From contig JAAEPW010001288.1 in the NCBI GenBank assembly GCA_024232355.1, forward strand, positions 1 to 58,913: a DNA stretch of 58,913 nucleotides. Reading direction: 5' to 3'. Positions within the stretch are counted from its first letter, which is position 1. Every line of letters starts with the position of its first letter. Positions 1 to 58,913 of the stretch are shown piece after piece. The notes under the pieces are model-generated. The model searched no databases and was not told the DNA's origin. It saw only the letters and a list, made by a program, of their open reading frames with translations. A program made the position numbers and the translations under genes. This stretch comes from Chloroflexota bacterium (GTDB lineage: Bacteria > Chloroflexota > Anaerolineae > B4-G1).

Positions 1-191
1 ATCTCGAAATCAAGCCCCTGACAAAGCGAATTGGGGCCCAATCAGTCCCCGATTTGCAATTCCCGCTCTCTGGAGGCTTTTTGGACTCTTTCTTGCCCTT
101 GACTGGCCTCCATTTTGCGAAAAATTGGTGATGGTACCGAGTTCGGACGTGGTTCTCCCACATAGGGTAACTACCGCCGCTGGCGTATGCG

Positions 192-230
192 GGAGATTTT
201 GCAATAAACTGCAAAATCTCCTTTACTTTT
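192..230 (+). terminator. Rho-independent terminator of an upstream gene
   Basis: A perfect 12-bp stem (GGAGATTTTGCA at 192-203 and its complement at 210-221) with a 6-nt loop is followed by TTTACTTTT. This fits an intrinsic terminator for a plus-strand gene left of the window. A second, weaker stem (AAAAGCCG with CGGTTTTT, 237-255) follows. Nothing coding is recognised in bases 1-191. Confidence 0.65.
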
Positions 231-282
231 CGAGGAAAAGCCGACGGCGGTTTTTGTTACCTATCGAGGTATTGGAGGACGT

Positions 283-1437
283 ATGATCTATTTTGATAAT
301 GCCGCCACTTTTTGGCCCAAGCCGCCGGGTGTGGCTGAGGCGATGGTGCGCTTTCTCGACGATGTCGGCGCTAATCCTGGGCGCGCGGCTCACCGGCGTG
401 CCGTGGAATCCGGGCGTGTTGTCTATAATGCCCGCGAGGCGGTGACGGAGCTGTTCAATGCGCCTGACCCGTTGCGCGTGGTTTTTGGCCCCAACGTGAC
501 CGAGGCGCTCAATCTGGCGCTGTGCGGCTTGCTGCGTCCTGGGGATCACGTCGTCACCAGCTCGATGGAGCACAACTCGGTGATGCGCCCGCTGCGCGCG
601 CTGGAGCGTCAGGGCGTCGGAGTGACAGTGGTACAGTGCTCGCCGGAGGGATTTCTCGATCCTGCTGATGTGGAGGCGTCCATCAAGCATAACACGACGA
701 TGATCGCCCTCAACCATGCATCCAATGTGGTGGGAACGCTGCTGCCGGTGGCCGATGTGTCTCGTATCGCCCGCCAGCACGGCTTGCTTGTGCTGGTGGA
801 CACGGCGCAGACCGGAGGTGCTTACCCGGTAGATATGCAGGCCGACGGTGTGGACCTGCTGGCCTTTACGGGTCACAAGTCGCTGTGCGGGCCGATGGGC
901 ACGGGCGGACTGATCGTCGGGGCGCGGGTGGACGTGGCCCGGATGGAACCGCTCAAGCGTGGCGGCACGGGCAGCCGCTCGGAGCACGAGGAGCAGCCGG
1001 ACTTTTTACCCGACATGTGCGAGAGCGGTACGCCTAACGCGGTCGGTTTGGCGGGGTTGGCGGCTGGTGTGCGTTGGGTGCTGGCGCAGGGTGTGGAGAA
1101 CATCCGTGTCCACGAGGTGGTGCTGGCCCAGCGACTGATCGGCCAGCTGCAAGAGATTCCTAGCGTGATTGTCTACGGCGGGCTGGACGCAGAACTCCAA
1201 ACCGCGACCGTTTCTTTCAACATCGTCGGGATGGAACCTTCGGAGGTCGGGCTGCGGCTGGATGATGAGTATGGTATAATGTGCCGCGTGGGATTGCATT
1301 GCGCGCCAGCAGCGCACAAGACGTTGGGTACGTTTCCGGTGGGCACGGTGCGCTTTGGGCTGGGGGCTTTTAACACTGCCGAACAAGTCGACGCCGCCCT
1401 GGAGGCTGTGCGCCGACTTGCCCAGGGGGCCGTTTGA
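283..1437 (+). CDS. Class V aminotransferase, cysteine desulfurase-like (TIGR01977-type)
   Basis: A 384-residue PLP-dependent fold-type I enzyme. The N-terminus MIYFDNAATFWPKPP is typical of the csd/NifS branch. The PLP-binding lysine lies in FTGHKSL and the DTAQTGG segment holds the cofactor-binding aspartate. A cysteine in the C-terminal RVGLHCAPAAHKT loop matches the sulfur- or selenium-accepting cysteine of desulfurases and selenocysteine lyases. GGAGG precedes the ATG by 4 nt. It overlaps the next gene (TGATG). The subfamily found beside DUF3343 and YedF is associated with labile-selenium handling for selenium-dependent molybdenum hydroxylases, so mobilising Se or S from (seleno)cysteine is the likely role. 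The enzyme class is secure; the selenium role is inferred from neighbours. No selD is visible in the window. Confidence 0.88.
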   Translation: MIYFDNAATFWPKPPGVAEAMVRFLDDVGANPGRAAHRRAVESGRVVYNAREAVTELFNAPDPLRVVFGPNVTEALNLALCGLLRPGDHVVTSSMEHNSVMRPLRALERQGVGVTVVQCSPEGFLDPADVEASIKHNTTMIALNHASNVVGTLLPVADVSRIARQHGLLVLVDTAQTGGAYPVDMQADGVDLLAFTGHKSLCGPMGTGGLIVGARVDVARMEPLKRGGTGSRSEHEEQPDFLPDMCESGTPNAVGLAGLAAGVRWVLAQGVENIRVHEVVLAQRLIGQLQEIPSVIVYGGLDAELQTATVSFNIVGMEPSEVGLRLDDEYGIMCRVGLHCAPAAHKTLGTFPVGTVRFGLGAFNTAEQVDAALEAVRRLAQGAV

Positions 1438-1664
1438 TGGGTCGAGATCAATATGCCGTTATTCTGGTCTATTCCACCAACTATGCCTTGCGGGCGGAAA
1501 AGGTCTTGTTGGAGGCAGGAATCTCATCTAAACTGATCCCCGTTCCCCGCCACCTGAGTTCCGACTGTGGTGTGTGTGTGCGCGTCGAGTGGTCGCAACT
1601 GGAAGCGGTGCTGGAAGCGTTGGAATCGGCAAAAGTAGAAATCAATCAAGTTCACGAGATCTGA
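1437..1664 (+). CDS. DUF3343 small Se/S-carrier-like protein
   Basis: A 75-residue protein. The ATG at 1437 overlaps the upstream stop by one base, which favours it over an in-frame TTG at 1434 and implies translational coupling. The segment SDCGVCVRVEW carries a CxxC pair in the position typical of DUF3343 proteins, following a ferredoxin-like beta-alpha-beta pattern (LVYSTNYALRAEKVLLEAG). DUF3343 genes recur with the TIGR01977 aminotransferase and YedF and are thought to carry selenium or sulfur, though no reaction is established. Directly after the stop lies a short direct repeat (ATCTGATTGRCGTAAA, 1660-1675 and 1679-1694). Confidence 0.8.
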   Translation: MGRDQYAVILVYSTNYALRAEKVLLEAGISSKLIPVPRHLSSDCGVCVRVEWSQLEAVLEALESAKVEINQVHEI

Positions 1665-1701
1665 TTGACGTAAAAAAATCTGATTGGCGTAAAGGAGTAG
1701 G

Positions 1702-2796
1702 TTGACAAAGTATCAAATTCTTACAGCCGAAACAGAACTGGGCCAGCAAGCGCTCACAGAGGTGATGGAACGCTCGTATGTTTCAGACATTGATAGCGTG
1801 CCGCCCGCCTGGGCGCGTGTGCTGGTGGCGGACGATGAGCCCGTGTCGTTTATTGTCGTCGATCCGGCGCGCTGGATGGAGTATCCGGGTGGTGATCTTC
1901 CCTACGCTTTTATCTGCGACGTCGCCACGCGGGAGGATCGCCAGGGCGAGGGGCATTTTCGGGCCATTATGGAGGATACGTTTGCGAGCTTGCACGCTGC
2001 CGGGGTCTCGTTGGTGGTTACCCATGGGCGTTATCCGCTCTACCGTCGGTTCGGTTTTGACGTGTTCACACACCACAGCGGTATCTTTGTGACACCCGAA
2101 CAGATCGAGAGGGAATTGGGGGTGCTGGTGTCTGAACGGGCAAAGGAACTGTTGGTCGTCGATGAGAACCGGTACCTGCACGAGGACATGTTGTTGGTCA
2201 CTGATGTCCGAGCGACGATTATGGCAGAGAGTAAACAGGCTCTGCAAACGGCCGCAATGCTGGCCCGCGAACGCACCAAGTCTCGCATCATGTTCGAGTA
2301 TCCGCCTGCGCCGAGTTATGGTTCCCGGTATCCCATTTGCCCGTTGCCAGAGACGCCTTTTGTTGCGCTGGCACGGGCGTGTGGCGCTCAAGTTTGTGTG
2401 CAGGGCGCTGCGCCGGAAGAAGGCGAAATCCCCGACGCTGATTGGATCAAGGTATTGGATTCCGAGGCGTTCCTGCGGGAGGTTCTGAAAGGAATGGAAA
2501 AACCAACACGCGCCCTGCCTAAAGGAACGATTGGTTTTGATACCGACGCGGGCGCTGTGACTATTAAGAGCGTTGGAGGAAGGGTGACGGTGTCGAGTGA
2601 TGATGGGCCGGATACAGTTCGAGTAACGTGGCCGTCTGCGGCACTAGCACAACTCGTGACCGGGTACAAGTCTATCGAGGTGCTTTGTGCCGTTCACAGT
2701 GCAGAAATTTCGGACAAGGCTATGACTTTGCTGGGGGAATTGTTTCCCCCAAGGTGGCGTTTTTCTAGGAACGAAAGCTGGACGTACAAATCGTAA
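1702..2796 (+). CDS. Eis-like GNAT acetyltransferase with C-terminal SCP2-like domain
   Basis: A 364-residue protein starting at TTG, supported by AAAGGAG at 1691-1697; no ATG lies near the conserved N-terminus. Residues about 1-150 form a GNAT fold: CDVATREDRQGEGHFRAIM is the acetyl-CoA loop motif (R/QxxGxG/A), and YRRFGFDVF is the usual GNAT C-terminal motif. The remaining ~200 residues match the layout of Eis-type enzymes, with a second GNAT-like region and a sterol-carrier-like tail. Eis proteins acetylate amines, including aminoglycosides, but no substrate can be assigned here. It sits between DUF3343 and yedF on the same strand with short gaps, so it is probably co-transcribed with the selenium cluster. 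Confidence 0.75.
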   Translation: MTKYQILTAETELGQQALTEVMERSYVSDIDSVPPAWARVLVADDEPVSFIVVDPARWMEYPGGDLPYAFICDVATREDRQGEGHFRAIMEDTFASLHAAGVSLVVTHGRYPLYRRFGFDVFTHHSGIFVTPEQIERELGVLVSERAKELLVVDENRYLHEDMLLVTDVRATIMAESKQALQTAAMLARERTKSRIMFEYPPAPSYGSRYPICPLPETPFVALARACGAQVCVQGAAPEEGEIPDADWIKVLDSEAFLREVLKGMEKPTRALPKGTIGFDTDAGAVTIKSVGGRVTVSSDDGPDTVRVTWPSAALAQLVTGYKSIEVLCAVHSAEISDKAMTLLGELFPPRWRFSRNESWTYKS

Positions 2797-2812
2797 AGTT
2801 TAGGAGACAATT

Positions 2813-3421
2813 ATGACCAAAACTGTTGACGCGCGAGGGCTGCCTTGCCCCCAACCGGTGATTCAAACTCGAAACGCAATGCGAGAAAGCATGCCTGGGA
2901 TAGACGCAGCCGTGACAGCGATTGTCGATAACGAGATTGCCCAACAGAATGTGACCCGCATGGCCGAAAAAGCTGGAGCAACGGTGAAGGTTGAAATGCG
3001 GGACGATGGCATATATCTGCACATTACTCAAGGCGAGATGCTACAGGCAGATGCAATTCCGCAGCCTGTGGTCATCCCTGTTGGAGGGCCGTTGGTGTTG
3101 GTGATACCCAGCGAGTCTATGGGGCGAGGCGATGCTGAACTGGGACAAATCCTCATCAGGGGCTTTTTCCACACCTTGGGTGAGGTCGAGCCACTGCCTC
3201 ACACGATCATCTTTTTCAACAGTGGGGTCAAATTGGTGGCGGAAGGCTCGCCGGTGTTGGAGGACCTGCAAAATCTGTGCGGGCAGGGCATCGAAATCCT
3301 GGCCTGCGGCACGTGCCTGGGGCACTATGATCTGAAGGACAAGATCGTTGTGGGCGAGGTGTCCAATATGTACACCATCGCCGAAACGATGTTGGGAGCG
3401 GGTAAAGTGATCAATTTGTGA
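2813..3421 (+). CDS. yedF: YedF, TusA-like/DsrE-like selenium-metabolism protein
   Basis: A 202-residue two-domain protein. Residues 1-75 are a TusA/SirA-like fold with the signature DARGLPCPQPV, whose CPxP cysteine carries persulfide (or selenide) in TusA. Residues about 90-202 are a DsrE-like domain ending with the CGTCLGHYDL motif typical of YedF (sulfurtransferase-like selenium metabolism protein). TAGGAG precedes the ATG. Its position after the desulfurase-like gene and DUF3343 reproduces the cluster seen in genomes with selenium-dependent molybdenum hydroxylases. The family is secure; the biochemical reaction is not established. Confidence 0.88.
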   Translation: MTKTVDARGLPCPQPVIQTRNAMRESMPGIDAAVTAIVDNEIAQQNVTRMAEKAGATVKVEMRDDGIYLHITQGEMLQADAIPQPVVIPVGGPLVLVIPSESMGRGDAELGQILIRGFFHTLGEVEPLPHTIIFFNSGVKLVAEGSPVLEDLQNLCGQGIEILACGTCLGHYDLKDKIVVGEVSNMYTIAETMLGAGKVINL

Positions 3422-3723
3422 CAGAGATGATCGACGTATTTCCAAAATTAGATCATTTCACAAGTTAACTGCAGTATAGCCCCTTGTGGGCGGCTACTGC
3501 AAATGAATGATGGGCCAAGACCCTGTACTATGGCATTAACTTTTATATTGACCCCAAGAGGACTTTGCCTTTGCAGGTGGGAGGCCCAAGACTTTGTGAC
3601 GTATACCGTGAAGCTAACTTTGTTCATAGGTGTCGTTCCAAAAACCTCAATGTTACAAACTTGACTTTACCCTTTTGTGCCAAATACTGATATAATGAGC
3701 CGATCAACCATCAGAGGAGGCAA
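3422..3723 (+). promoter_or_regulatory. Intergenic region with weak stem-loop and extended -10 promoter for bshA
   Basis: This 302-base gap holds no convincing gene. A stem (TGCAGTA at 3470-3476 with TACTGCA at 3495-3501, plus an inner GCC/GGC) could end yedF transcription but has no T-run. An extended -10 element, TGATATAAT at 3688-3696, precedes bshA; the TTGACT at 3661 is 24 bases upstream, too far for a normal -35. AGAGGAGG at 3713-3720 is a strong ribosome-binding site for the ATG at 3724. Confidence 0.5.
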
Positions 3724-4839
3724 ATGATGCGTATTGGCATCACGTGTCGCCCAACACAGGGAGGGGCTGGTGTGCTGGCGACCGAGCTGGGCAAGCACCT
3801 GGCCGCGCGTGGTCACGAGATAGCATTCATCAGCCATTCTACGCCGCTGCGCTTGTATGATCCCCTACCGAGCATCAGTTTTCACGAGGTCATGACTCGA
3901 GCGGCTCCCCCGTTGAGCAATTTTCCCTACACGCTGGCTCTTGCTTCCAAAATGGTCGAGATCGCGCGGCTCAAGCGATTGCAAGTTTTGCACGTGCATT
4001 ATGCGATCCCTTTTGCCATCGCCGCCATGTTGGCCAGACAAATCGCGCCGGAACTGGATTTAAAAATCGTCACCACCTTGCACGGGACCGATGTCACTCT
4101 GGTGGGAAACAATCCGACGTTCAAGCCGATCACAGAGCTAGCCATCGAACAATCTGACGCGGTCACTGCGGTCTCGCGTTTTTTGAGGGAGGAAACCTAT
4201 CGCCAATTTCGGGTAGAGAAGGACGTCGAGGTGATCTATAATTTTGTCGACCCGGCGCGGCACGATCATCTGCCTTCATCGTACCCGTTGTCGGATGACT
4301 CTTGTCCGTGCACGTTGATGCACATTTCCAATTTTCACGCGATCAAACGAGTGGATGATGTGGTCAAGATATTTGCGCGTGTGCTGGGCAAGTTGGATGC
4401 CCGTTTGGTCATGGTGGGAGATGGACCGAATTCAGCCCTGGCATTGCAAACGGCCCAGGACTTGGACATTGAAGATCGGGTTCAATTTGTGGGCGTCGTT
4501 AACAGGATCGTGCCGCTGCTCCAGACCGCCGATTTGCTGCTGCTTCCCAGCCAAACTGAGAGTTTTGGTCTGGTCACGTTGGAAGCGATGGCTAGTGGCG
4601 TGCCCGTCATTGCCAGTGACGTCGGGGGGCTGCCGGAGGTCGTTGAACATGGCGTCACGGGATACCTGGCCCCGGTTGGAGATGTAGACCAGATGGCAGC
4701 ATATGCGGTCAAACTTTTATCCGATCGTATAGCTTTTCAAACATTTTCCAAGTCTGCACGCGAGCGTGCTGTGAGATTGTTCGATTGTCACGACATCTTG
4801 CCCCAGTACGAGGCCGTCTATGAGCGAGTGCTAAAATGA
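3724..4839 (+). CDS. bshA: BshA, GlcNAc:L-malate glycosyltransferase (bacillithiol synthesis)
   Basis: A 371-residue GT4-family, GT-B-fold glycosyltransferase. The N-terminal glycine-rich loop (GITCRPTQGGAGVLATELG), FISHSTP, LHVHYAIPFAIAA and TLHGTDVTLVG segments are hallmarks of BshA, which couples UDP-GlcNAc to L-malate in the first bacillithiol step. The C-terminal domain has the nucleotide-sugar E-x7-E motif region ESFGLVTLEAMASGVPVIAS. The ORF ends ATGA, overlapping bshB1 by four bases, so the two are translationally coupled. bshC, the final enzyme, is not in the window. Bacillithiol is best known in Firmicutes, Deinococcus-Thermus and Bacteroidota-type bacteria. Confidence 0.9.
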   Translation: MMRIGITCRPTQGGAGVLATELGKHLAARGHEIAFISHSTPLRLYDPLPSISFHEVMTRAAPPLSNFPYTLALASKMVEIARLKRLQVLHVHYAIPFAIAAMLARQIAPELDLKIVTTLHGTDVTLVGNNPTFKPITELAIEQSDAVTAVSRFLREETYRQFRVEKDVEVIYNFVDPARHDHLPSSYPLSDDSCPCTLMHISNFHAIKRVDDVVKIFARVLGKLDARLVMVGDGPNSALALQTAQDLDIEDRVQFVGVVNRIVPLLQTADLLLLPSQTESFGLVTLEAMASGVPVIASDVGGLPEVVEHGVTGYLAPVGDVDQMAAYAVKLLSDRIAFQTFSKSARERAVRLFDCHDILPQYEAVYERVLK

Positions 4840-5621
4840 CAAGGGAAATTGACAGACCTCTGGATATTCTGGCATTCGCTCCTCACCCAGACGACGCGGA
4901 ACTGGGGTGCGCAGGCAGTTTGATCCTCGCCGCTGACCAAGGGCTGCGGGTAGCCATTGCTGATTTGACGGAAGGAGAGCGTGCCAGCCGGGGCACGCCG
5001 GAGAAAAGAGCGCGAGAAAAGGAACGAGCTGCAGACTTGTTGGGTTTATGTGAACGGTTCTCTCTCGGCTTGCCAGACACCAAAATCGGAACCGATCCGG
5101 CACAGCGATTGCCCGTCATCCAACTGATCCGAGAGACAAGACCACGCGTCGTTTTGGCTCCATACGGGATAGATCGGCATCCAGACCACGTGGCAGCGAA
5201 CAAGCTGGTACGGGATGCTTGTTTCTTTGCTGGGGTAAAAAATGTCGGGATGGGATGTTCCCATCGCCCAGAACGAGTGTACCAATATATGATTCATCAT
5301 CCATTTTCACCTAACTTTGTGATCGATGTGTCGTTGGTGTGGGAGCGGAGAATGGCGGCGGTGATGGCTTATGCTAGCCAGTTTCACTCTGGACTTGCCG
5401 TCCATGACAAGTGCTCGACAGAAAACGGGCCAGATACCGTCATTAGCCAGCCCAGTTTTCTGCGTTTCGTTGAGGCCAGGGCGATCTACTATGGCGCTAT
5501 GGTCGGTGCGGCGTACGGAGAGCCGTTCTACATGCCCGGTCCTGTGCCTTTACGTGAATTTCCCAACTTGGTCGATCCACGTCCACTGCCCGGCAAGTTG
5601 CCCGCGTACAGTATGTATTGA
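4836..5621 (+). CDS. bshB1: BshB1, bacillithiol deacetylase
   Basis: A 261-residue LmbE/PIG-L metal-dependent deacetylase. The zinc motif AFAPHPDDAELGCAG (HPDD) and the downstream YGIDRHPDHVAANKL (HPDHxA) motif supply the metal ligands and general base. RASRGTPEKRAREKERAADLLG is characteristic of the BshB1 branch, which removes the acetyl group from GlcNAc-malate. It overlaps bshA and lies only 18 bases upstream of the first receptor-channel gene, so the channel gene is probably part of the same transcript. BshB1 rather than a general PIG-L enzyme is favoured by the bshA partner. Confidence 0.9.
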   Translation: MTREIDRPLDILAFAPHPDDAELGCAGSLILAADQGLRVAIADLTEGERASRGTPEKRAREKERAADLLGLCERFSLGLPDTKIGTDPAQRLPVIQLIRETRPRVVLAPYGIDRHPDHVAANKLVRDACFFAGVKNVGMGCSHRPERVYQYMIHHPFSPNFVIDVSLVWERRMAAVMAYASQFHSGLAVHDKCSTENGPDTVISQPSFLRFVEARAIYYGAMVGAAYGEPFYMPGPVPLREFPNLVDPRPLPGKLPAYSMY

Positions 5622-5639
5622 TGTGAGAGAGGTAGCGAT

Positions 5640-8600
5640 ATGTCAAACAGACTGACTTGGTTCCGTGAGCACAAGCGTCAGACATTGGCTTTGTTGGTGA
5701 TCGGTCTCCTTGCTATTTTGTTCGTCACTTGGTGGAGGGGCTCTAGAACTGATGATGTGTTATACATTGCTCTTGTGTGCTCAGAGATTGAAGGCTATAC
5801 CGATGATTGTGACATGATGCACCAGGCTACCCAACTCTACCTGGATCAGGTCAACGAAGAGGTCGACCAGGTCAATGGCAAACGGGTAGAGATGTTACCA
5901 CTCCTTGATGATCAAGGTACCCGCTATGGAGCGCGGGAGCGCGCTAGAGAAATCGTAGAGCAAGACCAGGCTCTTGTGGTGTTAGGACATTATTTCAGTT
6001 CTGCCTCTATCGCCGCTAGCCCAGTCTATAAAGGGGCAAGAATTCCCGCCATTGCCGGAGTCTCTTTGGCCGATGCGTTGACTAGGGATAGTGATTGGTA
6101 TTTTCGGGTTGTCCCTGATACAGATTTAGAGGGCGTTTTTCTGGCCAATTACGTCCGCCAGGTGATGGGACACGAAACGGTCAGTATACTCTATGACAGC
6201 CACGATGATTATAGCTTTTCGCTGGCTACAAGTTTTGCGTATCCCTTTCTTGGCCTGGGGGGGACGGTCGAACATCAATGGGACCTATACGCGCAGGCCG
6301 ACAACGTGGATACACAAATTGCCAGAATCGTTGATGGTTTACTGCAAGACGACCCCGATCTGATTTTTATCGCCTCGCAGCAGAACGAAGCGTACAAGTT
6401 TATCGTTTCATTGAGACGCAAAGGGTTGATGGTTCCCATCGTTGGTGGTGCTTCTATGGGGGATAGTGCCTTTGCTGCCAGGTTCAATGAATACTCGGAA
6501 GAGCGAACACGGCCTGGATTTTTTTCTGATAACATTTACGCCAGTACCCCGTTGATCTTTGATATTGCCGGCGAACGAGCACAACAATTCAAAAGTGACT
6601 ATGAGGAAAGATACCAGCAGGAACCAAACTGGGTAGCGGCGGGAGCCTATGATGCAGTGATGCTGGCTGTCAAGGCTATGCGGGCGACCGGAGTGCAAGG
6701 TGATCCTAGAGATCGGTCTGCTGAGCGCACCCAGATCAGAGATTACCTGGCTTTATTGACGAGTGCTGAGGATGCTATGCCAGGTGTTGGGGGGAATATC
6801 TACCTGGACGAACTAGGTGATCCGGTCAAATCGGTCGTTATGGGACAATTTGAAAAGCAACATTTTATTTCTGCCCCGACACAATTTGTACCTGTGAGCG
6901 ATCTTGCCCATATCAGTGATCTGAGTACCGCACTGGCCGAAAATCAAGTGCTCGTCGTAAACGGGAAATATATGTATCAGACCAACGTCGTTTATGTCGG
7001 AATAGATTTTAACGAGATCAGCGAGCTTGATATGAAAGAATCCACTTACAAGCTCGACTTTTATTTGTGGTTTCGTTGTCAAGGTGATGTGCATGCCAAC
7101 GATATTCAATTCATCAATACAGTGAAGGATATCGACCTGGGCAGCCCGGTTGCGGAAAGGACCTTGGGGGACGTGGTCTATCAGGCCTACCGCGTCGTGG
7201 GTACGTTCAAGGGGGATTTCGATTTTCGCAACTATCCGTTTGACCAACAGCGGCTAGAGGTCAGATTTCAGCACGCCGACGCCATGCACGATAATTTGAT
7301 CTATGTTGTCGACCAAGTTGGTATGCAGGATACCACGAGCGCAGCGCTCAAGATCCGCCTCGATCAAGCGAGAGCTTTGGAATCACTTGCTGATTGGCGA
7401 GTCAATCGCGTGGGTATTTTTCAGGATGTCTTTACTACAGACTCGACGTTGGGAAACCCAAGGCTCTTTGACGCAGACACGGCTACCGAGTATTCGAGAT
7501 TCAATGCGTTTGTCGAGATTGAGCGGAATGCAACCCAATTTATTCTCAAGAGTATGGTCAATTTGTTCATTGTCTTTTTCCTGGCATATCTTTCCTTGTA
7601 TTTGCCGCTCGGTCATGGTGCGCGCTTGTCCTTTGCGACCAGCGCCTTGTTCACTACGGCGCTCTTTCATCTATCTCTGACAACCTCTTTGCCCCAGATT
7701 GGCTATGCGGTCGCGATGGAGTATTTCTTTTACGCTGGTTATGTGTTATCTGTGGTGCTGGTCTTTTTCCAGTTGATTGACTTGAGATTGGATACGATCC
7801 AAAAGGATATGGATGAGGAGGAACAGAAAAATATTGAGGATAAACGATTATCGTTCAATCGGATAGGCCGGATCGTTTATCCTCTGGTTTTGTTGTTTGT
7901 CGTAATCGCGTTCACCTTTCGTGCGGGCGTTATTGCGTCTACCTTGGAGTCGGTGCAAGAAACGCTACATATTGTCTCCAATCTAGACATCCGTGCTTTA
8001 TTCTCACCGGATGACAACGATACCGAGATGGATGAGGAAATCGTCTTGACCCTAGGATCGCAGCATGTGGACAACAAAGAACAAATTAATCGGTTTCTGG
8101 CGCGCTTTAACACCAAGTATCCTCATATCACTGTCAGATTCGATCCGTCTCGGGCTTATGATGTAATTCTACAAACCCAACTGGAAAACGGGATGGCTCC
8201 CGATTTGCTCTACTTGAGTTCTTTTTCGGCATCACGGCCTTTGTTTGAGATGGGTCATTTGGAATCGCTACAGGATTTGTCCGGCTTAAATGACTCGAAC
8301 TTTACCCAAGAGGCACGTGTTCCCTGGACATCAGACGATGGCGAGCCGTATGCTGTACCGTTAATGGCAGTTTCCCACGGCATCTATTATAACGTGGACA
8401 TCTTTGAGCAACTTGATTTGACGATACCCACCACCTGGGAGGAGTTGCTCGCCACATCACGAGCTATACAGGATGCCGGATATGTTCCATTCGCAAACTC
8501 GACAGGCCACGAGATGAACGTCGACGATATCTTTATGAGCCTGGCTCCCAACTTTATCGGTGGGCGTGAAGGACGGGAGGCATATCTGTCTGGTGAGCGT

Positions 8601-9266
8601 TGTTTTGACGACGAGCATACCGTCGCGGCGTTTCAGGCTGTGGCAGATTTGGCTCCGTTTTTATACTCCCCTCAAGAAAAATTGATCTCTCCCGACAACA
8701 GACGGATGTTCTTACAAGCCGAATCACCGATGCTGATGGGCGATTCATCGGACGTTGCGTTTTTCCAAGCCCGAACCCCAAACTTTGAATGGTCCGTGTT
8801 TGCCGTCCCCGCTCTTGCCGGACAACCCGAGTATATCACTTTTCACCCAGATTTTGCGATTGGGCTCAACGCGGCATCGTTGCATAAAGAGGAAGCGAAA
8901 TTGTTTTTAGAGTGGTTGACCTCGGCAGAAACGGCCCAGGCGTTCACTGATGAATTAGCGGGGTTCTTTCCGATACACCGAAACGCACCGGCGCTCATCA
9001 ATGAACATGCAAATGTCTTTCTGTCTTTGAACCAGATGCGCGGCCAAGACGTGCGATGGGCATCACCGATGTTACGAGGTGGTGTGCCCAGTGGTTACAG
9101 GTTGATGCAAGATGCCACGGTGGCTGTTGCTTTGGGAGAGATGACTCCCCAAGAGGCCGCCATCATGTTGCAAAGTGGGTTGAGACGATGGTTTGAACCG
9201 GCGCAAAGGTGCGATCTAACCGATCAAGATGCTCAATCTCCCCTGTTTATTCAGGAGACGGATTGA
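5640..9266 (+). CDS. Receptor-channel: PBP-I domain + pentameric ligand-gated ion channel + sugar-type SBP domain
   Basis: A 1208-residue membrane protein. Approximate layout: cytoplasmic MSNRLTWFREHKRQ; signal-anchor helix 15-31; type I periplasmic-binding domain (Leu/Ile/Val-binding-like) 38-420; pLGIC extracellular beta-sandwich 440-630, with YVGIDFNEISELD, KLDFYLWFR and the loop motif FDFRNYPFDQQRLEV at 526-540 (the FPFD pro-loop signature of Cys-loop receptors); M1 637-657; pore helix M2 661-684; M3 692-714 after the canonical SLPQIGY M2-M3 linker; charged cytoplasmic loop 715-740; M4 744-762; extracellular SBP_bac_1-like domain 800-1208. This topology is exactly that of pLGICs with binding domains added at both outer ends. 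The predicted function is a ligand-gated ion channel sensing extracytoplasmic solutes. Ligand, ion and oligomeric state are unknown. GAGAGAGGT precedes the ATG; it follows bshB1 closely. Confidence 0.85.
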   Translation: MSNRLTWFREHKRQTLALLVIGLLAILFVTWWRGSRTDDVLYIALVCSEIEGYTDDCDMMHQATQLYLDQVNEEVDQVNGKRVEMLPLLDDQGTRYGARERAREIVEQDQALVVLGHYFSSASIAASPVYKGARIPAIAGVSLADALTRDSDWYFRVVPDTDLEGVFLANYVRQVMGHETVSILYDSHDDYSFSLATSFAYPFLGLGGTVEHQWDLYAQADNVDTQIARIVDGLLQDDPDLIFIASQQNEAYKFIVSLRRKGLMVPIVGGASMGDSAFAARFNEYSEERTRPGFFSDNIYASTPLIFDIAGERAQQFKSDYEERYQQEPNWVAAGAYDAVMLAVKAMRATGVQGDPRDRSAERTQIRDYLALLTSAEDAMPGVGGNIYLDELGDPVKSVVMGQFEKQHFISAPTQFVPVSDLAHISDLSTALAENQVLVVNGKYMYQTNVVYVGIDFNEISELDMKESTYKLDFYLWFRCQGDVHANDIQFINTVKDIDLGSPVAERTLGDVVYQAYRVVGTFKGDFDFRNYPFDQQRLEVRFQHADAMHDNLIYVVDQVGMQDTTSAALKIRLDQARALESLADWRVNRVGIFQDVFTTDSTLGNPRLFDADTATEYSRFNAFVEIERNATQFILKSMVNLFIVFFLAYLSLYLPLGHGARLSFATSALFTTALFHLSLTTSLPQIGYAVAMEYFFYAGYVLSVVLVFFQLIDLRLDTIQKDMDEEEQKNIEDKRLSFNRIGRIVYPLVLLFVVIAFTFRAGVIASTLESVQETLHIVSNLDIRALFSPDDNDTEMDEEIVLTLGSQHVDNKEQINRFLARFNTKYPHITVRFDPSRAYDVILQTQLENGMAPDLLYLSSFSASRPLFEMGHLESLQDLSGLNDSNFTQEARVPWTSDDGEPYAVPLMAVSHGIYYNVDIFEQLDLTIPTTWEELLATSRAIQDAGYVPFANSTGHEMNVDDIFMSLAPNFIGGREGREAYLSGERCFDDEHTVAAFQAVADLAPFLYSPQEKLISPDNRRMFLQAESPMLMGDSSDVAFFQARTPNFEWSVFAVPALAGQPEYITFHPDFAIGLNAASLHKEEAKLFLEWLTSAETAQAFTDELAGFFPIHRNAPALINEHANVFLSLNQMRGQDVRWASPMLRGGVPSGYRLMQDATVAVALGEMTPQEAAIMLQSGLRRWFEPAQRCDLTDQDAQSPLFIQETD

Positions 9267-9326
9267 GTTTTGACCTTGATAAAATCGTAAACCCATTGTC
9301 ACAATCATACTTCCAGGAGGATGCAC

Positions 9327-12300
9327 ATGTCAGAAAAATTAACCTGGTTTCGTGAACATGGACTCTTTACAATTGGCTCGGTGGCAATTTGTATTTTGGC
9401 CATTGTGCTCGTCTACCAATGGCAAACTAGTGCAGCCAGCGATGATGTGCTGCACGTCGCTCTCGTGTGCTCGATGAACGAGGGCTATGCCGCCAATTGT
9501 GAGATGATGCGCAACGCTACTCAGCTATATCTTGACCAAATTAACTTGAATGAAGGTGGGGTAAATGGTAAACAGGTCAGAATGTTATCGTTTGATGACG
9601 AGGGTGATCGGGTCGTAGCCCGCCAGCGGGCCGAGGAAATCGTACAAGACGGCCGGGCGCTCGTGGTGCTGGGACATTATTTTAGTTACACTTCTATCCC
9701 GGCCGGTGAAATCTATCGTGATGCAAAGATTCCGGCAATCACAGGGGCCTCCACAGCCGAGGCTCTGACGACAGAAAATGATTGGTACTTTCGAGTCATC
9801 CCCAATTCAGAGTGGGAGGGAGTTTTCCTGGCGAATTATATCCACCAAGTGATGGGGCAGGAAACGGTCAGTATTCTTTATGATAGCCAGGATGACTATA
9901 GTATCGCTTTGGCCAGAGGCTTTGCATATCCCTTTATTGGCTTGGGGGGCACAGTCAAATATCACTGGGACTTGGACGTACAGTCTGACGATGTAGATGC
10001 GCAAATTGACGGAATCACCAATGATTTACTGAGTGACGATCCCGGTCTGATTTTTATCGCCTCGCAACAAAACGAGGCGATAAAGTTTATCGTCTCACTC
10101 AAACTCAAGGGTTTGACTTATCCCATTGTCGGTGGCGATGCTTTGGGAGATACTAGGTTCGGTATCAGGTTTCAGGATGTGCGTTCCGAAGAAGAGATCA
10201 TCCCCGGTTACTTTTCTGATGGTATTTATGCCAGTTCCCCTTGGCTATTGGATGTTGCCAGTGAAGAGGCACAAACGTTCCGAGAAGAGTACAAGAAAAA
10301 GTACCACGAGGAACCAAATTGGATAGCTGCTGGGGCCTATGACGCGGCGATGATGGCTGTCAAAGCGATGCAGGAAACCAGCGTGCAAGGTGATCCAGAC
10401 AACCGGGCTGCCGAGCGTATCAAGATCAGGGATTACTTGGCTTTACTGACGGATGTTGAGGATGCTGTCAAAGGTGTGGGGGGAGATATCTACTTTGACG
10501 AGCACGGCGATCTGGTTAGATCGGTCGCCATAGGTCAGTTCAAAAAGCAAAAGTTTGTTTCTGCTCCGACGCAATTGAAATTCGTGAGAGATCTTGACCG
10601 GATCAGTGATCTTGAGACTGCACTTGACGAGGGACAGGTGTTCGTTGTAAACGGGAGACATGTGTACAAGACTGAGATTGTCTACGTTGGGGTCGATTTT
10701 GTTGAGGTCAGCAATCTCAGTATGAAGGATTCTACGTACAAGCTCGACTTTTACCTGTGGTTTCGTTACCAGGGCCAAGTGGATGCCGACAACATTCAAT
10801 TCATCAACGCGGTGGAAGATATTGAACTGGGTGAACCAGTTATCACAGAAACTCTATTCATCGACGCAATGGGAGAAATCGAACTGGATGAATCAGCCAC
10901 CGATGATGAAACTCTGAGGGAAATGACCTATCGGGCCTATCACGTAACGGGCGAGTTCAAGGGGGATTTCGATTTTCGTAACTATCCCTTTGACCGGCAG
11001 CGGTTGGAGGTCAAGTTCCGGCACGCCGACGCCACGCGAGATACTTTGATCTATGTGATTGATCATGTTGGTATGCGAGATACCACGAGCGCGGCGATAT
11101 TGGATCATTTCGATGATACAGGAGTTTTGGAATCGTTGGCCGATTGGGAAGGAAAGAGTGCGGGAATCTTTCAGGATATCTTTTCCACAGATTCCACATT
11201 GGGAGATCCACAACTGTTTGACTCGAACACGGCTACCGAGTATTCGAGGTTCAACGCATTCATCGAGGTTGAGCGGAATGCCCTGACATTTATTCGAAAG
11301 AGTATGGTGAATCTGTTCATTGTTTTCTTTTTGGTCTATTTGTCCTTTTTCCTGCCGCTGGGCCATGGTGCGCGCTTGAGTTTTGCGACCAGTGCTTTGT
11401 TCACCACTGCGCTCTTTCACCTGTCACTGACAAATTCTTTGCCCCAGATCGGTTATACGGTCGCGATGGAGTATTTCTTTTACGTGGGCTATGTGTTGTC
11501 CGTAGTGATGGTCATTTTCCAATTGGTCGATTTGAGACTGAACGTCATTCAAAAGGGCAAGGATAAGGACGAAAAGCAAACGATTGAGGACTGGAGAATA
11601 CGTGCCAATCGGGTAGGCAAAATTGTTTATCCATCAGTTGCGTTGCTTAGCATTATGGCAATTGCGCTTCTATATGATGTCATCTCACTCCCTATTCGGG
11701 AATCAATCGTCATGCCTACGCTAGACGCAGATGTACAACTTGCAACAAATGACGTGGATACAGGCGAGCATGTCACCCTGGTTTTGGGTTCGTGGCGGAC
11801 ACAAGATGTAGAAAAGATGAACACCATTCTCAAAGTTTTCAACGCGCAATCCCCAAACATCACGGTTAAATTTGAACCGACATCTGACGTGAATTATGTT
11901 TCGACGCTGCTGACCCAACTCGAAAGCGGCACGGCTCCCGACTTGTTTTACATTGCTCCTTTTTCGGGATCACGGGCTTGGTTCGAGGATGGTTATCTGG
12001 AATCCTTGCAGGGTATGTCCGGTTTAAATAGCTTTACCTGGAAGTCGCGCTCTCCCTGGAGGATATTGGATGACGGTGTAGAGATTCAGTACGGTATGCC
12101 GCTCCTGGCAGTTTCTCACGGTATCTATTATAACAAGGATATCTTTGCTCAACTGAACTTGGAACCACCCACGACTTGGGAAGAACTACTCGTCGTAGCA
12201 CAAACCATACAAGCTGATGATGCCTATGACTACCCGTTTGCGAATGTGCTGGGTCAGCGGCAAACCGTTTACCAGGTCTTTTTGAGCCTGGTGCCCAATT

Positions 12301-14285
12301 TTATCGGGGGACGCCAAGGGCGACATGAATACCTGCTTGAGGATCGTTGCTTTGACGATGCGCATACCGTCAAGGCGTTCCAGGCCTTGGCGGATATTGT
12401 TCCATTTATGCAGCCCCCACGGGAAAATTTGACGTATGCGGGCAGCAAGCAATTGTTCTTGCAAGGCGAGTCGCTGATGTGGATGGGTGGTTCTTGGGAT
12501 ATTTCATCTTTTGAATCTGTCGAGACAGACTTTGAATGGTCGATTTTTGCAGTGCCTGCTCCGGCTGGGCAAACCAAGTACATCACCTTTCATCCGGATG
12601 TTGGGATTGGACTCAACAGGGACTCACCGCACAAGGAGGAAGCCAAACAGTTCTTAGAGTGGCTGGCTCAAGTGGAAACGGCCGAATTGTTCAGTAACGA
12701 GTTGCCGGGTTTCTTTCCGATGCACGAAAACGTGTCGACGCTCGACAATGTACATGCCAACGATTTTCTGGCCCTGAACTGGGGGCGTAACACAGATGTG
12801 CGCTGGGCTTCCGAGTTGCAAGATGGATTGCCCAGTGGATACGATTTGATTGCGACGGGTGTGGGGAACGTGGGTCTGGGAAAGTGGACTCCCCAAAAAG
12901 CCGCCGACGAACTGCAAGCCGGACTGGGACAATGGTTTGAGCCGGCGCAAAGGTGCAAGGTAACTGAGAAGGATGCTCAAACGCCATTGTTTGCTGTACC
13001 GTCTACTGATTCACCTACTCCCACGACGGAACCCTCGCCAGCGGCTACTCCTGCCCCATTTCCCACTCACACCCCTGACGCATCGTCCACGGAACCAACG
13101 GGGGGATCTGCGACCGCGAAAACTACCATCGAGGTTTGGGACTTTCAGCAGTCTGACAAGGATATCCTAGAGGCCCAACAAAGGGCCATCGTCGAGTTTG
13201 AGAGGGAGAACCCCAACATCAAGGTCAATGTGACCGCTATTCCCTTTGCCGAATACTATGACACGCTCCTAAACGCTGTTCAAAATGGCGAGCCACCTGA
13301 CGTATCGACTTTGACTCAGCAGTGGACGGCTCAGTGGGCCGATTCCGGCGCTGTTATCCCGCTAGACGAGTATATCAAAGACTCGGCCGTCAAACGCGGA
13401 GATTTCTTTCCTGGCTCTTGGAACTCGAACTTGTGGGAGGATGAGACCTGGGGCATTCCCTTGAGCAACGACGTTTGGCAACAACTGTACTATAACAAAG
13501 ACATATTCGCGGCGGCAGGCCTCGACCCGGAGAATCCGCCTGCAACGTGGGATGAATTGTTAGAGGCCGCAGCCAAGCTCAACAACCCGCCCGAGCAATA
13601 CGGTATCGTCATAATGGATGCCGGGGATTGGATCGTTTACATCGTGGACTCTTTTATCTATTCTAACGGAGGCCGAGTGATCAACGGCGAGGGCACGATG
13701 GCAACTATCAACAGCCCAGAGGCAGTTGAGGCGTTAGAGTATTTGCGGCAGTTGAATGCCTTTGCACCTCCAGGAACGTTTAACAGAAGTGAATCAGATG
13801 CGGTTGATTTGTTTACCTCTGGTCATGTCGCCATGATTCTAGCTGGATCCTGGCAGCAGGACACCTTTCGAAACATACCGGACTTGAATTGGGGTGTGGC
13901 GATGACACCGGCCCCTGACGGCAAGACCTTTCATGGCACCTTGGGTGGCTGGAATCTGTTGATTTATGCGGCTTCCGAGCACCAGGATGCTGCCTGGAAG
14001 TACATTGAATTTTTGGCGACCCACAAGGATGTTCAAAAAACAGTCAACTCGTTGATTCCGGCGCGTCTCGACGCCGGTGAAGAGTTTATCAATGAACTGC
14101 GTGAGGGACCACAGATCATTTTCGACACCGTCAACAATGGATACCCCAGCCCGTTGTCGACGTCTTATCCTGACATCTCTAGAATTCATCAGGACATGAT
14201 ACTAACTATTTGGAACGGCGGTGACGCACAAGCCGCTGCCGATGAGGCCGCGGCGGCGATCAATGCGATTCTGGTTGGCGAGTGA
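9327..14285 (+). CDS. Receptor-channel paralogue with two C-terminal SBP domains
   Basis: A 1652-residue paralogue of the preceding protein. AGGAGG at 9315-9320 abuts the ATG at 9321, so the ATG at 9327 (giving MSEKLTWFREHG, matching the paralogue) is chosen. Layout: signal anchor ~15-33; PBP-I domain ~38-425; pLGIC ectodomain ~445-650, with an extra acidic insert before EFKGDFDFRNYPFDRQ (NYPFD at 552-556); M1-M3 ~657-735 with GHGARLSFATSALF at the pore start (679 on); M4 ~763-785; first SBP_bac_1 domain ~813-1215; Pro/Thr/Ser-rich linker ~1221-1267; second SBP_bac_1 domain ~1268-1652, which is diverged from the first and more like free maltose-type binding proteins. The gap to the first paralogue is 60 bases, so they are likely co-transcribed products of a tandem duplication. 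Likely a multi-ligand gated channel; ligands unknown. Confidence 0.85.
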   Translation: MSEKLTWFREHGLFTIGSVAICILAIVLVYQWQTSAASDDVLHVALVCSMNEGYAANCEMMRNATQLYLDQINLNEGGVNGKQVRMLSFDDEGDRVVARQRAEEIVQDGRALVVLGHYFSYTSIPAGEIYRDAKIPAITGASTAEALTTENDWYFRVIPNSEWEGVFLANYIHQVMGQETVSILYDSQDDYSIALARGFAYPFIGLGGTVKYHWDLDVQSDDVDAQIDGITNDLLSDDPGLIFIASQQNEAIKFIVSLKLKGLTYPIVGGDALGDTRFGIRFQDVRSEEEIIPGYFSDGIYASSPWLLDVASEEAQTFREEYKKKYHEEPNWIAAGAYDAAMMAVKAMQETSVQGDPDNRAAERIKIRDYLALLTDVEDAVKGVGGDIYFDEHGDLVRSVAIGQFKKQKFVSAPTQLKFVRDLDRISDLETALDEGQVFVVNGRHVYKTEIVYVGVDFVEVSNLSMKDSTYKLDFYLWFRYQGQVDADNIQFINAVEDIELGEPVITETLFIDAMGEIELDESATDDETLREMTYRAYHVTGEFKGDFDFRNYPFDRQRLEVKFRHADATRDTLIYVIDHVGMRDTTSAAILDHFDDTGVLESLADWEGKSAGIFQDIFSTDSTLGDPQLFDSNTATEYSRFNAFIEVERNALTFIRKSMVNLFIVFFLVYLSFFLPLGHGARLSFATSALFTTALFHLSLTNSLPQIGYTVAMEYFFYVGYVLSVVMVIFQLVDLRLNVIQKGKDKDEKQTIEDWRIRANRVGKIVYPSVALLSIMAIALLYDVISLPIRESIVMPTLDADVQLATNDVDTGEHVTLVLGSWRTQDVEKMNTILKVFNAQSPNITVKFEPTSDVNYVSTLLTQLESGTAPDLFYIAPFSGSRAWFEDGYLESLQGMSGLNSFTWKSRSPWRILDDGVEIQYGMPLLAVSHGIYYNKDIFAQLNLEPPTTWEELLVVAQTIQADDAYDYPFANVLGQRQTVYQVFLSLVPNFIGGRQGRHEYLLEDRCFDDAHTVKAFQALADIVPFMQPPRENLTYAGSKQLFLQGESLMWMGGSWDISSFESVETDFEWSIFAVPAPAGQTKYITFHPDVGIGLNRDSPHKEEAKQFLEWLAQVETAELFSNELPGFFPMHENVSTLDNVHANDFLALNWGRNTDVRWASELQDGLPSGYDLIATGVGNVGLGKWTPQKAADELQAGLGQWFEPAQRCKVTEKDAQTPLFAVPSTDSPTPTTEPSPAATPAPFPTHTPDASSTEPTGGSATAKTTIEVWDFQQSDKDILEAQQRAIVEFERENPNIKVNVTAIPFAEYYDTLLNAVQNGEPPDVSTLTQQWTAQWADSGAVIPLDEYIKDSAVKRGDFFPGSWNSNLWEDETWGIPLSNDVWQQLYYNKDIFAAAGLDPENPPATWDELLEAAAKLNNPPEQYGIVIMDAGDWIVYIVDSFIYSNGGRVINGEGTMATINSPEAVEALEYLRQLNAFAPPGTFNRSESDAVDLFTSGHVAMILAGSWQQDTFRNIPDLNWGVAMTPAPDGKTFHGTLGGWNLLIYAASEHQDAAWKYIEFLATHKDVQKTVNSLIPARLDAGEEFINELREGPQIIFDTVNNGYPSPLSTSYPDISRIHQDMILTIWNGGDAQAAADEAAAAINAILVGE

Positions 14286-14348
14286 TGGCATTTACGTGAG
14301 AATCAACGCGGTGTGAACCGCACCTGGCTGGAGTAATAAACTGAGGTT

Positions 14349-14524
14349 GGAGAATTCCATGGAAATAAATCTCCCAAACGGATTTTGTGATGCAGTCAAC
14401 GACACCTTGAAAAGATATATTGTGATGGAATTCCTTGAGCTTGGCGATTATTTGTAACTCTCGTGCGATTTATGAACTTTTCCGCTGTGGGTTTTGGGAA
14501 GAGTTAAAAACTGGAAAAGCCTTA
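14349..14524 (+). repeat. Dispersed repeat A, copy 1
   Basis: About 80% identical to bases 39823-40000 in the same orientation, from GGRGAATTCC through AAATAAATCTCCCAAAC and GTCAACGACACCTTGAAA to CTGGAAAAGCCT. In the plus frame both copies read EINLPNxFCDAVNDTLK and later CNSRxIYE, but copy 1 carries a frameshift between these parts. It may be the decayed end of a gene or mobile element. No terminal inverted repeats are seen. Confidence 0.75.
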
Positions 14525-14617
14525 CTGTTCAGCCAATTTCCTAGTCCCCGTCTCGGGGACGGCTCGTGCGACAAATCATTGCTCAAAATACAGGGCTGTT
14601 CAGTTCTAGCTTTCCAA

Positions 14618-14687
14618 GGCTCTAGCCCTCGCACTTGTCATGGACCGACAGGTACAGGGTTCAGGACAAGTGCGAGGGCTGCGAGCC
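14618..14687. repeat. Long inverted repeat (hairpin)
   Basis: The perfect 16-bp arms AGCCCTCGCACTTGTC (14624-14639) and GACAAGTGCGAGGGCT (14665-14680) are extended by GGCTC/GAGCC across a small bulge, enclosing a 25-base loop. No T-run follows, so it is not a standard terminator. It could be a REP-like or attenuating structure upstream of the cupin gene. Confidence 0.7.
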
Positions 14688-14760
14688 TAAAACATCCAAT
14701 TCTGTAGCAACCCGAGTCGTAGCAAACTGAGAACGAATCTATTTTAGATAGGAGAATTAC

Positions 14761-15193
14761 ATGCCCATTGATGAATCTTTACTCCAAGTCCGCGAATATA
14801 CCGGACAAGGCTATGCGCCCGTGATCGATTATGATACCTGGCTCGTCGCCATCCTGAATTATGCCGACGAACTGCTGCCTCACAATATCACCCACATGCA
14901 GCGCCACGACAAGACTGATGAGGTCTTTGTTCTGTTACGAGGGCGCTGCATTCTGTTTATCGGTGAGGGCGATGAGACGGTCACGTCCATATTCGCCCAG
15001 GATATGGAACCGCTCAAGATGTACAACGTCAAACGGTCTGTGTGGCACATGCATACTCTCAGTGAGGATGCGATGGTGCTCGTCGTCGAGAACCTCGACA
15101 CCACTGTGCAAAACTCGCCCACTTGTCCCCTGGATGACTCTCAGCGAAACAAGCTGATCGAACTGAGCCGCGTGTTGTGGGAAGGAAAGAGCA

Positions 15194-15201
<8 letters not shown>
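14761..15201 (+). CDS. Cupin-domain protein
   Basis: A 146-residue single-domain cupin. Residues about 43-95 hold motif 1, THMQRHDKTDEVFVLLRGR, with the H-x-x-H-x-x-T-x-E arrangement that binds a divalent metal in many cupins. The second motif is weaker (VKRSVWHMHTLSEDAMVLVVEN), with HMH supplying a possible further ligand. Its 3' end overlaps the GH3 gene start by eight bases, so the two are coupled. Cupins beside sugar hydrolases are often isomerases or sensors; no substrate is assigned. TAGGAG precedes the start. Confidence 0.78.
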
Positions 15202-17140
<1,939 letters not shown>

Positions 17141-17195
17141 CTTAAAATCCGCTTTTCTGACAGAAAAATCGAGTTCACAAACATAGGAGGAAGGT

Positions 17196-18167
17196 ATGCT
17201 AGATCAAGTCACATTGCTTCAACACATCTCGCAAGCGCTCACCCAGGTCGACCTGGAATGGCCGTTCAACCAGGAGCGGGGCAAGGTGCGGGATATTTTC
17301 TCTTTGCCCGATGCTCGTCGCGCCATCGTCACCACCGACCGTCTCTCGGCTTTTGACCGGGTGCTGGCGGCGGTTCCCTTCAAGGGACAGGTGCTCAACC
17401 AACTGAGCGCTTATTGGTTCAAGCGCACAGCCGACCTGATCCCCAATCACATCGTGGACGTGCCCGACCCCAACGTCAGCCTGGTGCACGAGTGCGAGGC
17501 GTTGCCGGTGGAGGTCGTCGTACGCGGCTATATCAGTGGTGTGACCAAGACGGCCCTGTGGACCCTCTACGAGGCGGGTGAGAGAACCATCTACGGTCAC
17601 AAGCTGCCCGAAGGATTGCGCAAGGACGATCAGCTCCCGCAACCCCTCATCACACCGACGACCAAGGGCGGGCCAGGCCAGCACGACGAGCGTCTGACTT
17701 GCGCCGAGGTGGTCGAGCGCGGCCTGCTGGACGCCGATACCTGGGAGGCTGTCCAGACGGCGGCCCTGTCCATCTTTGCACGAGGGCAAGAGGTCGCGCA
17801 ATCGGCCGGTTTTGTTTTGGTTGACACAAAGTACGAGTTTGGCCGCGCCCCCGACGGCACCCTAATGCTCATCGACGAGGTACACACGCCCGATTCTAGC
17901 CGCTACTGGCGAGCGGACAATCTGGCCCAAGCACAAAAGACGGGGGATGCACCCGTGCCTTGGGACAAGGAATTCGTCCGCTTGTGGTACAGCCGCCAAA
18001 ACTACCGAGGAGACGGAGAGCCGCCAACCCTGACGGACGAGATCGTCGCAGAGACCGCTCGGCGCTACATCAGCCTGTACGAGGGCCTGACTGGCCAAAC
18101 CTTTGAGCCAGCCCCAGTTCCGGCAGCGCCGCGCATCGTAGAGGTGCTTGAAGGGTTTTATCAGTAG
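17196..18167 (+). CDS. purC: PurC, SAICAR synthase
   Basis: A 323-residue phosphoribosylaminoimidazole-succinocarboxamide synthase, which joins CAIR and aspartate with ATP. The N-terminal GKVRDIFSLPDARRAIVTTDRLSAFDR is the ATP-binding beta-hairpin and SDR-type motif region. EVVVRGYISGVTKTALW and the C-terminal LIDEVHTPDSSRYWRADN motif are diagnostic. The length matches the long (Ade1-like) form rather than the ~240-residue short form. It starts the purC-x-purE-purF-purB run and has its own likely promoter inside the upstream gene. Confidence 0.96.
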   Translation: MLDQVTLLQHISQALTQVDLEWPFNQERGKVRDIFSLPDARRAIVTTDRLSAFDRVLAAVPFKGQVLNQLSAYWFKRTADLIPNHIVDVPDPNVSLVHECEALPVEVVVRGYISGVTKTALWTLYEAGERTIYGHKLPEGLRKDDQLPQPLITPTTKGGPGQHDERLTCAEVVERGLLDADTWEAVQTAALSIFARGQEVAQSAGFVLVDTKYEFGRAPDGTLMLIDEVHTPDSSRYWRADNLAQAQKTGDAPVPWDKEFVRLWYSRQNYRGDGEPPTLTDEIVAETARRYISLYEGLTGQTFEPAPVPAAPRIVEVLEGFYQ

Positions 18168-18199
18168 GTTGTCGGCCGTAATTTTATCAGGGAAACAGA

Positions 18200-18841
18200 G
18201 TGCCTGTGAAACCTATATTGACGAGATGCGGATACCGATGTGATCTTTGCCTGGCATATAAACCTAACGTCGAGAGTGCTCTCGAAAACAGGCAAAAGTT
18301 GAGTGATGGATGGCACAAGTATTATGGTTTTCGGCTGCCAGCCTCCGAGGTTTGTTGTGATGGCTGCATGACGGAGAATCCCAAGCTGATCGATCAGAAT
18401 TGTCCTGTGAGACCCTGTGCCATTGAAAAAGGACTGGACAACTGTTCTCAATGCGAGAGTTATGTGTGTGACAGATTAAAGCAGCGAGTGGTCGAGTACG
18501 CGGAAATCACACAACGAGTTGGAAAAAACATTCCTCAAGAGGACTACCAGTGCTTTATCAGGCCATACGAGAACAAGCGGCGGCTTGATGCTTTGAAGGC
18601 AAAAGAACAGTATAGTTGGCCTCCTGCCATTTTGGGGACGGAAGACCCCGAAGAAATCTTGAATCAACTTGTCCACGAGTTCAAACACCCGATTAATGCC
18701 ATTAAAGGTTACACTCACTTGATGTTGCGAGGAATGCCAGGTCTGGAGGCAGCCGAAGAAATTCTCAAGATTGCCACAAATATGGAAATAGTGCAAAATG
18801 CAGTTTTCGACTATTTGCGGGCGCGGGGTAGGCAGGTTTAA
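18200..18841 (+). CDS. DUF3795-like Cys-rich protein with a HisKA-like C-terminal hairpin
   Basis: A 213-residue protein starting at GTG (an alternative GTG is two codons in). The N-terminal ~100 residues hold clustered cysteines (TRCGYRCDLCLAYKP, VCCDGCM, CPVRPC, CSQCESYVC) in the DUF3795 pattern, likely a metal-binding module. After a linker, residues about 155-210 read LVHEFKHPINAIKGYTHL, closely resembling the H-box of histidine kinases (H-E-x-[KR]-x-P) with His159 as candidate phospho-acceptor, followed by a second helix. No ATP-binding (N, G) motifs follow, so it cannot be a complete kinase. It lies between purC and purE. It may be a phosphotransfer or dimerisation module tied to a metal or redox sensor; the function is unknown. 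Confidence 0.7.
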   Translation: MPVKPILTRCGYRCDLCLAYKPNVESALENRQKLSDGWHKYYGFRLPASEVCCDGCMTENPKLIDQNCPVRPCAIEKGLDNCSQCESYVCDRLKQRVVEYAEITQRVGKNIPQEDYQCFIRPYENKRRLDALKAKEQYSWPPAILGTEDPEEILNQLVHEFKHPINAIKGYTHLMLRGMPGLEAAEEILKIATNMEIVQNAVFDYLRARGRQV

Positions 18842-19005
18842 CGTTAGAATGGCGCTATGATACAATCACCGGACCATATGACCCGCAAAGAGTTGGAGGC
18901 AGCGAACGAATGAGCAGGATCATATCTGGGCGTGCTCGCTCCTTAGAGCAAGTCCGTGTTCATCTGTGTTATCCGTGTCCCAATCTTTAAAGTAGAGGTA
19001 TGTCT
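18842..19005 (+). other. Short spacer with period-10 GTGT motif
   Basis: Between the DUF3795 gene and purE. Bases 18953-18980 repeat the unit TCxGTGT three times with ~10-base spacing (TCCGTGTTCA, TCTGTGTTA, TCCGTGTCC). A TACAAT at 18861 could be a -10 box without a good -35. Nothing coding is supported. Confidence 0.4.
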
Positions 19006-19479
19006 ATGCTAGTCATTATCATCATGGGTTCACCCAGCGACGACCCGCTGGGCCAACAAATCATTCGGGCGTTGGAAGAATTTGACATCCCTTGGGAGAT
19101 GCGCATCGCCTCGGCCCACAAAACGCCGGGCTATCTCTTGGACCTGCTGGAAAAGTACGAGGCTGACCCGCGCCCCAAGGTCTATATCACCGTGGCTGGG
19201 CGCAGCAACGCGTTGAGCGGTATGGTGGATGCCCAGGTGTCCGCGCCCGTCATCGCCTGCCCGCCCTATTCGGACAAGTACGCCGGGGGTGATCTGTTTT
19301 CATCCTTGCGCGCGCCGTCGGGCGTTGCGCCGGCCGTGGTCTTGGAGCCAAAGAACGCAGTCCTGCTGGCGGCCAAAATCTTGGGGTTATCCGATCCTGA
19401 CCTCTGTGATAAAGTGCGCCAGGCCCAGGAAAAACAGCGCCAGCGGCTTTGCGATGTCGACACGGCATTGAAGGAGTGA
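19006..19479 (+). CDS. purE: PurE class II, AIR carboxylase (animal-type)
   Basis: A 157-residue protein. AGAGGT at 18994-18999 touches the ATG at 19000, so the ATG at 19006 (MLVIIIMGSPSDD) is preferred. The MGSPSDD and SAHKTP motifs show the PurE fold. Instead of the AGAGGAAHLPGM loop of class I mutases, it reads VAGRSNALSGM, and later IACPPYSDKYAGGDLFSSLR and PSGVAPAVVLEPKNA. These match the class II AIR carboxylase part of animal PAICS (AGRSNGLGP, SCPPLTPDWG, SSLRLPSG). Class II enzymes carboxylate AIR directly with CO2 and need no PurK. It precedes purF by seven bases. Confidence 0.9.
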   Translation: MLVIIIMGSPSDDPLGQQIIRALEEFDIPWEMRIASAHKTPGYLLDLLEKYEADPRPKVYITVAGRSNALSGMVDAQVSAPVIACPPYSDKYAGGDLFSSLRAPSGVAPAVVLEPKNAVLLAAKILGLSDPDLCDKVRQAQEKQRQRLCDVDTALKE

Positions 19480-19486
19480 GATCGAA

Positions 19487-20896
19487 ATGTTTCCGTCTGT
19501 AGACAAACCCCAGGAAGCGTGCGGCATCTGTGGAATCTACGCCCCCGAGGCTGAGGTGGCTCGATTGGCCTTTTTTGCTCTCTATGCCCTGCAACACCGC
19601 GGGCAAGAGAGCGCCGGAATCGCGACCTGCGATGGCCACATCTCCCACATCCACAAGAGCACTGGCTTGGTGTCCCAAGTATTCAACGAGGAGAACCTGC
19701 GCCACCTGCAAGGGCATCTGGCCATCGGCCACACCCGGTACTCGACCACTGGCGCGCCCCGTCTGCGCAACGCCCAACCCTACCTGATCGAGACGGCCCT
19801 CGGCCCCTTGGGGGTGGCCCACAACGGCAACGTGACCAATGCCCCTTCCCTGCGGCGCGACTTGCTCCACCGGGGCGTTGGGCTCTCTTCCTCTTCTGAC
19901 AGCGAGGTGATCACCCAGATGCTGGCCGGGGCATCTGGGTGGGCCTGGGAGGATCGGATCGCCGCATTCATGGAGTGGGCGCAGGGGGCGTATGCCCTGA
20001 CGATCCTCACTCAAAAAGCCGTTTATGCTGTCCGTGACCCGTGGGGCTTTCGTCCCCTCTGCCTGGGACAACTGAACGGCAGCGGCTGGGTCGTTGCGTC
20101 GGAATCGTGCGCCCTGGCAACCATCGGGGCGACCTTTGTGCGAGAGATGGAACCGGGCGAGATCGTGCGGCTGGACGAGAACGGCCTCAAGTCCTGGCAA
20201 GGGCCAAAAGTGCCGAATTCACCGGCCCTGTGCGTCTTTGAGTACATTTATTTCGCCCGTCCCGACTCGCTGCTGGAGGGACATTCCGTTCACTGGGTGC
20301 GTCGCCATTTGGGTGCTCGGCTGGCCCAAGAGCATCCTGTCGACGCGGATATGGTCATCGGCATACCCGATTCGGCCACATCTCACACTGTCGGCTATGC
20401 CAACACCTCCGGCATACCGTTCGGCGAGGGGTTGATCAAAAATCGCTACATCGGGCGCACTTTTATCCAGCCCGATGACCGTTTGCGCCGCCTGGGGGTG
20501 GCGCTCAAATTTAACCCCCTGGTGGACGTGCGTGGCAAGCGCATCGTGATGGTAGATGACTCAATCGTGCGGGGCAATACCAGCGGCGCGCTCGCGACCT
20601 TGCTGCGCAAGGTCGGAGCGACAGAGGTCCACATGCGGATTGCTTCGCCGCCGATTCGCTACCCCTGTTTTATGGGCGTGGATATGGCGACCCAGGACGA
20701 ATTGATCGCCGCCCAGATGGACGTGGACGCCATTGCCCAGCACTTGGGGGTGGACAGCCTGGGCTACCTGTCTCACGAGGGCCTGGTGGATGTCGTCGGA
20801 TCGGGAGCGGGTGGGCACTGTATGGCCTGTTTCACCAACGAGTATCCAATCCCGACGAGCGCCAAAATGAGCAAGACCGTATTTGAGCCTCAATAA
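19487..20896 (+). CDS. purF: PurF, amidophosphoribosyltransferase
   Basis: A 469-residue glutamine PRPP amidotransferase, the committing step of purine synthesis. An 11-residue propeptide precedes Cys12 (EACGICGIYAP), the expected mature N-terminal nucleophile. The glutaminase domain shows LQHRGQESAGIA, IGHTRYSTTG and HNGNVTN; the phosphoribosyltransferase domain shows the PRPP loop IVMVDDSIVRGNTS. Cysteines in PALCVFEYIYFARPDS, YPCFMGVD and HCMACF correspond to the four iron-sulfur ligands of the Bacillus-type enzyme, so a 4Fe-4S form is predicted. It lies in the purE-purF-purB run. Confidence 0.96.
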   Translation: MFPSVDKPQEACGICGIYAPEAEVARLAFFALYALQHRGQESAGIATCDGHISHIHKSTGLVSQVFNEENLRHLQGHLAIGHTRYSTTGAPRLRNAQPYLIETALGPLGVAHNGNVTNAPSLRRDLLHRGVGLSSSSDSEVITQMLAGASGWAWEDRIAAFMEWAQGAYALTILTQKAVYAVRDPWGFRPLCLGQLNGSGWVVASESCALATIGATFVREMEPGEIVRLDENGLKSWQGPKVPNSPALCVFEYIYFARPDSLLEGHSVHWVRRHLGARLAQEHPVDADMVIGIPDSATSHTVGYANTSGIPFGEGLIKNRYIGRTFIQPDDRLRRLGVALKFNPLVDVRGKRIVMVDDSIVRGNTSGALATLLRKVGATEVHMRIASPPIRYPCFMGVDMATQDELIAAQMDVDAIAQHLGVDSLGYLSHEGLVDVVGSGAGGHCMACFTNEYPIPTSAKMSKTVFEPQ

Positions 20897-20958
20897 ATAT
20901 TTGGATACGGATTGTCTGCAATCCGCTCAATCTGTGTCCTATTTTTTAGGTAGGTGAT

Positions 20959-22374
20959 ATGACTGAACAATTTTCACACGACACGTTTCTTTCTCCCTTT
21001 ACCTGGCGTTATGGCACGGACGAGATGCGCGCTGTCTGGTCCGAGCAGCACAAACGCCGCACCTGGCGCCGCATCTGGGTGGCGCTGGCCGATGCGCAGA
21101 CGACGGCGGGCTTGGTCCGCGCCGAGCAAGTGGATGACCTGCGCGCTCACGTTGACCAGGTGGACATTGCCCGCGCCCACGCTATCGAGGCCGAAATCCA
21201 CCACGACCTGATGGCCGAGGTTCGCACATTTGCCGAACAATGCCCGGTTGGAGGGGGGATCATTCACCTGGGCGCGACCAGTATGGACATAGAGGACAAC
21301 GCCGACGCGCTGCGGCTGCGCGAATCGCTGGACTTGATTCTAGCACAGCTCGCGTCCGTGCTGGATACGCTGGCCGGGCAGATCGAGCGCTGGGCCGATA
21401 CCCCTGCCATTGCGTGGACCCACATCCAACCCGCCGAGCCGACGACTCTGGGCTACCGGCTGGCGCAGTACGGCCAAGATTTGCTGATGGACTTGGCCGA
21501 GTTGCGCCGGGTGCGAGATAGGATTCGGGGCAAGGGCTTCAAGGGAGCGGTGGGGACGTCGGCTTCCTACACCCAATTGTTGTCCGGCACCGATATGACG
21601 CCCGCCGATATGGAAGCGCGCATCATGGCCGCCCTGAACCTGGAAGCTTTCCCAGTGGCAACACAGACCTATCCCCGCAAACAAGATTGGCTGGTGTTGA
21701 ACGCGCTGACCGGGCTGGCCGGCAGCCTCTACAAGTTTGCTTTTGACCTGCGGCTGTTGCAATCCCCGCCGATGGGCGAGTGGGCTGAGCCGTTCGGGCG
21801 CAAGCAGGTTGGCTCGTCCGCGATGCCGTTCAAGCGCAACCCCATCAACGCGGAGAATATGGACAGTCTGGCCCGCTACGTCGCCACCCTGCCGCGAGTG
21901 GCCTGGGACAACGCCGCTCACTCGTTGCTGGAGCGCACCCTCGACGATTCGGGCAACCGCCGCGTCATTTTGCCGGATGCGTTCCTGGCCTCCTCCGACC
22001 TGCTGCGCCGCGCCCTGCGGCTGCTGCGTGATCTACAAGTGAACGAGGCAGCCGTGGCCCGCAACCTAGCCCTCTATGGTACCTTTGCCGCCGCCGAGCG
22101 GCTGCTGATGGAATTGGTCCGCGCTGGGGCCGATCGGCAGGAGATGCACGAGGTCATTCGCGAGCACAGCATGGCGGCTTGGGCCGTCGTCGCGGCTGAT
22201 CAAGTGCCCAATCCCCTCCCCGAAAAACTGGCGGCTGATCCAACCATCCTGCGCTATCTGCCAGCCGAGCGTGTCCTGGCGTTGATGGACGCGACTGATT
22301 ATGTTGGCGATGCGCCGGAACGTGCGCGGGGGTTGGCGGTGGAAATACGAAACGAGCAAGATGTTGCCCAATAA
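20959..22374 (+). CDS. purB: PurB, adenylosuccinate lyase
   Basis: A 471-residue fumarase/aspartase-superfamily lyase that cleaves SAICAR and adenylosuccinate. The signature loop GSSAMPFKRNPINAENM (serine-bearing mobile loop), HLGATSMDIEDNA and TWIQPAEPTTLGYRLAQ-like segment (THIQPAEPTTLGYRL) are conserved. Two steps of the pathway use it, consistent with its position after purC, purE and purF. AGGTAGGTGAT precedes the ATG. The TPR gene begins 27 bases beyond its stop. Confidence 0.96.
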   Translation: MTEQFSHDTFLSPFTWRYGTDEMRAVWSEQHKRRTWRRIWVALADAQTTAGLVRAEQVDDLRAHVDQVDIARAHAIEAEIHHDLMAEVRTFAEQCPVGGGIIHLGATSMDIEDNADALRLRESLDLILAQLASVLDTLAGQIERWADTPAIAWTHIQPAEPTTLGYRLAQYGQDLLMDLAELRRVRDRIRGKGFKGAVGTSASYTQLLSGTDMTPADMEARIMAALNLEAFPVATQTYPRKQDWLVLNALTGLAGSLYKFAFDLRLLQSPPMGEWAEPFGRKQVGSSAMPFKRNPINAENMDSLARYVATLPRVAWDNAAHSLLERTLDDSGNRRVILPDAFLASSDLLRRALRLLRDLQVNEAAVARNLALYGTFAAAERLLMELVRAGADRQEMHEVIREHSMAAWAVVAADQVPNPLPEKLAADPTILRYLPAERVLALMDATDYVGDAPERARGLAVEIRNEQDVAQ

Positions 22375-22400
22375 ATCGTTGAACAGATCAGGAGTGCAGT

Positions 22401-22988
22401 ATGTCAGCAGTAGAAATTACCTTGTGGTCATTGTATCTTCTGGTAGCATTGGTGGGCTTGGGGTTTGCGTTCATTGGAGTATATCGAACGATTCGCAGGC
22501 ATCTATCTGGTGATTATCGTGCATCTCAAGAGGCAAGGACACTTGTGAAACTAAGTCGTTCTTATCTAAAACAGGGCAACTTGGATTAAGCAATCTCGAC
22601 ATGCGAGGAAGCAATGGTACTTGATCCAAATAATGCCCAAACTTACTCGATGTGTGGCTTTGCTCGTGCCTTGCAAGGTGACTGTCGCGCAGCTATTGTC
22701 AATTACAATCGAGCGCTTGATCTCGATCATAGTAATGCAAAGACGTATATGAGCCGAGGCCTAGCTTATCAGCAGCTTGGAAATATGGATTTGGCCTTGA
22801 CGGATTTTGATCAAGCAATTGCATTGAGTCCTGATGATCCATTTATACGCTTGAGTCGACTGAAACTATATCAGGAGCTTGGTAATACAGAGACAGAGAC
22901 AGCATTGGCTGATCTAAAACACGTTATGGAGGTTGCACCGGAACTCGCTGAGAAAGATATTGCTAATCCTCTGATTCGTGTTCTGTGA
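22401..22988 (+). pseudogene. TPR-repeat protein interrupted by an in-frame TAA
   Basis: One continuous frame of 196 codons with a single TAA at 22587-22589. The first part (62 residues) has an N-terminal membrane helix (ITLWSLYLLVALVGLGFAFIG) and ends SYLKQGNLD. Directly after the stop the same frame reads AISTCEEAMVLDPNNAQTY, restoring a normal TPR helix pair, then two or three more repeats (AIVNYNRALDLDHSNAKTY, ALTDFDQAIALSPDD). A single substitution such as GAA to TAA would explain it. The ATG at 22614 has GAGGA upstream and could restart a soluble 124-residue TPR protein. AGGAG precedes 22401. It is either a recent pseudogene, a two-part gene or a sequence error. Confidence 0.75.
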
Positions 22989-23000
22989 ATTAATCGTTCT

Positions 23001-23037
23001 GTTGCTCTCTGCGGACGGCACGTCCGCAGAGAGCAAC
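23001..23037. terminator. Bidirectional hairpin between convergent genes
   Basis: A perfect 16-bp stem (GTTGCTCTCTGCGGAC, 23001-23016, with its complement 23022-23037) and a 5-base loop lie between the plus-strand TPR gene and the minus-strand GNAT gene. No T-run is present, but position and stability suggest transcription termination in both directions. Confidence 0.6.
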
Positions 23038-23072
23038 CCTATGGAGCACTCGGCTAATCTGCAAATAGCCTT

Positions 23073-23525
23073 TCAAGATCGCTTCGGCACCAAGTCTTTT
23101 CTCATCCAATAATAAGCCGAACCCGGCGGATAATCCTCCAACTTGCCCGCGACATAATACCCCTGTTTTTCATAGAAAACCCGGCCTTGAAACTCAAAAG
23201 TCGACAAGAAACATCTGGTACATTCCCGTTCAATGGCGATCTTTTCGGCTGTTCGAAGCAGCGAGGCGCCGATCCCTTTTCCTCTGAATTCTTTTGGAAT
23301 GTAGAAATCGTCAATATCAAGCCATTGCCAGTACGTGCTTGCCGCAAGACCGCCAATGAAATTTCCTGAATCATTCTTCAAGATTATGTTCAGAGGGATA
23401 GATGAGCCAGGTTTGCGGGCTTTTCTGTGATGGGGTGAATTAAGGTTGTTGTATTCTTTTATTTTTTCGTGAAGGAATTCCGCAAATTCTTTTTCTTCTT
23501 TTTCCGATACTATTGTCTCTGTCAA
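23073..23525 (-). CDS. GNAT-family N-acetyltransferase
   Basis: A 150-residue protein if translation begins at the TTG at 23525-23523, which has GAGGGA upstream; a longer frame reaches 23630 but runs into the preceding gene. The GNAT core is clear: DIDDFYIPKEFRGKGIGASLLRTAEK contains the acetyl-CoA motif RGKGIG, and STFEFQGRVFYEKQGYYVAG is the usual C-terminal motif. It resembles small acetyltransferases acting on amines or peptides, substrate unknown. It is the last gene of the minus-strand sugar regulon, next to the NahK-like kinase. Confidence 0.8.
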   Translation of the reverse strand: MTETIVSEKEEKEFAEFLHEKIKEYNNLNSPHHRKARKPGSSIPLNIILKNDSGNFIGGLAASTYWQWLDIDDFYIPKEFRGKGIGASLLRTAEKIAIERECTRCFLSTFEFQGRVFYEKQGYYVAGKLEDYPPGSAYYWMRKDLVPKRS

Positions 23526-23548
23526 AGTGATCCCTCGCTGCCATCTGC

Positions 23549-24649
23549 CTACCGGTGCTTTGCTACGATTTGCTTCATCTGCTCGGACTTTTTTTCCATA
23601 TCGCTCACCATTTTGAACTGGGTGCGGCATCTATCCAGGTTGTGGTTTTCTCGGTGGATCTTGAAATAGACATCACCGTTCAAGTGATCGGTCAAAAATC
23701 GCATGCCGCACTCGAACGTCATAAGTTTAGCAGAAAAGGTCAGATAATCCAGTTCCAAGGGGGTCAAAAAATCGCGGGCTGCGTCCAGGTATCCGTGGGT
23801 GAGGCGGTCGAAAATCTCCAGATCTACGTACACCTTGGAGAGGTTCGGTTCATCTTCGGCGGCTGAATTGGCTCCAGAGCGCACGGCATCGCCAAAATCG
23901 TACAGGGCCAGCCCCGGCATCACCGTGTCCAGGTCTATGACACAGACGCCCGCGCCGGTTTCGTCGTCGATCATCACATTGTTGAATTTGGTGTCGTTGT
24001 GCGTGACGCGTTGAGGCAGTCTGCCCTGCTCGAACAAATCGACCAGAACCGAAACCTCGTCGGCCCTGGCCTTTACAAACTCGATCTCTGCTCGAACAGA
24101 CCGGGCGCGATTTTTGGCATCTCTCTCCTCCGCCTCGATGAAAGCACCGAATCGTTTTTTGGTATGATGAAAATTCGGGATGGTCTCGTAAAGCCGTTTT
24201 GTCGGGAAATCGCTGAGTAACTGTTGAAATCGCCCGAATGCTTTGGCTGCGTTATAGATGTGATCCAAGTTTTCCACGATTTCAAAAGTCTGCGCGTTTT
24301 CTATAAAGATATAAGCTCGCCAGTAATTGCCATCGTCTGTTTTGTGCAAGACATTTCCGTCTGTGGTGGGGATGAGGTTTAACGTCTCCCGTTCGGGATT
24401 GCCGCCAGCCGCCACGATCTTTTCGCGCAAATGGACGGTCACCGCGGCGATGTTTTGCATCAGATCCAGCGGCTGTTTGAACACATTGTGGTTGATCCGC
24501 TGGAGGATGTACCGGTGGATCAGGCTATCTGTTTTTCGAAAACGAGCGGTGTACGTGTCGTTGATGTGTCCAAAACCATAAGGACTGGCGTCTAAAAAAT
24601 TGCCCTCGAATTTAAAGTGGTCGACTACTGTTGTCAGGTCAGGTTTCAA
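23549..24649 (-). CDS. nahK: NahK-like N-acetylhexosamine 1-kinase (APH fold)
   Basis: A 366-residue aminoglycoside-phosphotransferase-fold sugar kinase starting at TTG with GGGAG upstream. From memory it matches Bifidobacterium NahK along its length: YGFGHINDTY, YILQRINHNVF, LNLIPTTDG, the catalytic loop LPQRVTHNDTKFNNVMID, the metal site VIDLDTVMPGLALYDFGD, and TFECGMRFLTDHLNGDVYF. NahK phosphorylates GlcNAc or GalNAc at C1, feeding UDP-sugar formation. A nucleotidyltransferase gene lies 6 bases upstream and galE further up, as in the lacto-N-biose/galacto-N-biose pathway. No GNB/LNB phosphorylase (GH112) gene is in the window. GlcNAc/GalNAc is the likely substrate but unproven. Confidence 0.85.
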   Translation of the reverse strand: MKPDLTTVVDHFKFEGNFLDASPYGFGHINDTYTARFRKTDSLIHRYILQRINHNVFKQPLDLMQNIAAVTVHLREKIVAAGGNPERETLNLIPTTDGNVLHKTDDGNYWRAYIFIENAQTFEIVENLDHIYNAAKAFGRFQQLLSDFPTKRLYETIPNFHHTKKRFGAFIEAEERDAKNRARSVRAEIEFVKARADEVSVLVDLFEQGRLPQRVTHNDTKFNNVMIDDETGAGVCVIDLDTVMPGLALYDFGDAVRSGANSAAEDEPNLSKVYVDLEIFDRLTHGYLDAARDFLTPLELDYLTFSAKLMTFECGMRFLTDHLNGDVYFKIHRENHNLDRCRTQFKMVSDMEKKSEQMKQIVAKHR

Positions 24650-24655
24650 TGGGCG

Positions 24656-25573
24656 TCACTCCCACAATCTTTCTGGATAAATGCCTTGGCGGATCAGATC
24701 CTTTATGGATCGTTTGGCCAGGGGTTTGTCTTGTTGATATGTCATCCCAAACCATCTCTCTTTTATTGGCAATACCTTGACGCTCGCCTTTTTCTCTTTG
24801 ATCAGAGCGCCCACGACATTGGGAAGAAAATACTCGGCCTTGAGAATATTGTCGCCGTTCTCTTGAAGGAACTGAGAGAGGCGAGTTTGCAACTCGGTGA
24901 ACAGACTTGGGGTAAATCCCCAGGTATTCATAGAAACTGTGCTTCCTTTGGGTATCTCGACCCAGTGTTCGCCATCCTCAGTATATTTTGCGATCTCGCC
25001 AAACCGTTCGATGTGCGTGCGTTCGTGAATTTCTACCAGATAACTGGCCCGGTCTACCGTGCAGACGCCACGTGCCACGTGACCGTGTTCGGTCAGGGTG
25101 TTTTCCAACATGTAGCCGACCATACAATAATCGTATACGCTATCACGGTCCTGAGCGCGCTGTGCGTAATCGTAGAGGGCTCGAAATGCAGAGCGCCCGT
25201 AGAAATCGTCGGCGTTGATCACGGCGAAAGAAGAATCAACCGCGTCTTGGCAAGAGAGCGTCGCGTGGCCGGTCCCCCAGGGTTTCTGCCTGCCTGGTGG
25301 AATCTGAAAATCTGTAGGAACTCGGTCGAGTCTCTGGAACACGTAGGCAGTTTCGACTCGCGTTTCAATGGTGTTGGTCACTTTTTCTCGGAACGCAGCC
25401 TCAATGTCCTTTTCGATGACAAAGATGATTTTCCCGAACCCGGCGTCCAGGGCATCATAGATGGAATAGTCGAGAATGATTTCACCGTGGGGGCCGACCG
25501 GGTCGATCTGCTTCAATCCGCCATACCGGCTTCCTATGCCAGCGGCCATCACGATAAGCGTAGGGGTTGGCAT
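24656..25573 (-). CDS. Sugar-phosphate nucleotidyltransferase
   Basis: A 305-residue NTP_transferase-fold enzyme. The N-terminal LIVMAAGIGSRYGGLKQIDPVG carries the nucleotide-binding G-x-G-x-R and lysine of sugar-1-phosphate nucleotidyltransferases, and AVINADDFYGRSA holds the metal-binding aspartate. MNTWGFTPSLF is a typical sugar-contact segment. Coupled tightly to the NahK-like kinase, it most likely converts the hexosamine 1-phosphate (or a related sugar phosphate) into a UDP-sugar for GalE. The exact sugar and nucleotide cannot be read from sequence. Belongs to the minus-strand regulon. Confidence 0.82.
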   Translation of the reverse strand: MPTPTLIVMAAGIGSRYGGLKQIDPVGPHGEIILDYSIYDALDAGFGKIIFVIEKDIEAAFREKVTNTIETRVETAYVFQRLDRVPTDFQIPPGRQKPWGTGHATLSCQDAVDSSFAVINADDFYGRSAFRALYDYAQRAQDRDSVYDYCMVGYMLENTLTEHGHVARGVCTVDRASYLVEIHERTHIERFGEIAKYTEDGEHWVEIPKGSTVSMNTWGFTPSLFTELQTRLSQFLQENGDNILKAEYFLPNVVGALIKEKKASVKVLPIKERWFGMTYQQDKPLAKRSIKDLIRQGIYPERLWE

Positions 25574-25593
25574 TTGTTATTCTTGTCGCCTTT

Positions 25594-26991
25594 CTACTCG
25601 ATCACCGGAAGACTCGCCGCCGCAATAGATTGTCCCACCCGCCGGCTCTTTTCATCCGGCAACTGGATGTTGATCCGATCCGCAAGTTGTGGAAACTCGG
25701 ATTCGAGTACTTGGTTGGCTCCATCCAAAATGAGTTGGCCGCCTCTTCCAGAAGTGCAGCGACCCAGAATGAGCACGTGCTTTAATTCGTAAAAGTCGGC
25801 GTAATGGGCGATGGCATAGCCCATATAGATGCCCATACTTTGCCAGATTTGTGTCGCTCCTTGGTGCCCGGCCTCAAGTTTCTTTTGGACGAACTTTAAT
25901 CGCTCAGCAGGTGTGACGTCGTCGGGAATCTCTATCCCAGTCTTGGGAGCGAGGCGAAACACACACTGCTGCGAAAAGTAAAGAGCGCCGCAGCCCTTGT
26001 CTCCCGACCATTCGTCCACTGGGGCCCGAGGGTCATAGTCCACCGGTGCAAAGGCCAGCTCGTTAAGCCACCCTGTGATCTTGCCTTCTATGGTCACATA
26101 GCCGGTAGCCTCGCTCGACCCCAGCGCGATTCCCAGGACGCCATTGTCCTCCAGCGACATTGAACCTGCCAGTGCTGTGACATCCCCGTCGTTGATAATC
26201 TCCAGTGGCACCCCCATCTCTTTTCGGATGCGTACGAACATATTCCTGACCTCATCGTACCGATCCTCCGGCACGCCGCGAAATAGGCTAGCTACCCGGA
26301 CCCTGTTGTCTACGTAAACGCCTGCCGAGCTGCCACCTATCGCGTCAACGCGCGGCATCTTGGATGCGGCTGTCTTGAGAGCCGTCATCACCTCGTGATA
26401 GTGGTATTCTGGATCGCTCTGTATGCGTGGCTCCCACACCACCTCTTCGCTGTAGATCGCTTTTCCGTCCACAACCGCCGAAACTTTGCGATCCGAAGCG
26501 CCCAGATCAAACCCGATACGGCATCCATCCAGGTGTCGCCCCAGCGATTTTCCACCCTCTCGCTCAGCAGGCACTTGAGACGGATCACGCGGAATCACAC
26601 TGAATGCCTTATCGTAGACGTCCTTGCCCATAAAACAGCTGTCAAACTCGCGCGCGCCGCTTGGTGAATAACACTCTTTAATATATTCTCCAACGCTCGG
26701 AGGGCCACCGATATACGCCTTCCATCCCCCTCGCTGCCATAGGAGAAACTTGAATATCCGCTCGGCATACGTCAGGTTTACGTCGGCTCGAGGGTGGTTT
26801 TCGGGAAAAACTTGGGTCTCAAAGCGCGAGATCGATCCATCCAAACGCTCCAAAGCGAGCACCAAAGGCACACTCTCACCCGAATCCTGAACCTCTTGTC
26901 GAAACGCGCGATTAGCCAACACTGCCGGACGAAAGCCTTTGTCGAGTGGTGGCAAGAACTTTGGTTTTACTAGCTTGAATGCTTCAGTCAT
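25594..26991 (-). CDS. ROK-fold protein with N-terminal extension
   Basis: A 465-residue protein. Residues about 1-165 are an extension of unrecognised fold; from about 170 an actin/hexokinase-like ROK domain begins with GFDLGASDRKVSAVVDG (phosphate 1 loop). It continues with IGGSSAGVYVDNRVRVASL, INDGDVTALAG (catalytic aspartate region) and IALGSSEATGY (phosphate 2 region). The zinc motif of ROK regulators (CxCGxxGC) is absent, so a catalytic or ligand-binding rather than classic ROK regulatory role is likely. GGGAG precedes the ATG. In the same regulon as NahK and GalE; probably a sugar kinase, substrate unknown. Confidence 0.72.
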   Translation of the reverse strand: MTEAFKLVKPKFLPPLDKGFRPAVLANRAFRQEVQDSGESVPLVLALERLDGSISRFETQVFPENHPRADVNLTYAERIFKFLLWQRGGWKAYIGGPPSVGEYIKECYSPSGAREFDSCFMGKDVYDKAFSVIPRDPSQVPAEREGGKSLGRHLDGCRIGFDLGASDRKVSAVVDGKAIYSEEVVWEPRIQSDPEYHYHEVMTALKTAASKMPRVDAIGGSSAGVYVDNRVRVASLFRGVPEDRYDEVRNMFVRIRKEMGVPLEIINDGDVTALAGSMSLEDNGVLGIALGSSEATGYVTIEGKITGWLNELAFAPVDYDPRAPVDEWSGDKGCGALYFSQQCVFRLAPKTGIEIPDDVTPAERLKFVQKKLEAGHQGATQIWQSMGIYMGYAIAHYADFYELKHVLILGRCTSGRGGQLILDGANQVLESEFPQLADRINIQLPDEKSRRVGQSIAAASLPVIE

Positions 26992-27141
26992 GGGAAACTC
27001 CCTTCTTTTGAATAATGAAACAAGTGTGTTTCAAACGAGCGGCCCAAAATCCCTACGGTATTTTTCATGTGATAAGAAACAGATATGAACGGGCTTTTGT
27101 GCTTTTCCAAAAGTTGTTTCTTAAAAGTTGATAAGGGTTTA

Positions 27142-27187
27142 TAGTAGGCGCTTTAGTGCGCTTTTACGGGCGCTAAAGCGCCTACTA
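27142..27187. repeat. Palindromic repeat between galE and the ROK gene
   Basis: A perfect 15-bp inverted repeat: TAGTAGGCGCTTTAG (27142-27156) and its complement (27173-27187), with further GCGC pairing inside. A diverged relative occurs at 51506-51550 (TAATAGGCGATTTATCGCC and ACGCTAAAGCGCGTACTA). REP-like element. The rest of the 254-base gap (26992-27245) shows no gene. Confidence 0.65.
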
Positions 27188-27245
27188 CGAACCAAGCCCC
27201 AACCAAAGTGAAATGCACCATGATGAAATCTGCGTTCTATAGTGG

Positions 27246-28256
27246 CTACTCGTAGCCATTTGGATTGTTGTTCTGCCAACGCCATACATCGGCACACATC
27301 TCGTCGATGCCTCTATCGGCTGACCAGTCCAGTTCTCTCTTGGCCTTTGTCGGATCGGCATAGCTCGACGCAACGTCACCCGGACGGCGATCGATGATCT
27401 TGTAGGGTATCTTTTTCCCACAGGCCTTTTCAAACGCCGATACAACTTTTAGAACACTGTACCCTCGCCCGGTGCCGAGATTGTACGTCACCACGCCGGG
27501 TTTCGATATCAACTTGTCCAACGCTTTCAGGTGACCGAGGGCCAGGTCGACCACGTGAATGTAATCTCGGACACCTGTGCCATCAGGCGTTGGGTAATCG
27601 TTCCCGAAAACGCCAAGTTCGGCAAGTTTGCCAACGGCTACCTGAGCGATGTACGGCACGAGGTTGTTCGGGATTCCGTTGGGATCCTCGCCAATCCGAC
27701 CACTGATGTGCGCGCCTACCGGGTTGAAATAGCGCAGCAGGGCAACATTCCAGGTGTCGTCAGAGCGATAAAGGTCGCGCAGGATTTCCTCGATCATCAA
27801 CTTGGAACGGCCATAGGGGTTTGTGGCTGAGAGGGGAAAATCCTCAGTGATCGGTACTTGGTGGGGATCTCCATAAACCGTCGCGGACGAGCTAAATACA
27901 ATGTTCTTGATGCCGTGTTTTTTCATCACGTCACACAGAGTCAATGTGCCAGTGACATTATTGTGATAATAGCGGAGCGGCATGCTCACCGATTCGCCGA
28001 CCGCTTTGAGTCCGGCAAAGTGGACCACCGCTTTGATTTCAGTACTTTCAAAGACGGCGTCCAGCGCCTCTGCGTCGAGTATGTTGATCTGGTGAAAGGT
28101 CAATGATTTTTGTGTCAGGTCCTGAACGCGCCTCAAGGATTCTTCCTTGCTGTTGGAAAGATTGTCCACTACAACCACGTTGTATCCTGCTTGTAGTAAC
28201 TCTAAACAGGTATGGCTGCCAATATATCCTGCGCCGCCAGTTACCAAGATGCTCAT
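27246..28256 (-). CDS. galE: GalE, UDP-glucose 4-epimerase
   Basis: A 336-residue extended short-chain dehydrogenase. The N-terminal Rossmann motif [16 protein letters not shown] binds [13 protein letters not shown] and the catalytic [12 protein letters not shown] (YxxxK) are intact; [19 protein letters not shown] and [14 protein letters not shown] are GalE hallmarks. It interconverts UDP-Glc/UDP-Gal and, in many bacteria, UDP-GlcNAc/UDP-GalNAc. GAGGAG precedes the ATG, which overlaps the stop of the upstream DUF5107 gene (ATGA). It completes the UDP-sugar branch with the kinase and nucleotidyltransferase. Confidence 0.95.
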
Positions 28257-30289
28257 AGATTCTCCTCGTTAATGGTTTCATCGCTCGACATACGAAAGTC
28301 GATATCTTGCGGCACGGGAAAATCCCGGCGCACGCGAGCACGGAGCGTATCGTCAATTGGGACGTTCTCTTGAGCGCTCAAACGGCGCTCGTGAAAATTG
28401 AACCAGAGATGGGATAGCGACCGTTCTCCCTCGCGCATATCGTCAACCACGACCTTGTCGGCGAACAAGCGCTCAACTGTCTCAAAGTCATCAATTTCCA
28501 AGGCCGCTTGCCCTTCCAGTAAGCGAATGCGCCCTACAGTACGGAGCGATTCAGGTAGCTCGGCTAAAAGCTCCAGCCATTTGCGCGGGTGTCCCGCCTC
28601 GATCAGGGCACGGCCACATTCCACTGCCAATGGCAACAGGGTGGGGTGCAAACGATGTGCAGAGATGTACAGTTCGACAGCGTCATCAAACTGTTTGTTT
28701 TCTAGTGCCATCACTGCCAGGTTTCGTAGTGCCCACGGCGTCTTTGCTTGTTCCAGTGATCGCTTCCATGCGCTTTGGGCGCCATCAAGGTTCCCTGCAT
28801 AATGCCGCATTGTGCCGAGATGGAGCCAGGCTAGCCAGTTGACGCCGCGCCCCGTGCGGACTGCGCCCTCTAACAGCGCGTGCCATTCCGCCTGTATCAT
28901 CAGGCCGTGTGGCTCTTTATCCGGCTCTATCGCGGGCAGTGCGCCTTCTCGCAGCAATCCAATCCACGCCGTTTGCGCATCTCCCAGCGATGCCTCATCA
29001 AAGACCAATCCTTCGGAGCAAAAGGGTGGTTCTCCGGACGTTTCCTGGCGGAGACGTTCCAGCGCGCCCCATCCTGATCCACGTTGCAACAGTTCTATTG
29101 GTGGACGATCCACAAACTCTGCGCCGCGCTCGAACTCGGCGTCGAGAGCCACACGAGGGCTAAGGTGTTCGAGCGCATCTTGGATGGACTGTTGCGCTTG
29201 CTGCCAATCAGAACCGTGTACGGCAGTTGGATCAGCCTCTGCCAGGCCGTAGGCTTCGAGCCACGACCACTCGGCGCCGGGCGGTATTGGGATATGCTCC
29301 ATCTGCGTCCGTGCTAGGCCAGCCTGGATCTCGATGTAGGATTGCCCTGGCTCTGAGAGAAACTCTTGCCACCTTTTGCCTCCAGCACCTGTTCCCCAGA
29401 GGAAAAGCTTTCGGCCTTTGAGGCGTTCTGTTGAGACCTGTACCAGTCCTTTGCCCTCTCTATCTAATGCAGCGATCCATGGACGGTGTCCATCAGGCAC
29501 GTGGAAAAAGAAATCGGCCGCCCGCCCCACGTTCGTGGAATAAGTGATGTCGGTACCTTCGGCGCTGGGAATGGGTATGACGTCGAGTCCGCGATAGTTG
29601 AATCTGTAAGCCGATTCCGCTGGCACGACGACGCGTGTGCCTGGTGTCTCTGGCACCGCGATGTTGGACCACCAGTACATGGGCACTTGGTGGTCGTGTG
29701 GGTTGACGATGCGGACGCGCACGAACAATACCGGCGACCCGTCGGGCAAGTAAGCGTCTATCTGGAAGGGAACCTGCCGAATCCGTTCCCACTCATACAT
29801 ACGCAGAACTGGTGTCCCCTCTGGCCCTTCCACCCGGGCGGCGAATAGCGGCGAACATGTAAACGGCGAGTGCCCGATGGTGCCAATGTTCCATTCCACA
29901 CCCCCACTGAACCACGCATTGCGAATGGCCAGGTTCGCCGGTTGAAATACGGGGTTAACGTCCAAAAGCTCCCGCTCGGAGGGCTTGTGCACCAGCGACC
30001 ACAGTCGCCCGCCAAATTCAAGCAGAAATGTCGCACGCAGAAATTCGTTTTCCAGCACCGCTACCCGGAAATCGCGAGGCTGGCGACGACGTGTGTATCC
30101 ATCTTGCATTGTGTATGGCAAGATGTTGGGAAGGTGCCCGTAGGCCATATTCTCCAGCATCGTGTCCGGTATGCCAGAGGCGTTTTCCACGACGTGCAAC
30201 TCTCTCTTGATGCCAAGTGGGGCAAGGGGGTTCTCTGGGCCTAGGTCAACTGCTGGCATTGTCCAGCTTTCTACTCGCAATTCGCTCAT
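28253..30289 (-). CDS. DUF5107 and TPR-domain protein
   Basis: A 678-residue, apparently cytoplasmic protein with no signal peptide. Residues about 10-340 fit DUF5107, a galactose-mutarotase-like beta-sandwich: [21 protein letters not shown] and [18 protein letters not shown] are its conserved core. Residues about 350-640 are alpha-helical with TPR-like repeats ([39 protein letters not shown]). DUF5107/TPR proteins recur in carbohydrate regulons, and their fold suggests binding or processing of a sugar or glycoside, but I know of no assigned reaction. It overlaps galE and lies downstream of the ABC permeases. Confidence 0.75.
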
Positions 30290-30392
30290 AATCTTGTTCC
30301 TTGACGCGCCTCACTCGCAATACGAGCGATGGAGCCATAAACCCCATCGCTCAATGGATACCTTGCTCTCAACTGTTTCAACGCGCCGATGC

Positions 30393-31307
30393 TCAGCCTT
30401 TGACGGCTCCCACTGTGATACCCGAGATCATCTTTTCAGAGAGGAAAATGTATAACAAGACCGTTGGAACCATCACCATGACCACACCCGCGTACAACCC
30501 CGGCCAGTCGGCGCCGCTGTACCGCATAGATTCTTGGAACGAGTAAAGACCCAACGACAAAGTGCGGTGTTCTTGGTGGTTCAGGAAAACCAGTGCCAAT
30601 TGAAACTCGTTCCACATCCCAATCCCGTTAAATATAGCGGCCGTGATCAGACCGGATCGTGCCAGTGGCAGCATCACACGTCGAAAAGCCTGAAAGTTTG
30701 TGCATCCATCAATCACGGCGGCTTCTTCCAGTTCTTTGGGCAAGGATTTGAAGAAACCTGTCAAGAGATAAACCGTAAAAGGTATCGAGAGACTCACATA
30801 GATGACGACAAGCCCAAGCATTGTTCCCTTGAGCTTCCACTCTGAGAATGTGCCCAAGAACGCGTTCACAGACGAGAGCATCGCAAATAGTGGAATGAAC
30901 AACAATGGATAAGGAATTCCCATACCGGCGGTGAAAATCCTGGTGATCAGATTATTGCCCCGAAACTTGTAGCGACTCAGTGCATAGGCCGCCGGAGCAG
31001 AAACGGCCAACAGTCCCACCACCGACGCACCTACAATGATAAAGCTATTTAACAGGTAACGGCCTACCTTGATATTGCTCCACGCCCGCACATAATTTTC
31101 AATCATCAACGCATTCGGTATGATGTTTTCTCCCCGGAAAAGCTCCTGACTGGTCTTGGATGATGCAAAAAGAATCCAACTGAACGCAAAGATCGTAAAC
31201 CCTGACCACAATCCAAGTGTTAGATAAGTGATGATGCGGCTGGTCCAACGTCCAACCTTGGAAGATCCTGTCACTCCAGCGCTTAACAGTGAACGGTTGT
31301 TTGTCAT
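30393..31307 (-). CDS. Carbohydrate ABC permease, MalG/AraQ type
   Basis: A 304-residue inner-membrane permease. The ATG at 31307 has GAGGAG upstream and gives MTNNRSLLSAG; a longer frame to 31376 lacks support. Six membrane segments are predicted, with the EAA loop EEAAVIDGCTNFQAFRRVMLPLARSG that couples to the ATPase. The C-terminal MISGITVGAVKG is typical of MalG-type partners. It pairs with the permease at 31413-32300 and the binding lipoprotein at 32494-35124. No ATPase gene is nearby, as is common when a shared MsiK/UgpC-type ATPase serves several importers. Confidence 0.92.
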   Translation of the reverse strand: MTNNRSLLSAGVTGSSKVGRWTSRIITYLTLGLWSGFTIFAFSWILFASSKTSQELFRGENIIPNALMIENYVRAWSNIKVGRYLLNSFIIVGASVVGLLAVSAPAAYALSRYKFRGNNLITRIFTAGMGIPYPLLFIPLFAMLSSVNAFLGTFSEWKLKGTMLGLVVIYVSLSIPFTVYLLTGFFKSLPKELEEAAVIDGCTNFQAFRRVMLPLARSGLITAAIFNGIGMWNEFQLALVFLNHQEHRTLSLGLYSFQESMRYSGADWPGLYAGVVMVMVPTVLLYIFLSEKMISGITVGAVKG

Positions 31308-31412
31308 GATCTGATTCTCCTCAAGGGATGGCAATTTAATTACCTGGTCATTTGGGCAGCTACATGTATTGTTCAAATGGACAAGTTATTTAGCGATCAT
31401 CCCTACCAAACC

Positions 31413-32300
31413 TTAAAACTCGATACTCTCTCGGCGCATCAGACGGCCAATGATAAAGGTAGTGGCCAAGACCGCGAGCAACAGCAAAACTCCCATCGCC
31501 GACGCATAGCCCAGACGATAGATGGGCATACGCTGCCCGAAACCCATAATGTAAAGATAGACCGCCACCGTGTATGTCTGCGGAACTGGCTGAACGCCCG
31601 TAAATGCAAAAGGAAACTCGAATATCTTGAGTGCGGCAATGGTCCAATACACGATGGCCACAGTGAGGACATCCCACAGCAGGGGAATTGTGATGCTGAA
31701 AAACGTCTGAAGCTGGCTGGCGCCATCTAGCTTGGCAGCTTCGTAATAATCAACCGGAATTCTATCGACCCCGGCCATCAATAATACCAGATAGAATCCA
31801 ACGTAAATCCAGATCAAGGCGACCAGCATTGACCAAAAAATTTTGTCGGGGGCCAACCAGGTTGTGCGAGTTAGATCCTCAAAGCCCATTATTCCAAGAA
31901 TTCTATTCAACATCCCGAAACGTGGATTGTAAATATTGGCCCACATCGTCGTCAACGCGATTGTGGCGACCACGTTGGGTAAAAAGATGATTGCCCGAAA
32001 GAACTTTTTTCCTCGAACACCCGAGTTTAACATCATTGTAAAGAGAAGCGCCAGTCCAAAGACAATGGCACCGCCCAAAAGCACAATGCTAACAGTGTTC
32101 TTCATACTCGATATGAACAAATCATCCTTGACGAGTTCTGTAAAATTGTCTATACCAACAAACTCCATTTCCTTCCCAAGACCAGACCAGTCGTAGAAAC
32201 TATAGCGAAAGGTTTGACCTGCGGGAATCAAAAAGAAGGTGAGATACAACAAGCCCGCCGGCAGCAGACATAGAACAATGAACCATTTACTGACTTTCAT
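31413..32300 (-). CDS. Carbohydrate ABC permease, MalF/UgpA type
   Basis: A 295-residue permease with about six membrane helices starting LCLLPAGLLYLTFFLIPAG. The EAA loop reads DYYEAAKLDGASQLQTFFSITIPLL. The FRYSFYDWSGLGKEMEFVGIDNFTEL segment near the N-terminus is characteristic of MalF/UgpA partners. It forms the heterodimeric channel with the MalG-type permease downstream. The substrate is likely an oligosaccharide or hexosamine-containing sugar, judged only from neighbouring genes. Confidence 0.92.
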   Translation of the reverse strand: MKVSKWFIVLCLLPAGLLYLTFFLIPAGQTFRYSFYDWSGLGKEMEFVGIDNFTELVKDDLFISSMKNTVSIVLLGGAIVFGLALLFTMMLNSGVRGKKFFRAIIFLPNVVATIALTTMWANIYNPRFGMLNRILGIMGFEDLTRTTWLAPDKIFWSMLVALIWIYVGFYLVLLMAGVDRIPVDYYEAAKLDGASQLQTFFSITIPLLWDVLTVAIVYWTIAALKIFEFPFAFTGVQPVPQTYTVAVYLYIMGFGQRMPIYRLGYASAMGVLLLLAVLATTFIIGRLMRRESIEF

Positions 32301-32434
32301 CTTTCCTCCACGTCAAGAAAACTTTGCAGCCGTAGCCGCGGTTTTCATAGCGCGCGTGCGCAACTTGTTGCGACAGAAACTGTGGCTATTTTAATCTTTC
32401 CTGTGTTACAAGTAAAGATACTATCTGCCTGAGG

Positions 32435-32460
32435 TGCAGGGGCGCGAGAGCGCCCCTGCA
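32435..32460. repeat. Intercistronic hairpin between SBP and permease genes
   Basis: TGCAGGGGCGC, a GAGA loop and the exact complement form an 11-bp GC-rich stem. No T-run follows on the minus strand. In sugar ABC operons such hairpins after the binding-protein gene commonly protect its mRNA and lower permease expression; here that is inferred from position. Confidence 0.6.
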
Positions 32461-32493
32461 TCATTATACTACCATACTTTGGACTAGTACAAC

Positions 32494-35124
32494 CTATTGT
32501 CCTGCCCAGTACTCGGCGGCATCAGTTACCATTGCCTCGACAAACTCTTCCGGCGTGATCTGGCCCAGGAACAATTCACTGTTGTTGACGTAGAGAATAT
32601 TGTTCACAAACTCAGAGTAGAGGGCCACGGTGCCATCCGTTAGCGGGAACACGGTGTTGGCATTCGCCGCCGCTGCCGCACCATCAGCGATTTCTGGTGC
32701 CCACTCTACGCCCAGCCGGACCGAACCAACGAGTGCCGCGTCCGCGATCTCTTGCTGGTTCTCCTTGGTCATCATAAAGCGCAAGAATTCGAACACTTCG
32801 TTGGGGTGTTCGGTATCCTTCAACATCATAAAGGCCAACAAGGCGGCCTGTAGGTCCTGATTGGTCCCCACGCCACCCTCGACAGCGGGAAAGTTAAAAG
32901 CTCCCCACTCGAACAGGTTTCCGGCGCTTTCCATATCCGGTGCCAGCTCGATGGGCAACCACGAACCGACCAGGTCCATCGCCGACTCGCCAAAGGCTAG
33001 GGTCTGCTGCCCCGCGGGCCACACATAGCCGATGGTCTCTGGCGGGAAGCACCCACGATCCCACAGATCACGGATCGCTTCAGCCGCTTCCAGGTAGATG
33101 GGGTCGCGCCACATCTCGCCGGTCTCGTCCTCGACGGTCTCTAACAGGAAGCCGGGGCCTTTGGCGCGCTCGATATAGTAACCGAGGTAATCGATCTGGT
33201 AGAATTGGACATCGCTTTCGGACGCAATGGGCGCATAGCCCGCATCCAAAAGTGCGTCGCAAACGTCCAAGAAATCATCCCACGTCTCTGGCGCTTCTAC
33301 GCCCACTTCAGCGAACATGTCCTTGTTGTACCAGAACTGCACGGTGTTATAGATGTGTGGCCACAGGTAGACGTCGCCGTCCGAAGCCAGCATCTCCAAG
33401 GTGCCGGGAGCGAACACATCACGGATGGGACCATCCTCATCTAGCGCAGGGGTGTCGAGATAATCGTTGAGGGGGTAGCCCCACCCTTCAAGCATCAAGC
33501 CACCGGCCACTTGATCGGCATCCTGGTCCATAAAGTCGATCGTCTCGCCAGCAGTCAGAGCGGTACGAACGAGCGTTTGGTTCTGACGGCCATTCCACGT
33601 AACCTCTATGGTGATACCGGGGTACGCGGCCTCGAACTCGTCGATCCAGCTCTGAATGACCTGAGCCTGGGGCTCGTCCTCGTTCCACATGCTCCAGAAT
33701 ACCAGATTCGCATCCTCTAGCTCTACGGTCGGTTCCTCAGCCGGTTCTTCGGCTGGCTCGTGTCCCGACCAGTAGTTGGCGGCATCTGTCGCCATCTCTT
33801 CAACGAACTCTTCCGGCGTGATCTGGCCCAGGAACAATTCGCTGTTATTGGTGTAAAGAATGTTGTTCACAAACTCAGAGTAGAGGGCGACAGTGCCATC
33901 TGTCAGCGGGAACACGGTGTTGGCATTCGCCGCCGCCGCAGCACCATCAGCGATCTCGGGTGCCCATTCCACGCCCAGCCGGACCGAGCCGACGAGTGCT
34001 GCATCTGCGAGCTCTTGCTGGTTCTCTTTGGTCATCATAAAGCGCAGGAATTCGAACGCCTCATCGGGGTGCTCGGTGTCTTTTAAGATCATAAAGGCCA
34101 AAAGAGCGGCCTGCAAGTCCTGATTGGTTCCCACGCCACCCTCGACGGCGGGAAAGTTAAAAGCTCCCCACTCGAACAAGTTTCCGGCGCTTTCCATATC
34201 CGTCGCCAACTCGATGGGTAACCACGAACCGACCAGGTCCATAGCCGATTCGCCAAAGGCCAGGGTTTGCTGACCCGCGGGCCATACATATCCGGTAGTC
34301 TCTGGCGGGAAGCACCCACGGTCCCACAGATCACGGATCGCTTCAGCCGCTTCCAGGTAGACGGGGTCGCGCCACATCTCGCCGGTCTCGTCCTCGACGG
34401 TCTCCAACAGGAAGCCGGGGCCTTTGGCGCGCTCGATATAGTAACCGAGGTAATCGATCTGGTAGAACTGGACATCGCTTTCGGACGCAATGGGCGCATA
34501 GCCCGCATCCAGAAGCGCGTCGCAAACGTCCAAGAAATCACCCCACGTCTCTGGCGCTTCTACACCCACTTCGGCGAACATGTCCTTGTTGTACCAAAAC
34601 TGTACGGTGTTGTAGATGTAGGGCCACAGATAGACGTTGCCCTCCGAGGCCAGCATCTCCAAGGTGCCGGGGGCGAATACGTCGCGGATGGGACCGTCTT
34701 CGTCCAGCGCCGGGGTGTCGAGATAGTCGTTGAGGGGGTAACCCCACCCTTCAAACATCAAGCCACCGGCTACTTGATCGGCATCCTGGTCCATAATGTC
34801 GATGGTCTCGCCAGCGGTGAGGGCGGTACGAACGAGCGTCTGGTTCTGACGGCCATTCCACGTAACCTCTATGGTGATATTGGGGTTCGCGGTCTCAAAG
34901 TCGTCGATCCAGCCCTGAATGACCTGAGCCTGGGGCTCGCTGTCGTTCCACATGCTCCAGAACACGAGTGTGACATCTTCATCTGCCGGTTCATCAACCG
35001 GCTCGTCAACTGGTTCATCGACTGGTTCATCTACCGGTTCTTCGGCAGGTTTGGGCGAGCAACCGGTCAATAGTGCCCCCATAATGATGATCATTACCAG
35101 AGTTAAACGTACTATTGTTTTCAC
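32494..35124 (-). CDS. Tandemly duplicated sugar-binding lipoprotein (two SBP_bac_1 domains)
   Basis: An 876-residue secreted lipoprotein starting at GTG with AGGAGG upstream. The signal peptide ends ALLTGC (Cys22), followed by a repetitive acidic tether of PVDE units. Two near-identical family 1 solute-binding domains follow (about 52-454 and 473-876), each with LVFWSMWN, TWNGRQNQTLVRTALTAGE, GYPLNDYLDTPALDEDGP, FWYNKDMFAEVGVEAPETW and SAMDLVGSWLPIELA. The second copy is shifted by exactly 1263 bases (421 codons). Two fused binding domains should deliver substrate to one permease pair, perhaps raising capture near the membrane. Sugar type is unknown. Confidence 0.93.
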   Translation of the reverse strand: MKTIVRLTLVMIIIMGALLTGCSPKPAEEPVDEPVDEPVDEPVDEPADEDVTLVFWSMWNDSEPQAQVIQGWIDDFETANPNITIEVTWNGRQNQTLVRTALTAGETIDIMDQDADQVAGGLMFEGWGYPLNDYLDTPALDEDGPIRDVFAPGTLEMLASEGNVYLWPYIYNTVQFWYNKDMFAEVGVEAPETWGDFLDVCDALLDAGYAPIASESDVQFYQIDYLGYYIERAKGPGFLLETVEDETGEMWRDPVYLEAAEAIRDLWDRGCFPPETTGYVWPAGQQTLAFGESAMDLVGSWLPIELATDMESAGNLFEWGAFNFPAVEGGVGTNQDLQAALLAFMILKDTEHPDEAFEFLRFMMTKENQQELADAALVGSVRLGVEWAPEIADGAAAAANANTVFPLTDGTVALYSEFVNNILYTNNSELFLGQITPEEFVEEMATDAANYWSGHEPAEEPAEEPTVELEDANLVFWSMWNEDEPQAQVIQSWIDEFEAAYPGITIEVTWNGRQNQTLVRTALTAGETIDFMDQDADQVAGGLMLEGWGYPLNDYLDTPALDEDGPIRDVFAPGTLEMLASDGDVYLWPHIYNTVQFWYNKDMFAEVGVEAPETWDDFLDVCDALLDAGYAPIASESDVQFYQIDYLGYYIERAKGPGFLLETVEDETGEMWRDPIYLEAAEAIRDLWDRGCFPPETIGYVWPAGQQTLAFGESAMDLVGSWLPIELAPDMESAGNLFEWGAFNFPAVEGGVGTNQDLQAALLAFMMLKDTEHPNEVFEFLRFMMTKENQQEIADAALVGSVRLGVEWAPEIADGAAAAANANTVFPLTDGTVALYSEFVNNILYVNNSELFLGQITPEEFVEAMVTDAAEYWAGQ
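32500..33707. repeat. Direct repeat copy 2 (C-terminal SBP domain)
   Basis: Nearly identical at nucleotide level to 33763-34970, with a constant offset of 1263 bases. The low divergence marks a recent in-frame internal duplication of the solute-binding domain. Confidence 0.9.
33763..34970. repeat. Direct repeat copy 1 (N-terminal SBP domain)
   Basis: Partner of 32500-33707. The two copies are joined by a short acidic linker of PAEE units (about 33708-33762) that resembles the tether after the signal peptide. Confidence 0.9.
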
Positions 35125-35320
35125 TTTTTTTCCTCCTAGAGTTTTGTTTGAGATTTGTTTTAACTAGAACTGAATTTTGGTTTTTCTTAGCAAAGAGACT
35201 CGTTTCCGATAAACCACCTCCTTGTCAATTCCTACATCATTTCAGCATTTTGGGCATCGTTGAAAAGCTATAGCGGTTGGCAAAAACCGCCCTACAGATG
35301 ATTGTTTTCTGAATAGTGGG

Positions 35321-36514
35321 CTAAAACAACCCAAGCTCATTAGGCAAGAGCAGAGCAGACGCACCCAAAAGAACAATGTCGGGCCCCAAGCTTACCATCC
35401 CAACCTTGGTGTCTGGTGATAGCAACTGGCAACGCTCGGCCATTTCTTTTTGAATTGCATCAACCAAGAATTGGCCAAATTGCGTTACCTGTCCAGCAAT
35501 CAAGATGTGGCAGCTGCCCAGCACACCGACCAGGTTGGCTACAGCAACACCCAGGTTTTGTCCTACCTCACGGATTACTTGCTGCACTGCCTGGTCACCG
35601 GTCTCGAATGCCTGAAAAACCGTTTCAAGGGTGATGGCATCTGGAGTAGTAGCGAACTGGTGTAGCGACGAGTTGGAGTCTTTTTGAGCAATGATCTGGG
35701 CATACCGGACGATTGCCCGACTGCTGGTCACTGTCTCCAGACATCCAAAACTTCCACACTGGCATTGCTCGCCGTCCTTGACGATGGTCACGTGGCCTAT
35801 CTCACCAGCGCCGCAGGGATTGCCATACAAGAGTCGACCACCATTGAGCATGATCCCAGCACCGACTCCCCAACCCACATTGAGTACTACGAGATCTGTG
35901 TCCAAGTCTTTGCCATCACCAAAGGTGTATTCCGCCAAGGCAGCTACCTGACAATCGTTTGCCATATACACGGGTAAATTGTAGCGTTCTTGCAGCAGGT
36001 TGCGCAGCGGTACGTCTTGCCACTCGACGTTGATCGCCCGATGTATTACTCCGTTGGCTGAATCAACCAATCCTGGTGCGCCAATGCCAATGCCCAACAA
36101 AGGGCTGCTGGTTGTTTCAAGCAAAGCGTCAACCAGTTCGTAGACGAGGGCCAGTGCCGCATCGCCGTTTCGCCCACTCAACGGCAAGTCGATCCGGTGC
36201 TGAACCTCGCCCCGCAGGTTGATCACCCCGCCTCGAAAGTCCCCCCTGGCAAGGTCAAGACCGATCAAGTGACGGGAATCGTTCACTACACTCAAGAGGA
36301 TGGGGCGTTTCCCGCCTGTGGATGGGCCATAACCTACTTCTTCAACCAATCCTTGTTCCATCAGTTCGGCGACTACGGTCGAGACGGTGGGGGGGGTAAG
36401 TTGGGTTGTGCGAGCAATCTCAACTCGACTGGTCTGCCCGCTTTCATAAATGGTCCTGAGCACTAAACGACTGTTAAGAACTCGGGTTTGCTTGTGGGTT
36501 GCTTTTCGTGTCAC
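35321..36514 (-). CDS. ROK-family transcriptional repressor
   Basis: A 397-residue regulator starting at GTG with TAGGAGAT upstream. Residues 1-75 form a winged helix-turn-helix (SRVEIARTTQLTPPTVSTVVAELMEQGLV). The ROK domain follows: IGLDLARGDFRGGVI, GIGIGAPGLVDS, VLNVGWGVGAGIML and the zinc motif QCQCGSFGCLET. Such proteins (XylR/NagC/Mlc type) repress sugar genes until the sugar or its phosphate binds. It heads the minus-strand regulon, has a consensus promoter, and probably controls itself and the downstream transporter. A 196-base gap separates it from the binding-protein gene. Confidence 0.92.
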   Translation of the reverse strand: MTRKATHKQTRVLNSRLVLRTIYESGQTSRVEIARTTQLTPPTVSTVVAELMEQGLVEEVGYGPSTGGKRPILLSVVNDSRHLIGLDLARGDFRGGVINLRGEVQHRIDLPLSGRNGDAALALVYELVDALLETTSSPLLGIGIGAPGLVDSANGVIHRAINVEWQDVPLRNLLQERYNLPVYMANDCQVAALAEYTFGDGKDLDTDLVVLNVGWGVGAGIMLNGGRLLYGNPCGAGEIGHVTIVKDGEQCQCGSFGCLETVTSSRAIVRYAQIIAQKDSNSSLHQFATTPDAITLETVFQAFETGDQAVQQVIREVGQNLGVAVANLVGVLGSCHILIAGQVTQFGQFLVDAIQKEMAERCQLLSPDTKVGMVSLGPDIVLLGASALLLPNELGLF

Positions 36515-36545
36515 TTTGTTCTATCTCCTATTGAGATGGAAGAGA

Positions 36546-36574
36546 ACTTAGAAAATTAAATTTATTTAGTAAGT
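36546..36574 (-). promoter_or_regulatory. AT-rich operator candidate for the ROK repressor
   Basis: An imperfect palindrome, ACTTAG (36546-36551) to GTAAGT (36569-36574) with AAATT/AATTT-type symmetry inside, lies just downstream of the -10 box. ROK repressors bind AT-rich palindromes in such positions. This is a positional inference. Confidence 0.4.
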
Positions 36575-36602
36575 ATTATACATGATCCTATAGGGCTGTC
36601 AA
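36575..36602 (-). promoter_or_regulatory. Consensus promoter of the ROK repressor gene
   Basis: On the minus strand TTGACA (36602-36597), a 16-base spacer and TATAAT (36580-36575) match the housekeeping consensus at all twelve positions. Transcription would begin near 36568, leaving a leader of about 55 bases that contains the operator-like palindrome. Confidence 0.8.
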
Positions 36603-36689
36603 GCAAACCGTCAAATCAAAACGGGTGTGGACGATGAAATTGGTGTATAATGTCCAAGCGCCAGCTACTGGCTAGCAGATGATAACGAT

Positions 36690-39600
36690 ATGGACAACTT
36701 TACTCACTTGCACATACACTCTCAATATACGCTTTTAGGAAGCACCGCATCTGTTGAAGCGTTAACCAGTCGTGCCTTGGCGGATGGTTTACCCCACTTG
36801 GCGCTCACCGATACCAACGCTCTTTACGGGGCCGTGACCTTTGCCAAAGCTTGTCAAAAGGTGGGCATCCGGCCCATCATAGGGATGACGGTGACTGTGG
36901 CGCTGCCCCAAGACTTGAGCGCGCGCATTGATGATGCGCACATCCCCGGCTACTTGGTACTGTTGGCGACGGGACCAACAGGATACCACTCTCTCTGCCG
37001 TCTGTCGTCACTGATTCAAGGTGGTCCAGACCGCAAAGTCCGCGCGTCCCGTGGTTTGAGCATGGATGACTTGCAAGCGCAATGGGAAGGGCTGATCTGC
37101 CTGGGCGGCGGGCGTAAAGGTTGGACGGAACGTTGTTTGCGGGCGGGTGATGCTCAAGCAGCCCACTGGTTTGTTGAGCGTCTGGCGAGGGTCTATGGCA
37201 AGAATACGTACCTCAGTTTGGAATTGCACCGACCCGAGGATGTCGTCATTGCCCACGAAATCGTGTCGTTGGGAGAATCCTTGGGCTTGCCTGCTGTCGC
37301 CGTTCAGCCGATATATTGCCTTTCTCTCCAGGATGTACCCCGGTTAAAGCTGCTGGCGGCGATCGACCGCAATTGTTCGTTGGACAAGGTTTCGGCGACA
37401 GATCTGCCTCACGGCGGTGACCTGGATGTGACTGTGCATTGGCTGGATCAGGATGAGATGACGGACCGATTTGCCGCGTTCCCCGATACGCTGGCGCGGG
37501 TTGGTGCGGTCGCCGCCCAGTGTGAGCCCGCGCTGCCCGAGGGGAAACCAATCTGGCCTGTCCTGGACCTGCCGGAAGATCAAACTCCGGATCGAGCACT
37601 GATCGACCTGGCGCGCTCGGGCTTGATGGAGCGATATGGCTCTGATCTGTTGCCCGTCGCACGCGAGCGGTTGGAGCGGGAACTGATCAGTATCAACCAG
37701 TATGGCTACGCCCCGCTCTTTATCATCGTGGCCGACGTCGTTCGTTTTGCACGTCAGGCCAAGATCGCTATCAGTACGCGCGGCAGCGTGGCTAACTCGT
37801 TGGTGGCATATTGCACCGGTATTACGACTGTGGATCCCATCGCCCATGATTTGCTCTTTGAGCGTTTTATCAGTCCTGCTCGAACAGACATTCCCGACAT
37901 TGACCTGGATTTCTGCAGCCGCAGGCGAGACGAGGTGCTGGATTATGTGCGGCACAAGTATGGCGCGGACCGCGTCTCGTTGGTGGCGACGGTCAGCAGA
38001 ATGAGGCTTCGCTCGGCGGTGCGGGAGACGGCCAAGGCACATGGGCTGGACAAGGCACAAACTAAGCAGTTGGCGGCGCACTTGCCCCGAGGATGGTCCC
38101 GAGACCCTCGGCAGCGTGGCGAGCGAACGGTCGATGATGTGATGGTTGGGTTGAACGACCCCCTCCTGCAAAAGGTGGTGCGCGAGGCGTTCGCCATCAA
38201 GGGACAACCCCATCACTTGAGCGTGCATCCGGGTGCTGTCGTGATTACACCTGGTCCACTGACCGACATTGTACCGGTTCAATGGGCGGCCAAAGGGTTT
38301 CTCATCACCCAGTTCGATTTTCGCGACATAGAGACTCTGGGGTTACCCAAACTTGACCTGTTGGGCATCAGCGCCCTGACCGTGCTGGCGGACGCTTCCA
38401 CGTTGATCCAGCGTCACTATGATCCCATCTTTCGTTTGGCCGATATTCCCTTTGATGACCCAGATACCCGCGATCTGTTGGCCCGTGGCGAGACGGTCGG
38501 TGTCTTTCAATGTGATTCGAATGGCGCTCGATCTACCTTGCGCAAGTTGCAGGCTCGTTCAATACGTGACCTGGCGGTGGCCAACGCTTTCTTCAAGCCC
38601 GGCCCCGCCACCGGCGGGATGGCGCAGACCTTTGTGCGACGCTACCGGGGCGCGGAAGCGGTGACCTATCTCCACCCGGCACTGGAGCCTATCTTGGACT
38701 CGACCAAAGGGGTGTTGATCTTTCAAGAGCAAATCCTGCGGGTGGCGCGGGAGATCGCGGGATTGAGTTGGGAGCAGGCCGGCTATCTGCGACGGGGGAT
38801 GAGCAAGATGAATTCGAAGGAGATGGCACGGATGGAGGCCGAGTTCATCCAGGGATGTCAGCGACCATTTCCGCAAGGGCCCAACTTTACGCCGGAACAG
38901 GCGCGGAGGTTGTGGGAGCAGGTGGCGGTGTTTTCGGGGTACGGTTTTAACCAAGGGCATGCCACGGCCTATGCCGATGTGAGTTATCGGATGGCCTATC
39001 TCAAGGCACACTGGCCGGCCGCGTTCTTTTGCGCGCGCCTGGCAAACTGGGGCGGCTATCACCACCCCGCCGTTTATATGGCCGAGGCCATCCGCTTGGG
39101 CATTGAGATACGCCCCCCGCACGTAAACTTTAGCGAGAGACATTTCACGTTGGTCTGGGAAGACTCACGGGCAGTGCTGTGGATGGGGCTGGGCCAAGTG
39201 AGAGACCTGCGCCGCAGTATGCTTCGATCCATCGTGGCCGAGCGACGACAACGGCCTTTCACCAACTTGCGAGATCTGGTTGGCCGCGTGTCCCCGCAGA
39301 CCAAGGAAGTCACTCACTTGATCCAATGTGGGGCATTGGATGGGCTGGGCGAGAGCCGGGCGGCACTGACGGCTGAAGCAGAAGAAATTGAGCGGGCCGG
39401 GAGTGTGCTGCAAATGTCGTTGTTTGGTGGGGGTGTTTTGGGGCAGTCAGATGTGAAATCAGAATCGTGGAGGCAGCGCATAGCTTGGGAGAAACATCTG
39501 CTCGGATACCCGGTCAGTGCATTGGATGAGCCTCTAAAGCTGGTGGAAAATCAGTTGCCGGAACGTGTGTCGCTGCGTCGTTTGCCCGAGATGGTCGGTC

Positions 39601-39842
39601 GCACGGTCACGGTGATTGGAGTGCGACTGCCGGGGTGGGGGAGAGGCGAGAGCTTTTATCTGTGGGATGGCGAGACGTGGGTTACTGTCCGATTGAACAA
39701 GTCGCAGAAAAGACCGCCCTCTTGGGAGCCGGTGCTTTTACGCGGACGCTGGATAGGCGACGAGTGGGAAACGTATTGGTTGCAGGTGATAGAGATGCGC
39801 ACCCTAGATATGACAAAGCCTCGGGGAATTCCAGAGAAATAA
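36690..39842 (+). CDS. dnaE2: DnaE2/ImuC-like DNA polymerase III alpha subunit
   Basis: A 1050-residue C-family polymerase. The N-terminal PHP domain begins FTHLHIHSQYTLL with ALTDTNALYG. The palm holds PDIDLDFCSRRRDEVLDYV (two catalytic aspartates) and GVFQCDSNGARSTL. Helix-hairpin-helix and a C-terminal OB-like segment (TVTVIGVRLPGWGRGESFYLW) follow. The length and the FNQGHATAYADVSYRMAYLKAHWPAAFF region fit DnaE2 (about 1050) rather than the replicative DnaE (about 1150-1200). DnaE2 performs error-prone synthesis after DNA damage, usually with ImuA/ImuB, which are not seen here. A TATAAT at 36646-36651 is a possible -10. Its last residues lie inside a dispersed repeat. Confidence 0.85.
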   Translation: MDNFTHLHIHSQYTLLGSTASVEALTSRALADGLPHLALTDTNALYGAVTFAKACQKVGIRPIIGMTVTVALPQDLSARIDDAHIPGYLVLLATGPTGYHSLCRLSSLIQGGPDRKVRASRGLSMDDLQAQWEGLICLGGGRKGWTERCLRAGDAQAAHWFVERLARVYGKNTYLSLELHRPEDVVIAHEIVSLGESLGLPAVAVQPIYCLSLQDVPRLKLLAAIDRNCSLDKVSATDLPHGGDLDVTVHWLDQDEMTDRFAAFPDTLARVGAVAAQCEPALPEGKPIWPVLDLPEDQTPDRALIDLARSGLMERYGSDLLPVARERLERELISINQYGYAPLFIIVADVVRFARQAKIAISTRGSVANSLVAYCTGITTVDPIAHDLLFERFISPARTDIPDIDLDFCSRRRDEVLDYVRHKYGADRVSLVATVSRMRLRSAVRETAKAHGLDKAQTKQLAAHLPRGWSRDPRQRGERTVDDVMVGLNDPLLQKVVREAFAIKGQPHHLSVHPGAVVITPGPLTDIVPVQWAAKGFLITQFDFRDIETLGLPKLDLLGISALTVLADASTLIQRHYDPIFRLADIPFDDPDTRDLLARGETVGVFQCDSNGARSTLRKLQARSIRDLAVANAFFKPGPATGGMAQTFVRRYRGAEAVTYLHPALEPILDSTKGVLIFQEQILRVAREIAGLSWEQAGYLRRGMSKMNSKEMARMEAEFIQGCQRPFPQGPNFTPEQARRLWEQVAVFSGYGFNQGHATAYADVSYRMAYLKAHWPAAFFCARLANWGGYHHPAVYMAEAIRLGIEIRPPHVNFSERHFTLVWEDSRAVLWMGLGQVRDLRRSMLRSIVAERRQRPFTNLRDLVGRVSPQTKEVTHLIQCGALDGLGESRAALTAEAEEIERAGSVLQMSLFGGGVLGQSDVKSESWRQRIAWEKHLLGYPVSALDEPLKLVENQLPERVSLRRLPEMVGRTVTVIGVRLPGWGRGESFYLWDGETWVTVRLNKSQKRPPSWEPVLLRGRWIGDEWETYWLQVIEMRTLDMTKPRGIPEK

Positions 39843-40000
39843 ATCTCCCAAACAGATTTTGTGATGCAGTCAACGACACCTTGAAAGGCATATTACGGCG
39901 GAATTCCTTGAGCTTTTTCCGATTATTTTGTAACTCGCGTGTGATTTATGAGATTCTCCACTGTAAATTTTAGGAGGACTTGAAAGCTGGAAAAGCCTCA
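39823..40000 (+). repeat. Dispersed repeat A, copy 2
   Basis: About 80% identical to 14349-14524. It begins at the end of dnaE2 and supplies that gene's final codons (GIPEK and stop). In this copy the plus frame REINLPNRFCDAVND continues without frameshift to FFRLFCNSRVIYEILHCKF, suggesting a formerly coding or selected sequence. Confidence 0.75.
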
Positions 40001-40040
40001 AGTCTTTGGAGAAAGTTTGGCGTAACGAAAAAAGATTATA

Positions 40041-40208
40041 CTACTGCTGACGTGTTGTGTTCTTGTTCCGGCGTTCAAGGACTGCATCAAGGACGATGCC
40101 TAAGCAAAGACCCAATACAATGTTTTTCAAGATGGCACCCACGATGATGCCTATGCAAAGGCCAAGGGCCAATGTATTAAGGGTTTGACTCTCCCGTTTT
40201 TTGGACAT
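40041..40208 (-). CDS. Small glycine-zipper membrane protein
   Basis: A 55-residue protein. The ATG at 40208 has GTGGAGA upstream and gives MSKKRESQTLNTLALG; a longer frame to 40271 has no better site. Two short hydrophobic helices, LALGLCIGIIVGAIL and IVLGLCLGIVLDAVL, carry G-x3-G spacing and are joined by a lysine-asparagine turn; the ends are strongly basic. This fits a small membrane hairpin protein of unknown role. It is not recognisably linked to its neighbours. Confidence 0.55.
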   Translation of the reverse strand: MSKKRESQTLNTLALGLCIGIIVGAILKNIVLGLCLGIVLDAVLERRNKNTTRQQ

Positions 40209-40359
40209 GTTTGTATCTCCACAGTGTCGAGAAATGTTTGATGAGTGTGCATTATTTTGCAAACACATCAAACAGCTCCAAGATTTTGTTGTAGGATACT
40301 ATATAGAACACCAGAATTGGGGATAGGGTGTGCTCCCAGTCAAGCAATTCGGCCCTCAG

Positions 40360-40523
40360 ATTATGACGGCTCTTTGGGATTTCGCGGGGTCAGTCGCAGA
40401 CCCTAAAGGTTTTGGTGCAAAATATGACGAAAAAGGGGCATTATCTGGCGCAAAACATTGTCTGCATAATCTTGAGCGAAACCTTTAGGGTCTCTCCCCG
40501 CAAAGTCCCAGAGAGCCATTATG
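40360..40523. repeat. Large inverted repeat, MITE-like
   Basis: Arms of about 45-50 bases: the perfect 15-bp core AGACCCTAAAGGTTT (40398-40412) pairs with 40479-40493, and outer blocks GGCTCT, GGGA and GCGGGG pair with CCCCGC, TCCC and AGAGCC. The 66-base centre is unstructured. The right end overlaps the last codons of the metallophosphoesterase gene and forms its TAA stop. It could be a small non-autonomous transposon or a strong hairpin terminator. Confidence 0.65.
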
Positions 40524-41463
40524 ACTTTTGGGCTTGGGCTGCGCGTAGCGTGAGGATATTCACTTCCGGTGGACAATTAAAGCGTAACGGCCACGATTCT
40601 CCTGCGCCCCGGCTGACATAGACTTGCGTCTCGCCGACCTGCGCCAGCCAGTTATCAAACAATCGCGCCCCGGGCCAGTATAGCAATTGCGGTGCGCCGA
40701 TCAATGGTAGACGCACCTGTCCGCCGTGCGTATGGCCCGATAGCACCAGGTGAATGGGATGGCGCGCTGTTTGAGCAGCAAAGGCCGGCGTTGTGACAAA
40801 AGTAGGGTCGTGTACCAGCAGCAGGCGAGTGACGCCGGTGATGGGACTGCTGTCCAGCGCGGCAGGTAGGTCATCGGCCGGTACATCGTGATGCAGGGGG
40901 CTGTTTGTCGCGCCGATATCGTCTATGCCGATGACGCATAATTGCGCATCACCGATAGACACGAGTTGGTGTTGGTTGCGCAGCACTGTGATGCCAGCAT
41001 CCCGCAGAGCTGCAGCAACGCCGTCGGGATCTGTCCAATGTTCGTGATTCCCGGTGCAGGCAAACACTCCAAACGGGGGATTGAGTGGCGCCAAGATCTC
41101 TGCATATTTGGCGGCGTACTCGGACCAATAGCTCACGAAATCACCGGGCATAACAACGATATCTGGCTTTTCGGTAGCCAATGTCGCAATTGCCCGCTCG
41201 ACGCGGAATCGTGGCATGACTGGACTGTAGTGCAGATCGCACAACATGCCAATATTGAGACCGTTCAATGCTGGTGGCAGATCGTGAATGAAAATATCTT
41301 GCCGACGCGTGACCAAGCGGTTGGGTTCTATGCCAACGGTGTACACGCCGAGTGCAGCAACGGATAGTTTCAAAAAAGCACGTCGGGATAAATATGTGGG
41401 TCCAGTTGTACTGGGTAGGATGCTTGAATTTTTCTTCAATATATTTGCTTTGCTAGCTGGCAC
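40519..41463 (-). CDS. Exported metallophosphoesterase (YkuE-like)
   Basis: A 314-residue calcineurin-like phosphoesterase. A twin-arginine-like signal, SRRAFLKLSVAALGVYTVG, sits near residues 27-45. Metal-binding motifs are LCDLHYS (DxH), VVMPGDFVS (GD), TGNHEHW (GNHE) and LSGHTHGGQVRLP (GHxH). The set is complete, so activity is expected on the outer membrane face, typically against phosphodiesters or lipid-linked pyrophosphates. Its 3' end runs into a large inverted repeat. Substrate is unassigned. Confidence 0.88.
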   Translation of the reverse strand: MPASKANILKKNSSILPSTTGPTYLSRRAFLKLSVAALGVYTVGIEPNRLVTRRQDIFIHDLPPALNGLNIGMLCDLHYSPVMPRFRVERAIATLATEKPDIVVMPGDFVSYWSEYAAKYAEILAPLNPPFGVFACTGNHEHWTDPDGVAAALRDAGITVLRNQHQLVSIGDAQLCVIGIDDIGATNSPLHHDVPADDLPAALDSSPITGVTRLLLVHDPTFVTTPAFAAQTARHPIHLVLSGHTHGGQVRLPLIGAPQLLYWPGARLFDNWLAQVGETQVYVSRGAGESWPLRFNCPPEVNILTLRAAQAQKS

Positions 41464-41466
41464 AGA

Positions 41467-41970
41467 TTATGATGAATGTTGTTCCTGATGACTTCCATAC
41501 GATATGTAGGCAATCAGCCAATACTTTATGAAAATGGCAACGTGCTGCATGCATTGCTCAAAGCCAGAATGTAGTTGATCAGTGATGACCAAGCCATCGG
41601 TTCTGCAGTGTTGCAAAAATACCTGGGCTTGTTCATCAAACTCTAACTCGTGAGCCCGTGTAAAACTCATTATCTCCTTGTCCAGCGCCTCATAGCTATC
41701 AAATCGTTTAGCAAAGGTCTCTTTGTTCCCATTCCCATCTGCACAGTATGCTTTTTGGATTTGCTCTCTTTCAGCACTCGTAATTTTTTGTCGTGATTGT
41801 GATTCTAGTGTCAGTTTGATCATCCAGGCATTGACAGTGTCAACCTCATTTCTGAGGATATTCATTGTGGTGATACCCGGTTGCGCGCAGTCAAGTTTTG
41901 TGAATAGGTCTTCCGCCTGTTCGTCCCTGATGCGCAAAAAATCATGCCACAATGAATCGACTGTCATCAT
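41467..41970 (-). CDS. Hypothetical protein
   Basis: A 167-residue, mostly helical, acidic protein that I do not recognise. It has no signal peptide or clear membrane segment; cysteines are scattered (LDCAQPG, AYCADGN, LQHCRTDG, FEQCMQH). Two adjacent ATGs start it but the ribosome-binding site is weak. It ends 4 bases before the start of the metallophosphoesterase gene, so the pair may be co-transcribed. Codon use looks normal. A real but uncharacterised gene is likely. Confidence 0.5.
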   Translation of the reverse strand: MMTVDSLWHDFLRIRDEQAEDLFTKLDCAQPGITTMNILRNEVDTVNAWMIKLTLESQSRQKITSAEREQIQKAYCADGNGNKETFAKRFDSYEALDKEIMSFTRAHELEFDEQAQVFLQHCRTDGLVITDQLHSGFEQCMQHVAIFIKYWLIAYISYGSHQEQHSS

Positions 41971-42152
41971 AAAAGATACTCTGTGGTGATCGCCGGAATA
42001 ATACTCAGCAATAAGAGGCGAGCTTGGTGTCAGTTAAATCTTGAATAGGTGGACGGTTTTTCACTCGATCCCTTTGACATCTTTGTGAATGGTTCCACAT
42101 ATAGTTTAGTATACCTGCACTGTGCTGCAAGTCAAATTTGGCATCGCGACGG

Positions 42153-42180
42153 TTGCCACTCTACCAGGACAAAGTATAAT
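42153..42180 (+). promoter_or_regulatory. Promoter of the THEP1 gene
   Basis: TTGCCA (42153-42158), a 16-base spacer and TATAAT (42175-42180). Transcription would begin near 42187, 36 bases before the ATG. GAAAGGAGA at 42212-42220 is the ribosome-binding site. The rest of the 252-base gap from 41971 shows no gene. Confidence 0.7.
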
Positions 42181-42222
42181 GAAGATCAGGCCTGTGTTAT
42201 CAGGGCAATCAGAAAGGAGACT

Positions 42223-42747
42223 ATGGGACGCACACTACTACTGACCGGCAGACCGGGTGTTGGCAAAACGACGGTGATCAAGACTGTGGCGGAATCGTTG
42301 GGCGCGCAGGCTGGTGGGTTCTACACTGAAGAGATCCGTGGCCCCGGCGGGCGCAAGGGCTTTCAATTAGTGACATTGGATGGGCAGGAGACGGTGATCG
42401 CCCACGTGGACCTGCGTGGACGGGGTCGACCTCGTGTGGGCCGTTACGGCGTAGACGTGGCGGCCATCGAGCAGGTGGGGGTGGCTGCCCTTCGGCGAGC
42501 GATGCAAGCGGGGCAGATCGTGGTCGTGGATGAGATCGCCAAGATGGAATTCTTTTGCGGGCCGTTCAAGGATGTCGTGCTGCAAGCAGTGGGCGGGCCA
42601 TGTACCGTATTGGCGACGGTGATGGCCCAGCCCAACCCCTGGGTGACAGGTCTCAGGGCGATGCCCAACGTGGCTCTCTGGACCGTGACGATGAAAAATC
42701 GAAATGGGGTGGCGAAACGGGTGATGGGGTGGTTGGAAAAAAGATAA
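42223..42747 (+). CDS. THEP1-family nucleoside triphosphatase
   Basis: A 174-residue P-loop NTPase. The ATG at 42223 behind AAAGGAGA is preferred to a longer upstream frame. [19 protein letters not shown] is the Walker A motif, VVVDEIAKMEF the Walker B, and GGFYTEEIRGPGGRKGFQLVTLDG is diagnostic of THEP1/YjeE-unrelated NTPases from Aquifex and archaea, which hydrolyse NTPs to NDPs. Physiological role is uncertain; nucleotide pool or RNA-related functions have been suggested. It lies directly upstream of the PdxR-like regulator. Confidence 0.88.
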   Translation: MGRTLLLTGRPGVGKTTVIKTVAESLGAQAGGFYTEEIRGPGGRKGFQLVTLDGQETVIAHVDLRGRGRPRVGRYGVDVAAIEQVGVAALRRAMQAGQIVVVDEIAKMEFFCGPFKDVVLQAVGGPCTVLATVMAQPNPWVTGLRAMPNVALWTVTMKNRNGVAKRVMGWLEKR

Positions 42748-42750
42748 CGT

Positions 42751-42832
42751 AATTGGACTGGTGAAAAAGGGTCCAATTGGCTCTTTACAATCCGAAAAGC
42801 AGCGGTTACAATATAATTGGTACATGCCAATT
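42751..42832 (+). promoter_or_regulatory. PdxR-type operators and promoter
   Basis: Two inverted repeats share the half-site AATTGG: AATTGGAC (42751-42758) with GTCCAATT (42771-42778), and AATTGG (42815-42820) with CCAATT (42827-42832). The second overlaps a -10 box, TATAAT (42812-42817). Such an arrangement fits autoregulation by the MocR protein encoded downstream. A related half-site occurs in the pdxS leader. Confidence 0.55.
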
Positions 42833-42844
42833 GAGGAGAAACAG

Positions 42845-44353
42845 ATGATGAAACTGCGGCTAAATTCGGAGAGCCAACTGCCTGCGTACGTGCAGATCCG
42901 CAACCAACTGCGTGATCAGATCTTGCACGGCGATTTGCCAGTCGGTGCCCAACTGCCGCCAGAACGTACATTGGCCCGCTCTCTCGGTATTTCCAGGACA
43001 ACGGTGGTGAATGCCTATGGCGAACTCAAAGCCGAAGGGTTGGTGGAGGGGCGCGTGGGTCGGGGTACCGTTGTTGTTGGGGATGCGGGTTGGATGGAGG
43101 CACAGCCCATCGCCTGGCCTGCTCATTTTAGCAGCCTGGGACGCCGTCTTGCCCGGTACACTCGTGGCACCGAGGTGCCGGCTCTTCGTCTGAGCGCCCA
43201 GCCGAGCGTTGTTTCCTTTGCTTTTGGCTTGCCCGATCCAACTCTCCTACCACCAGAGCGACTCCGAGAGGCCTGGGACGCCATCGCCAGACGCCTGGGG
43301 GCATCTATTGTGGGGGCAGGTCCGGTACAGGGAAATCGGGATGTGCGAGAGGTAATCGCCACCCGCCTACGAGAACGCGGGATGACGGTCGCACCGGAAG
43401 GTATAGCGGTGGTCAATGGTTCCCAGCACGGATTGGACCTTTTGCTGCGTCTTTTGGTCGAGCCGGGAGATACGGTACTGGTGGGGATTCCCACCTACTT
43501 TGGCGCGTTACAGTGCTTTCAAGCGTGGGGAGTGCGCATTATCGGTGTGCCGGTGGATGAGCATGGGATGGACGTCGGTCGGGTGGAGTTTTTGCTGGCC
43601 CGTTACCGTCCCAAGTTTATCTATACGGTCCCCACTTATCAGAACCCCACCGGCGCGACCATGAGCCTGGAACGGCGTGAACGGCTTTTAGCCTTAGCGC
43701 AACGATATCATGTCCCCATTGTGGAGGATGACCCGTTCGGCGATCTTTATTTTGACGAGATGCCTCCGCCTCCCATCAAAGCCCTCGATCGTCACGGACA
43801 CGTCCTCTACCTGGGCACATTTTCTAAGAATCTGGCCCCTGGTCTGCGGGTGGGTTGGTTGGTGGCCCCAAGCCCGGTCGTTGAACGAGCGATCTTGCTC
43901 AATCGAGTGACCGAACTCCAACCGAACACAGCGGGTCAACATCTAGTGGTCGAGTTTGCACAACGTGGCTGGCTGGAAGAGCAGGTTGCCCAAGCCCGGT
44001 CGGTCTATGGGGCCAGGTGTCAGAGTATGGATGCCGCGCTTCGACGTCACCGGCTGCCCGGCTTGCGCTGGGTGGTGCCAAAAGGGGGAATGTTCCTTTG
44101 GCTGCAACTACCCGAACAAATGGATGCCCAGGTGCTGCTGGTGGAAACGGGACAACGAGGTGTCATTTTTTTACCTGGGTCCTTAATGTACCCCAGTGAC
44201 GGTCCTCGCAACGTCTGTCGACTTAATTTCAGCATGCCCGACCAGCCAGCCATTGAGCAAGGGATCACAACCATCGTTGCTACGCTGAGACAATTGCTCA
44301 AAAAACCAGTGGAGGCATCGACAGAGCAAGCGGTCACTAGGCCGATTGTATAA
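42845..44353 (+). CDS. pdxR: MocR/PdxR-type GntR regulator with aminotransferase-like domain
   Basis: A 502-residue regulator. The ATG at 42845 behind GAGGAG is preferred to a GTG at 42761. Residues 10-80 are a GntR winged helix (YVQIRNQLRDQILHGDLPVG, LARSLGISRTTVVNAYGEL). The rest is a fold-type I aminotransferase domain with YQNPTGATMS, VEDDPFGDLYF and the PLP lysine in GTFSKNLAPGLRVGW. MocR proteins sense PLP with this domain. Its position immediately before pdxS and pdxT strongly suggests PdxR, the activator of PLP synthesis and often its own repressor. AATTGG palindromes flank its promoter. Confidence 0.85.
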   Translation: MMKLRLNSESQLPAYVQIRNQLRDQILHGDLPVGAQLPPERTLARSLGISRTTVVNAYGELKAEGLVEGRVGRGTVVVGDAGWMEAQPIAWPAHFSSLGRRLARYTRGTEVPALRLSAQPSVVSFAFGLPDPTLLPPERLREAWDAIARRLGASIVGAGPVQGNRDVREVIATRLRERGMTVAPEGIAVVNGSQHGLDLLLRLLVEPGDTVLVGIPTYFGALQCFQAWGVRIIGVPVDEHGMDVGRVEFLLARYRPKFIYTVPTYQNPTGATMSLERRERLLALAQRYHVPIVEDDPFGDLYFDEMPPPPIKALDRHGHVLYLGTFSKNLAPGLRVGWLVAPSPVVERAILLNRVTELQPNTAGQHLVVEFAQRGWLEEQVAQARSVYGARCQSMDAALRRHRLPGLRWVVPKGGMFLWLQLPEQMDAQVLLVETGQRGVIFLPGSLMYPSDGPRNVCRLNFSMPDQPAIEQGITTIVATLRQLLKKPVEASTEQAVTRPIV

Positions 44354-44402
44354 TAAAAGTAGAGGGGAGGTGGTAGAACACGTAAATACACACCGAGTAT
44401 TT

Positions 44403-44481
44403 TTGACGGTTTGGAAAAACGAGGTAGAATAGACAAATCTTGAAATCTAAGAACCAATCCCAAGGGTCAAGTGGATTGGAC
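44403..44481 (+). promoter_or_regulatory. pdxS promoter and leader palindrome
   Basis: TTGACG (44403-44408), a 16-base spacer and TAGAAT (44425-44430) form the promoter. Downstream, CCAATCC (44454-44460) and GGATTGG (44473-44479) form an inverted repeat, and ATTGGAC (44475-44481) repeats the half-site seen before pdxR. Binding here could regulate pdxS from within the leader. Confidence 0.55.
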
Positions 44482-44498
44482 TTTATATGGAGGTAAAG

Positions 44499-45386
44499 GT
44501 GGAAAAGCAAGTTGCTACTGATAAAGTAAAGCGCGGCCTGGCACAGATGCTCAAAGGCGGCGTAATTATGGACGTGGTCAACGCCGAGCATGCACGTATC
44601 GCTGAGGAGGCGGGGGCTTGCGCGGTGATGGCTTTGGAACGAGTCCCAGCCGACATCCGCGTACAGGGCGGTGTAGCCCGCATGTCGGACCCCGGAATGA
44701 TCATCGAGATTATGGAAACGGTCTCTATCCCGGTGATGGCCAAGTGCCGCATCGGACACTTTGTCGAGGCGCAGATTCTAGAGGCGTTGGGCGTAGACTA
44801 TATCGACGAGAGCGAGGTGCTCACCCCTGCCGACGAGGCGCATCACGTGAACAAGCGGGATTTCAAGGTCCCGTTCGTATGCGGCTGTCGCAACCTGGGA
44901 GAGGCGCTGCGGCGCATTGGCGAGGGAGCGGCGATGATCCGCACCAAGGGTGAGGCTGGCACTGGCGACGTTGTCGAGGCGGTACGTCATGCCCGGACCG
45001 TGTTGGGAGATATTCGACGGCTGACGACGATGGCTCCCGAAGAGCGGATGGCATACGCCAAAGAGATCGGCGCGCCCTACAGCCTGGTGGTCGAGACGGC
45101 CGAGTTGGGACGGCTGCCGGTGGTCAACTTTGCGGCTGGCGGCGTTGCCACTCCTGCCGACGCGGCGTTGATGATGCAACTGGGTGTGGACGGCGTGTTT
45201 GTGGGCAGCGGCATCTTCAAGTCTGGTGATCCTGCCCAACGTGCCCACGCTATCGTCCAGGCCGTTACTCACTATGAGAACCCGGAAATCCTGGCCGAGG
45301 TGAGCCGTGGTCTAGGCGAGCCGATGGTTGGCATCAACATTGGCGATCTCTCTAAAAAGGAACGGTTGGCGGAACGAGGGTGGTAA
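44499..45386 (+). CDS. pdxS: PdxS, PLP synthase lyase subunit
   Basis: A 295-residue TIM-barrel enzyme that builds pyridoxal 5'-phosphate from ribose 5-phosphate, glyceraldehyde 3-phosphate and ammonia. GGAGGT at 44489-44494 favours the GTG at 44499 over an ATG at 44487, which would lie on top of that site. [16 protein letters not shown], the Schiff-base lysine segment [32 protein letters not shown] and [10 protein letters not shown] are invariant PdxS motifs. PdxT supplies ammonia. A GNAT gene overlaps its 3' end and separates it from pdxT. Confidence 0.96.
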
Positions 45387-45856
45387 GCGACGAGGTCACG
45401 ATCCGTCAGGCCACTGTGGCTGACATTTCCAATCTGGTGCGGCTGCGCCGGGCGATGTTCAAAGCGATGGGCTTTGACGACCCGGCGCAGTTGGCAGCCG
45501 CTAGCGCGGCAGCCGCCGAATACTTTGCCGAAAATATCCCCACAGGTGGATTCTACGGCTGGCTGGCGATCTCTTCGACTGACGGCGAGGCGATTGGCAG
45601 TGGTAGTGTGGTGATCGACCAGCACCCGCCTGGCCCGAACAACCTGTCGGGCCGGATTGGATACATCATGAATATGGTGACCGTCCCACGTTATCGGCGG
45701 CAGGGCATTGGCCGCCGCGTGATGCAGGCCATGGTCGAGTGGTTGGCCGAACAGGGTGTCCATCGCATTACGCTGCACGCGACAGAGATGGGACGGTCGG
45801 TGTACGAGAATCTAGGATTTGTGGACAGCAACGAAATGCAATTAAAGCTGGAGTAG
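45380..45856 (+). CDS. GNAT acetyltransferase inside the pdxS-pdxT operon
   Basis: A 158-residue single-domain acetyltransferase starting at GTG, overlapping pdxS by seven bases. [26 protein letters not shown] holds the acetyl-CoA motif (RRQGIG), and [16 protein letters not shown] is the C-terminal GNAT motif. Tight overlap upstream and an 8-base gap to pdxT mean it is translated with the PLP synthase genes. It could modify a vitamin B6 vitamer, an amine or a protein; nothing in the sequence picks one. Confidence 0.85.
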
Positions 45857-45864
45857 GAACTGGA

Positions 45865-46452
45865 ATGAATATTGGTGTCTTGGCAGTGCAAGGAGCCTTT
45901 ATCGAGCACGAAAAGGCGTTGGCGCGCATTGGTGCAGAACCGGTAGAAGTGCGGTTGCCCCAACACCTGGATGATCTGGGTGGCTTGATCATCCCCGGCG
46001 GAGAGTCTACCACCATCGGCAAGGTAGCCAAGCGGTGGGGACTGCTAGAGCCTATCCGTGCTTTTGTTCGATCGGGACAACCCCTCTGGGGCACTTGCGC
46101 AGGGATGATCTTGATGGCAAAGCAGGTGATGGACAGTACGCCGGGCCAGCCGACGCTAGGCTTGATGGACATTGCCGTCCGGCGCAATGCTTTTGGCCGG
46201 CAGGTGGATAGTTTCGAGGCGGATTTAACAGTACCTGCGTTGGGGAAGGAACCTTTCCCTGCCGTCTTTATCCGCGCGCCTCTTATTGAGGGTGTGAAAG
46301 ATGGGGTGGAGGTTCTGGCTCAATTAGACGACGGGACAGTCGTGGCGGCCCGGCAAGGAAACTTGTTGGTTACTGCCTTTCATCCCGAGCTAACGGGGGA
46401 TGACCGGTTCCATCGTTATTTTCTGAGGAGTTCACAGCAAACAAATGAGTGA
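45865..46452 (+). CDS. pdxT: PdxT, PLP synthase glutaminase subunit
   Basis: A 195-residue class I glutaminase. The ATG at 45865 ([20 protein letters not shown]) matches the family start; a longer frame overlaps the GNAT gene. [14 protein letters not shown], the nucleophile [14 protein letters not shown] (Cys) and the [17 protein letters not shown]is-Glu pair complete the triad. It feeds ammonia to PdxS. It overlaps the R3H ATPase gene by eight bases. Confidence 0.96.
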
Positions 46453-48001
46453 AAACAATCACATTACAGATGATTTGGGTACCATGCTGTCTGTCCTGCC
46501 AGAGGATATCAAGGCTGCTTTGCAACAAGTGGGGCGGCGGGATGAATTGCTAGAAGTGATTCTGGACCTGGGTCGGGTGCCCACGGCCCGCTACATTGAC
46601 GGAGAGGTTGTGCTGCGAGAGGCAGAGGTCACCCGCGAGGAGGTCCAGTACGTGGTGGAACGGGTGGGCGAGTTCGACGCCGACAACCGGGCCGGTATCG
46701 CTCGTACCCTCCACCGCATCGCCGCCATCCGTAACCGTAAATCGGACGTCGTTGGCATTACCTGCCGGGTGGGACGTGCCGTTTATGGCACCATCGCCAT
46801 TGTGCAGGACATCATCGAGGGCGGGAAGAGCGCGCTCTTGCTGGGGCGGCCCGGTGTTGGCAAGACGACGATGCTGCGAGAGGCGGCCCGTGTCTTGGCG
46901 GAGAAAAAGCGCGTCATTGTCGTGGACACCTCCAACGAGATCGGCGGCGATGGTGATATCCCGCACCCTGCTGTTGGCCGTGCCCGCCGGATGCAGGTAG
47001 AGATGCCGTCTCTACAGCACGAGGTGATGATCGAGGCGGTGGAGAATCACAACCCCGAGGTCATCATTATCGACGAGATTGGGCGGGAACTGGAGGCGGA
47101 GGCGGCGCGTACCATCGCTGAGCGTGGTGTGCAATTGGTTGCCACTGCGCACGGCAACACGCTGGACAATCTTCTCCTCAATCCCACGCTGTCTGATCTG
47201 GTCGGCGGCATCGAAAGCGTGACTCTTTCCGACGAAGAGGCCCGCCGCCGGGGAACCCAAAAAACGGTACTCGAACGGCGCGCGCCACCCACCTTTGACG
47301 TGTTGATCGAAATGCAGGATCGGCAGCGGCTTCTCATTCATCACAGCATGGCCGAGTCGGTGGATGGTTTGCTCCGGGGGCGTCCGTTAAAGGCGGAACT
47401 GCGCTATCGAGATGAGGAAGGCGAAATCCGCACCGAGCAGGCCACCCCGCATACTCTGGAAGAGAGAGTGAGCGGACGGTCTCCCACCCCACATCATAGT
47501 TCCGCGCCTGCGATGCGGAAAGTTCGGGAGGCAAAGGAACCTGTGCGCATTTTGCCTTATGGTATTGCGCGCAACCGGTTGGAGCGGGCGGCACGCCGTA
47601 TGCGTGTGCCAGTTTACCTGGCCAAAGACCTGTCACAGGCTGAGGTTATGGTCACCACCAAGAGCTTTTATCGTAAGCAACCTCGCATCATTACAGATGC
47701 AGAGCGCCGGGGATTGCCCGTATACGTCTTGCGGGCCAATACTGTCTCTCAGATGGAGGCTTGCCTGCAAGATCTCTTTGATCTGGAGAGCGGCGGACCA
47801 TCTGACCCGTTGCGCCAGGGTCAGCAGGAAGCGGAGGGGGCCATCCGGCAGGTGCTGAGCGGTGTGCCAGAAGTGACGCTTTCTCCTCAGAACGCTTATA
47901 TTCGCCGCCGTCAGCACGAAATGGCGCGCGATGCCAACTTGTTGTCGGAATCGCGAGGAAAGGAACCCCATCGCCGGGTACGCATTTATCAGGAGGCATA
48001 G
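46445..48001 (+). CDS. AAA ATPase of the SpoIIIAA/Ycf45 type with C-terminal R3H-like region
   Basis: A 518-residue protein. Residues about 15-120 are the N-terminal region of the family ([29 protein letters not shown]). The AAA core has [20 protein letters not shown] (Walker A), [23 protein letters not shown] (Walker B) and [16 protein letters not shown]. After a variable linker, residues about 355-440 ([20 protein letters not shown]) form the nucleic-acid-binding part found in Chloroflexota and cyanobacterial members. Role is unresolved, thought to involve single-stranded nucleic acid. Overlaps pdxT; tmk follows 4 bases later. Confidence 0.85.
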
Positions 48002-48005
48002 TGCC

Positions 48006-48629
48006 ATGTTTATCACTTTCGAGGGTCCTGATGGTAGCGGCAAGACCACCCAACTGCGTCTGTTGGTCGGTTGGCTGCGCGAGCAAAGTTATGAGGTAAT
48101 CGTGACCCGCGAACCGGGTGGTACCGACATCGGTGATCAGATTCGCGAGGTAGTGCATAATCCAGATAACATTGCGATGAACGCCCGGACCGAGATTTTG
48201 CTCTATTCTGCCTCTCGTGCCCAGCATGTGGCGCAATTGATTCGACCAGCGTTGGCAAGTGGCAAGATCATCATCAGCGATCGTTACGCTGACAGCACAC
48301 TGGCTTATCAAGGATACGGGCGGAGGCTTCATCTGGAAACTCTGATGACCATCACGCTCTTTGCCACAGACGGCCTTTTGCCCGATCTGACGCTCTATCT
48401 CGACATCACGCCGGAAGAGGGGTTGCGGCGTCGCCAGTTGGGGGGGGACGAGTGGAATCGCCTGGATGCAGAGGCACTGGAATTTCACCAGCGGGTGCGG
48501 GATGGGTATCTGGAACTGATCGAACAGGAACCAAGGCGGTGGGTGGTGATCGACGCGGCTCGTTCAGCAGAGGAGGTGCAAGCCGAAATTAGGGCCGTGA
48601 TACAGGCAAGATTGGATCATGGGATGTGA
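48006..48629 (+). CDS. tmk: Tmk, thymidylate kinase
   Basis: A 207-residue dTMP kinase starting MFITFEGPDGSGKTTQL; a longer upstream frame lies inside the previous gene. The P-loop GPDGSGKTT, the DR-containing IISDRYADSTLAYQG and the REPGGT motif are complete, so both phosphate donor and acceptor sites are intact. It is the fourth gene of the run from pdxT, consistent with the R3H-tmk pairing seen in Chloroflexota. Confidence 0.96.
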   Translation: MFITFEGPDGSGKTTQLRLLVGWLREQSYEVIVTREPGGTDIGDQIREVVHNPDNIAMNARTEILLYSASRAQHVAQLIRPALASGKIIISDRYADSTLAYQGYGRRLHLETLMTITLFATDGLLPDLTLYLDITPEEGLRRRQLGGDEWNRLDAEALEFHQRVRDGYLELIEQEPRRWVVIDAARSAEEVQAEIRAVIQARLDHGM

Positions 48630-48642
48630 CACGTGACACGTG

Positions 48643-49059
48643 TCAGAAATCCATCCCGCCGCCTACGCCGTAAGGCGCGTCGTCGCCGCCGGCGCCCATC
48701 ATGTCTGGCATGGATTTCTCGATCTCTTCTGGATCTTCGCCAGATTCTAGCCGCCCGACGACTTCATCGAACTCGGGTCCCAGGTCCTCCCCGGTCTCGG
48801 CGCTCATCTTGCGCATCCAACGGCCCATACTTTTGGGGTCGTTCTCGTCCAAGCCGGAAAAGTCCATATCGCTCATAGCGTCCATACGGCTTTCCTCTGA
48901 GCGGATGACACGAACGCGAGACATCAGGCGAGTGAGGTTGGATTCGCCACAACGAGGACAAACGGGTGATTTATCTCCCGCTTTAGCCTCGGAAAAGGTA
49001 CGCCAAAAGATCGAGACACGGCGTTTGCAATCTTGACAACGGTATTCGTAAATCGGCAC
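48643..49059 (-). CDS. FmdB-type zinc-ribbon protein
   Basis: A 138-residue protein starting at GTG with GGAGGG upstream. The N-terminal 45 residues, MPIYEYRCQDCKRR with SPVCPRCGESNLTRLMSRV, form a CxxC-CxxC zinc ribbon of the FmdB family (putative regulators). The remainder is an acidic and glycine-rich tail (ending GGGMDF) with DFSGLDENDPKSMGRWMRKM, a helix seen in many Chloroflexota members. It converges with tmk, its 3' end 13 bases from the tmk stop. Confidence 0.88.
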   Translation of the reverse strand: MPIYEYRCQDCKRRVSIFWRTFSEAKAGDKSPVCPRCGESNLTRLMSRVRVIRSEESRMDAMSDMDFSGLDENDPKSMGRWMRKMSAETGEDLGPEFDEVVGRLESGEDPEEIEKSMPDMMGAGGDDAPYGVGGGMDF

Positions 49060-49158
49060 GTCACCCTCCGATGATGGATAGTGTAGATTGGGCGATTTGC
49101 TCTCAACCTACCGAACGCTAGTATACCAATTTATTGACATATCGCAAGTGGGAGCATT

Positions 49159-49770
49159 ATGAGATCACACAACTTTACACACCAGCCATTGCTTATTGTC
49201 GTCTCGGGTCAGGCCGGGGTGGGCAAGGATAGCCTGATTCTGCGGATGAAGGAACGGGGTTATCCAGTCCACTTTGTCGTCACCGCTACCGACCGCCTTC
49301 CACGCCCGGGCGAGGTTCACGGCAAGGATTATTTTTTTCTCAGTACAGACGAGTTCAAACAGATGGAGCGGGAGGGCGAGTTGCTGGAACACGCCATCGT
49401 CTATGGACAGTACAAGGGCATCCCCAAACAACAGGTGCGCGAGGCGATGGCTTCTGGTAAGGACGTCATTATGCGGGTAGACGTTCAGGGGGCGGCGACT
49501 GTTCGTCAAATAGTCCCAGAGGCGATATTGATTTTTCTGGTCGCTTCATCAAAAAAGGAATTGGAGCAACGGTTGCGCGATCGGGGAAGCGATTCGCCCG
49601 AGCAACTCGCAGAGCGCCTTGTCACCGCGCGCGAGGAGATGGATCGATTAACTGAGTTTGATTACGTCGTGGTGAACCCGGATGGAGAACTGGACCAGGC
49701 TGTGGATGATGTGGTTGCCATTATCCGGACCGAGCATTGCCGTGTTGAACAGCGGGTGGTAAAGTTGTGA
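49159..49770 (+). CDS. gmk: Gmk, guanylate kinase
   Basis: A 203-residue GMP kinase. The P-loop reads LLIVVSGQAGVGKDSLI, with Asp where most P-loops have Ser/Thr after the lysine; Ser follows one residue later. The GMP-binding region ATDRLPRPGEVHGKDYFFLS, EHAIVYGQYKG and VDVQGAATVRQ are conserved. GGGAG precedes the ATG. The GKD form may be lineage-typical rather than a defect. It makes GDP for nucleic-acid synthesis and lies near tmk. Confidence 0.92.
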   Translation: MRSHNFTHQPLLIVVSGQAGVGKDSLILRMKERGYPVHFVVTATDRLPRPGEVHGKDYFFLSTDEFKQMEREGELLEHAIVYGQYKGIPKQQVREAMASGKDVIMRVDVQGAATVRQIVPEAILIFLVASSKKELEQRLRDRGSDSPEQLAERLVTAREEMDRLTEFDYVVVNPDGELDQAVDDVVAIIRTEHCRVEQRVVKL

Positions 49771-49806
49771 GCTGGCAAGTCGCGCGGGTTGGTGGTTTCA
49801 GAGCAT

Positions 49807-50355
49807 TCAATCTGTAAGAACTGTCTCGGTAGGGGGAAAACCTTTGGGCCACTTGGTTCGATCGTTGTACTTGGCTCCATCTAGATTGACCCCTTTTAGG
49901 TTTGCTTCGCTCAAGTCAACTCCACGCAAATCGGCTCCGCTCAAGTCGGCCTCGCTCAGGTTTGTTCCGCTCATGTTGGCTTCACGGAGGTCAGCCTCGC
50001 ATAGGTAGGCCCTGAATAGGAACGCCTTGTTCAAAGCAGCCCCGCTCAGATCGGTCTCACGCAGGCCTGCTCCACTTAGGTCGGCTCCACTCAGATTGGC
50101 CTTGCTCAGGTCGGCTTTACCCAAGTTGGCTCCTTGGCTCAGTTTGCTCCCACGCAGATCGGCCTCGCGCAGGTCAGCCGCAAACAAGTTGCTCTTGTTT
50201 AGGTTGGTCCCACTCAGGTTGGCTTTTCGCAGGTTGGCCTTGAATAGAAACACCTTGTTCAGGTCGGCCCCGCTCAGGTCGGCCCCACCCAAATTGACCC
50301 TGGAAAAGTCCCGTTCTCCTGCCTGATATCGTGTGATAAGTTCTTGTTCGTTCAC
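49807..50355 (-). CDS. Pentapeptide-repeat protein
   Basis: A 182-residue protein if it starts at the GTG at 50355 (GAAAGG upstream); a longer frame to 50460 is possible. After MNEQELITRYQAGERDFS, about 27 tandem A(D/N)LxX repeats run to the end (ADLSGADLNKVFLFKANLRK and so on), predicting a right-handed quadrilateral beta-helix. A few repeats are interrupted (SKLSQGANL). Members such as Qnr and MfpA mimic DNA and bind gyrase, but most are uncharacterised. It converges with gmk and lies near the sigma-polymerase operon; no link is demonstrated. Confidence 0.88.
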   Translation of the reverse strand: MNEQELITRYQAGERDFSRVNLGGADLSGADLNKVFLFKANLRKANLSGTNLNKSNLFAADLREADLRGSKLSQGANLGKADLSKANLSGADLSGAGLRETDLSGAALNKAFLFRAYLCEADLREANMSGTNLSEADLSGADLRGVDLSEANLKGVNLDGAKYNDRTKWPKGFPPTETVLTD

Positions 50356-50559
50356 GTGCTTGCACCTTTCCTCTGTGCTGTGCTCCATCCCTCCTCCATT
50401 CATACGACCAGCCTCAACCCGTCGCGCAGGGACCAACAGCACGAGCAGATTCCCATTCATTGCTTTTTAATTCTTACACACACTCTCAGTATATCCCAAC
50501 TTGCGCAGAAGTCAAAGTCATGCGTGAGGGGGTTTTGTTTCTAGTTTTAGGGAGATCGT

Positions 50560-51396
50560 TTATGACATTACTGTCAAAGCGCAACGAAAGCCGACGTCAT
50601 TGTCCGTAAAGAACGGATTGTTCATACCGCGAGAAGCGGTGCGAGCGCGGAGCACAAGACTATACCACGAGCCACCCCGCGTCACCCGCTCGATGTCACC
50701 GGCTGGGTCATTTCGCCCATCATTTGTGTCGTAGGGGTATGGTTTGTACTGGCTCATTGTCCATTCGGAGACGTTGCCGATCATATCCATACATCTGTAC
50801 AGGCTGTCTCCCAGTGGACTATATTCTCCCACCGGCGTTGTCCGCTTCAATCCGCTGGCCCGCGTGTTGCAGCTCAAAGCGTCAAAGGTATTGCCCCAGG
50901 GATACAGTCGTCCGTCCGTTCCGCGCGCAGCCTTTTCCCATTCTGCCTCGGTCGGTAGGCGATAGTTGCGGCCTGTTGCCTTGCTCAACCACTGGCAGTA
51001 GGCATAAGCTTCGTACCAACTGACTCCGACCACCGGCAGGCGATCATCACCTGCCCACTTGGCATCGTCCCAGAGATCAGGCTGCACGATGCCGTTCGTC
51101 TTGCGCCATACCCAACCGGCATCTGTCCAGTATTGAAGGAGCCGGTAGCCACCAGCATCCACGAACGCTCGGTATTCTTTCACTGTCACTGGGTGCTTGG
51201 CGATGTAATAGTCGGACAGAGTGACGGTGTGTCGTGGTTGTTCCCGGCCAAAATAGCCTTTCTCTTGCCACTTTGTTGCCAGATCAAAAGCTTGCGCTAG
51301 TTGGTCAATCTGCCAGTCACTTGTGCCCATCAAGAACGGCCCATTGGGAATGTGGATCATCTTTGGCTCAAAGGGTTGGTGTGGAATGTTTGTCAT
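50560..51396 (-). CDS. Formylglycine-generating-enzyme-fold (SUMF1) protein
   Basis: A 278-residue FGE-sulfatase-domain protein. MIHIPNGPFLMGTSDWQ, PRHTVTLSDYYIAKHPVTVKEY, LPVVGVSWYEAYAYCQWLS, RLPTEAEWEKAARG, MIGNVSEWTMS, RGGSWY and DVGFRCA are the standard blocks. No signal peptide is seen. The catalytic cysteine pair of true FGE is not clearly present (a lone CNTRAS cysteine lies mid-domain), so it is more likely one of the many FGE-fold proteins acting as ligand-binding or other enzymes. Oriented like the polymerase operon but separated from it by a repeat-bearing gap. Confidence 0.87.
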   Translation of the reverse strand: MTNIPHQPFEPKMIHIPNGPFLMGTSDWQIDQLAQAFDLATKWQEKGYFGREQPRHTVTLSDYYIAKHPVTVKEYRAFVDAGGYRLLQYWTDAGWVWRKTNGIVQPDLWDDAKWAGDDRLPVVGVSWYEAYAYCQWLSKATGRNYRLPTEAEWEKAARGTDGRLYPWGNTFDALSCNTRASGLKRTTPVGEYSPLGDSLYRCMDMIGNVSEWTMSQYKPYPYDTNDGRNDPAGDIERVTRGGSWYSLVLRARTASRGMNNPFFTDNDVGFRCALTVMS

Positions 51397-51426
51397 GTAT
51401 CTTCCCTGCTGGTAGATTTGACTATG

Positions 51427-51550
51427 GAGAAACCGGGTTTTTGTCGCTGCGATTAAGGTAACTGCAAGCTGCGCAAAAACCCAGTTTCGATCAGGGTCTG
51501 GTTTATAATAGGCGATTTATCGCCTCACGAGTACGCTAAAGCGCGTACTA
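51427..51550. repeat. Two palindromic repeats downstream of the polymerase gene
   Basis: The first is an imperfect inverted repeat, GAAACCGGGTTTTTGTCGC (51429-51447) against GCGCAAAAACCCAGTTTC (51471-51488). The second, 51506-51550, is a relative of the TAGTAGGCGCTTTAG palindrome at 27142-27187. Either could end transcription of the polymerase gene; no T-run is clear. Nothing else is seen in 51397-51567. Confidence 0.55.
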
Positions 51551-51567
51551 TGAGCATTGACACATCC

Positions 51568-54500
51568 TTACGTTTTTCTAGTCACGGGCAGCCCCACTAA
51601 CAGCCGGCTGTTTATATCTGCCAACGGATCAATCTCTCCAGTGGCGGCTGCCCGGGCGAACACGACGCCAGGACGATTGGCCCGGCGCGCTCGTGCCAGC
51701 ACGGTGAACGTGGTGGGAACGCTGTGGTCGCCCGGGCTCGTCCACATTCGCTCCATCTCATCGACCAGCCGGGCTAGGCCCCGCCGTGCGCCCGCCGCGC
51801 AGGCATACATCTCGCTAGGTGTCAATCCCTCGGCGTAACCGTGACGTATGGTCACCGGTTCATCGTTCACGTCTCGGACAATTTTGGGGCCGATCAACAG
51901 CGGAAGGTGTTGCCGCCCCCGCTGTCTGGTTCGGACTGCGATTAGTTGTGGCCCCAAATCGGGATTGTCATAGTTGGTGTTGGATAGGATCTGTTCGGCC
52001 AGTTCTTCCTGATACGCAGCCCACAGATCGGGATCGTCTCCCTCGGGTTTGGGCGGACGTTGCACGCTTTCGCCGATAAAGGGGCTTATCGACGCGCCCG
52101 ACGCCTTGACAGCCTCAAACCCGCGCCGCGTCAACTGCTCCAGCGTTGCTAGGGCTGCTTTGACACCGTCCCGCGCCATCGTCTTTTCCATCGCCTCAGA
52201 AAGCGCGGTCTGCGTGATTGGCCCATTGACAGCGATTGCCTCTGCCCCTATCATTTGAGCAATCTCGCGATGGCCTGACTCTGTCAAGCTCAGGCTTGCC
52301 AGGCCCCACAGCGCGTCCGGTGGCGGGAGCAGGGATTTTATCAGTTCTGGATCGCGGACTAGGTGACCGGCGACGGAGAGCCGCTCACCGGCTTCGAGTT
52401 GGGCACTCTCGGTGATTGGTAACAAGACCGCGACCTGGTCTCCGTCAAAGTCGGCGTTCAGCCACTCGCAGACCAGTGGATGGAGCCGGATCACACTGCC
52501 TGGATCGCGCACGGGATGGAATGCGATAAGGGCGGTTGGGGAGAGGGTGGGGGCGCGGTTGACGATGATCCACGAGCGCGCCATTATCCGGTCGAGCACT
52601 TGTGCTGCTCGCTCGCTGCGCGCCCGGACGGCTTCCTCGTCATCCAGTTCGCGGATGACCAAGGGGCCAAAGAGCGTCCAGGCGATTTCATTAGCCAATC
52701 CTACTTGGTCGAGGCGCAGGTCCGCGCCGGGGGCGATCACGGCCCGCCCACTAAAGAGCTGTCGCTCTCGAAAGCGTAGGTGATCGGGCCGGAGCAGCGC
52801 GTCAAAGAACGTCTGCACGCGGGCTTTGAGTTGGGCGATAGCGTCCTGCACCAGCTTTTCTGGCGTCTGGCAGTCTAACATGCGTGCCAACCTGTCGTTG
52901 GCCTCGACTAGTGGGGGGTATTCGTCCAAGGCCGGATATGCGCCGATCTCGGTCAACTGGCGTTCGCGCATCCAGGGATGGGGTACCGGATGAGCCAGTG
53001 TTAGCTTGTCCCCATGTGGAGATTTAAAGTCGAACGTCAACCGCTCATTCTTCAATGTTGCCTCAATGCCCGCCACCTGGAGCCTGTCCACGAGGTCGGA
53101 GAACATTGGGGTGGGGGGGGCAGCTTGTTCGACCGGTCCCGCTGCCACGCGCGTGGCGAGGGTGTCGGCATCCGCCCGACGGATGGCGCGGGTGTTGAGA
53201 TATTCACGCAGATTGTCATACACGCCCAGGTCAAGCAACATATAGTTCTCGAGATTGCCTTGCAATTGTGCTCGTTGTTGTGGGCTGACCGACGACATCA
53301 CTTTGTTTTGTGCGAGGTGATGGAGCCGTCCCCAGTAGACCCACCCGACGGTGCTGGGCCGCTCAAGTTGAGGACCATCTCGTCCGAGGGTGAGCGGCTC
53401 CATTCCAGATTCGGGGAGATGCGTTTGTGTTAATCGCTCGCGCAACTCATCTCGGCTTGGTGCGTGAAAGGGCGGTGTGATGGCGGGTTCTCCTTCGACG
53501 CGCGCAACGCGCCCCATCACCGCTTCCATCACTTGACCAAAGTTCATCCGCACGTGCAGGCCGATAAAGTTAAACACCAGGTCCACCGGTGTGCCGTCGG
53601 GCAGATGGGGCATCTCATCATCGGGCAGAATCCGGCTCACGATCCCCTTTACTCCGTGACGGTTGCTCATTTTGTCGCCCGGTTCAATGGGGTAAGGAGT
53701 ATCAAAGCGTTGAGCGGCAGACTTGCTGATCACGATACCATCCCACGTGGTATCCGTTTCCCAAGAGACAAAGGCTGTCAGTAGGTTCCGTCCGGCCCAG
53801 AACCCGGGGGTGTCTGGTTCGTTGCCGGTCTGGACGAGCGCGGGCTCTGGTGTAGATTGCATAACCCATTGGCGCATCATGTTGGTCCCCATTAGCAGAC
53901 GGTTGGCGTCGTCATGCTCCAGAAAGGGGATCATGGACGCTGTCAGACCCAGGCCTGACTCGGAACGTTCATCCACGACGATCAGTTTTCCCTCGTGGAT
54001 TTCTGCGCCCACGGCGATTCTCAAGACGCGACCGATGTTAGGTCCCTCTGGCGTCTCAAAAGGGCAAACGCGGCCAAACTGTCCGGCCGTAATCGTCTTT
54101 TCTCGATCTGGGATGAGGATGCTTCGGAGATGGGCCTGGCGGCTGAACCAGTTCGTTGCCTCGAGCCGTTGAGCGACGTCGCTCATAAATTCTTGGGCCC
54201 ACAGACCGAGCGGCATCCACGCACGCGCCAACTCTGCGTCCCACGGTAGGCCGTTCGTCGGTGCTTGCCCCAAACGCTCTTTGATATAGTCGTACAGTTG
54301 CTCTCCCACGCAGCGGATCTCGGCGATGTCCAGTTCCTCGGTCGAGGCGACTGGAATGACGACAGTGGGTTCCTCGTTGATCTCGAATAGTCCGTCCTCG
54401 TCCGGCTGGGGGAGATCGACGTATTCGATCTCGACATCGCCGGAGGCGGAGGTCAGTGTAACTGCCACGCGGCAGGTGTAGCGGCCAGTCGACTCTGCCT

Positions 54501-54624
54501 GATAACCGACCAACGGCAGCCGTTCGGCCAGCAATTCTGGCAGGCGTTCCTGCAAGAATCTGTCGAACGATGTTTTGTGCCAGGGTGCGGATGACGTACA
54601 TCCGCTAGATAGATGGATTGACAT
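51568..54624 (-). CDS. Single-chain compact beta/beta-prime RNA polymerase
   Basis: A 1018-residue fusion of multisubunit-type RNA polymerase cores. Beta part, ~1-530: RVCPFETPEGPNIG (188-198), EHDDANRLLMGTNMMRQ, GRNLLTAFVSWE, DGIVISKSAA, then GDKMSNRHGVKG (316-327, with Lys318/Lys326 at the NTP-site positions), DGTPVDLVFN, RPSTVGWVYWGRLHHL and a beta C-terminal LVDRLQVAGIEATL. Beta-prime part, ~535-1018: clamp-helix segment NDRLARMLDCQTPEKLV, FSGRAVIAPGADLRLDQVGL (624 on), NRAPTLS, NADFDGDQ (Asp725, 727, 729 as catalytic triad), bridge helix EGLTPSEMYACAAGARRGL (932 on) and the C-terminal AAATGEIDPLADINSRLLVG. The beta flap, beta-prime zinc finger, jaw and trigger-loop motif are not found. 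Twelve bases after the sigma gene, with AGGAGAG before the ATG. Housekeeping subunits are each about as long or longer, so this is an additional polymerase. Confidence 0.9.
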   Translation of the reverse strand: MSIHLSSGCTSSAPWHKTSFDRFLQERLPELLAERLPLVGYQAESTGRYTCRVAVTLTSASGDVEIEYVDLPQPDEDGLFEINEEPTVVIPVASTEELDIAEIRCVGEQLYDYIKERLGQAPTNGLPWDAELARAWMPLGLWAQEFMSDVAQRLEATNWFSRQAHLRSILIPDREKTITAGQFGRVCPFETPEGPNIGRVLRIAVGAEIHEGKLIVVDERSESGLGLTASMIPFLEHDDANRLLMGTNMMRQWVMQSTPEPALVQTGNEPDTPGFWAGRNLLTAFVSWETDTTWDGIVISKSAAQRFDTPYPIEPGDKMSNRHGVKGIVSRILPDDEMPHLPDGTPVDLVFNFIGLHVRMNFGQVMEAVMGRVARVEGEPAITPPFHAPSRDELRERLTQTHLPESGMEPLTLGRDGPQLERPSTVGWVYWGRLHHLAQNKVMSSVSPQQRAQLQGNLENYMLLDLGVYDNLREYLNTRAIRRADADTLATRVAAGPVEQAAPPTPMFSDLVDRLQVAGIEATLKNERLTFDFKSPHGDKLTLAHPVPHPWMRERQLTEIGAYPALDEYPPLVEANDRLARMLDCQTPEKLVQDAIAQLKARVQTFFDALLRPDHLRFRERQLFSGRAVIAPGADLRLDQVGLANEIAWTLFGPLVIRELDDEEAVRARSERAAQVLDRIMARSWIIVNRAPTLSPTALIAFHPVRDPGSVIRLHPLVCEWLNADFDGDQVAVLLPITESAQLEAGERLSVAGHLVRDPELIKSLLPPPDALWGLASLSLTESGHREIAQMIGAEAIAVNGPITQTALSEAMEKTMARDGVKAALATLEQLTRRGFEAVKASGASISPFIGESVQRPPKPEGDDPDLWAAYQEELAEQILSNTNYDNPDLGPQLIAVRTRQRGRQHLPLLIGPKIVRDVNDEPVTIRHGYAEGLTPSEMYACAAGARRGLARLVDEMERMWTSPGDHSVPTTFTVLARARRANRPGVVFARAAATGEIDPLADINSRLLVGLPVTRKT

Positions 54625-54636
54625 CAGAATCTCTCC

Positions 54637-55260
54637 TTATGTTGTTTCTAAATTTTTCCATTCGCGGGCGAGACGTCTCTTGGCATAGTACAGGCGCGAT
54701 TTGACAGTGCCTTCGGGGATGCCTAGCTCGTCAGCCGCATCCCGCATACTCATTTCCATCTCGTGCACCAGATGAAAAACCTCGCGTTTCTCTTCGGGCA
54801 GTCGCTCGATGATTCGCCAGAGTCGCTCTCGCTGCTCGCCCAATTCCAGGGCAGCATCGGGGTCCGGTGCCGAAGCGTCGATCAACCAGGCGGGTATGGT
54901 GTTTTCCTCCTCGTCGTTCCATTCGTTTGGGACGTTCAAGGGATGTTCCTTCCGACGGCGTACAGAACGCAGATGGTTAAACGCCAGGTTGGTGGCGATG
55001 CGGTAGAGCCACGCTTTGAAGGTGCCGCTACCATCCCACTGCTCCGCGCGCGTCCATACCCGTAAAAAAACCTCTTGCAATAGGTCTTGGGTTGCAGCAT
55101 CGGGCGGATGCAAAGCATCCGAACGCACGATGCGTGCTATATGCCGGCGCATCATCTCTTCATAACGATCAAAGAGCGTCTCGAACGCGTGCGCATCTTG
55201 TTCGAGGATTTGCTGGATGAGGTCTTGGTCAGATAACATCGGTTTGGTCCTGTTACTCAT
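54637..55260 (-). CDS. ECF-type sigma factor paired with the compact polymerase
   Basis: A 207-residue sigma-70-family factor. The ATG at 55260 with AGAAGG upstream is preferred to one seven codons further out. Sigma region 2: AFETLFDRYEEMMRRHI, LLQEVFLRVWTRAEQWDGSG and TFKAWLYRIATNLAFNHLR. Region 4: LPEEKREVFHLVHEMEMSMRDAADELGIPEGTVKSRLYYAKRRL, a helix-turn-helix. Regions 1 and 3 are absent as in ECF factors. No anti-sigma gene is adjacent; instead the compact polymerase follows, which keeps the clamp-helix docking site for region 2. It may direct that enzyme, the host polymerase, or both. Confidence 0.9.
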   Translation of the reverse strand: MSNRTKPMLSDQDLIQQILEQDAHAFETLFDRYEEMMRRHIARIVRSDALHPPDAATQDLLQEVFLRVWTRAEQWDGSGTFKAWLYRIATNLAFNHLRSVRRRKEHPLNVPNEWNDEEENTIPAWLIDASAPDPDAALELGEQRERLWRIIERLPEEKREVFHLVHEMEMSMRDAADELGIPEGTVKSRLYYAKRRLAREWKNLETT

Positions 55261-55276
55261 GCCTTCTATTGTACAT

Positions 55277-55302
55277 GACACCGGTCAGGAGGCAAAAGTT
55301 CA
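55277..55302 (-). promoter_or_regulatory. ECF-like promoter candidate before the sigma gene
   Basis: On the minus strand, TGAACTT (55302-55296), 16 bases, then GTC (55279-55277) resembles the GGAACTT/GTC pattern of ECF sigma promoters and would allow self-activation. An alternative housekeeping match is TTGCCT (55295-55290), 16 bases, TACAAT (55273-55268), giving an almost leaderless transcript. Confidence 0.4.
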
Positions 55303-55326
55303 CAATTGTTGGATCCAAAAAGTAGT

Positions 55327-55355
55327 TTGTTCGGCCAAGTCAACTGTGCTATACT
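55327..55355 (+). promoter_or_regulatory. Promoter of the enolase-superfamily gene
   Basis: TTGTTC (55327-55332), a 17-base spacer and TATACT (55350-55355). The start would lie near 55362; GGAGGA precedes the ATG at 55410. It diverges from the sigma gene. Confidence 0.65.
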
Positions 55356-55409
55356 TGAAATACGCGGACAAGAAATTTCCTAGTTCACCAAAGCGACGGA
55401 GGAACCCCA

Positions 55410-56636
55410 ATGAAGATTGAGCGAATCGAACTTTATCACGTGGCTATTCCACTTTCCAAGCCGTTCTATCCTTCGTGGATCCCCGGCTATCCTCAGACCG
55501 TGAATCGCTTTACGCTGCTGCGAGTGACGACCGACGATGGCGTGCAGGGGCTGGCAGCCGGTATGGCCTTTGAACAGGAGCGCGAGGGGTTGGGTGGTCT
55601 GATTGGCCCATACCTCATCGGTCTCGACCCGACTAACATTGATCTCTGTCGCCAACGGATGCGCGAGGTCAGTTACTTGGGCTGGCGCAATTATTGGATG
55701 GAGGCCGCTTTCTGGGACATCAAGGGCAAGGTTGAGGGGAAGCCGGTCTGGGCGCTTTTGGGAGGAGAGAAAGGAGGACGTGCCGAGGTGTACGCCTCCA
55801 CTGGCGAGGTTCACCCGCCCGAGCAGCGGGCTGAAGAGGTGCTCAAGCTGCGCGAGATGGGATTCAAGACGGTCAAACTGCGGGTGCACAGCTTTGACCT
55901 GACTGAGGATGTGGACCAGGTCGAGACCGTGCGCTATGCTGTTGGCGACAGTATGGAGATCGGCGTGGATGCCAACCAGGGCTGGCCGGTGACCATCGTG
56001 GATGACGTACCGATATGGACGTTGGAACGGGCCACCGACTTTAGCAAAGCCTGCGCCGAGCTAGACGTGGGCTGGATCGAGGAGCCCCTCGACATGTATG
56101 CCTACGACGAGAGCGCCGAACTGCGCCGTCGCTCCGAGGTACCCATCGCCGGTGGGGAGTTGAATGGTGGATGGCAAGAGTTCAAGGTGATGCTGGAAAA
56201 AGGCAGCCTCGACATCTACCAACCAGACTCGACGATGGGCGGCGGCATCGGCGACGCGATGAAGGTGCTTCAAGCTTGTCGGGAACAGAACTTGGGCTTT
56301 ACGCCCCACACCTGGACCAATGGCCTGGGCTTTATCGTCAACTTGCACGTCCACGCTGCCGGTCCGCGCGATCATCCTCTTGAATATCCTTACGAACCGC
56401 CCGGCTGGACTCCCGAGGTCCGCGACGGCATTCTGGCCGAGCCGATTCGCGTAGCGCCCGATGGCACTGTTGCGATCCCCGATGTGCCCGGGTTGGGCAT
56501 CGAATTGGACGCAGACAAGTTGAAACGTTACGCTCAAAGGTATTTTACGATTACCTCACGCGGCATCGCAATGAGCACTGTCCGCGAGAAGGGGTTGTTC
56601 GCTGCACTGAAACTGGCTCGCAGGCGGAAACGGTAG
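55410..56636 (+). CDS. Enolase-superfamily (mandelate racemase/muconate lactonizing-like) enzyme
   Basis: A 408-residue protein with an N-terminal capping domain (RIELYHVAIPLSKPFYPSW) and a C-terminal barrel. FKTVKLRVHS contains the base-bearing lysine strand (KLR rather than KxK), IGVDANQGW, GWIEEPLD and AGGELNGG supply the three metal-binding acidic residues, and FTPHTWTNGLG carries the His of the mandelate racemase subgroup. Sugar-acid dehydratases share this pattern; the substrate is unknown. A signature terminator follows. It has its own promoter, diverging from the sigma-polymerase operon. Confidence 0.85.
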   Translation: MKIERIELYHVAIPLSKPFYPSWIPGYPQTVNRFTLLRVTTDDGVQGLAAGMAFEQEREGLGGLIGPYLIGLDPTNIDLCRQRMREVSYLGWRNYWMEAAFWDIKGKVEGKPVWALLGGEKGGRAEVYASTGEVHPPEQRAEEVLKLREMGFKTVKLRVHSFDLTEDVDQVETVRYAVGDSMEIGVDANQGWPVTIVDDVPIWTLERATDFSKACAELDVGWIEEPLDMYAYDESAELRRRSEVPIAGGELNGGWQEFKVMLEKGSLDIYQPDSTMGGGIGDAMKVLQACREQNLGFTPHTWTNGLGFIVNLHVHAAGPRDHPLEYPYEPPGWTPEVRDGILAEPIRVAPDGTVAIPDVPGLGIELDADKLKRYAQRYFTITSRGIAMSTVREKGLFAALKLARRRKR

Positions 56637-56662
56637 AAGAACGTGGATCGGCAGAATGTAAC

Positions 56663-56705
56663 GGATTTGCGGATGACTCATCCGCAAATCCTGTTTGTCT
56701 GTATT
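56663..56705 (+). terminator. Rho-independent terminator
   Basis: GGATTTGCGGATG (56663-56675), loop ACT, complement (56679-56691): a perfect 13-bp stem followed by a T-rich tract (TGTTTGTCTGTATTTTTA). Terminates the enolase-superfamily gene. Confidence 0.85.
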
Positions 56706-56735
56706 TTTATGTAGGAGACCCATCGTGAAAAGGAT

Positions 56736-56754
56736 ATAGTTTGAAAGTCGGGTG
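56736..56754 (+). repeat. Left terminal inverted repeat of the IS
   Basis: Perfect complement of 58891-58909 in inverted order; flanking bases do not extend the match. Confidence 0.9.
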
Positions 56755-56919
56755 CTAGGTTTTAGAAGTTCTAGTGGGCATAGAGCGAAAGTTGACGCGT
56801 CAAGCAAGCCGAGAAAGTAGGCATCAAGGGTCTCCAAAGCCCCTTTTTTGACCCCAGTCCGCGTGGGATTCGCCGACCTGTGCGGTCAGCCTCAGTATTT
56901 GTGTAGCATCAAACGAGAA

Positions 56920-58854
56920 CTAGATCACCTCGGACAATTTGAGGTTGACATACTGCAGCCAGGGTAGTCCATCGAGTTCAATATTGGCCAGTTCGGCGGG
57001 GCTTTTACCCTCATGTTTGGCACCGGGCAAGTAGGGAACAAAGTTGCGCACGAGAGCCCAAACGGTGAGAGATTTTTGGGCAGCATTGCACTTGGAGCGC
57101 CGAAAGCTATAGTGACTGGCGACCTTGCGAGTGAGAAACTTGAAAGTCAGTTCCAACATGCTGGTGGTCGCGGCCAACAAGGGACTGCGTAGCCGTCGAG
57201 TGTTGTAGTGGCTCTTTTTCTGCAATGATTTGCAACGGGCAAACAAGATTGGTTCATCGGCCACTTGGCGGGTCAATTTACGTAGACGTGCTCGGTAAAG
57301 CTTGTAGTTGGGAGCGTCGAGTATTACGAAGAAATCCTGCCGCAACTGGAGCAATTCAGGTGCGTCGTTTGACAGTTTTTTGTCCTTGCGGTACTTTTCC
57401 AACGTTTCAAAGATGTTCTTTTTAGCGTGAAAGTGACACAGCATATGAACGGATTCGGTCAATTCTTCGCGAACGGCACGCAGGATAGCGGGCCAACCAT
57501 CAGACGTGATAGATCGTAGCCGAATACCGGCTTCCTTCAAATGTCGAAACGTCTGTTTGAAGGCCTCCGTATCGTTGATGTCAACTCGAAGAATGTTCCA
57601 GACAGCGGTGGATTGCGGATCCTGGACAGTGACGGCGAAAATGCGGTGCTTGCCGTCGGTACCATCATCTTACTTCAAAAAAAACTCATCCGTCAATCCC
57701 TGTATCGGCAACTTGAAACCAAGCCAGACCAAGAATTGAGGCAAGTGGATGGTCAATCCACCCAGCCACAAGGTCCATTCGTAGGGCAATGTATGGCCTC
57801 GATACTGTCCATCCTCAGTACGTGACTGATTGAGGATAGCTGTCGTATCCCGATAGCTGTTGTTGCGCCTCCAGCAATTCTCCAATGCGTTTTGAATGGT
57901 CCGAGCGTGATGACTTTTGAATGGAATACAAAAGGTCGGCAGAATCCGGGTATTTGCTCCACAATCCCGGCACTTGACCTTTTTGATCCGAAACCATTCC
58001 CTCTTCTTGCTTCCCGGCGGAATCACAGAACGTTTATCACTCCCTCGTTGACGGAATCCGCTTTTCCCCCCACACATTGCACAAGAACTGTGTAGATTGT
58101 GTTCGATGGCTGCTTCGAAGTCACTCTTTTCCTTCCACAACTGACGGTACTCATCTACGTTCATCCCCAAACGCGCAATCAGTGGTCGCAACTGAATCCC
58201 TCTCTTGGTCAGGATCAGACCCGGACGCAACACTATTCTCAGCGGAACTTTCGTGTCCCCTGCCTTAACCTTTGCTTCGTCAGTTGCTTCAGGTTCGGTG
58301 ATAAGTCGTACCACTGTTTCGTCAAAAGCGCTAACAGAATCTTGGAACTTTTTCTGCACCGCGTCCACAACATGATGCAACTTGCCTTTCACAGGCGGAT
58401 TGGGACAATCTAACAGAATCTTGTTGACTGCCCTACACCTGCTTTCTTGCTTTGCTTGCATCTCTGCCTGTAGACCAGATAGAGATTGAACTGAATGCTC
58501 ACGATCAAACTGTGATCTTGTCTGAACATCTTGCTTCTTGTTTCGATGCCTCTTTCTGCCGAACATCTGCCTTCTACGTCGCGCCAACTTCCCGCGATGC
58601 ACTATCTCTTGTCCAACATAAGCCCCACAGACGTACACTGTCATTCTCCAATGCCTCATCGACAGTGCATAGGCATTACTATCGTGGAATATTGGCTCTG
58701 CTATTACATATGCAGCATCGAATACCTTTCCCTCTTCCTTCTGTGAATATCCAATCTTGATTGGGTTACCTATCAACGTCAAGACGGTCACCCAGCAGAT
58801 CACATACCATTTCATAGCTGCCTCCCCATTGATTGATTGGGAAGATTGTATCAT
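56920..58854 (-). pseudogene. IS transposase interrupted by an in-frame TAA
   Basis: One frame of about 645 codons broken by a single TAA at 57672-57670. The upstream 394 residues have a basic N-terminal third, a zinc ribbon (SSCAMCGGKSGF and KCRDCGANTR), and end QGLTDEFFLK with the probable first catalytic aspartate. Directly past the stop, DDGTDGKHRIFAV continues in the same frame to ITSDGWPAILRAV (second aspartate), MLCHFHAKKN (a CxxH pattern like MULE/IS256 enzymes) and on to the C-terminus. The stop lies after a run of eight T (GAGTTTTTTTTGAAG), but a shift there would leave the frame. Probably inactive unless read through. Confidence 0.8.
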
Positions 58855-58890
58855 CTCTATCGCTATGTGCTAATTTTTACTTCCATTGAT

Positions 58891-58909
58891 CACCCGACTT
58901 TCAAACTAT
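58891..58909 (-). repeat. Right terminal inverted repeat of the IS
   Basis: CACCCGACTTTCAAACTAT, the exact inverse complement of 56736-56754. Confidence 0.9.
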
Positions 58910-58913
58910 GCCG

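Follow-up and report, generated by a model that had tools for sequence, protein, structure and literature searches.

A reduced single-chain RNA polymerase encoded next to an ECF sigma factor gene behind a shared promoter-like element in bacteria of many phyla

Introduction

Cells transcribe their genes with one large multi-subunit RNA polymerase, whose extra domains are regarded as necessary for initiation and control. Its beta and beta' subunits are naturally fused at full length in Helicobacter and Wolbachia. Single-chain enzymes of another kind are described from phages. YonO of the Bacillus phage SPbeta is an active single chain of about 100 kDa in which trigger-loop homology is undetectable (PMC5467207). 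The parts of that paper covered here describe it as more processive and less accurate than the bacterial enzyme, as working efficiently and as having only several residues in common with cellular enzymes, and they leave open how it finds promoters (PMC5467207). Other two-barrel enzymes in a single chain, like the protein described below, are gp64 and gp96 of P23-45, gp66 of the crAss-like phi14:2, and QDE-1 (PMC10770324, in the parts covered). In the dendrogram of the same source, the single-chain enzymes of phages, plasmids and RNA interference form a second clade. Among the members of the first are fused derivatives of cellular enzymes, unnamed in the parts covered (PMC10770324); the present family may therefore have been mentioned before. 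In the searchable literature, which covers older work only in part, we found neither a described family of this kind nor its pairing with a sigma factor, and a prior description is possible.

Here we analyse a mini-RNA polymerase encoded in a 58,913-nucleotide stretch of a Chloroflexota contig (JAAEPW010001288.1, hereafter the window). It shares with the full-length Helicobacter and Wolbachia fusions the presence of beta and beta' in one chain; for PRK14844 and PRK09603 (2839 and 2890 positions) it scores 190 and 178 bits, below the cut-offs of 4632 and 5372. It also falls below the cut-offs of the housekeeping models, with 188.5 bits for TIGR02013 (cut-off 801.15) and 117.2 bits for TIGR02386 (cut-off 963.5). 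It is similar to YonO, as described in the parts of PMC5467207 covered, in size and in the absence of a trigger loop; unlike YonO as described there, it aligns over most of the beta/beta' core and adjoins an ECF sigma factor gene. None of its four PHROG matches is named as the YonO family. What is new here is the ECF sigma gene upstream in 45 of 46 relatives, together with one shared promoter ahead of sigma.

Results

A fused and reduced polymerase

The mini-polymerase frame (51568..54624, minus strand) starts with an ATG at 54624, ends at 51568 and encodes 1018 amino acids, of which residues 1-527 correspond to beta and about 539-1018 to beta'. An earlier note on this DNA had described a single frame of 1018 residues; the size, the fusion and the reduction stand, and the strand is corrected to minus, as the plus strand has many stops over the same interval. 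The beta and then beta' motifs that it had listed in canonical order (FETPEGPNIG, HDDANR, GDKMSNRHGVKG, DGTPVDLVFN, FSGRAVI, NRAPTL, NADFDGDQ and GEIDPLADINSRLLVG) are all found in the minus-strand frame, and the chain is, as claimed, less than half the normal combined size (1018 aa versus 2749 aa in E. coli). Of the checks that the note had proposed, the search with Pfam profiles of RpoB and RpoC gives matches well beyond chance (Rpb2_6, 3e-39; Rpb1_2, 9.3e-21; Rpb2_3, 1.6e-7), and structure prediction gives a confident AlphaFold model with a pLDDT of 92.1 and a pTM of 0.88. A profile of 40 mini-polymerase sequences aligns with E. coli beta at 1.1e-61 and with beta' at 3.9e-45 (hhalign), and among solved structures bacterial beta and beta' chains come closest to it in sequence. 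The beta half resembles solved beta/Rpb2 chains; the beta' half is matched by sequence only, the VIA-align list being filled by the matches of one half and uninformative on beta' chains.

Of 7998 candidate proteins scored, 5472 matched at E <=0.001. The best 120 of these, including the protein of the window, show 53-100% identity and lengths of 892-1106 aa (990-1070 aa in 115 of the 120). Most of these 120 are unnamed or annotated as "hypothetical protein", and one (P0038) is named for Rpb domains; the closest named homologues among them are from Chloroflexota (66% identity) and Anaerolineae (63%). Because the other 119 (892-1106 aa) and 46 genome loci from many phyla carry the same chain, an assembly artefact or frameshift fusion is ruled out. 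The mini-polymerase has no PADLOC match and was rejected as a candidate defence system. An Rfam search of the window gave 0 matches.

Domains kept and lost

When its profile is aligned with the two E. coli subunits, the mini-polymerase proves to keep the core, the bridge helix and the beta' coiled coil. The lobe, flap, zinc ribbon, most of the clamp, the jaw and the trigger loop, all present in the housekeeping polymerase, have no counterpart in this alignment. For E. coli, the names, roles and numbering of domains and sites (lobe, flap, trigger loop, coiled coil, Rif positions and sigma contacts) follow common usage and were placed on the alignment.

All features are on the minus strand. The beta double-psi-barrel region (53590..53694, from Pfam and the alignment) includes GDKMSNRHGVKG with K318 and K326, presumably the equivalents of E. 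coli beta K1065 and K1073 as placed on the alignment; these are conserved in 38 and 37 of 40 homologues, respectively. The site of the missing beta flap (E. coli beta 826-1057) aligns to 53692..53709, and the spacing from residue 300 to residue 316 is 13-42 residues in 40 homologues versus about 245, as aligned, in E. coli. At the position that corresponds to E. coli S531, 27 of 40 homologues have L, V or I and the window protein has L, which predicts a natural insensitivity to rifampicin. In the beta' half, the alignment places the coiled coil at residues 566-610 (52795..52929; E. coli about 265-309), where the model has helices at 569-584 and 589-610. The catalytic DFDGD, with D725, D727 and D729, is read from the sequence at 52438..52452. 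The bridge helix (residues 936-962, 51739..51819, from the model and the alignment) is not followed by a trigger loop. A C-terminal segment at 51592..51663 resembles E. coli beta' 1331-1354 by eye, with a non-significant hhalign result (P 0.5).

The earlier note had held that loss of the catalytic aspartates in close homologues would speak against a polymerase; DxDGD is present in all 120 of the best 120 of 5472 homologues, and the other active-site positions checked are conserved in 36-40 of 40. Judged from its sequence, the mini-polymerase is a two-barrel polymerase, and its three catalytic aspartates lead us to predict that it is active in RNA synthesis. A single-chain enzyme with no trigger-loop homology can work, since YonO does (PMC5467207, in the parts covered).

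An extra polymerase with a patchy spread

The search of genome contigs gave 143 loci; of the 80 retained, 46 are mini-polymerase members by score and 34 are other polymerases. Twelve of the 46 were followed to their genomes. Using curated cut-offs, normal rpoC is found in 12 of 12 and normal rpoB in 11 of 12; the mini-polymerase is therefore an extra polymerase in these relatives, as the earlier note had supposed. The remaining rpoB (G005) was probably lost to assembly, because the rpoC match there starts 425 bases from the contig end.

In a midpoint-rooted tree of 52 sequences and 638 columns, the mini-polymerases group together with a support of 99 and are separate from both the housekeeping enzymes and the viral enzymes included. 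This tree has 14 viral sequences and no archaeal outgroup, and most of its housekeeping enzymes come from genomes that also carry a mini-polymerase. The gene is detected in 22 of 64 genomes of one phylum (>400 bits) and in at least 5 of 400 genomes of another (E <=1e-100, two candidates scored per genome).

Of the 46 loci, one alone (L022) comes from a named isolate in culture, Dictyobacter kobayashii. Its polymerase (L022, 9989-13045) contains in-frame stops, whereas neither the sigma frame nor the promoter element is damaged. Beside the normal rpoC, the same genome has another rpoC-like frame (G001:C2:319625-322426, 965 aa, 1145.5 bits).

The sigma partner

Directly upstream of the polymerase lies an ORF for an ECF sigma factor (54637..55281, minus strand, 214 aa as listed; Sigma70_r2 5.1e-14, Sigma70_r4_2 6.9e-14). 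Regions 2 and 4 are matched and region 3 is not, which is the ECF layout. Translation more probably begins at ATG 55260 or ATG 55239, because GTG 55281 sits inside the promoter motif. A ribosome-binding-site-like AAGGAGAG, read from the sequence (54631..54638, minus strand), overlaps the sigma stop, and the polymerase ATG follows 6 nt on.

The sigma gene is on the same strand as the polymerase in the 45 loci that have it, which come from many phyla. The two genes are at most 20 nt apart or overlap in 32 of these, are separated by 21-250 nt in nine, and by >1000 nt with an intervening gene in four; overlaps are overstated, since frames run from the most upstream start codon. The exception is L032, where sigma was not found and the polymerase is matched only over residues 304-1016. 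In four Latescibacterota loci (L024, L025, L027 and L045), sigma and polymerase are separated by a third gene (c2, 597 aa, or c49, 396 aa). When all neighbours were clustered, though not identified, every third family was confined to 7 or fewer of the 46 neighbourhoods. A next downstream frame is seen in 37 loci, and in 26 of them it is opposite in direction.

Distances between sigmas correlate with distances between polymerases (r=0.94, 40 pairs), a value reached in 0 of 2000 permutations; the pairs comprise 39 loci and the window, seven of the 46 loci being omitted for a short or broken frame or an absent sigma. Across 11 of the 12 genomes (the broken Dictyobacter copy was omitted), r is 0.86, and the partial correlation given housekeeping RpoC is 0.82. 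The partner sigma tops the sigma matches in 12 of 12 genomes, with 222-297 bits versus at most 156 for any other of the 6 to 37 matches per genome, a ranking that is partly by construction as the profile contains partner sigmas. Co-inheritance of sigma and polymerase as neighbours is no proof of binding, and the joint sigma and mini-polymerase model (pTM 0.79) does not decide the matter.

A shared promoter-like element

A promoter-like element, TGAAC-N15-GGTGTC, precedes the sigma-polymerase operon (55277..55302, minus strand) and is the sole exact match in the window. At spacing 15, it is found in 41 of 44 promoter regions: 28 exact, 10 with one mismatch and three with two. These regions are those of the window and 43 loci (L010 and L045 are too short and L032 has no sigma). 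The element fits at spacing 14 in L019 and L030, and none was found before the sigma of L028 when spacings 8 to 22 were scanned. The other 14 spacings in this range yield eight cases in all with 0-1 mismatch, L019 and L030 included. About 10 nt downstream of the element is a purine-rich stretch, with a purine in 37-41 of 41 regions at four positions.

Genome-wide, further copies do not stand out. When spacers of 10-18 are allowed, the exact element has 121 matches in the 12 genomes, those of the operon included, versus 120 in the reversed control. At the native length there are 16, seven of which are operon copies; the other nine compare with about 13 per other spacing (105 matches over eight spacings). 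A three-element pattern with up to three mismatches gives 393 matches in 25 genomes, own copies included, versus 427 in the reversed control, and does not capture the own promoter copies of G001 and G005. The element may have a relaxed regulon.

Discussion

A probable dedicated holoenzyme

On balance, we think it probable that the sigma factor and the mini-polymerase form a dedicated holoenzyme of two proteins, which would start at TGAAC-N15-GGTGTC and transcribe mainly the operon behind it. We infer this pairing because the coiled coil is kept amid the loss of most of the clamp and has a face that differs from that of E. coli across the family (of 40 homologues, 32 have A in place of E. coli R275, 35 have A in place of E295, and 28 have R in place of A302). 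Sigma region 2 usually docks on the beta' coiled coil, whose altered face would suit a private sigma. Region 2 would dock there, region 4 would read TGAAC despite the loss of the flap, and the enzyme would make RNA with no trigger loop. A nearly invariant Trp close to the C-terminus of the sigma (W201 by alignment numbering) is a candidate for keeping region 4 in place. By initiating at its own promoter, the holoenzyme would create a positive loop, which would mainly serve the sigma-polymerase operon itself because, in the genomes searched, further copies of the element do not rise above the controls.

The flap is the binding site for region 4 of known sigmas, and its loss is the strongest argument against a holoenzyme of the mini-polymerase. 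The sigma could instead use the ordinary core to switch the operon on, leaving the mini-polymerase as a product with a different role, such as primer extension or promoter-free RNA copying. The promoter layout and the -35 distance are ordinary for ECF sigmas, and a normal-looking -35 at this distance despite flap loss is what reading by the housekeeping core would predict; it also fits that further element copies do not stand out. The coiled coil is a NusG site too, so its retention has another possible reason. We nonetheless regard this explanation, the chief alternative, as rather unlikely, as the coiled coil survives the loss of most of the clamp and the pairing with one sigma subfamily recurs across phyla.

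The dedicated holoenzyme may be taken further, and we propose only tentatively a closed, orthogonal two-gene system in which a polymerase with neither trigger loop nor flap and a private sigma use one promoter, almost invariant across phyla, near-exclusively for themselves, making the system autocatalytic and possibly selfish. Any physiological purpose, such as a reserve transcription line during a block of the main polymerase, is speculation. If true, the holoenzyme would show that the flap, the trigger loop and most of the clamp are dispensable in initiation, and would provide a compact orthogonal transcription system from a 1018-residue core, a dedicated sigma and a fixed promoter. It would also pose the puzzle of how region 4 reads a -35 with no flap and of what use a seemingly self-serving polymerase gene is.

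Viral relatives and other fusions

The pair could also be a phage transcription module, domesticated or still mobile. The patchy spread in both phyla would agree with this, as would the other beta-beta' fusions of viruses: among the best 80 of 319 viral loci, 38 have beta and beta' in one frame, 28 of them whole and 1467-2241 aa long. We give this origin little credence, however. The viral collection (best 80 of 319) has no mini-polymerase member, its best segment showing 39% identity; among phage (37 matches) and plasmid (66 matches) records, none spans 80% of the query; and an ECF sigma occurs within the 3 kb flanks of 0 of these 80 viral loci. The mini-polymerases also stand apart from the 14 viral sequences in the tree. 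Only distant relatives were found among the viral records (best 80 of 319) and the phage and plasmid records, and a phage or plasmid origin by direct match is unsupported. That the protein is no longer a polymerase and merely holds sigma, like an anti-sigma scaffold, is very improbable given the conserved DxDGD (120 of the best 120 of 5472) and other active-site positions (36-40 of 40), even though the coiled coil is kept and no common anti-sigma gene is seen, as no third family recurs around the pair.

Two further types of protein have, like the mini-polymerase, both barrels in one ORF. The viral beta-beta' fusions (among L135-L214, e.g. L159, L161, L167, L171, L194 and L208) differ from it in the length of their whole frames, in having no adjoining ECF sigma and in their separate branch of the tree. 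Some other viral loci encode beta' ahead of beta, as two genes. The second type adds, by eye, an alpha N-terminal domain before beta and beta', in single ORFs of 2234 aa in a Poribacteria MAG (L051:7976-14680) and 1979 aa in a Latescibacterota MAG (L061:635-6574); both lie on branches separate from the mini-polymerase. A normal rpoB is also present in both genomes, and the second (G063) also has a mini-polymerase.

Other genes of the window

Downstream of the polymerase, on the same strand, the window encodes an FGE-sulfatase-type protein and a pentapeptide-repeat protein (49807-51396), neither of which has a match among the neighbours in the 46 loci. Elsewhere in the window, one ORF (32494-35124) contains two near-identical halves in tandem, each resembling, by eye, a sugar-binding protein.
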